A DNA stretch of 32,376 bases from positions 1 to 32,376 of the forward strand of contig CAISWS010000217.1 in the NCBI GenBank assembly GCA_903889265.1, in the 5' to 3' direction. Of this stretch, positions 1-32,376 are shown piece by piece (the first letter of the stretch is position 1; each line of letters starts with the position of its first letter). Origin of the DNA: an uncultured Bacteroidota bacterium. GTDB taxonomy: Bacteria; Bacteroidota; Bacteroidia; Chitinophagales; LD1. The position numbers and the translations under genes are program-made. The notes beneath the pieces are model-generated. The model saw only the letters and a list, made by a program, of their open reading frames with translations. It was not told where the DNA came from and made no database searches.

Positions 1-66
1 CCTTCCGGAAATCAGAAACTGGAAATGGAGTGTGCCGCAATAAATCTGAAAGATTGGTACAAATAA
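1..66 (+). CDS. 3' end of an unidentified protein (partial)
   Basis: An open plus-strand frame runs from the left edge to a TAA at 64-66, giving 21 C-terminal residues that end in NLKDWYK. It is followed after 2 nt by a strong terminator hairpin, which supports a real gene end here. The fragment is too short to assign to a family. Confidence 0.5.
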   Translation, partial: PSGNQKLEMECAAINLKDWYK

Positions 67-68
67 AT

Positions 69-110
69 CGGGCAGCAAAGGTTTGAAACTTTGCTGCCCG
101 TTGATTTTTT
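69..110. terminator. Bidirectional intrinsic terminator
   Basis: A perfect 12-bp inverted repeat (69-80 CGGGCAGCAAAG, 89-100 CTTTGCTGCCCG) encloses an 8-nt loop. On the plus strand it is followed by TTGATTTTTT. On the minus strand it is followed by ATTTATTTG. It lies between the plus-strand gene ending at 66 and the minus-strand gene ending at 126, so it can serve both. Confidence 0.85.
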
Positions 111-125
111 AAACCGGTTTATTGT

Positions 126-3100
126 TTACCGGTTTATTACAAATTTCCTAACCGATCTTTTGCTGCCCTGTCTTAACTCAATAAAGTAAACTCCGTTTGA
201 GTAGCTGGTAAGGTCAACGTTAACCGGGGTAGTGGTAACTACTCTTGTCATCAGGGTTTGTCCAAGTATATCTTCCAAAACTATGGTTGTTTCTTTATCC
301 AGATTACCTGCATCAATAGTTACTTCTGATTTTGCAGGGTTAGGGTAAATGGTAAATGTAAGATCGCTGTTTACTGTTGCTATACCAACTGCATTGCTCA
401 CTACAGCAGTAGCCGTGGTTTCGCAGCTGTTCTGGTCGGTAACAGTAACTGTATAAGTACCTGCAGTAAGGCCTGTAATAGTATTACCGGTTTGACTGTT
501 AGACCAGGTAACAACATAAGGCGGAACACCACCGGTAACATTGCTAACAGAAGCCGAACCGGTTGATTGTCCGGTTGGAGTTTCAGTAGTTGAGGTAGTA
601 ACACTTAGTTGTGTAGGTTGTGTAACACTAGCCGTAGCCGTTGTACTGCAATTGTGTACATCAGTTATTGTAACATTGTAGGTGCCTGCAGCCAGGTTGG
701 TAGCATTTGCACTGGTGCTGTTATTACTCCACAAATAATTATACGGACTGGTTCCTCCCGCTGGTGTAATTTGAATATTTCCGTCGGCAGAGCCGAAGCA
801 TGAAGCATTGCCTGCGGTAACCGAAGCACTTACAGGAGTTGGGTCAGTAATAGTAAATGTTGATGCTGAGGTACACTGGTTGGCATCAGTTAAACTAACA
901 GAATAATTGCCTTGTGCCAGATTACTTACTCCTGTTCCGCTGGTGTTGTTAGACCAATTAAAGGAATAGGAAGGTGTGCCACCGGTAGCAGTTGCTGAAG
1001 CTGAGCCATTACTTAAACCTGCGCAGGTAGGCTGCACGGTGCTTACAAAAATGGTAATAGAAGCCGGCTGAGTAATGGATACAGAATCAAGGGCAACACA
1101 GCTACGGGTATCAGTTACTGTAACATAATAAGTGCCTGCCGTAAGATTAGTGATAGAAGCCGCAGTACTACCGTTGTTCCAAACATAGGAATAAGGCGAA
1201 GTGCCTGAAGTTACATTAACCGAAGCAGCACCATTATTATCATTAAAACATTTTACATTGGTTAAAGAAGAGGTAAGGCTAAGTGTACTTGTTGATATGG
1301 ATATAGATGAAGTACCTGAACATCCTGTGTTATCAGAAACTGTTACCTGATAATTGCCGGTAGCAACACCTGATATAGCCGAGGTAGTATTGCCATTGGA
1401 CCAATGATAAGTAAAAGGAGCGGTGCCGCCATTAACAGTAACACTGGCAGAGCCTGTAGCCCCTCCGGAGCAGTTACCGGCCCCCGGTGATGTGCTGATA
1501 TTAAGCAGGCCGGAACTACTGACAACTGCAGATGAAGCGGCGGTGCATTGATGGCTGTCGGTTACGGTAACCGAATAGGTTGCCGGCGATAAACCTGAAA
1601 TAGAAGCGCTTGTTGCAGCATTACTCCAATGATAAGTATAAGCTGTTGTGCCTCCCGAGGTAGTGGTTGTGACTGAACCATTAGGTGAGCCACATCCGCT
1701 GTTTACAGCTGTAGCAGAAATACTTAAAGCAAATGGCTGGGTAATTGTTTCGCTGGCAGTGCCCGAGCAACCGGATGCATCATTAACTGTAACGGTATAA
1801 TTACCGGCAGCTACGCCAGATAGTGTAGCAGTGGTTTGTCCGTTACTCCAGTGATAAGTATAAGCAGGGGTTCCACCGGCCGGTGTGATAACAGCTGAAC
1901 CTGTTGCCCCTCCATTACAGGCTACCTCGGTAGCCGTAATATTGCTGGTGTTTATGCCTGAGGTAACTGTTGCCGTTACTGCTGTAGCTTGCGAGTTACA
2001 ACCCGCGCCGGTTACATACCAATCATAGAAAAAGTAATAGTATGTTCCTGCTCCGCTTGCTGTATTACCAGTAATGCTTACAATACCATTGGCATCATTA
2101 TAAGGATAAACTGCCCCTGCATTATTTCTGTATAATGCCATTGAAGAGGTACTTGTATATGCCAGCGTATAGCCTGTACCAACGGTTAACGGGAAATTAA
2201 GGGTAACGCGGCTTCCACCTGCCGGTACGCTTACGGTAGCTGTATTTAGTATTGTGGCGGCTGAGTTTGACAGGTTAATAGTAATTGAACCCGCAGCTTG
2301 GGCATACACATAAACGCTTTGTAAGGTACCTGTCTGTAAAACATTAAAATTTAAAGCCCAGGCGGCGTTGAGATATCCACCCGTTCCAAGCACTGTGTTG
2401 TTCTTTGGTCCGGCGGTATCATAAGGAAGAGGAATGCTGTCCTGAACGTAATAGGTAGTAGTTTGAGAAAGCGAAGGTGTTACAAATGGGTTGCTGGTTG
2501 AAACCACATTTCCTGAAGCATTTAACCACTTAACCGGGTTGGTTGTACCGGCGGATAATGTGAACGACCCTGCCCCGCAATGAGATGCGCCAACAGCAGT
2601 GGGACCTGCAGGTTCATTGATGGTGATATAGCCGGCAACGGATTTGGTGTTGTTGCCGTAGGCGTTAGTAGCTTTTAAAGTTACCGTAAAGGTTCCGTTG
2701 GTTAAATAAGTGTGGCTTGGGTTTTGCGCAGCAGAAGTTGTGCCATCACCAAAATTCCATAACCACGAGGTTGGGGTGTTGGTGGATAAATCAGTAAACT
2801 GAATTGTTCCGGTGCAACTGGTTGTAACATCAGCCTGAAAATTTGCAACCGGGGGAACTGTAATAGGTGCCGAGGTTCCGATATGTGCAATTTGCGTGGC
2901 CCAGGTATCGCCGGTATTGGCCCAGCCATCGGCAATCCAGAACGAATTGTCTGTAGGGTCCAGCGCCACTCCGCTGAAATCGCCCCAGCGGCTTTGGGTG
3001 TAAGTACCTACGCCTTTCTGGAAGGTGTAAAGGTTTTCCATGGTATTAGCTGCATCTGCGGCAGCATGGAATGAATATACCGCACTGGCATATTCGGTAC

Positions 3101-4526
3101 CTGAAGAAACGGTGTAACCCATGCAGGCATCGCCGGCAGGGTTAACATTAATATTAGGATAATAGTAAAAAGAGGAACCATCGGTAACACGACCAAACTG
3201 GGTTACGGAAGGAGTGCCCGACATATTTATCTGCCACCAGTCGGCCCCGCTGTAAGTAGGGTTAGCTGCAGGTAAAAAAACGGTATGAGCAAACCACAGC
3301 GAACCATTTAGAAGTTGGGATTGTGGAATACGGGGGTCATCGTCATCAATGGTAGTTGCGGTGCCTGGCTGGGTAGCCATAACAGGATTGTCACTCCAGG
3401 TTTGGGTTACTCCGCCTACCGTGGCAGTAATTGCGGCCCAGTTGTTAGTGGTATAGGCAGGCGAACCAACCGCACCGGTAACTGAGTTAATTGCAACCTG
3501 GCCGGCGCTGCCATTGTATTCCATAACCATGTATTCGGTCAATGTGGTAGTATCCATGGTTTGCACAGGGCAAACCTGCGAAGCATTGGCATCAGTAAAG
3601 GTTTTAACTGTTCCCAGTGTACCTGCGTACAGTGTGGCGCGGTCTGCAATAAAAATGCAGTCGGTGGTACTGCTGGCGGTGCTAAACTGGTCGCCCGTTA
3701 AAACCACCCAGTTTTGGTTATATCCCATAATAGGGAAGTCAAGCAGGGTGGTGTTGCCATCGGTGATATCACTGGTGGCACCGCTAAGAGTGTAAATATA
3801 CCAGTTGCCGGTAGGGTCGCTGGTTTGCGATACTGCCAGTAAAAAGGTACCTGTATTGCCAACGATGATGGCGTCAATTACGCACAAAAACCTGCCATGG
3901 ATAGCATCATACAAAATATGTGGGTCGGTAAGAAAATTTTGCCCGGTACCGTTAAAGTTGAAGAATGTATTCTCATTAATAGTACTTACCAGCGCACCGT
4001 TGCTTTTATTGTAAATAGCAAAGCTTTGGTTGGTTACTTCCATGATATAATTAAGGCCGCATGCAATTTTAATATCTGGTGGTACCACTGAGCCATCGCC
4101 CAAAATTCCATTAAAGTTAAGGAGCGGGGCTGGTGAGTTTACCGATGCCTTTTCATTATTTCCGGCAGTCCCCCTTGCGGCACCAACTTCAGAAACTATA
4201 GGGTGTGTACTGGCCGGATGAGGGATGAATGGATGTTCTTCTTCTTTCTCCTCATTGTTACGGGGAGTAAAATCAGTTTTGGGGTGAGCCAAATCCCATG
4301 CTGCACGCTCAGTAAAGTTTACAACTACCGGAGGTGATACCGGGATGGTTTTTGGCGCTGATAGCCCAGTAGCCGGCGACCCTTTCAGGCGTGCGTTTGC
4401 TAATTTTGTTGCGCGTTCTTTCGCTTCTCTTTCCCGCTCAGTAGTTTGGGCGCGAAGGGATGAACTGATTAAAATTACCGACATTAGTATAATAACTGCC
4501 TGTAAATTGCGGTACATAATTCTCAT
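126..4526 (-). CDS. T9SS-exported PKD/SprB-repeat surface protein (large paralog)
   Basis: A 1466-residue exported protein. It has an N-terminal signal peptide (about 1-27, ending LRAQ) and a long region resembling a beta-propeller, with DPHILYDAIHGRFL and TSDPTGNWYIYT motifs. A PKD domain follows at about 560-645 (WLWNFGDGTTS), then an Ig-like segment and a jelly-roll-like segment. Seven SprB-type repeats of about 72 residues lie at about 860-1385 (cores such as GGTPAYTYHWSNG and AGTYTVTVTD). A type A T9SS C-terminal signal (FTIYPNPAKSEVTID) ends in KFVINR. By family knowledge it crosses the outer membrane through T9SS and is released or surface-anchored; a role in adhesion or gliding is inference. 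The start MRIMYRN is chosen because it aligns with MTIFYRS of the downstream paralog. A promoter candidate at 4552-4582 and the terminator at 69-100 suggest a single-gene transcript. Confidence 0.9.
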   Translation of the reverse strand: MRIMYRNLQAVIILMSVILISSSLRAQTTEREREAKERATKLANARLKGSPATGLSAPKTIPVSPPVVVNFTERAAWDLAHPKTDFTPRNNEEKEEEHPFIPHPASTHPIVSEVGAARGTAGNNEKASVNSPAPLLNFNGILGDGSVVPPDIKIACGLNYIMEVTNQSFAIYNKSNGALVSTINENTFFNFNGTGQNFLTDPHILYDAIHGRFLCVIDAIIVGNTGTFLLAVSQTSDPTGNWYIYTLSGATSDITDGNTTLLDFPIMGYNQNWVVLTGDQFSTASSTTDCIFIADRATLYAGTLGTVKTFTDANASQVCPVQTMDTTTLTEYMVMEYNGSAGQVAINSVTGAVGSPAYTTNNWAAITATVGGVTQTWSDNPVMATQPGTATTIDDDDPRIPQSQLLNGSLWFAHTVFLPAANPTYSGADWWQINMSGTPSVTQFGRVTDGSSFYYYPNINVNPAGDACMGYTVSSGTEYASAVYSFHAAADAANTMENLYTFQKGVGTYTQSRWGDFSGVALDPTDNSFWIADGWANTGDTWATQIAHIGTSAPITVPPVANFQADVTTSCTGTIQFTDLSTNTPTSWLWNFGDGTTSAAQNPSHTYLTNGTFTVTLKATNAYGNNTKSVAGYITINEPAGPTAVGASHCGAGSFTLSAGTTNPVKWLNASGNVVSTSNPFVTPSLSQTTTYYVQDSIPLPYDTAGPKNNTVLGTGGYLNAAWALNFNVLQTGTLQSVYVYAQAAGSITINLSNSAATILNTATVSVPAGGSRVTLNFPLTVGTGYTLAYTSTSSMALYRNNAGAVYPYNDANGIVSITGNTASGAGTYYYFFYDWYVTGAGCNSQATAVTATVTSGINTSNITATEVACNGGATGSAVITPAGGTPAYTYHWSNGQTTATLSGVAAGNYTVTVNDASGCSGTASETITQPFALSISATAVNSGCGSPNGSVTTTTSGGTTAYTYHWSNAATSASISGLSPATYSVTVTDSHQCTAASSAVVSSSGLLNISTSPGAGNCSGGATGSASVTVNGGTAPFTYHWSNGNTTSAISGVATGNYQVTVSDNTGCSGTSSISISTSTLSLTSSLTNVKCFNDNNGAASVNVTSGTSPYSYVWNNGSTAASITNLTAGTYYVTVTDTRSCVALDSVSITQPASITIFVSTVQPTCAGLSNGSASATATGGTPSYSFNWSNNTSGTGVSNLAQGNYSVSLTDANQCTSASTFTITDPTPVSASVTAGNASCFGSADGNIQITPAGGTSPYNYLWSNNSTSANATNLAAGTYNVTITDVHNCSTTATASVTQPTQLSVTTSTTETPTGQSTGSASVSNVTGGVPPYVVTWSNSQTGNTITGLTAGTYTVTVTDQNSCETTATAVVSNAVGIATVNSDLTFTIYPNPAKSEVTIDAGNLDKETTIVLEDILGQTLMTRVVTTTPVNVDLTSYSNGVYFIELRQGSKRSVRKFVINR

Positions 4527-4551
4527 GGTTTTTTTGAGTTGATTTGAACGG

Positions 4552-4582
4552 TAAAAATATTAAAAAACCGGATGATTTTAAC
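4552..4582 (-). promoter_or_regulatory. Candidate promoter of the large SprB paralog
   Basis: On the minus strand the sequence reads GTTA, 19 nt, TATTTTTA. The second box (4552-4559) matches the Bacteroidota -7 element TAnnTTTG except for the last base. It sits 25 nt before the ATG at 4526. The same two boxes with the same 19-nt spacing precede the downstream paralog (8260-8290), which is the main support. Confidence 0.5.
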
Positions 4583-4873
4583 CATGGGGGGAGTCTTATG
4601 ATGCATCATGGAAGGGTAGCAATAAGACGGTATAAAATTCGGACGCTTAGCGGATTTTTAACCGCAAAACCAAATATTGAAAACTGGTATTGAATACCAT
4701 TGTAATAACTTTATGTATCAGGCTAAAAATTAAGTGGTTATGAAATAATAGTTTTTTCGGTTCGGGGTGATTGCTATTTGGCGGATAATGCGACGGGATT
4801 AATGGGCGGAGTAAGTATATGCGCCCGAAAAATGATTTTTATGACAATAATCATGCTGAATTTTTTGCCGTAA

Positions 4874-4921
4874 AACAAAAACGGGCGGCGGAGTTTTAAA
4901 CCCCTGACGCCCGTTTTTGTT
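4874..4921 (-). terminator. Intrinsic terminator of the second SprB paralog
   Basis: A perfect 14-bp inverted repeat (4874-4887 AACAAAAACGGGCG and 4908-4921 CGCCCGTTTTTGTT) encloses a 20-nt loop. Read on the minus strand it begins 14 nt after the stop codon at 4936, and the 3' arm ends in a T-rich stretch. The G+C-rich inner stem and T-rich 3' arm fit a Rho-independent terminator. Confidence 0.8.
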
Positions 4922-4935
4922 AAATTAAATAAGGA

Positions 4936-7900
4936 TCATCTGTCTATCACAAACTTCTTTACTGCTCTTTTGCTGCCCTGCGTTAACTCAATAAAGTAAA
5001 CACCGTTTGCGTAGCCGTAAAGGTCAATATTTACCGGGGAGGTTGTAACCTCTTTTGATAATAAAATGTGCCCCAGTTCATCTTCTAATAACAGCGTTGT
5101 TTGTTTATTCACCGTGCCTGCATCTATAGTTACCTCTGATTTTGCAGGATTAGGATAAATAGTAAATGAAAGGTCTTTGTTTATCGGGGTTATGCCTACC
5201 AAATTATTTACCACCACACTATCTGTTACATCGCAACCATTGTGATCGGTAACCGTAACTGAATAAGTACCCATGGAAAGGCCGCTAATGGAATTACCGG
5301 TTTGATTGTTTGACCAGGAAACCACGTAAGGTGCCACCCCACCAGTTATATTGCTAACGGATGCTGAACCGGTTGATTGTCCATGAATAGTTTCGGTGGA
5401 GGAAGCGGTAAATGCAATTTGTGCCGGTTGCGAAACAACTTCAGAAGCCACGCCGCTACAATTATTAATATCCGTAACAGTTACGGTATAAGTGCCCGCA
5501 GCAACAGCGGACAAAGTATTGGTTGTTTGTCCGTTACTCCAGTTGTACGTGTAAGAGGGCGTACCGCCCGAAGGAGTAAGCACAACCGAACCTGTGTTTT
5601 CACCATTACATTCAACGTTAGTAATAGTGACATTTGAGGTATTTATTCCCTGTGTAACAGTGGCTGTTACTGCAGCAGATTGCGAGTTACATCCCGGCCC
5701 GCTTACGTACCAATTATAAAAAAAGTAGTAGTACAAAGGCACGGTACCTGCATTATTACCGGTAATACTTACTATACCATTAGCATCTGTATAGGGATAA
5801 GCAGCTCCGGCATTATTTCTGTATAACTTCAGAGCGGTAGCGCCAGACCAGGATATAAGATACCCGGTACCTACTGCAAGCGGGAAGTTAAGCGCGACCC
5901 TGCTTCCCCCGGCCGGTACATTAACGGTAGCGCTGTTTACCTGGGTTCCGCCGGAGTTTGTGATGGTGATAGTAATTGAGCCTGCAGTTTGCGCGTAAAC
6001 ATAAACGCTTTGCAAGGTGCCTGGTTGTAAAACATCGAAATTTAAGCCATAGGCAGTGTTAAGATAACCACCTGTGCCTACTGAAGTGTTAGAAAGCGGG
6101 CCTGCGCTATCAGCAGGTGTTACTGTACTGTCCTGTACATAATAGGTTGTTGTTTGATTCAATACCTGGGTTACAAATGGATTACTGGTTGAAACCAGTG
6201 TGCCGGTAGAGTCGTACCACTTTACAGGGTTGCTGGTTGTGGCTGATAACGAAAAGGAACCTGGCCCGCAGTGCGAGGCACCAACCGCGGCAGGAGCCGG
6301 GGTTTCATTGATAGTAATGTAGGCGCTGAGGGTTTGGGTGTTATTGCCGTAAGTATTGGTAGCCGTTAATGTTACGGTAAATGTTCCGTTAGATAGGTAT
6401 GTATGCAAAGGGTTTTGAGTTGTGGAAGTACTTCCATCGCCAAAATTCCACAGCCAGGAGGTAGGGTTATTGCCGGAGAGGTCGGTAAAGTGTATTACAC
6501 CCGTGCAACTACTTGTAACGTTAGCCTGAAAATTGGCAATTGGCGGATTTGTATTAGGGGCAGATGTGCCTACATGCGCAATTTGAGTTGACCACAGGTT
6601 GTTGTTATCGGCCCATTCCCCTGAAACCCAGAAAGAGCTGTCGTTAGGGTCGATGGAAACCCCGTTAAAATCACCCCAGCGGTAATCATTACCAAAGCCG
6701 GTGGGTTGATATCCTGAAATACCGCTTTTATACGTATAGAGGTTTTCCATGGTATTAACAGGGTCCGAAGCTGCGTGGAAAGAATAAATGGCGCTGGCAT
6801 ATTCGCTTGACGAAGAAACACCATAACTGATAATTGCATCCCCATTGGCGTTGGCGTAGATATTAGGATAATAATACCATGTTGAAGCGGCTGATATTCG
6901 ACCAAACTGCTGCACGGTTAATGCAGCAGGGTTTATCTGCCACCAATCTGCTGCGCTGGAAGTTGCAGTGCCGGTTGCAGGTAACCAAACCGTGTGCGCA
7001 AACCACAACGAACCGTTTATATATTCCGAAGCAAAAATGCGGGGGTCGTCGTTATCGATCAGCGCCGTTGTTCCCATTTGGGGGGCTTTTACCGCATTGT
7101 CATTCCATGTTTGTGCGATTCCGAGCTGTGTTCCCGCGCTATAGGTTGGTGAACCCACTGCGCCGGTAATGGTGCCAACCTTTACATAACCATTGCCTCC
7201 GCTATTGCCATTTGAATTCTGTACCAAGTACTCGGTAAGCGTAGTGGTATCCATTGTCTGAGAGGCGCTTATGCAAAAGCTTCCGGCATCACTAAAATGA
7301 GTAATGGTGCCCTGCGTGCCACTATAGAGACTGGCCCTGTTCATAATATAAATTTCGGCTGAGGTAGTGGTGCTGGTAAACTGATTGGCCGTTAAAACCA
7401 CCCAGTTTTCGTTATAACCCATTTCGGGAAAATCAAGCAAATTGGGGCTGCCGGTGGCATTCTGGCTTACTCCCCCATCAATTGTGTAAACATACCAGTT
7501 ACCAGTGGGGTCACTTGTTTGCGATATGACCAGGAATAAACCGCCATCCCCATTAGTTAGGGTGGCATCCACTACGCCTAAAAATCTTCCATGTAACGCA
7601 TCGTACAAAATGTGCGGGTCGTAATAGCCGGTGGTAGTGGTATCTGTAGTTTCGTTTTTGCAGAAATTATTTAACGAAACATTGGCAACCTGGCTGCCGT
7701 TTGATTTATTAAAAATGCCGAACTGCTGGTTGGTTGTTTCCATTACATAAGTAATACCAGCTGCGGCATTAATATCAGGCGGAATTGTAATATTGTCGCT
7801 TGCTACGCCGGTAAATGAAAGCAGGGGAGCAGGTGAATTGACGGAGGCTTTTTCATTATTACCGGCAGTTCCGTTTTTACTGCCCGGAATGGGCGATACT

Positions 7901-8238
7901 TTTGCATCCGGCTCTACAGGCCATGGTTTAAAGATATAGCCATCGGCCTGCTCGCCTTGCTCAATAATCCTTTTGGTTTTATCGGTGGGATGGGCAAGTT
8001 GCCAATTGGCGCGCTCAGTAAAATTTACAATCCGTGGTGCGGGCAGGGGAATAGTGCTTTTGGTTATTTGCGATTGTTGGCGCGGGTTCTGTGCCAGATT
8101 TTTTTGCCGTAAATCTCTGTTTTGTTCTCTTAGTTGTTCCCGTTGTTCCTCAGAAAGCTGTGCATGTAGCCTTTGGCTTGAAAACAAGCTGGAAGCGGCT
8201 ATGAAAAGTATAAAAAGACTGCGGTAAAAAATGGTCAT
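4936..8238 (-). CDS. T9SS-exported PKD/SprB-repeat surface protein (short paralog)
   Basis: An 1100-residue exported protein with the same architecture as its left neighbour. It has a signal peptide (about 1-27, ending RLHAQ), then a propeller-like region with DPHILYDALHGRFLG and TSDPTGNWYVYT, and a PKD domain at about 565-645 (WLWNFGDGSTS). Ig-like and jelly-roll-like segments follow, then two SprB repeats at about 870-1012, and a T9SS C-terminal signal from about 1018 (FTIYPNPAKSEVTID, ending KFVIDR). The chosen ATG at 8238 starts a clean signal peptide, aligns with the paralog start, and lies 21 nt after a conserved promoter candidate. The longer frame from 8304 would run through that promoter. 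The protein is five SprB repeats shorter than the paralog, which explains nearly all of the length difference. The pair probably arose by tandem duplication. Confidence 0.9.
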   Translation of the reverse strand: MTIFYRSLFILFIAASSLFSSQRLHAQLSEEQREQLREQNRDLRQKNLAQNPRQQSQITKSTIPLPAPRIVNFTERANWQLAHPTDKTKRIIEQGEQADGYIFKPWPVEPDAKVSPIPGSKNGTAGNNEKASVNSPAPLLSFTGVASDNITIPPDINAAAGITYVMETTNQQFGIFNKSNGSQVANVSLNNFCKNETTDTTTTGYYDPHILYDALHGRFLGVVDATLTNGDGGLFLVISQTSDPTGNWYVYTIDGGVSQNATGSPNLLDFPEMGYNENWVVLTANQFTSTTTSAEIYIMNRASLYSGTQGTITHFSDAGSFCISASQTMDTTTLTEYLVQNSNGNSGGNGYVKVGTITGAVGSPTYSAGTQLGIAQTWNDNAVKAPQMGTTALIDNDDPRIFASEYINGSLWFAHTVWLPATGTATSSAADWWQINPAALTVQQFGRISAASTWYYYPNIYANANGDAIISYGVSSSSEYASAIYSFHAASDPVNTMENLYTYKSGISGYQPTGFGNDYRWGDFNGVSIDPNDSSFWVSGEWADNNNLWSTQIAHVGTSAPNTNPPIANFQANVTSSCTGVIHFTDLSGNNPTSWLWNFGDGSTSTTQNPLHTYLSNGTFTVTLTATNTYGNNTQTLSAYITINETPAPAAVGASHCGPGSFSLSATTSNPVKWYDSTGTLVSTSNPFVTQVLNQTTTYYVQDSTVTPADSAGPLSNTSVGTGGYLNTAYGLNFDVLQPGTLQSVYVYAQTAGSITITITNSGGTQVNSATVNVPAGGSRVALNFPLAVGTGYLISWSGATALKLYRNNAGAAYPYTDANGIVSITGNNAGTVPLYYYFFYNWYVSGPGCNSQSAAVTATVTQGINTSNVTITNVECNGENTGSVVLTPSGGTPSYTYNWSNGQTTNTLSAVAAGTYTVTVTDINNCSGVASEVVSQPAQIAFTASSTETIHGQSTGSASVSNITGGVAPYVVSWSNNQTGNSISGLSMGTYSVTVTDHNGCDVTDSVVVNNLVGITPINKDLSFTIYPNPAKSEVTIDAGTVNKQTTLLLEDELGHILLSKEVTTSPVNIDLYGYANGVYFIELTQGSKRAVKKFVIDR

Positions 8239-8538
8239 GATTTTTACTTGTTTGGCAGATAAAAATACGAAGATCCGTGCAGTCTTTAACTTAGGGTGAT
8301 TCACAATTGCAGTTGGTTACGGACTATGAATTAGACAGCGGGTATCAAACCTATCCAGGTTTTTTGCGGGAAGATAAACATCCGGTTGTATTTAACGCAG
8401 TTGAAAAAGCATATCGGCTGTCGAAGGCCAAACGGCACAGGTATTTTGATAATAACCCGCCAAGGGGATTTAGATTTTTTCGCATGATTTTGGTAAAAGA
8501 TGGCGTATATTCATTAAAGATTTTTTAACCCCCCGGAT
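8239..8538. other. 300-bp spacer between divergent surface-protein genes
   Basis: The left part carries the promoter candidate for the minus-strand gene (8260-8290). A plus-strand open frame at 8307-8528 begins with TTG, has no signal peptide or recognisable motif, and lies in a promoter-bearing spacer, so I do not call it a gene. The run TTTTTTAACCCCCC at 8521-8534 directly precedes the next gene. I see no hairpin. Confidence 0.4.
8260..8290 (-). promoter_or_regulatory. Candidate promoter of the short SprB paralog
   Basis: On the minus strand the sequence reads GTTA (8287-8290), 19 nt, TATTTTTA (8260-8267), then 21 nt to the ATG at 8238. Box sequences and spacing are identical to those of the neighbouring paralog, while the 19-nt spacer between the boxes differs. 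That pattern argues for function rather than mere recent copying. Confidence 0.5.
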
Positions 8539-10062
8539 ATGATGTTTATGAGAATAGGGCGATGTATTTTACTTTTTCTTCTAATGGCCGGTAACCGCGT
8601 TTGGGCGCAGAGCAATGTTGGTATTGGAACCCCGGCACCAGATGCCAGCGCCATTCTGGAACTGAAGTCAGGAAACACAGGTTTTTTGGTGCCAAGGCTT
8701 AGCAGTGTTGAGCGCACGGCAATTGCCTTACCCGCCAATGCCTTATTGGTTTTTGATACAGACTCTGGTTGCTTTTTTTATTATTCCTCGGCTCAGTGGG
8801 TTTCATTATGCAAGTTATCAGGACCGGTTGGGCCAACAGGTTTACAGGGTTTTCAAGGGCCGACCGGGGTTCAGGGTATAACCGGTGTTGCCGGTGTAAC
8901 CGGGGCTATTGGAATTGCGGGTGTAACTGGTGCCACGGGAAATAACGGGGCGACCGGTGCCCAGGGTTTACAGGGTATTACCGGAGTAACCGGCCCATTG
9001 GGTACTGCGGGTGGCGATTTAGGTGGCAGCTATCCCAACCCGGCTGTTGTGGCTTTACAGGGCCATGCGGTAAGCAATACCGGACCCGCGCAAAACAATC
9101 TTCTGGTATGGAGCGGAACAGCGTGGACACCGACCGATGGGAACGGATTATTCTGGAAGATAAACGGAAACGGAGGTACCAACCCTCCAACTAACTTTAT
9201 CGGCACTACTGATCCACAAGCCCTCGTTTTCAGCACTAACAGTGTTGAAGGAATGCGTATAACAGCTACAGGGAATGTAAGGATAGGCAGTACTTCTTTT
9301 ACAAACCAGTGTGGTGGGGTGGTAACTGCTGAGGATACCCGGATGCGGCTTTCATCGGTCGGTGGCTTTGTTTCCTTCGGTAGTTATAATAATGACCCGG
9401 CTTTCAGTATGTCGCCTCCCACTACTTCCTGGATTGACGGGGTGGGCTCATTGGTGGTAGGTATGAATCGCAGTGGTGGTACCAGTAACGTGGATTTGTG
9501 GAATAATTCAGACCCGGCCAATGGTGCAGCGGCTTTAGGTAACAATAACCGGGGCTTTAATTTCCGGAATTTTCAAAGTAATGGCGGCTGTGCCGAAAAC
9601 CTGCTTGCTACTTTAGATGGTAACGGCGATTTAACTTTAAGCCGGTACGCTGCTGGCGGAGGCACTGCAAATGCATATGCCTTTAATACCATTTCAGATA
9701 AACGGGTAAAACAAAATATTCAAAAGTTTCAAGAGCCAGTACTTGATAAGATAATGAAGCTAAATCCTGTTACCTACAATTACTCCATTATCAACTACGA
9801 GCCAGGCCATAAACTGGAAATTAAAAAAGAAGCCTTTCCCGATCGGCAGTCGGGGTTCCTGGCGCAAGAGGTTTACCAGCTTTTTCCGGATGCTGTAAGG
9901 AAACCGGAGGATGAAACTAAAGATTTGTGGGCCATTGATTATTCCAAGCTCACGGTAGCGCTTACCAAGGCTATGCAGGAACAACAACAAATGATTATGG
10001 AGCAAAAAGAAGAGATTGAACTGCTGAAAACTGAGATAGAAAAATTAAAGCGAATAAGGTAG
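8539..10062 (+). CDS. Exported collagen-like protein with S74 (endosialidase-type) chaperone domain
   Basis: A 507-residue protein. A signal peptide (1-24, ending RVWAQ) is followed by the [19 protein letters not shown] module common at the N-terminus of Bacteroidota tail-fibre-like proteins. A collagen-like Gly-X-Y stretch runs at about 95-155 (GPTGLQG, GVTGATG). [14 protein letters not shown], another tail-fibre hallmark, leads into a beta-rich region. The C-terminal intramolecular chaperone starts at about 386: the SDKRVKQNI motif keeps both the Ser386 and Lys391 positions of the self-cleaving Ser-Lys pair known from phage endosialidases, followed by [15 protein letters not shown] and a terminal coiled coil rich in Glu and Lys. 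The expected behaviour is trimerisation followed by self-release of the chaperone. Three ATG codons (8539, 8542, 8548) are possible. No T9SS signal is seen, so how it is held at the surface is unknown. A phage tail-fibre origin is possible, but no phage gene is nearby. Confidence 0.85.
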
Positions 10063-10073
10063 GCCGATATCTT

Positions 10074-10337
10074 TTACTTTGGCGGAAACCTAAAATAAAC
10101 AAACAGCCTCCCAAAATTTTTGCTGTCGTTTTCAATCCGGTGGTAAAGAGGTTTAATGTGCGGTAGTTGCAGAAACCGCTCTACTTTTTTGCGCAGTTGC
10201 CCGCTTCCCTTGCCCGGTATTATTTCCACCTCGCGTATTTTATTATCAATAGCTTCTTCAAATGCATCCTGCAAGGCCTTGTCAATGGCTTTGCTGTTGT
10301 TGTAAATGTCATGCAGGTCTAGTTTTATTCTGCCCAT
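10074..10337 (-). CDS. Small stand-alone Smr-domain protein
   Basis: An 87-residue protein that is almost entirely an Smr domain (the C-terminal nuclease-like module of MutS2). It shows the LDLHDIY motif near the start and IIPGKGSGQLR in the middle, then YHRIENDSKNFGRLFVYFRF. In the canonical HGxGxG motif the first residue is His; here it is Pro (PGKGSG), a variant I recall from small Bacteroidota Smr proteins. Smr domains act in nucleic-acid nicking or binding; activity here is unproven. The ATG at 10337 is used because the longer frame begins at a TTG and adds about 40 residues with no domain. It is convergent with the S74 gene ending at 10062 (11 nt apart, no terminator visible) and divergent from the next one. 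Confidence 0.75.
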   Translation of the reverse strand: MGRIKLDLHDIYNNSKAIDKALQDAFEEAIDNKIREVEIIPGKGSGQLRKKVERFLQLPHIKPLYHRIENDSKNFGRLFVYFRFPPK

Positions 10338-10486
10338 GTTATCAGGAAATTGGAAGCCTGTTTTGCCTGCAAAGAAGCACAAATAATTTGAAGGCCTAAC
10401 TTCATGCTTCCTAAAATGAGGGCTATTTTGGTTTTGCTGCCAAACCGGGTTTATCAATATTGCAATTAGTTATATTTATAACCCCC

Positions 10487-10522
10487 GCCCGGTGTTTTTT
10501 CTTTTCCGGAAAAAGGCCGGGC
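10487..10522 (+). promoter_or_regulatory. Stem-loop in the leader of the large S74 gene
   Basis: GCCCGG (10487-10492) pairs with CCGGGC (10517-10522). An inner A/T stem can extend it (T95-T99 with A10-A14 of the next hundred). The palindrome TTTTCCGGAAAA lies in the loop at 10502-10513. It ends 35 nt before the ATG at 10558. TATATTTA at 10470-10477 upstream resembles a -7 element, so the hairpin may be in the mRNA leader. Its function is not known. Confidence 0.3.
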
Positions 10523-10557
10523 AGGTTGAATTTGGTAACAAGCTAACTGAAACATCT

Positions 10558-13500
10558 ATGAAAAAGACTTTAATCCTTTTAGCTATTCTATTTTCCTGCC
10601 TAGCTGTTTTTACCCAGGCGCCTCAGCAACTCAATTATCAGGCAATCGTTCGTAATGCACAAGGGGCCCCTGTTTCAAACGGCACAGTTGTTTCATTTCG
10701 GTTTACTATTCACGATGGCACGCCAACGGGGAATCCGGAGTTCACGGAAACACACAGTGATACAGCTAATCCATTTGGCCTGGTAACTATTAAAATAGGC
10801 TCAGGCGGCGGTTTAGGTGCTGTAAACTGGGGTAGCAGTACCAAATTCCTACAGGTTGAATTAGACCCAACCGGTGGGAACAACTTTTCAGATATGGGAA
10901 CACAGCAATTGTTGAGTGTTCCTTATGCATTATTTGCCGGGAACAGTGAGGCTGGACCACAAGGCGCTACAGGTTTGCAGGGTAATACAGGGGCCACAGG
11001 ACCTACCGGTGGTAACGGCAGTGGTGGCGGGGCAACCGGGCCAAGTGGCCCTAACGGGGTGCAGGGCAATACAGGAGCAGTAGGTTCTACGGGTGCTAAT
11101 GGTTTAGCCGGTCCAACCGGCGCTACCGGCCCGAGCGGTGTGCAAGGTGTTCAAGGCGGACAGGGAGCCCAAGGTGCGCAAGGCAATGTGGGCGGGCAGG
11201 GATTACAGGGACCAACCGGCCCGCAGGGCGACCAGGGTAATATGGGTGCTACGGGATTAACCGGAATTGGTATAACCGGCCCAACCGGTGCTACCGGCGA
11301 CCAGGGTGTTCAAGGTCCCGGCGGAGGAGCTACGGGGCCAACCGGCGCCACAGGGCCAACGGGCAATCAAGGTGCCGGTGGTGGTGCTACCGGTCCTACA
11401 GGTGCAACTGGTGCCACGGGTTTAGTGGGAAGTACCGGCGCAACCGGTGCACAGGGGATTGCAGGACTAACGGGTGCGCAGGGAGTGCAGGGCAACACAG
11501 GCCCGATAGGTTTGCAGGGTATCCAGGGGCCACAGGGCTCGCAAGGGGTTCAGGGGCCGGTGGGTAATGTTGGTGCCGCAGGGTCCACAGGAGTTACAGG
11601 GCCAACCGGTGCAACAGGATTGAATGGAGCGGCCAATGCATGGGGGCTTACGGGCAACACCGGGATAAACGGCAATATTAATTTTATAGGCACGCTGACC
11701 GATGCTGATCTGAAATTTAAAATTAACAACCAACCCTCGGGAGTAATAGACGCTGACAGTTTCCAAACTTTTTTAGGATACATGGCCGGGGCTAATTCTA
11801 ATAGTTCAGGTAATACTGCGATTGGCGATTCAGCTTTTTTTACCAGTATTACCGGGTTTGATAATACTGCTTTCGGCCAAGCAACACTGGCCTTTAACAC
11901 AAGCGGTTATAAAAATACAGCTTTAGGATACCAGGCGCTTTACCGTAACACAACCGGTTTTTATAATACCGCAGTTGCTGAGCACGCCATGGCAAATAAT
12001 ACTACCGGTGCCCATAACACGGCTATTGGGCAGGGCTCACTTTATAATAATATCTCGGGCAACAATAATACCGCAGTAGGTGTGAGCGCCTTGCTGACCA
12101 ATAGCCGGGGTAGTAATAATACTGCCATGGGAAGCGAAGCGATGGCTATTAACGATACTGGGAGCAATAATGCGGCCTTTGGTTATGACGCCATGTACTA
12201 CAACAAAGAGGGTAGTAACAATTCCGCTTTTGGATATCAAACCCTTTTTTACAATACTACCGGAGGTAGTAATTCCGCTTTCGGTAACCTGGCTCTTCTT
12301 AATAATACTACCGGGACTAATAATACCGGGCTGGGCAGCGGCGCCCTGTACCATAATACCAGTGGCGCCAATAACACAGGAGTTGGTTACGAAGCCCTGG
12401 TAAACGACACAACCGGAAGCGGCAATACGGCATTAGGTTTTCAAACACTTTATAACGCTACCGGCGGTTACAATACGGGCAGTGGATTTGCGGCGCTTGG
12501 CAACACCGGTACAGGTAGTAACAATACTGCCTATGGCAGCGGCGCGCTATTTGCCAATACTGTCGGCAACAGCAACGTGGCGGTGGGCCCTAATGCACTG
12601 AACAACAGTCAAACACTGGGTAACCAGGTGGCAGTTGGCGATTCGGCGTTATACAACAATAATTCAGGTAGCGGCGGCAATACGGCTATAGGTAGTAAGT
12701 CATTATACGCCAATACCAGTGGTTATCATAATTCAGCCTCCGGTTATCAGGCGCTTTATGCCAACACAACCGGATATGAAAATACGGCTTTGGGTTATAT
12801 TACTCTTAATCAAAACACCACTGGTTATAATAATACGGCCATTGGCCGGGGTGCTTTACAGGTAAATACTACAGGGAACAGCAACACAGCTTTGGGTTTA
12901 AATGCTCTTAATTTTAGTACCACCGCCTCAGATAATACTGCATTAGGCTCAGGCGCAATGAATTATAATACTACCGGCGGAAATAATACATCCGTTGGCA
13001 CGAGCGCTCTTTACAATAACACTACCGGAGCCGATAATACGGTAATGGGCCATCTGGCTCTTCCCGGAGATACGGTGTCTTACAATACTGCGATTGGTTC
13101 GGCAGCACTATATAATACTACAGGTGGAGGAAGTAATACAGCAACAGGTTTTAAAGCGCTTTTTACTAATACTACAGGCGCGGATAATACTGCACTTGGA
13201 TATGAAGCAGATGTTTCCAGCGGTGCGCTTACCAACGCCACTGCTATTGGTTATAACACGAAGGTTGACAGCAGCAATAAAGTACGTATTGGTAACACCA
13301 GTGTAGTTAGCATTGGCGGCCAGGTGCATTGGACCACTTTTAGCGATGAGCGGGTGAAAACCAACATTACGCAAAACGTACCCGGCCTTACATTCATTAA
13401 GTTATTGCAACCGGTTACTTATCATTATGATATTAATAAAGAGAATGAATTGCTCGGTATTAAAAATGATAACACAGAATGGGAAGGCAAGCATGATATA

Positions 13501-13731
13501 GAGAAAATTGCCTTCAGCGGTTTTATTGCCCAACAGGTGGATGTGGCTGCGAAAGACGCGGGATATGATTTTAGCGGGGTTGATAAACACGGAAGCATTT
13601 GGGGGTTACGATACAGCGAATTTGTGCCTTCGATTGTAAAATCGGTGCAGGAATTGAGTGATCAAAATGCAGAGATGAAAAAGGAGATTGAAGATTTGAA
13701 AGCAGAAATTAAAGCTCTGAAAGGGAGGTAA
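10558..13731 (+). CDS. Large exported collagen-like, head-repeat, S74-chaperone protein
   Basis: A 1057-residue protein with a signal peptide [21 protein letters not shown]. The N-terminal module of about 110 residues contains [16 protein letters not shown] and ends [11 protein letters not shown], a module widespread in exported Bacteroidota proteins. A collagen-like region follows at 133-357. Then come roughly 27 tandem 17-residue repeats (about 415-905; consensus NTTGxxNTAxGxxALxx) that resemble the beta-roll head repeats of YadA-type trimeric adhesins. The C-terminal S74 chaperone begins at about 929: SDERVKTNI keeps Ser929 and Lys934, followed by GFIAQQVD and a final coiled coil. The overall form suggests a long trimeric fibre matured by self-cleavage. 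The ATG at 10558 is chosen for its signal peptide; the longer frame lacks one at its N-terminus. There is no YadA membrane anchor and no T9SS signal. A role as an adhesin or fibre is inference. Confidence 0.88.
10954..11628 (+). repeat. Collagen-like Gly-X-Y coding repeats
   Basis: About 225 codons of G-X-Y triplets, dominated by GPTGATG, GVQG and GNTG, inside the large S74 gene. At the DNA level it is an imperfect 9-bp periodicity (GGNCCNACNGG, GGNGCNACNGG), prone to slippage and length change. Stretches such as [11 protein letters not shown] lack proline-rich triplets and are Thr/Gln rich, as in other bacterial collagen-like proteins. Confidence 0.85.
11800..13260 (+). repeat. 51-bp coding repeats (17-residue head repeats)
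   Basis: Units of 17 codons recur in phase; for example, unit starts at 11896 and 11947 are exactly 51 bp apart. Fixed positions are N1, G4, N7, G11 and A14-L15. A few units are shortened to 16 codons or lengthened (around 12590-12700), so the array is degenerate and old rather than freshly expanded. It encodes the beta-roll-like part of the large S74 protein. Confidence 0.8.
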
Positions 13732-13791
13732 TCTTTGCTCATCGGTAAAATATTTCTTTGCCTTGTTCGTCGGGATAATAAATCGGTTAAC

Positions 13792-14079
13792 ATGAACGAA
13801 GAATGCAGGGAAGCCCAAATTATGAAGCCCCAAATCCATTTGGGCAAATGCGAAGGTGCAGGTGATTGTGCCGAGGTTTGCCCTTATGATGTGTTTGAGA
13901 TAAGGAAAGCTACTGAAACTGAGCGCGCAGATTTTAACCTGAAAGAGCGGATTAAGTCATTCGTTCACGGTCACAAAAAGGGCTTTGTAGTTAAAGCGGG
14001 TGATTGCCACGCATGTGCTCTTTGCGTTAAAGCCTGCCCTGAAAAAGCCATTAAACTGGTAAGGTATTTACAGGATTAA
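13792..14079 (+). CDS. Ferredoxin with two Fe-S cluster motifs, the first atypical
   Basis: A 95-residue small electron carrier. The second cluster motif is complete: Cys72, 75, 78 and 82 in CHACALCVKACP. The first motif has Cys20, Cys26 and Cys30 (CEGAGDCAEVCP), but the expected second cysteine at position 23 is Ala. A [3Fe-4S] or otherwise altered cluster is therefore likely at this site. A charged insert of about 35 residues separates the two motifs. The frame extends upstream to a TTG at 13735, but ATG 13792 is preferred; ATG 13822 (MKPQIHLG) is also plausible. It begins 60 nt after the S74 gene. Its stop codon overlaps that of the convergent desaturase (shared TTAA at 14076-14079). Supplying electrons to the desaturase is a reasonable but untested idea. 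Confidence 0.85.
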   Translation: MNEECREAQIMKPQIHLGKCEGAGDCAEVCPYDVFEIRKATETERADFNLKERIKSFVHGHKKGFVVKAGDCHACALCVKACPEKAIKLVRYLQD

Positions 14080-15113
14080 GCCTTTGCTTTTCGTTGCATT
14101 TTATACTCGCGGAACGATACCATTTTCTGCCTTTGTGCATCCCACAAATTGGCCTGTACAGTTTTAAGGCTTTGCCAGAATGTGATAACGTTAGTATGCT
14201 TTTCGAAAATCGGATTCTCGCGATTGCACTTGGGCAAATTATAGTTAGGTATGGTGGGTGCCAGGTGGTGGATATGATGGTAGCCTATGTTGCCGGTTAA
14301 CCAGTGGAATACCCCGGGAAGGTCGTAATAAGTACTCCCTTTAACTGCGGATACCACATAATTCCAGTTGTCTTTGCCGCTTTTATAAATGTGCTCGTAC
14401 TGGTGCTGAATGTAAAAGAACCACAGGGCATAAGTTCCGAAAAACAGCAGATTTACAAATTGAACTACTAAAAAACGGGTAGGCCCCAATAACCAGGCAC
14501 AAAGCGCATACACCCCAATAAACAAGGCATTACTGACAGTTACACTTTTACGTACCTCTTTAAAATAATCGCTCTTTAAAAAAGCGAAGCGGTTGTAAAC
14601 CACAACGTAGATGAATCCACCTATGGTAAACAAATAAAAAGGATTACGGTAAATACGGTACCATACCTTCTGTTTAAGTGAAAGGGCAGCATATTGATCT
14701 GTGGTCAAACATTCAATATCGCCTATGTCGCTGTATTCCAGCTGTCCGTTGTGCGCATGGTGAAAGCTGTGGGATTTAGCCCAGTATTGATAGGGGATAA
14801 AAGTTAAAACGCTGCAAACTGTTCCAATAATATTGTTTGCCGTTTGGTTTTTGGTAAATGAGCGGTGGCCACAATCGTGCTGGATAATAAAAATACGGCC
14901 CAGGATAAACCCATTAAGAATAGCCAGGCCTATTGAAAACAGAACGGATTTGTCGAACAAATAAAATTGCAGGGCAAGCAGCGCCAAGTAAAAACTAAAG
15001 CTGTTGGCTATTTGAATCACAGCCTTTTTTGTGTTAGGTATCTGGTACTTTTTAAGGGTAATATTCCAGTTCTTTAAGTCTTCAAGTAATTGCTCTTTGT
15101 TGAAGGAGTTCAT
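14076..15113 (-). CDS. Membrane fatty-acid desaturase (Delta12-like family)
   Basis: A 345-residue polytopic membrane protein of the fatty-acid desaturase superfamily, which uses a di-iron centre to insert double bonds into acyl chains. All histidine boxes are present: HDCGH at 79-83, HSFHHAH at 115-121, and HHIHH at 279-283. An extra HQYEH lies at 237-241. Hydrophobic segments lie at about 38-75, 97-108, 162-174, 196-212 and 215-235. The position of the new double bond cannot be read from sequence; overall it most resembles omega-6/Delta12 enzymes. The ATG at 15113 is used because the longer frame starts at a TTG that lies inside the -7 promoter element (15138-15145). It is convergent with the ferredoxin and divergent from the rRNA methyltransferase. 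Confidence 0.9.
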   Translation of the reverse strand: MNSFNKEQLLEDLKNWNITLKKYQIPNTKKAVIQIANSFSFYLALLALQFYLFDKSVLFSIGLAILNGFILGRIFIIQHDCGHRSFTKNQTANNIIGTVCSVLTFIPYQYWAKSHSFHHAHNGQLEYSDIGDIECLTTDQYAALSLKQKVWYRIYRNPFYLFTIGGFIYVVVYNRFAFLKSDYFKEVRKSVTVSNALFIGVYALCAWLLGPTRFLVVQFVNLLFFGTYALWFFYIQHQYEHIYKSGKDNWNYVVSAVKGSTYYDLPGVFHWLTGNIGYHHIHHLAPTIPNYNLPKCNRENPIFEKHTNVITFWQSLKTVQANLWDAQRQKMVSFREYKMQRKAKA

Positions 15114-15137
15114 CGGTACGGTGTTTAAACAGGTGCG

Positions 15138-15145
15138 CAAAGGTA
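15138..15145 (-). promoter_or_regulatory. -7 promoter element of the desaturase
   Basis: On the minus strand TACCTTTG is a perfect match to the Bacteroidota -7 consensus TAnnTTTG, 24 nt before the ATG at 15113. No good -33 TTTG is seen at the usual spacing. The same octamer precedes the small exported protein gene at 20327. Confidence 0.55.
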
Positions 15146-15264
15146 TATTGTTTGTAATTATAACCCCACATAAACGGTTACTTAAAGTTCATTTTTGGCA
15201 ATTATTTTGAGGGCGGGTGAGTGGTTCAAAATTCAATCCCGTATAGTTTAGTTAAATTTCGGCC

Positions 15265-16452
15265 ATGAATGAATCGCCTGAAGAATTGAGGCTTACTGCC
15301 AAAGCAATATATGGATTGGAGGAAGTGCTGTCGTTTGAATTGAAGAAATTAGGCGCACGCGATATTGAATTGCACAACCGTGCCGTAAGTTTTACAGGCG
15401 ATAAAGGGCTGATATATAAATGCAATTTACACCTGCGTACGGCATTACGCATATTGGTGCCGGTGGAGAAATTTAATGTTCAGGATGAACAAAGTCTGTA
15501 TGATGGTATTAAAGCCATTGATTGGGAAAAATACATGGGAGTGGATGATACCCTTGGTATTGATTGCGTATTGAACACTCCATTGTTCACCCACTCGTTA
15601 TTTATTGCCCAAAAGGCCAAGGACGCCATTGCCGATCAGTTCAGGGATAGGTATAACAAACGCCCGAGTGTTGATTTGGCAAAGCCCACATTGAGGATAC
15701 ACCTGCACGTTTACAACGATGTTTGTACGGTGGCTTTGGATAGCTCGGGTGAGAGCCTGCACAAACGGGGGTATAGGAGCCAGGTAAATCTGGCACCGAT
15801 GAATGAGGTGCTTGCTGCAGGACTTGTATTGCTCACCGGCTGGAACCGGAGTAGTAACTTAATTGACCCTATGTGCGGCTCAGGTACTATTCTGATTGAG
15901 GCTGCATTAATTGCCGCCAATATTCCGCCGGGATACTATAAAGACGATTTTGGCTTTATGCGCTGGAACCGTTTCCTGGCTTACGATCCTGAATTATGGC
16001 AACGAATTTACGATGCCGCCATTGACCGCATTGTTGAAGTATCGCCTAAAATATATGGGGGGGAGATTTCCCATAATGTAGCGCGCAAGGCAAAAGAGAA
16101 TGTAAAGTTTGCCAAGGTGGAAGACATGGTGCAGATACGCGAATGTGCTATGGAAGATTTTGAAGCACCGGAAGGTGGGGGGGTGGTAATTATGAACCCA
16201 CCTTACGGTGAGCGGATGAATTTACAGGATTCGAATGAATTATACGCCAGTATGGGCGATACTTTTAAAAAACGTTTTACCGGATATGACTGCTGGATTA
16301 TAAGCTCAAACATGGAGGCACTGAAATATGTGGGGCTTAAATCATCGCGCAGAATACCAGTGGCTAACGGGCATCTGGAATGCCGCTTTGTTAAGTATGA
16401 AATGTATAGCGGCACTAAGAGGGTTTTTAAAGAAAAACCGGCTGAGGAATAA
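15265..16452 (+). CDS. THUMP-domain rRNA (guanine-N2) methyltransferase, RlmL-like
   Basis: A 395-residue protein matching the N-terminal half of E. coli RlmKL. An N-terminal ferredoxin-like/THUMP region for RNA binding runs at about 10-160. A Rossmann SAM-binding domain follows with DPMCGSGTILIEAAL at about 201 and the catalytic NPPYGER at about 311, which marks amino-methylation of a base. By family it makes m2G in 23S rRNA (position 2445 in E. coli numbering). The RlmK domain is absent, as in most bacteria outside gammaproteobacteria. ATG 15265 follows the divergent promoter region shared with the desaturase; TAGTTTAG, 13 nt upstream, is a possible -7 element. A 39-nt repeat element begins 6 nt after the stop codon. 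Confidence 0.88.
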   Translation: MNESPEELRLTAKAIYGLEEVLSFELKKLGARDIELHNRAVSFTGDKGLIYKCNLHLRTALRILVPVEKFNVQDEQSLYDGIKAIDWEKYMGVDDTLGIDCVLNTPLFTHSLFIAQKAKDAIADQFRDRYNKRPSVDLAKPTLRIHLHVYNDVCTVALDSSGESLHKRGYRSQVNLAPMNEVLAAGLVLLTGWNRSSNLIDPMCGSGTILIEAALIAANIPPGYYKDDFGFMRWNRFLAYDPELWQRIYDAAIDRIVEVSPKIYGGEISHNVARKAKENVKFAKVEDMVQIRECAMEDFEAPEGGGVVIMNPPYGERMNLQDSNELYASMGDTFKKRFTGYDCWIISSNMEALKYVGLKSSRRIPVANGHLECRFVKYEMYSGTKRVFKEKPAEE

Positions 16453-16458
16453 ATACAT

Positions 16459-16497
16459 TTTACTGTAAAGAAGCAAAGAGCGCAAAGGAATACTAAG
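16459..16497 (+). repeat. Heptad element, copy B (39 nt)
   Basis: TTTAC is followed by four heptads ending in AAG: TGTAAAG, AGCAAAG, CGCAAAG and TACTAAG, with spacers A, AG and GAA (1, 2 and 3 nt). The element is followed by GAAAAAT. Length, leader and spacing are identical to the copy at 21999-22037, although the heptads differ. It lies between the convergent rRNA methyltransferase (stop 16452) and glycosyltransferase (stop 16583) genes. I see no terminator hairpin in this gap. Confidence 0.65.
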
Positions 16498-16582
16498 GAA
16501 AAATAAAATACGTTTTGTTGAAAGCCTGATTTATGCCTCTATAAACCTGGGCTGTTTCTTTGCAGTAGAAATCTATTAAAAA

Positions 16583-17311
16583 TTAGCTGCTCCTGCCCCC
16601 CAAAATTGCCCGCAAAAATATTTTAGCAAAATTGCCTGACTCCTGTATCAGCACTTTCCATGGCATGGTTGATAACTCGAAGCCATTGCGCAACTCTACT
16701 GTAACAGGTTTGATTAAAAGCCCTTTTTGTGCCGATAGAAATATAAATTCCAGGTCGAAAAGAAATCGATCTATTGAGGTGTTCAGGAATATTTTTTTAC
16801 CAGCCTGATCAAACCCCTTTAGTCCGCATTGGGTATCATCGGTTGGTATTTGTAAGAAGGTTCGGATTAGGAAACGGAGAAAATGCGAAATTCTGACCCG
16901 GGATGGTGGTAAGTGTTTATAATACTCATCGGACCTGTTGCCGGGCACCACATTATAACCTCCGGATTTAAGCGCATTGTAAACAGATTGCAGGCTTTGT
17001 TTTGTGTAGGGGAAATCCACATCCGTGTAAATAACCAGCTGACCCATGGAGACGGCAACTCCCTGGCGCAGGGCAAATCCTTTCCCCCGATTTTTCTCAT
17101 ACGAAATGAATTTAATTTTTTCGTGAGGGCCGAAAAACCGGCGGGTGGCTTCAGGATCGAAGCCAGTGTGGCTTCCATCGTTTACTATGATAAGCTCTGT
17201 TGCAGGTTCATATCCTGATATAAAAATGTAATTGGCCAATACATTTTCGCGCCAGCCGGGGGCAGGGTTATAGCAAGGCACTACAATAGAAAGGACCACA
17301 GTTTCAGGCAT
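16583..17311 (-). CDS. Family-2 glycosyltransferase (polyprenyl-phosphate sugar synthase-like)
   Basis: A 242-residue cytosolic GT-A glycosyltransferase. It shows VVPCYNP at 10-16, VNDGS at 43-47, KNRGKGFALRQG at 73-84, the metal-binding TDVDFPY at 96-102, and DTQCGLKGF in the acceptor region. Length and the NRGKG/GLKGF motifs resemble dolichyl-phosphate or undecaprenyl-phosphate glucosyl/mannosyl transferases, but no C-terminal membrane segments are present. The sugar and acceptor are not determinable. ATG 17311 is chosen over a TTG four codons upstream; TACTTTTA at 17328-17335 (minus strand) is a near-match -7 element 16 nt before it. The gene lies 66 nt downstream of the patatin gene on the same strand, so co-transcription is possible. 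Confidence 0.85.
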   Translation of the reverse strand: MPETVVLSIVVPCYNPAPGWRENVLANYIFISGYEPATELIIVNDGSHTGFDPEATRRFFGPHEKIKFISYEKNRGKGFALRQGVAVSMGQLVIYTDVDFPYTKQSLQSVYNALKSGGYNVVPGNRSDEYYKHLPPSRVRISHFLRFLIRTFLQIPTDDTQCGLKGFDQAGKKIFLNTSIDRFLFDLEFIFLSAQKGLLIKPVTVELRNGFELSTMPWKVLIQESGNFAKIFLRAILGGRSS

Positions 17312-17377
17312 AATTTTCAACAAAAATTAAAAGTAAGATTATTCGGCAAAAGGGATATTGTCGGCGAGCGGCTTTAA

Positions 17378-19618
17378 TTACTTCGAAAGCAATAACTGCA
17401 ACTTATTAAACGCTGTAATATTGTTTGAGCGTTTCAGCGAATTAAGGATATCGCTTTTATCCCGTGATGTAATGTGCATGCTTACCGCAGCTTTTTCTTC
17501 TTTTTTGTTGCTGGTATATTCGAAAAGAACAAAATTGAGTTTGCCCTTCAGTTCGTCATCAATGTAATTAAATTTCTGGTCTACCAGAAAGTCCTGCATT
17601 CTGTCCATATTGGTGTAAACCGTTCCCAACGGGTCGGTAAAGCGAGACATCATGGTGGTTTGCAATTGTTCCTCGGGCTCCCCTGACTTTTCTTCATCCC
17701 TTATTTCAATTACTACCACACCGCCGGTATTTTTATTTATCCAGTCCTTAAAGGATTGTAGAAACCTGAAGGTGGGCTCGACACCGGCATCGTCCAACGC
17801 GCCACCATCCATTACATAAGTAGGCGGGGTAGTAGGTAACACCGGGTTGGGTAGTATAAAAGGAAAAGTAGCATCCATTCGCATGGCCGATGTAACCAGT
17901 AAATTAGCCCCATCCTGTTTTTCAAAAAACTTGCAAAAATCTATTCCGTCAACGGCTAACTGGTTGCCCTCGGCATTTTTACCATAAGGGCGCATCAGGA
18001 ATGAAACCGGTTGGGCACTTATAAAGTACCGCCGCGAATCGTTCATAATAGTGGTATAGTATATCATCATAGGCACTTTGGCCTTAAACTCCGCATCTTT
18101 ATAATCGCCAATGGTTTTATCAAACCTGAAATTGGTATTGCGGCAATAAAATTTTTCAAAAATATAGCCCCGGTCCTGCGCATACGTGTTGTTGCCGAGT
18201 TTAAATTTATGAATGGGTGCTAGCCCATCGTTGCTGAGGATAGAAACCGCCATTGGATTCAGCAGGTCTTTTGCCACATTTAAGGCATACTGAGGATCCT
18301 GGAGGTTTATTGGGAATCCTTCTTTTTTCTGCAAAAATAATTCGCGCAGGTAGGTGGTACCAAACATGCCGCCCGATGCCCCTGAAATAAGAAAAGTTTT
18401 ATCGAGCAGTTTACCGCCGGCAAGGCTATCGCAACGCTGTAGAACGGACATTACAAACATGGCTGAACGCAAGCCGCCGCCGCTTACATTAATAAAGTAC
18501 AAAACCGGTTTTTTGTAAGGATCTTTTGGGTCGGTATTTTTTGTTTTCCAGTTTTCAAAAATCTGTGTAACGTATTTTTTATCTTTTTCTATAATCGAAT
18601 CGGTTGAAATGGCCCTAAACCTTTCCAGGTTGTAAGGAGCTTTTTCGGTTTTGTAATTTAAGCCGTAAACAGTGTTTTGCAATCCGAAGAGATCATATTT
18701 GGTAAGCTGATTGGCAAGCACTAAAAAAACAATAATAGCTGTGGAGCCCCAGCCACCCGTCCAGTATAAAAACATACCAAAAAGCGACATAAGCACGCAT
18801 AAGAACAGGAAGGCGCTTGTGGCTACCGGAAATTGAAAGAAAGGATTTTCGAGCCAATACCCGGCTGAAATAAGCACAGCAAAGGCACATATAAAAGCTA
18901 TAAAGGCATTCCAGTGGTGGCGCCTGAAAACCAGTTGGTAAAGTGCGGGGTCGTAGTGCTCAACATTGCGGGTCGGCATTATGCCAAATGTATTTGTTAT
19001 GTAATAATCAACCCGGTTGTTGTCGTGAAGTGTTTCGAGCGAATTATTAAACTGCACTTTGCGAATTGCCTTTTTTGTCCGTAATTTTTCTTTGTTAGCC
19101 TGTATAATGCTACCGGCGTTTGGATTAGTAAGGCCAAAAAAAGTGCCTGTTATAAAGAGCATGAAGGAAAAACCAGCGCTGAACCCGAGCAGGTTGAAAA
19201 GGATGGTGCTATAGCTTTTAAACTCGTTGTGCGTTTGAAAAATGACGATGGCCGAGAAGTAAGCAATAATAAAAGCCAGCGGTATGATGGAGTTATTAAT
19301 AAAAAACATGGCAAGCGGGTACCGAAGGCTGGCCATAAAAGGGAACCGGTAGCTGTGCAGAATGTACATTACAATGTTCCAGGTAACAAACATGGCACCG
19401 AAACCAATACCTACCACGGCAAAACTGAGGTAATCTACCTGACCCAGGTATTCAGGGTCAAGAAAAACTGCGGGAATGCCAAGGCCGGCACCAAAGCGGC
19501 CTACAATAGGTAGTGTAAGAAATATCCAAAAAAGAACAAGAAACTGCTGTCGCTTAAAAGAGAGCAGAAGCAACTGAATGGGGAATGAATAATAAATTTC
19601 TCGCAGTGTTTTTATCAT
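17378..19618 (-). CDS. Patatin-like phospholipase with a polytopic membrane domain
   Basis: A 746-residue protein. The N-terminal 320 or so residues hold about seven hydrophobic, membrane-spanning stretches (for example FWIFLTLPIVG, LSFAVVGIGFGAMFV, AFIAFICAFAVLISAG). A patatin-type hydrolase domain follows: an oxyanion loop SGGGLRSAMF at about 377, the nucleophile elbow GASGG at about 411, and the DGGALDDAG aspartate of the Ser-Asp dyad at about 600. Patatins cleave acyl esters in membrane lipids; coupling to a membrane domain suggests activity at or in the inner membrane. The substrate is unknown. The start at ATG 19618 (MIKTLREIYY) is preferred over an upstream TTG. It is preceded by 103 nt after the small exported protein and followed by the glycosyltransferase 66 nt away. 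Confidence 0.85.
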   Translation of the reverse strand: MIKTLREIYYSFPIQLLLLSFKRQQFLVLFWIFLTLPIVGRFGAGLGIPAVFLDPEYLGQVDYLSFAVVGIGFGAMFVTWNIVMYILHSYRFPFMASLRYPLAMFFINNSIIPLAFIIAYFSAIVIFQTHNEFKSYSTILFNLLGFSAGFSFMLFITGTFFGLTNPNAGSIIQANKEKLRTKKAIRKVQFNNSLETLHDNNRVDYYITNTFGIMPTRNVEHYDPALYQLVFRRHHWNAFIAFICAFAVLISAGYWLENPFFQFPVATSAFLFLCVLMSLFGMFLYWTGGWGSTAIIVFLVLANQLTKYDLFGLQNTVYGLNYKTEKAPYNLERFRAISTDSIIEKDKKYVTQIFENWKTKNTDPKDPYKKPVLYFINVSGGGLRSAMFVMSVLQRCDSLAGGKLLDKTFLISGASGGMFGTTYLRELFLQKKEGFPINLQDPQYALNVAKDLLNPMAVSILSNDGLAPIHKFKLGNNTYAQDRGYIFEKFYCRNTNFRFDKTIGDYKDAEFKAKVPMMIYYTTIMNDSRRYFISAQPVSFLMRPYGKNAEGNQLAVDGIDFCKFFEKQDGANLLVTSAMRMDATFPFILPNPVLPTTPPTYVMDGGALDDAGVEPTFRFLQSFKDWINKNTGGVVVIEIRDEEKSGEPEEQLQTTMMSRFTDPLGTVYTNMDRMQDFLVDQKFNYIDDELKGKLNFVLFEYTSNKKEEKAAVSMHITSRDKSDILNSLKRSNNITAFNKLQLLLSK

Positions 19619-19721
19619 CGCTAAAACCAGGGTTGAAGTTACGATAAGGATATATGCTGCGGTCGCAAAGTTGAAACAAATCAACTATAGGGGGAAGAGG
19701 TTGTTTAGCCCAGAGTACAAT

Positions 19722-20327
19722 CTATGGGTTTTTTATTTCAAGCAAAACCGCAGTCCAACCAATATCCAGTTTAAATATAAGGGGGAATTTAGATGATTCA
19801 AGAATATCAATGGTGTACTTCGGGTCGGTACCGCCCTGAAGCTCGGAACCTGGTACCACCACTACATTGCCATTAATGGTAAAATTGAAATCGCCGATGG
19901 TATTGCCCATTACAGTAGCCGTATCTGCGGCCCCGTTTATTTTTAGAGAAGCCTGGGCATTAGTTGAAATGCTATTGGTTACCTGTTTGCTGACCCATAG
20001 GCAGGTTTCTTTATCAAGCCTTACATCGCCTGCTTTGAGGATATTTGAAAGTGCCTGCGCTTCGGCAGTAGCACCAGGGCTCATGGTAACGGTACCGTTT
20101 TTGTTGTCGGGGTCGGTGGTTTTCCAGCTAAAGGATACCTCATCACCCAGTTTTTTAAGGGTTACTATGAGGCTGTAATGTTTGTCTTTGGCAGTTACAT
20201 CATAGGTTAATTGTGCACCTGGTTTCATTGATTTCTCAAATGTTTCAAGGTCTGCCAGGTCCTGGGCCGAAATGCGGTTTGATGCAATACTAAAAGCTGC
20301 GATAAGAATAAAGTATATTTTTTTCAT
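19722..20327 (-). CDS. Exported protein of unknown function
   Basis: A 201-residue protein with a clear signal peptide (MKKIYFILIAAFSIASNRISAQ) and a mature part of mainly beta strands. It has no cysteine lipobox and no T9SS signal, so a periplasmic location is likely. Recognisable phrases include LTYDVTAKDKHYSLIVTL and FSWKTTDPDNKNGTVTMS, but I cannot assign a family. The ATG at 20327 is 18 nt downstream of a very good promoter, and the longer frame to 20357 would begin upstream of that promoter. It stands in a run of minus-strand genes but probably has its own transcript. Confidence 0.75.
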   Translation of the reverse strand: MKKIYFILIAAFSIASNRISAQDLADLETFEKSMKPGAQLTYDVTAKDKHYSLIVTLKKLGDEVSFSWKTTDPDNKNGTVTMSPGATAEAQALSNILKAGDVRLDKETCLWVSKQVTNSISTNAQASLKINGAADTATVMGNTIGDFNFTINGNVVVVPGSELQGGTDPKYTIDILESSKFPLIFKLDIGWTAVLLEIKNP

Positions 20328-20345
20328 GGATTTGTTGCTTGTTTT

Positions 20346-20376
20346 CAAAGGTAACAACGGGAATGAGAAAAGCGAA
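20346..20376 (-). promoter_or_regulatory. Bacteroidota-type promoter of the small exported protein
   Basis: On the minus strand, TTCG (20373-20376), 19 nt, then TACCTTTG (20346-20353), which is a perfect TAnnTTTG -7 element with a one-mismatch -33 box at the usual distance. It ends 18 nt before the ATG at 20327. Confidence 0.6.
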
Positions 20377-20395
20377 AAAATCCGGGTGCCAATTT

Positions 20396-21919
20396 TTACT
20401 GAGCCTCAATGGCCCCAATGTCGTACTTAAAGGGATTACTTGTTTTTGAAACCGGGCGGGGGTGATCGTACAGGTCAGTAGGGAAGCCGGTTGGGCAGTA
20501 ATCTATCAGCGGAGAAAAATAGCCGGAAACCGGAGATGAGTTATTGGTGCTATCGCTGAGGGTAAAAATGTTAGCGCTTGCGTTATTAAACAAGGGATTT
20601 TGATTAAATAAGTTTTTGGTATTGGTGGTTGAGAACATGGCGAGGGTATCAGCCGGGGTTGTCATCAGGCAATAGCTGAACGAGTTATTGAAGCGGGCGA
20701 GGTCTAAATTATCGAAATTGCTAAAGGTAATTTCGTTAGGTAAATTACCATAGATGGCGCAGTTGGTAAAAGTGGAGGTAAGCGGCTGTGGATAGAAAGT
20801 AGTGCCCTTTGCATAAGTTACTCCCAATACATTGCTTAATAATAAAATGGGTGTTTGGTGGCTGACATAGGAATTGCCAAAATTGTACATAGTACAATTA
20901 GTGAAATTATAGACCCCCCCCAGCGCTAATTTAACCAGGTTATCGCCACTGGTATAAAAGAGGGAATTTTCGGCAGTGATATTGGCATTGAAACCATAGA
21001 TGGCGTTGTACTGCGAATTGGAAACAATGCTTTTTTGAATATTAATAACCGGCATTTGCTCCGTGCCCAGAAAGTCGGTTGCATTTACAACGGTGGCGGA
21101 AATTGCACCGGCATAAATGCCGTACTGAGATTCGTTAACAACGCAATGATTGAAATTACCCTGAGCCACGCAACTGTTGCTTCGCAAAAACACGATGCCA
21201 AACCATTGACCCGGTAAGTCCTGGTAATACTGTTCCAGTCTTACTCCCCGGAAGATGATAGAGTCGTGCCAATCGTGCGCGACAGCGTTTAAAGTGCCCT
21301 GAACAAAGAGCGCGGAATTAGCCTGGAAAAGGACTTTGCAACCAGGTTTAATATTTAAGGTTGCACCACATTCTACATAAACTCCCGGGATGCTGTTAGT
21401 GCCAAGTATTACGTGAGGTAAATCATTATTCCAGGTTTCGGTATGCCCGGCATAAACGGTCTCTCCATAATGAAAGTGGGCATTCTGGCCGAAGGCCTGC
21501 AGAAATACGGTTTCGGTAGTATTGCCGATAGTGAAATTTACATTGTCAATAATTACAAAAGGGGTGGCGGTGCTGTTGGGGTTAACGGTTACCTCCACAA
21601 AAATATAAATGGAGTCGCGGCCGGGTATTTGCACATTGGTAAAGCTGGTGCCTGCAATGCCGTCTACGTTAATACGATATTGGGTGCCCTGTAACTGCTG
21701 TAGTTTAATGCTATTGATAGTTAAAGGCTGCCGACTGTGGTTGAATACTTTAAAGTATTGCGTGGTAGAGCCCAGGGTTGTAAAAACGGTATCGAAGGTA
21801 AGTGTATCGGTGCTAAACGAAAGATTACTGACACTGGCAGCATCTTTTTTGCAATTGCTGAAAAACAGCAACACCGCCGAAACGCTTAAAACCAAAATAA
21901 ACCTCAAAGCTTTTGCCAC
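20396..21919 (-). CDS. Beta-helix lipoprotein (choice-of-anchor Q-like C-terminus)
   Basis: A 507-residue predicted lipoprotein. The N-terminus MAKALRFILVLSVSAVLLF is followed by FSNCKKD, a lipobox whose cysteine would be residue 23, with the lysines that often follow it in Bacteroidota lipoproteins. An Ig-like domain follows (YFKVFNHSRQPLTINSIKL), then a right-handed parallel beta-helix with many short NCxxY/xFxNC rungs (for example NFTNCTMYNFGNSY, FTNCAIYGNL). The C-terminus YDHPRPVSKTSNPFKYDIGAIEAQ (24 residues, of which DHPRP and DIGAIEA are the hallmarks) is typical of this family. The start is GTG 21919: the open frame extends to a TTG at 22060, but that extension would translate the heptad repeat and bury the signal peptide. 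The function is unknown; polysaccharide binding or cleavage is a common role of this fold. Confidence 0.8.
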   Translation of the reverse strand: MAKALRFILVLSVSAVLLFFSNCKKDAASVSNLSFSTDTLTFDTVFTTLGSTTQYFKVFNHSRQPLTINSIKLQQLQGTQYRINVDGIAGTSFTNVQIPGRDSIYIFVEVTVNPNSTATPFVIIDNVNFTIGNTTETVFLQAFGQNAHFHYGETVYAGHTETWNNDLPHVILGTNSIPGVYVECGATLNIKPGCKVLFQANSALFVQGTLNAVAHDWHDSIIFRGVRLEQYYQDLPGQWFGIVFLRSNSCVAQGNFNHCVVNESQYGIYAGAISATVVNATDFLGTEQMPVINIQKSIVSNSQYNAIYGFNANITAENSLFYTSGDNLVKLALGGVYNFTNCTMYNFGNSYVSHQTPILLLSNVLGVTYAKGTTFYPQPLTSTFTNCAIYGNLPNEITFSNFDNLDLARFNNSFSYCLMTTPADTLAMFSTTNTKNLFNQNPLFNNASANIFTLSDSTNNSSPVSGYFSPLIDYCPTGFPTDLYDHPRPVSKTSNPFKYDIGAIEAQ

Positions 21920-21998
21920 TGGTAACGTACTGTTGTGTTTAAATTCCGCCTGATAAACGGTTGGTGAAAATAGAAATTGTATCTGATATGAAGAGAAA

Positions 21999-22037
21999 TT
22001 TACCACTAAGACACTAAGTGCACTAAGAACCACTAAG
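21999..22037 (+). repeat. Heptad element, copy A (39 nt)
   Basis: TTTAC is followed by four identical CACTAAG heptads (22004, 22012, 22021, 22031) separated by A, TG and AAC, so start-to-start distances are 8, 9 and 10 nt. AAATT follows. It lies in the 168-bp gap between the RlmD-like gene and the lipoprotein gene, both minus strand, so in the mRNA sense it reads as CTTAGTG repeats. It is the cleaner of the two copies in this window. Confidence 0.7.
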
Positions 22038-22087
22038 AAATTGGATGTAAATAACCCCAAAGAAAAACGAAACGGTCATTTTACACT

Positions 22088-23494
22088 TTATCTCTTCAAC
22101 TCCAGGCGCACTACGTTTTCAATGTGGGTGGTTTGGGGGAACATATCCACTGGTTGAACGCGTTTTACTTCGTATTTCTCATCTAAAAGCTGCAGGTCGC
22201 GGGCCTGGGTGGCGGGGTTGCAGCTTACGTAGATAATTTTAGGGGCTTCCAGCTGTAACAGGGTTTTTACAACATCCTCGTGCATGCCGGCCCTGGGTGG
22301 GTCGGTAATTACTACATCTGGTTTGCCGTTTGATGCGATAAAATCTTCTTTTAAAATCATCCGCACATCGCCCGAATAGAAAGAGCAATTGGTAACGTTG
22401 TTTAAGCCGGCATTTATTTTCGCGTCTTGAATAGCTGCTTCTACCTGTTCAATGCCCGCTACTCTTTTGCATGAGTCTGAAACGTAAATGCCGATGCTTC
22501 CTACCCCGGTATAGAGGTCGTAAACCGTATCTTCGGAATTCAGATCTGCAAACTCTTTAGTAATATCATAAAGAACTTTTGCCTGTACGGAGTTAGTTTG
22601 AAAAAAGGACTTGGGGCCAACTTTAAATCGGTATTTACCAAGTTGTTCAACTATATGGTCGTTGCCTTTATACACCACAGGCTCAAGGTCGTAGATGGTG
22701 TCGTTTTTCTTTGGGTTGTAAACGTATTGCAGAGAAGTGATTTGGGGGAAGGCAGTGTTTAAAAACTGCATTAAGTTTTCAATCTTTTCTTCGTCGTTTT
22801 CGAAAAAACTGACCAGCACCAACAACTCGCCTATTGAGGTATTGCGCACCATTAAGTTACGCAGCATGCCGAACTGTTTTTGCAGGTTGAAAAATGAATA
22901 GCCATTTTTTAAGGCAAAATCCTTAACGGCTAAACGTATTTTATTGCTGGGGTCTGCCTGCAGGTAGCAGTGTTCTACTTCTAACACACCCCAAAAATTG
23001 CCGGGCACATGAAAGCCCAGCCCGTTGCGGTGCTCAAACTCAATACCTGCAGCTACTTCGGCATCGGTTATCCAACGCCGGTCGGTAAAGGTGAATTCCA
23101 TTTTATTGCGGTAGTAATAGGGGTCTTTACAGCCCACTACCTCTGGTATTGCCGGAAAGGCCACTTTGCCAATACGGGTAAAAGCATCTTCAACAATCTG
23201 TCTTTTAAACTTCAACTGCTCGGCATATTGAATATGCTGCCATTTGCAGCCACCACATACGGTAAAGTGCGAGCATACGGGCTGTGTACGCAATGCTGAA
23301 GGTGATTTCAGCTGAGTAATAACTGCTTCTGCAAAACTTTTTTTGCTTCTTCTTATTTCCAAATCAACTACATCGCCGGGGACGGCAAATTCAGTAAAAA
23401 CTACTTTGCCATTTATTTTTGCAAAGCCCTTGCCTTCGCTGCTCATGCCTTCAATCGTTACATCTTCGGTTATCTTTCTTTCCCTGTCTGCCAC
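22088..23494 (-). CDS. rlmD: 23S rRNA (uracil-C5)-methyltransferase, RlmD/RumA family
   Basis: A 468-residue SAM-dependent enzyme that makes m5U in 23S rRNA (U1939 in E. coli numbering). An N-terminal TRAM domain (about 5-62) binds RNA. The [4Fe-4S] ligands are Cys74, Cys80, Cys83 (CSHFTVCGGC) and Cys176 (VEHCYLQ). The catalytic domain shows YDLYTGVGSIGIYVS for SAM binding, TDPPRAGM, and the catalytic cysteine in YVSCNPATQARDL near the C-terminus. The GTG at 23494 is the start: an in-frame TAA closes the frame 33 nt upstream and no ATG is available before residue 17. Related enzymes can modify more than one uridine (as in RlmCD), so the exact site is inferred. It is divergent from the DUF4412 gene. 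Confidence 0.9.
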   Translation of the reverse strand: MADRERKITEDVTIEGMSSEGKGFAKINGKVVFTEFAVPGDVVDLEIRRSKKSFAEAVITQLKSPSALRTQPVCSHFTVCGGCKWQHIQYAEQLKFKRQIVEDAFTRIGKVAFPAIPEVVGCKDPYYYRNKMEFTFTDRRWITDAEVAAGIEFEHRNGLGFHVPGNFWGVLEVEHCYLQADPSNKIRLAVKDFALKNGYSFFNLQKQFGMLRNLMVRNTSIGELLVLVSFFENDEEKIENLMQFLNTAFPQITSLQYVYNPKKNDTIYDLEPVVYKGNDHIVEQLGKYRFKVGPKSFFQTNSVQAKVLYDITKEFADLNSEDTVYDLYTGVGSIGIYVSDSCKRVAGIEQVEAAIQDAKINAGLNNVTNCSFYSGDVRMILKEDFIASNGKPDVVITDPPRAGMHEDVVKTLLQLEAPKIIYVSCNPATQARDLQLLDEKYEVKRVQPVDMFPQTTHIENVVRLELKR

Positions 23495-23536
23495 TTGTAA
23501 AAAATTTGGCGCTAATGTAAGGCATTACCTCAAGCA

Positions 23537-23566
23537 TTTTAGTTTCTGAAAACTGCGCTATCTTTA
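23537..23566 (+). promoter_or_regulatory. Candidate promoter of the DUF4412 gene
   Basis: TTTT (23537-23540), 18 nt, then TATCTTTA (23559-23566), a one-mismatch -7 element, then 22 nt to the ATG at 23589. Spacing and position fit the Bacteroidota promoter. It lies in the short divergent gap with the RlmD-like gene. Confidence 0.45.
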
Positions 23567-23588
23567 CTTTTATAAATACAAATTGATT

Positions 23589-24341
23589 ATGAAAAAACTG
23601 ATTACACTAATCATTGCCTCATTGGTTTGCTATATGGCTTTTTCACAGGGTTTTTACCTGGAAATGAAAATGGGGGCCGCCGATAACGCAAATATGGGTG
23701 TAATGAAAGTTTATTCGCAGGATGGAAATACCCGCAGCGAAATAAGCCTGAATACTCCCGGCGGGCCGATGGATATGCTAACGCTTATTTTAAAAAGCAC
23801 CCCCAATACCCTTAAAGTGCTTAACGCAAAAGGCAAAACCTATTCTGAAATGGACATTAGCCAGAATAACCAATACAAAGATTTTCCGCAGGGAGATTAT
23901 GAGATTACTGTGATAGGGAAAGAAAAGGTGAATGGTTATAACGCAACACACGTAAAAGTTACCCGTAAGGGCTCAACCACATCAGAAGAAATGTGGACCA
24001 GCAAAGAGGTAGTTGACTATAGCGCCTTTATAAATGCCAAAACAAAGTTTACAGGCCGCGATAACCTGAACAAGGCATTAGCCGCCAAAGGTGCCGAGGG
24101 GTTTCCGGTAAGGATAAAAACGTTTGAGCATGGTGTTGACGTGCAGGTTGACCTGGTGAAGGCGGAAAAGAGAAATTTTAATGCATCGTTGTTTAGCCTG
24201 GACGGTTACACCAAATCATCCTCATCTATGAGCGGAATGAGCCAGCAGGAGATGATTCAGAAAGTTCAAAATATGACCCCGGAAGAAAGGCAGCAGTTTA
24301 TTGAGCAGATGAAGAGTCAGTATGGGGGGCAGCCGAAGTAG
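23589..24341 (+). CDS. DUF4412-domain exported protein
   Basis: A 250-residue exported protein with a signal peptide MKKLITLIIASLVCYMAFSQG. The mature part follows the DUF4412 pattern: FYLEMKMGAADNANMGVMKV near the start, repeated short beta strands, MWTSKEVVDYSAF in the middle and GFPVRIKTFEH towards the end. It finishes with a charged helix (MTPEERQQFIEQM). The family has no established function; a periplasmic lipid- or ligand-binding role is a guess. ATG 23589 is used, not the TTG two codons before it. It is convergent with the small membrane protein, whose stop lies 9 nt beyond this gene's stop. Confidence 0.85.
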   Translation: MKKLITLIIASLVCYMAFSQGFYLEMKMGAADNANMGVMKVYSQDGNTRSEISLNTPGGPMDMLTLILKSTPNTLKVLNAKGKTYSEMDISQNNQYKDFPQGDYEITVIGKEKVNGYNATHVKVTRKGSTTSEEMWTSKEVVDYSAFINAKTKFTGRDNLNKALAAKGAEGFPVRIKTFEHGVDVQVDLVKAEKRNFNASLFSLDGYTKSSSSMSGMSQQEMIQKVQNMTPEERQQFIEQMKSQYGGQPK

Positions 24342-24350
24342 GGGAAGCAA

Positions 24351-24818
24351 TCAGGATAAATGAGGCCTTTCATAGTATTTCATAACCCCAGGGATTAGAG
24401 TAAAAATTACGATTAATAAACCCAGGCCCGAGTACAGACCTTGAATAAATGAGCCATAGCCAATTATGGCAACTTCCACATCCATCCAGATAATAAGACC
24501 CAAACCCAGCAAGAGTGAAAGTGTCCATCCTACATAACGGTTTTTATAAATGTTGATGGCCTGCAAAAAACGCCAGTCGGGTTGTGCCAGTAACAGGGGA
24601 AAAACAAATACAGGCGTTACACCCAGAACCCAAAAGAGGATTAAACCGGGAATAAGAAAACTGGCAAACACTGAATCGTGAAGTATGGATGCTGACATAT
24701 GTAAAATGCTTCCATCTGGTTTTAAGATCAACACAGACCCGCCTGCCAAGCCACCAAGACCTTGAAACAATATTAGTGCAAGTAAAATATATAATGCCCG
24801 GGGTCTTGTCTTTTGCAT
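24351..24818 (-). CDS. Small polytopic membrane protein, unknown
   Basis: A 155-residue protein with about four hydrophobic segments: ALYILLALILFQGLGGLAGG, FASFLIPGLILFWVLGV, VGWTLSLLLGLGLIIWM and YSGLGLLIVIFTLIPGV. The short charged C-terminus is YYERPHLS. It is not assignable to a named family. The ATG at 24818 (MQKTRPR) is preferred over a TTG at 24836. The latter lies inside CATCTTTG (24834-24841, minus strand), a one-mismatch -7 element 15 nt before the chosen ATG. AATCAGG directly before the ATG could act as a weak ribosome binding site. Confidence 0.7.
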   Translation of the reverse strand: MQKTRPRALYILLALILFQGLGGLAGGSVLILKPDGSILHMSASILHDSVFASFLIPGLILFWVLGVTPVFVFPLLLAQPDWRFLQAINIYKNRYVGWTLSLLLGLGLIIWMDVEVAIIGYGSFIQGLYSGLGLLIVIFTLIPGVMKYYERPHLS

Positions 24819-24865
24819 CCTGATTTTTGCTTTCAAAGATGGGCATTAGAAAATGTCGTGGGTAA

Positions 24866-24912
24866 GACAATTGTCAGCTTAGTAGCAGATCATGGTCAAT
24901 CTGCTACTAAGC
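24866..24912. other. Palindrome plus perfect 14-bp hairpin after lysS
   Basis: GACAATTGTC, a 10-bp palindrome (24866-24875), is separated by one base from a perfect 14-bp inverted repeat: GCTTAGTAGCAGAT at 24877-24890 and ATCTGCTACTAAGC at 24899-24912, loop CATGGTCA. It lies downstream of the lysS stop (24947) and upstream of the membrane protein gene. On the minus strand no T-run follows the stem, so a classical terminator is not clear. It may be a terminator variant, an mRNA-stabilising hairpin or a protein-binding site. Confidence 0.6.
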
Positions 24913-24946
24913 AACAAAAATTTGTTTCGTCTAATACGGGTATTAA

Positions 24947-26464
24947 TTACTCCTCAATTTTTTCCGGCCTCATTTGCGGGAAGAATAATACCTCTTGTAT
25001 ACTTGCCTGGTTAGTCATTAACATAGCCAGGCGGTCAATACCGATACCTATACCTGATGTTGGCGGCATACCATATTCCAGGGCGCGTAAAAAGTCGTGG
25101 TCAATAAACATGGCCTCCTCGTCGCCGCGTTCCTGTAGTTTGGCTTGTTCTTCAAAACGGGCGCGCTGGTCAAGCGGGTCATTTAGCTCGGTGTAGGCGT
25201 TGGCAATTTCTTTGCCGTTTACCATTAACTCAAATCGTTCAACCAAACCGGCTTTGCTGCGGTGCTTTTTGGTAAGCGGGCTTAGTTCAACCGGGTAGTC
25301 AATTATAAAGGTTGGTTGTATAAAATTGCCTTCGCATTTGGCACCAAAAATTTCATCTACCAGCTTGCCTTTGCCCATGGTATTGTCGGTTTCTATATGC
25401 AGTTTTTTGCAAACATCCAGCAATTGCGCCTCGTCCATTTCGGAGATATCAAATCCTGTATGTTCTTTAATAGCATCGTAAATGGATACCCTGGCAAAGG
25501 GCGCTTTAAAATTGATGGTTTTATCGCCCAATATTACATCCGTTGTTCCGTGCAGGGCAATAGCAATCTGCTCTACCATTTTTTCAGTAAAGTCCATCAT
25601 CCAGAAATAATCTTTGTAAGCCACGTAGAACTCCAACACCGTAAATTCGGGGTTATGGGTACGGTCCATACCTTCGTTGCGGAAGTTGCGGCTGAATTCG
25701 TACACAAAATCGAAGCCGCCTACAATTAGTCTTTTCAGGTAAAGTTCATTGGCAATGCGCAAATAAAAGGGAACATCCAGCGCATTGTGATGGGTAATAA
25801 AAGGGCGTGCGGCAGCACCACCGGGTATATTTTGTAGTACCGGTGTGTCCACCTCCATAGCACCGTGATTATTCAGATAATCGCGGATTGTTTTTATCAT
25901 GGCCGTGCGCTTAATAAAAGTTTCGCGCACCTGTGGATTTACCACCAAGTCAACATAGCGTTGACGGTATCGTTGTTCAGGGTCGGTAAAAGCATCAAAG
26001 GTTTCGCCGTCTTTTTCTTTTACAACAGGTAGCGGCCTTAGTGCTTTAGATAATAACTGAAAGTGTTTTACGCGGATGCTGGTTTCGCCGGTTTTGGTAA
26101 TAAATACCTCACCTTTAACGCCAACGATATCGCCGATATCCAGGATGTGTTTTACTACTTTTTCGTACAGGGTTTTGTCTTCGCCAGGGCAAATGTTGTC
26201 AATACTCATGAACAGCTGAATCTTACCTTTTTCATCCTGTATTTTGGCGAAGGTGATTTTGCCTTTTGGGGTCAGGCTCATTACACGGCCGGCAATACTT
26301 ACATCCTGCAGGTTTTTGGCTACGTCATCGTACTCACTCAGGATTTGTTGCGAATTACAATTTACCTCGAACATAGGGGCGGGGTAAGCTTCAATGCCCA
26401 GTTCTTCCAGTTGCTTTAGCTTATCGCGCCGTATTAATTCCTGTTCGCTTAAATGACTACTCAT
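24947..26464 (-). CDS. lysS: Lysyl-tRNA synthetase, class II
   Basis: A 505-residue enzyme charging tRNA-Lys with lysine. An N-terminal OB-fold anticodon-binding domain lies at about 55-150 (VSIAGRVMSLTPKGKITFAK). The catalytic class II domain has motif 1 around GAMEVDTPVLQNIPGGAAARP, motif 2 RNFRNEGMDRTHNPEFT, and motif 3 GIGIGIDRLAML near the C-terminus. Length is that of typical bacterial LysRS. ATG 26464 (MSSHLSEQELIRRDKL) is chosen because the longer frame begins at a non-ATG and adds 34 residues that are not conserved in the family as I know it. TATTTTCG about 20 nt upstream is a possible -7 element. It is divergent from the outer-membrane-like gene and followed by a strong hairpin. Confidence 0.95.
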   Translation of the reverse strand: MSSHLSEQELIRRDKLKQLEELGIEAYPAPMFEVNCNSQQILSEYDDVAKNLQDVSIAGRVMSLTPKGKITFAKIQDEKGKIQLFMSIDNICPGEDKTLYEKVVKHILDIGDIVGVKGEVFITKTGETSIRVKHFQLLSKALRPLPVVKEKDGETFDAFTDPEQRYRQRYVDLVVNPQVRETFIKRTAMIKTIRDYLNNHGAMEVDTPVLQNIPGGAAARPFITHHNALDVPFYLRIANELYLKRLIVGGFDFVYEFSRNFRNEGMDRTHNPEFTVLEFYVAYKDYFWMMDFTEKMVEQIAIALHGTTDVILGDKTINFKAPFARVSIYDAIKEHTGFDISEMDEAQLLDVCKKLHIETDNTMGKGKLVDEIFGAKCEGNFIQPTFIIDYPVELSPLTKKHRSKAGLVERFELMVNGKEIANAYTELNDPLDQRARFEEQAKLQERGDEEAMFIDHDFLRALEYGMPPTSGIGIGIDRLAMLMTNQASIQEVLFFPQMRPEKIEE

Positions 26465-26642
26465 AAATAACTGATTTAGCCTGCGAAAATAAGACTCTGG
26501 CTTTATCGCGGAAGTATTTGGGGAATTATTTAGGCCTTTGTAAAAAGAATAAACTTTTAAAAGCACTATCTTGTTTTTGCATCAGGCTGTGACAGAGAGC
26601 CAATTGCCTGAAATGATTGCACATTGCCGAAATTGTGGTTAC

Positions 26643-27473
26643 ATGCTGTTTTTTAGTGTAAGATTTATTGGGACTCTTTTTCTCGCCTTAGGTGAAATAT
26701 TGCGTTGTTGCGCGCAGGATAATTACGAAATACAGGTATACGGGTCTGAAACGGTGCCCAACTATTCAACTATGTTTGAGTTGCATTCAAACGTAACGGT
26801 GTTTGGAATGAAGCAAAGCGTAAACGGGGTTGTTCTCAGCCAATACGCCTGGCATGAAACGTTGGAGATTACACAGGGTATTACACCCTGGTTTGAGATT
26901 GGTGGCTATTTATTTTTAAGCGGCAATAAAGGAGATTATTTATTGCACTGGGTAGGTGACCACATCAGGCCAAGGTTCAGGATACCTGAAAAATGGAACT
27001 GGCCGGTGGGGCTGAGCCTTTCCACTGAAGTGGGTTATCAGAGAAGAGAATATTGTGAAGATACCTGGACCCTTGAAATTCGTCCGATTATTGATAAAGA
27101 GTACAAGAATTTTTATGTTGCTTTTAATCCGGTAGTGGATTATTCTATTCAGGGCTTGAACCACGATGCGGGCCCGCAGTTTTCGCCGGATATTAAGATG
27201 AGCTATAAGTTTTTTAAAAAAGTGCAGGTTGAAGTTGGTTTTGAGTATTACGGAAGCATAGGCGCCTTTAAAAAAATTGACCCCTTGCCTCAACAGCAAC
27301 ATCAGATAGGACCGGTGGTTGATATTGATATTTCGCCGGTGTGGGAAATAAACGTGGGTTATATGTTTGGATTAACACCTGCAACCGACAAGGGTATTGT
27401 AAAGCTGATTTTGGGCAGAAGGGCTGATTGGAAAAAACATGCGAAAAAAGCTCCGCCTTCAACATTGCTTTAA
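26643..27473 (+). CDS. Outer-membrane beta-barrel-like protein, unknown
   Basis: A 276-residue protein with a hydrophobic signal peptide (MLFFSVRFIGTLFLALGEIL, ending CCAQ). The mature part consists of alternating amphipathic beta strands (VEVGFEYYGSIGAF, WEINVGYMFGL) with many Tyr/Trp residues, typical of outer-membrane porin-like or metal-resistance barrels. The start of the mature chain, NYEIQVYGSETVP, and phrases such as WVGDHIRPRFR and RPIIDKEY recur in proteins of other phyla that I recall only as hypothetical. The last residues are Lys/Ser/Pro rich and extend past the expected final strand. ATG 26643 gives the cleanest signal peptide; ATG 26610 is possible. The gene is convergent with the alpha/beta hydrolase, whose stop is 4 nt away. 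Confidence 0.7.
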   Translation: MLFFSVRFIGTLFLALGEILRCCAQDNYEIQVYGSETVPNYSTMFELHSNVTVFGMKQSVNGVVLSQYAWHETLEITQGITPWFEIGGYLFLSGNKGDYLLHWVGDHIRPRFRIPEKWNWPVGLSLSTEVGYQRREYCEDTWTLEIRPIIDKEYKNFYVAFNPVVDYSIQGLNHDAGPQFSPDIKMSYKFFKKVQVEVGFEYYGSIGAFKKIDPLPQQQHQIGPVVDIDISPVWEINVGYMFGLTPATDKGIVKLILGRRADWKKHAKKAPPSTLL

Positions 27474-27477
27474 AAGG

Positions 27478-28374
27478 CTAAACCATTTGCCTTTTTAAAA
27501 ATTCGCCTAGTTGAGCATTGGCTTTTTTTGCCACAGATAATACCAGCCAAAAGGCCTGAAATACATGGAACATTTCGGCATAAATGTCAATGCTTATGTC
27601 AACCCCTTCGGCTTTTGCTTTTTCAGCAAAACGGGTTGAATCATCCAATAGCATTTCCTCTTCGCCTACCTGAATGTAGATAGGGGGCAGGCCATGAAAG
27701 TCTCCGAATAGAGGTGATATGTATGGATTTTTAGGGTCCTGCTCGCCGGTGTAATGTTTGCTCCAAACCGGAAAGCCTTCGGCAACAAGCATCGGGTCAA
27801 TATCTTTTTTACTTACGTACGAATTGCCGCTAAAAGTATGATCAGTCCACGGCGAAAGGGCGATAGCGCATTTAGGCAAGGGTATGCCTTTATCGCGCAC
27901 ATACAGCAAAGTTGCCAGTGTAAGACCGCCACCAGCCGAGTCTCCACCAAAGGAAATCTCGTTAGGCGAATAACCGGTTTGCAGTAGCCAGTTGTAGGCG
28001 GATGTTGCATCTTCCACTGCCGCGGGAAATTTGTTTTCGGGCGATAACCGGTAATCAATCATTAAAGCTTTAATACCCGCACCTTTTATTATTTGCGAAA
28101 CTGTGGCGCGGTGTGTATTAATAGAGCCTGTAGCATAACCCCCTCCGTGAAAATAGAGCAACACTTTTTTTTCATCAGCACCTTCGGGCGTTATCCATTC
28201 CATCTTCATATCTCCCAAAGTGCATGGCTGATATTTAAATCCGGAGAGTGGTTTATTGAATCTTCCGGCAATTCTTTCGAACCCTCTGCGGGCAAAAAGA
28301 ATATCGTTAAAGTCGACCCGACCTTTAAGGCGCAACAATAAATTTTTGACGAAAAAAAGTCGGATGCCGGCCAT
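27478..28374 (-). CDS. Alpha/beta hydrolase of the hormone-sensitive-lipase type
   Basis: A 298-residue carboxylesterase/lipase. The oxyanion-hole HGGG lies at 76-79, the nucleophile Ser146 in GDSAGG, the acid Asp244 or 245 in EEEMLLDDS, and the catalytic His270 in MFHVFQ. This set marks family IV esterases acting on short- or medium-chain esters. There is no signal peptide, so it is cytosolic. ATG 28374 is chosen; a GTG at 28404 would overlap the upstream gene. The gap to the flavin reductase is 10 nt, so they are almost certainly co-transcribed. The substrate is unknown; its neighbourhood with fumarylacetoacetase hints at a catabolic role. Confidence 0.88.
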   Translation of the reverse strand: MAGIRLFFVKNLLLRLKGRVDFNDILFARRGFERIAGRFNKPLSGFKYQPCTLGDMKMEWITPEGADEKKVLLYFHGGGYATGSINTHRATVSQIIKGAGIKALMIDYRLSPENKFPAAVEDATSAYNWLLQTGYSPNEISFGGDSAGGGLTLATLLYVRDKGIPLPKCAIALSPWTDHTFSGNSYVSKKDIDPMLVAEGFPVWSKHYTGEQDPKNPYISPLFGDFHGLPPIYIQVGEEEMLLDDSTRFAEKAKAEGVDISIDIYAEMFHVFQAFWLVLSVAKKANAQLGEFLKRQMV

Positions 28375-28384
28375 GGGGTCTTGT

Positions 28385-29314
28385 TTATTGAATAAGCGAT
28401 TCACGGGTTAGTTCAACTATCATCAGTATTTTAAATGCAAACCAGATATTGCCCTGTTCAATTTCCTGTTTAGCAAGCAGGTGCATTTCTTTTTCGAAGT
28501 CTTCAAAATTGCTACCGTATTTATCAATCAGCAGCTTTATTTCTGGCACCGGACCCATTTCGAACAATTCTTTCTCCTCGGGTAACCGCTCACTTGTTGC
28601 AATTTGAGCAATATCGTTGCCAGAAAGATATTTTGATTTTCTGATGCCTTCAGGTAGTTCGTCAAAACCCAAGCCCAGATTATCTGCCATTCTGAACGCC
28701 GGGACTTCGAATATATTTTCTTCACCAATGCGGCACCAGTATTGCTTGCTCATCCGGGCAATGTAATTCATCTTCAAGGGGTCGATGCTCTTGTTGGCAT
28801 CCAGCACGTTTTCGTTAATATGCATCATCACCACTTCGCAAATTATCAGGTTGCCTGCACCGCCGCCCTGGCCGGTTTCTATCACCTGTTTTACCTTGCA
28901 CTCCATTTGCACGTTGGCTTCTGCTACCCGTGGTGGTTTTACTATTTCCGACGCCAGCGCTGTTAAGCCCGACTTGGTAAATTCGTTTACGCCTTTAGGA
29001 TACATGTTTGCGGCCAGGTTCATTTGGTACAGCATGTCATAATGAGCAATGTTTACTACGCACTCATCAACCTCAACTACATTATTGTGTGTGTTTTTGG
29101 TTTGCAGGGTTTTGCCGGAACGGGCGGGCGAAAATATAAGTGTGGGTGGATTAGAACCGAATACATTGAAGAAACTGAACGGGGCAAGGTTAACATTCCC
29201 TTCCTTATCTATGGTGCTTACAAAAGCAATGGGCCTTGGGGCAACCGCACTTAATAAATACTCGTGTAATTTTGAACCGGGTACTTCGCCGGGTTTAATT
29301 TTTAGCATGGACAT
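28385..29314 (-). CDS. Flavin reductase-like FMN-binding split-barrel protein
   Basis: A 309-residue protein. The N-terminal 200 or so residues form the flavin reductase-like split barrel (SAVAPRPIAFVSTIDKEGN, LAPFSFFNVFGSNPPTL, VNIAHYDML). Such proteins bind FMN and reduce flavin, often for a partner oxygenase. The remaining 100 residues are a helical extension (YLSGNDIAQIATSERLPEEK), common in the Bacteroidota members. Its start ATG 29314 overlaps the end of the HEPN gene by 20 nt, showing translational coupling. A second ATG at 29308 is possible. No oxygenase partner is within the window. Confidence 0.85.
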   Translation of the reverse strand: MSMLKIKPGEVPGSKLHEYLLSAVAPRPIAFVSTIDKEGNVNLAPFSFFNVFGSNPPTLIFSPARSGKTLQTKNTHNNVVEVDECVVNIAHYDMLYQMNLAANMYPKGVNEFTKSGLTALASEIVKPPRVAEANVQMECKVKQVIETGQGGGAGNLIICEVVMMHINENVLDANKSIDPLKMNYIARMSKQYWCRIGEENIFEVPAFRMADNLGLGFDELPEGIRKSKYLSGNDIAQIATSERLPEEKELFEMGPVPEIKLLIDKYGSNFEDFEKEMHLLAKQEIEQGNIWFAFKILMIVELTRESLIQ

Positions 29315-29681
29315 AAGTTTTCATGGCATCATAAAACTGACGGGCTAAAAGCAGTGCAACTTGCTTTTCGTCGGCGTACACCTGATGGTCAGGTTCGTAA
29401 TCACCTTTAATTCTCAGTTCTTCTACCCTTTGAGGGATTTTCTTGATTTCATCGTTAAAAATTCCTGTTTTAATGAAATGTTGATGGAATTGAACGTGAG
29501 CGCCCTGATGAGTTTTAACCATAATGTCCAGTGATTGTAATCCGGCCTGAAGGCTATTAAATATGGAATAATAGGATCTGTTTACGCTTCCTATGTAAAG
29601 GTGGGCATCATAAAGGACTTGTGCTTCGTTTATACATTCGTTAGCTCTGGCTATCAGTATTAAAACTTCTTCTTTCCCCAT
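29295..29681 (-). CDS. HEPN-domain protein, partner of the adjacent nucleotidyltransferase
   Basis: A 128-residue, all-helical HEPN-domain protein. The family pattern is visible: NRSYYSIFNSLQAGL at 34-48, the KTHQGAH loop at 56-62, HFIKTG at 68-73 and DYEPDHQVYADEKQVALLL at 94-112. The RNase motif of HEPN toxins (R, four to six residues, H) is not found, so an mRNA-cleaving toxin role is not supported by sequence. ATG 29681 follows the nucleotidyltransferase stop after one nucleotide, which is the classic MNT-HEPN arrangement. The longer frame from 29735 would overlap the neighbour and has no start support. The function may be substrate binding for the nucleotidyltransferase. Confidence 0.82.
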   Translation of the reverse strand: MGKEEVLILIARANECINEAQVLYDAHLYIGSVNRSYYSIFNSLQAGLQSLDIMVKTHQGAHVQFHQHFIKTGIFNDEIKKIPQRVEELRIKGDYEPDHQVYADEKQVALLLARQFYDAMKTYVHAKN

Positions 29682-29682
29682 T

Positions 29683-30003
29683 TTAGATTTCTTTGCCCTC
29701 TTTTCGTACCCAATATAATAACGGAGTTTTGGCATTATAAAATTTTTGGGCGGTCATGGGAAGACAATGTATTCTTAAATATGTATGTTCCCATAAATCA
29801 TAAACGAAATCGGCAATCTGATTTGATTCCTTTGCCGCGGGTAGAGTTTCATCGTTTAACACAACTAAAAAATCAAAATCAGAGTCTTCGCTAAAATCAC
29901 CCCGGGCCCTTGACCCGTACAAAACAATTTTGTCTACCCTTTCGCCAAAAATGTGGTGGATAGCATTTTTAAATTGAATGATTACATCGTTCTGATCAAG
30001 CAT
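29683..30003 (-). CDS. Minimal nucleotidyltransferase (MNT)
   Basis: A 106-residue protein of the polymerase-beta nucleotidyltransferase fold. The signature GSRARGDFSEDSDFDFLV is complete: Gly30-Ser31 and the metal-binding Asp42 and Asp44. The third acidic residue expected in a later strand is not evident (the strand reads YLRIHCLP), as in some family members. In MNT-HEPN systems this protein can attach nucleotides to its partner. It is encoded 17 nt after the small membrane protein gene and 1 nt before the HEPN gene. Confidence 0.85.
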   Translation of the reverse strand: MLDQNDVIIQFKNAIHHIFGERVDKIVLYGSRARGDFSEDSDFDFLVVLNDETLPAAKESNQIADFVYDLWEHTYLRIHCLPMTAQKFYNAKTPLLYWVRKEGKEI

Positions 30004-30020
30004 CAGACAAATTTAATAAA

Positions 30021-30299
30021 CTACTTGCTATTGATAAGCATGTAAATGATGGGGCCAAAAATGCCAAGTGTTTGTAAGGCTATTAGCGGATTTCTGAACT
30101 TCAGGTCTTTGTTGGTAATAATAAGCACATTGGTAATCATCATAATTACAAACCAAAAGGCAAGGGCAATTAGAAAGTAGGTTTCGCGGTTGGGTGCAGC
30201 GCCATGCTCAACGGCCATTCCCTGATAGGCTATTTCGAACATGGTACGGGCACCGGCGGCCATGGTAGCAATAATCAGAACAATGAGATAATATTGCAT
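30021..30299 (-). CDS. Small membrane protein, unknown
   Basis: A 92-residue protein with three hydrophobic segments: YYLIVLIIATMAAGA, YFLIALAFWFVIMMITNVLII and PLIALQTLGIFGPIIYMLI. The loops are short (MAVEHGAAPNRE and TNKDLKFRN). No family is recognised. It starts 9 nt after the fumarylacetoacetase stop, so it belongs to the same transcript. Confidence 0.7.
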   Translation of the reverse strand: MQYYLIVLIIATMAAGARTMFEIAYQGMAVEHGAAPNRETYFLIALAFWFVIMMITNVLIITNKDLKFRNPLIALQTLGIFGPIIYMLINSK

Positions 30300-30308
30300 G
30301 GTTGTATT

Positions 30309-31583
30309 TTATGGCAAAGCTGGTAAAATTTTACCACTGCATTCGCCAAATCCTATACGCACACCATTTTTTTCGCAATATCCTTTTATTACTACCGTAT
30401 CGTTATCTAAAATAAATCTTCTTTCAGTGCCATCCGGCATGGCAACCGGGTTTTTGCCTTGCCAGCTTATTTCAAGCATACTGCCGTAGCTATCAGGCGT
30501 TGGGCCGCTAATAGTTCCGCTGGCATACATATCGCCCACCTGAATGTTGCAACCGTTTACGGTGTGGTGCGCCAGTTGCTGGCACATGTTCCAATACATA
30601 TACTTGTAGTTGCTGTTGGAAACAGTTTTTGATGCGCCGGTGGCAGTAACTATATCTACCGTTAAGTGAATGTCGTAATTTTTAGGGCCTTCAAATTGAA
30701 GGTAGGGTAAAACAGCAGACTCCTGTTTGGGTGTTTCCACTTTAAAAGGTTCCAGCGCTTCTAATGTTACTATCCACGGTGAGCTGATAGAGCCAAAGTT
30801 TTTTGCCAGGAAAGGCCCTAGCGGAACATATTCCCATTTCTGCAGGTCACGGGCGCTCCAATCATTGAAAAGGACCAGTCCGAAAATGTGGTCTTCTGCT
30901 TGTGCGGTGCTGACCGAACTGCCTAACTCAGTTTCTTTTGAAACCACGAAGGCAATCTCCAGTTCAAAATCGAGCGATTTGGAAGGCCCGAAAGAAGGTG
31001 CAACGGCATCATCAGCTTTGGTTTGTCCTTTTGGTCGATGAATGGGGGTGCCCGAAATTACAATGGATGATGCCCGTCCGTGATATCCTACGGGCAAGTG
31101 CAGCCAGTTAGGCAGCAAAGCATTTTTAGGGTCGCGGAACATGGTGCCTACGTTAGTGGCGTGTTCCCGGCTTGAATAAAAATCGGTGTAATTGGGAATA
31201 TGAACCGGCAAAAGCATCTGGACTTCACTTTGTTTTACCAGTGCTTGTTTTTTTAACTCCGGCATGTCCTGCAGCTCGTTATTCTGCATATCTAAAAGGT
31301 CGGATAGCCTTTCGCGTACCGCATTTGTAACGGGCTTGCCTAAAGCAATAAAATCGTTTAACGTTTTTTGCGAGAGCACTTTTTTATTAAAACTGATTCC
31401 ATCCAATAAACCGGCCTGTGCAATGGCTGAAAGGTCCAGAATATATTCTCCTATTGCCACTCCGGCGCGAGGAGTTTTTTCAGCAGTTTTAAAAACGCCG
31501 AATGGCAGGTTCTGAATTGGAAAATCGCTGCCGGGTTTTACTTCAATCCACGATTTTAATTGCGGGTCATTGGCTCTGCTCAT
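30309..31583 (-). CDS. fahA: Fumarylacetoacetase
   Basis: A 424-residue enzyme that hydrolyses fumarylacetoacetate to fumarate and acetoacetate, the last step of tyrosine and homogentisate breakdown. The active-site residues align with mouse FAH at identical spacing: Asp134, His141 (DFYSSREHATNVG), Glu207 and Glu209 (DFELEIAF), Asp241 (FNDWSARDLQ) and Lys261 (FLAKNFGS). Glu371 (GSMLEISW) is also present, with a one-residue shift. An N-terminal SH3-like domain occupies about 1-120. ATG 31583 is chosen; the frame upstream to 31670 would overlap the preceding gene. It lies 49 nt after the 112-residue protein gene. No other tyrosine-degradation gene is in the window. Confidence 0.95.
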   Translation of the reverse strand: MSRANDPQLKSWIEVKPGSDFPIQNLPFGVFKTAEKTPRAGVAIGEYILDLSAIAQAGLLDGISFNKKVLSQKTLNDFIALGKPVTNAVRERLSDLLDMQNNELQDMPELKKQALVKQSEVQMLLPVHIPNYTDFYSSREHATNVGTMFRDPKNALLPNWLHLPVGYHGRASSIVISGTPIHRPKGQTKADDAVAPSFGPSKSLDFELEIAFVVSKETELGSSVSTAQAEDHIFGLVLFNDWSARDLQKWEYVPLGPFLAKNFGSISSPWIVTLEALEPFKVETPKQESAVLPYLQFEGPKNYDIHLTVDIVTATGASKTVSNSNYKYMYWNMCQQLAHHTVNGCNIQVGDMYASGTISGPTPDSYGSMLEISWQGKNPVAMPDGTERRFILDNDTVVIKGYCEKNGVRIGFGECSGKILPALP

Positions 31584-31632
31584 AATTGTTCCTGGGGTTA
31601 GATTCTGTATCCTTTTGGGTTTAAATTGTATT

Positions 31633-31971
31633 TCAAATATCGAAATTCCAATCGGTTTCATTTCCTTCAAATTCTTTGCGGAGTTTTACCTTTTGAACTT
31701 GCCGTTCAATTATCAAATCGGCAATGGTTGGCGCAAAGTTTTCGGGTAGGGTTTCTTTTAGCGTTGCGTGTAATTTTCTTTCATTCACGTCTATCCGGTA
31801 AAGCAACCACATTAACTTGTCCATGTTTTTTTCTGCCAGCTCTTCAATTCGTTCAATCAGTAGTTTTCTGAACGCGTTAAATTTTTCTTCCTCATTCGCT
31901 ACCGCAGGCAATAACTGTCCGTCAATTTCAAACGAGTCAAAAAGCTCCTGTTGTAAATCTTCGGTTTTCAT
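31633..31971 (-). CDS. Small conserved soluble protein, unknown
   Basis: A 112-residue acidic, helical protein (EEEKFNAFRKLLIERIEELAEKNMDKLMWLLYRIDVNE). It has no signal peptide, membrane segment or metal motif. I cannot assign a named family. Its start ATG overlaps the TGA of the DUF2400 gene (ATGA at 31971-31968), showing translational coupling. The downstream gene is fumarylacetoacetase. Confidence 0.75.
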   Translation of the reverse strand: MKTEDLQQELFDSFEIDGQLLPAVANEEEKFNAFRKLLIERIEELAEKNMDKLMWLLYRIDVNERKLHATLKETLPENFAPTIADLIIERQVQKVKLRKEFEGNETDWNFDI

Positions 31972-32376
31972 TTTTGCTTTTTAGTAAGTAAGTCAATATG
32001 GCCTTTATCCAATACTCCAATACCAAATAAGGCAAAGTCGTATTTAACCGGGTCGAGAGGATCGAAGGAGCGCAGATTTTCGGTTAGTTCCAAAACGGTT
32101 TGCCAGTCGGTTTGTTTTCTTTTAATTAAACCCAGTTTTCGGCCGACCCTATCTACATGCACATCCAACGGGCAAAGCAACTGGGCCGGTTTTATTTTTT
32201 CCCAGAGGCCAAAGTCAACCCCAACTTTATCTTTTCGTACCATCCACCTGAGGTACCTGTTTATACGCTTACATGTAGATTTGCGGACCGGGGTGGCGAT
32301 ATGCTTTTTTGTGCGTTGCGGCGCATCCTGTAATGAAAAAAAGAGGTCGTGAAATCCTGCCAGGCCGGTTTCAACC
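31968..32376 (-). CDS. DUF2400 (TIGR02757) family protein, C-terminal part (partial)
   Basis: The frame enters from the right edge and runs to TGA at 31968, giving 135 complete residues. It contains HIATPVRKSTCKRINRYLRW followed by MVRKDKVGVDFGLWEKI, then LLCPLDVHVDRVGRKLGL and YDFALFGIGVL. These match the C-terminal half of the TIGR02757/DUF2400 family, which I believe is structurally related to HhH-GPD DNA glycosylases (family knowledge, not visible here). The cysteine in the KRIN stretch and the LD-HVDR motif are family features. The real N-terminus is beyond the window. Confidence 0.85.
   Translation of the reverse strand, partial: VETGLAGFHDLFFSLQDAPQRTKKHIATPVRKSTCKRINRYLRWMVRKDKVGVDFGLWEKIKPAQLLCPLDVHVDRVGRKLGLIKRKQTDWQTVLELTENLRSFDPLDPVKYDFALFGIGVLDKGHIDLLTKKQK

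Follow-up and report, generated by a model that had tools for sequence, protein, structure and literature searches.

Several described systems resemble the repeats analysed here. REPs and REPINs associated with RAYT (PMC3116915, PMC3733652) are short intergenic inverted pairs present in tens to hundreds of copies per genome, with singlets as decayed halves and genome-specific families associated with a gene. Our elements share these traits, but their arms are direct-repeat heptad arrays rather than palindromes, and their edge is TTYAC rather than a GTAG or CGTC tag. Their gene encodes a PD-(D/E)XK nuclease and lies inside the arms, and a Y1_Tnp match is lacking in some array-bearing genomes. 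As in MITEs, there are terminal inverted repeats, and small non-autonomous copies stand beside a larger gene-carrying copy with the same ends. Unlike MITEs, they showed no target-site duplication and enclose a gene (PF13366) that is not a known transposase; a transposase acting in trans may lie elsewhere in the genome. The TAACTGA heptamers of Beggiatoaceae, Cyanobacteria, and Bacteroidetes (PMC4679880) are also intergenic, directly repeated, and patchily distributed. However, they have another sequence, mostly lie just before start codons, and have not been described in an inverted-arm layout.

The fourth relative is the intervening sequence (IVS) of 23S rRNA with its S23 gene (PMC4990558), in which a small gene likewise lies between inverted arms with heptameric repeats. 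The Coxiella IVS combines an S23 ORF, heptameric repeats, and a 28-bp stem with excision by RNase III (PMC4990558). In contrast to our elements, which lie outside rRNA and carry a GxxExxY gene or nothing, S23 arms are spacer-less. Literature searches, which covered sources outside subscription journals, returned neither a published description of a palindromic heptad-arm repeat nor the array sequences themselves. GxxExxY was named in only two papers, in one of them in passing, and the family accessions gave no function.

The window, meaning the whole stretch of 32,376 nt analysed here, contains two such arrays with the following neighbours.

15265-16452, + strand: neighbour gene for an RlmL-like rRNA methyltransferase (Pfam UPF0020, THUMP, RlmL_1st)
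16459-16497, + strand: solo arm 1, a TTTAC edge then four heptads; matches the pattern and the sequence model
16464-16470, 16472-16478, 16481-16487, and 16491-16497, + strand: heptads of solo arm 1, spacers 1, 2, and 3 nt
21999-22037, + strand: solo arm 2, a TTTAC edge then CACTAAG four times; matches the pattern and the sequence model
starts at 22004, 22012, 22021, and 22031, + strand: heptads of solo arm 2, spacers 1, 2, and 3 nt
22088-23494, - strand: neighbour gene for a TRAM-domain (uracil-5-)-methyltransferase (Pfam PF05958, TRAM)

The first-pass annotation had described two 39-nt elements with TTTAC, four heptads ending in AAG, and spacers of 1, 2, and 3 nt, and both proved exact. Solo arm 1 reads TTTAC TGTAAAG a AGCAAAG ag CGCAAAG gaa TACTAAG and starts 7 nt past the stop codon of the rlmL-like gene. 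Solo arm 2 reads TTTAC CACTAAG a CACTAAG tg CACTAAG aac CACTAAG. The spacing also withstood comparison with shuffled sequence, as AAG-N5-AAG-N6-AAG-N7-AAG occurred twice in the window and never in 100 shuffles. An A-rich tail, which had been counted as part of the element, was not consistent, since the letters past heptad 4 differ between copies. Both copies had been placed between genes. Solo arm 2 falls within a long TTG-initiated ORF of a lipoprotein gene (20396-22060, - strand) whose signal peptide begins downstream of the arm, and is intergenic only if that gene starts later than the TTG ORF. Read-through of arrays in ORF calls (L445:1755-2606, - strand, and this window ORF on the same strand) yields spurious peptides such as TTKNTKNTKDTKEGTKK or LSVLVVNF.

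Scored with a sequence-only model built from 13 copies, the window contained only these two 39-nt sites. A search of the window revealed no inverted partner arm near either copy and no gene enclosed by them, and neither is close to rRNA. Their folding was no better than that of shuffles. Lacking both a nearby partner and a fold, the window copies are single arms whose partner has been lost, and they are probably inert. The first-pass annotation was right to see a non-coding element repeated in the genome, but the 39 nt do not stand alone: they form half of an inverted pair and, in the full version, the terminal arm of a unit that encodes GxxExxY.

This pairing was evident elsewhere in the same 5.1-Mb genome (G000), where the 13-copy model identified 91 sites (E <= 0.01). 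Further 1-2-3 copies had been expected there, and the AAG register matched 11 times, against once for the reversed pattern. Among pairs no more than 250 bp apart, 19 were convergent, with TTTAC outward, and 0 were divergent. Two facing arms form palindromes of 60-200 bp. Solo arm 2 belongs to the same class as the paired, facing arms at three of these loci (L007, L009, and L011). Composite elements (L009:1240-1406, L011:1352-1597, and L001:158-250) combine two arm types, with CGCAAAG-type arms within or next to CACTAAG-type ones, which looks like the insertion of one element into another. On contigs C154, C300, C86, C266, and C513, several arrays lie less than ~200 nt from a contig end. The repeats therefore probably break short-read assemblies, making draft copy numbers lower bounds, and heptad arms help explain both contig breaks and spurious repeat-derived ORFs.

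That spacing is kept was borne out, but the heptads do not drift freely. Solo arm 1 follows the subtype CGCAAAG a AGCAAAG ag CGCAAAG, which forms both arms of a congener's GxxExxY element (L076), and differs from those arms by two C-to-T changes in heptad 1. At the rlmL site of genome G010, a decayed orthologue retains three heptads with spacers 1 and 2 and has lost heptad 4. Kept spacing with changed heptads is accordingly the product of lineage-specific subtypes plus point-mutation decay. The array is absent from the rlmL site of G013. The rlmD site has no orthologous copy in relatives, and flanks there are unalignable.

The suggestion that similar arrays occur in many environmental bacteria held across about a dozen phyla. 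A strict pattern (AC plus four YRCNRAG heptads with spacers 1, 2, and 3) was present in at least 118 stretches of the genome collection, while our own arithmetic at uniform base composition gives a chance expectation below one match. The matches listed included Pseudomonadota, Acidobacteriota, Bacteroidota, Verrucomicrobiota, Chloroflexota, and Planctomycetota, together with Gemmatimonadota, Chlamydiota, Spirochaetota, Poribacteria, Aminicenantes, and one Methanothrix MAG. Twelve genomes, chosen only for having 1-2-3 arrays, contained 576 strict arrays and 0 matches to the reversed pattern. Counts reached 147 in Pinibacter aurantiacus (G069) and included 124 in G068, 67 in G066, 60 in G061, 30 in G065, 27 in G070, and 9 in G064. 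Partners of strict arrays across phyla (n = 98) were inward-facing in 45 cases and outward-facing in 7. Partner distances peaked at 62-107 bp, and a few lay near 540 bp, where a GxxExxY gene is enclosed. Paired copies from other genomes folded very stably as DNA (z of -6 to -15).

Within pairs, spacers 1 and 2 matched more often than between pairs in G069 (p = 0.03 and 0.006), as did spacer 2 in G066 (p = 0.05). Spacer 3 showed no such excess in either genome. The arms of a pair thus share history or are held complementary, except at spacer 3. In most G069 pairs, spacer 3 is CC- or CT-type (CCY-like) in one arm and TT-type (TTT-like) in the other. At L348-L366 of this genome, the spacer 3 mismatch leaves a stem bubble at a fixed place.

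The 1-2-3 spacing is real, but it is not the only one, as relatives also have 2-4 to 2-8, 2-2, and 1-1. Arrays of three heptads, with spacers left free (0-8), were found in 21 of 61 relatives. Spacing was mostly 1-2 in G010, G013, and G058, 2-5 to 2-8 in G050, 2-6 in G060, 2-7 or 2-8 in G006, and 2-4 in G002. Since genomes differ in their spacing, 1-2-3 is one of several lineage-specific codes. A spacing spectrum over independent loci was too small for use, with only 9 arrays.

The larger elements enclose a GxxExxY gene (PF13366, PD-(D/E)XK nuclease) between their arms. Of 61 relatives, 44 had such genes and 54 had S23 genes (PF05635; 23S-rRNA intervening-sequence protein). The majority of both sit between inverted arms, with median inverted-repeat scores of 37 against 19; a control made of other loci's arms is inflated because loci share arms. 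Arms of GxxExxY units repeat themselves at offsets of 8-11 nt, most strongly at 9. S23 arms repeat at offsets of exactly 7 nt (identity 0.59) and 14 nt (0.53), versus 0.25-0.28 in flanks. The GxxExxY protein matched its profile above the cut-off with GxxExxY, D, and ExK present, and its conserved residues (E, D, ExK, and Q) are those expected of a PD-(D/E)XK enzyme. An AlphaFold model built on 4 sequences reached a pLDDT of 41, too low for structural comparison.

Ten of the 12 array-selected genomes contained GxxExxY. In G061 and G066, the sole GxxExxY gene of the genome lies between full 1-2-3 arms, and one gene in G070 has full 1-2-3 arms on both sides. The arms are 1-2-3 and 1-2 in G071 and 1-2 in G067. 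Near codes occur in G062 (1-1-4 or 1-1-3; by one count 1-1-3/1-2-3) and G063 (2-1-2), two genomes whose spacings the register count over-reads. The (2, 5-8) arrays of G050 match that genome's own GxxExxY arms (2-6-2). Gene-less and gene-carrying elements thus share terminal inverted repeats within one genome in G061, G066, G070, and G050.

Other genomes departed from this arrangement. GxxExxY matches were absent from array-bearing G065 (30 arrays) and G002, and no GxxExxY gene of Chitinophagaceae G068 and G069 was flanked on both sides by 1-2-3 arms. In G000, CACTAAG 1-2-3 arms enclosed no GxxExxY gene. The array-rich genomes with no matching unit are G065, G068, G069, and, for the CACTAAG class, G000; there the autonomous copy is lost, the assembly is incomplete, or the mover is a different one. 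Two candidate 1-2-3-armed units were rejected. L397 has two arrays in the same direction on one side only, and the arrays of L410, also on one side only, are a complete hairpin element.

Arm sequence and protein phylogeny agreed. In a phylogeny of 87 GxxExxY domains, arm class required 20 changes versus 43.5 when shuffled (0 of 200 as low), and spacing class 13 versus 17.6 (0 of 500 as low). The deepest split, which is well supported, separates nearly all GAT-, TGATT-, and GGATT-type arms from the entire AG-type set. Elements with 1-2-3 or near codes from Acidobacteria, Chloroflexota, and Proteobacteria group together (90/83 support). Arm class tracking protein clade fits recognition of the arms, but arms and gene are physically linked, so that co-inheritance could also give a shared tree.

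Natural empty sites identify the gene-carrying unit as an insertion. In Sphingomonas parapaucimobilis (NZ_CP155749.1, L465:1438-1900), fabD and fabG of the fatty-acid operon are separated by a GxxExxY unit that has inverted arms and leaves fabG a ribosome-binding site. The same genes are ~15-35 nt apart, with no unit, in S. paeninsulae, Methylobacterium, Rhizobium, and Sinorhizobium. Across 36 paired elements from two genomes, flanks were unrelated beyond the edge, which is TTYAC in G069 and longer (~11 nt) in G066, and no consistent flank match indicative of target-site duplication was present in these pairs. Carriage by phages or plasmids was rejected, as 2.9 million viral contigs contained only 16 array stretches and GxxExxY was present on 8 of 72,556 plasmid records, where relatives are annotated 'GxxExxY protein'.

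With moderate confidence, we read the window elements as orphan arms of an interspersed palindromic family, REPIN- or MITE-like, whose arms are recognised by its own nuclease. This palindromic repeat is apparently mobile and very widespread. A small complete element comprises a TTYAC edge, a 1-2-3 heptad array, a loop of a few to ~100 nt, the inverted array, and a GTRAA edge. A large one has the same arms ~450 bp apart with GxxExxY as the sole gene between them, and we take the small elements to be its non-autonomous (MITE/REPIN-like) copies. We infer that the GxxExxY protein binds, cuts, and mobilises these elements. Most likely it recognises the arms, perhaps with one subunit per heptad, and its DNA cuts allow elements with matching arms to move or be maintained. 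Each nuclease lineage would have its own heptad and spacing code, 1-2-3 being one.

More tentatively, these elements could represent an as yet undescribed bacterial mobile class driven by a lone PD-(D/E)XK nuclease with no transposase, which reads 1-2-3 as a ruler-like code and spreads hundreds of gene-less palindromes. S23/IVS elements, whose heptads lack spacers, would then form a sister class. Both GxxExxY and S23 belong to the common orphan gene families of these bacteria. Their code-like arms, together with the gene-less intergenic copies, suggest a testable function in arm recognition and mobility, and could identify a large number of hitherto unexplained intergenic repeats across many phyla.

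Alternatively, the repeats might be of REPIN type and depend for movement on a host tyrosine (Y1) transposase such as RAYT, with GxxExxY a passenger trapped between two arms. The inverted-pair layout, intergenic sites, and lack of target duplication all resemble REPINs (PMC3116915), and most array-bearing genomes have Y1_Tnp genes. We nevertheless consider this unlikely. Y1_Tnp was not found in G064, G065, and G070 (9, 30, and 27 arrays; assemblies possibly incomplete) and occurs in genomes without heptad arrays. In addition, single arms are not palindromes, neither tag is present, and the arm code tracks GxxExxY phylogeny.

Somewhat less probable still is an IVS-like RNA role, in which the arm stem is excised from transcripts (e.g. 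by RNase III), an inserted gene is tolerated, and an oligomeric element protein places its subunits on the heptads. The Coxiella IVS (PMC4990558) offers a precedent, and S23 genes at L017-L020 and L101-L129 are enclosed by inverted arms whose heptads run head to tail (e.g. TATTTAG TAATTAG TATTAAG). The very stable fold of paired elements and the position of a GxxExxY unit inside the fab operon are also consistent with excision. However, solo arms like those of the window cannot form a stem, and the spread of copies still requires a DNA mechanism.

We regard as improbable that the arrays are host regulatory or structural sites under selection, such as terminators, mRNA-end stabilisers, or protein-binding sites. 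In favour of such sites, most arrays avoid long ORFs and slightly prefer the 3' ends of genes, 27 being closer to a stop codon and 13 to a start codon. Against selection on host sites, orthologous positions are not kept, being decayed in G010, absent in G013, and without a copy at the rlmD site, and array number ranges from 0 to 18 between congeners. No Rfam family matched at its gathering score; with window copies that do not fold, this also led us to reject a terminator or known RNA. Chance or simple tandem-repeat slippage, for which we found nothing beyond the repeated heptad itself, is refuted to near certainty by the shuffle and reversed-pattern controls.

Two observations concern other genes. 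The Akkermansiaceae genome of L178 (G067) has 32 Y1_Tnp matches in 3.5 Mb, far above the other genomes searched. Within the window, a HEPN-domain protein (29295-29735, - strand) adjoins a minimal nucleotidyltransferase (29683-30003, - strand), likely forming a HEPN-MNT toxin-antitoxin pair.
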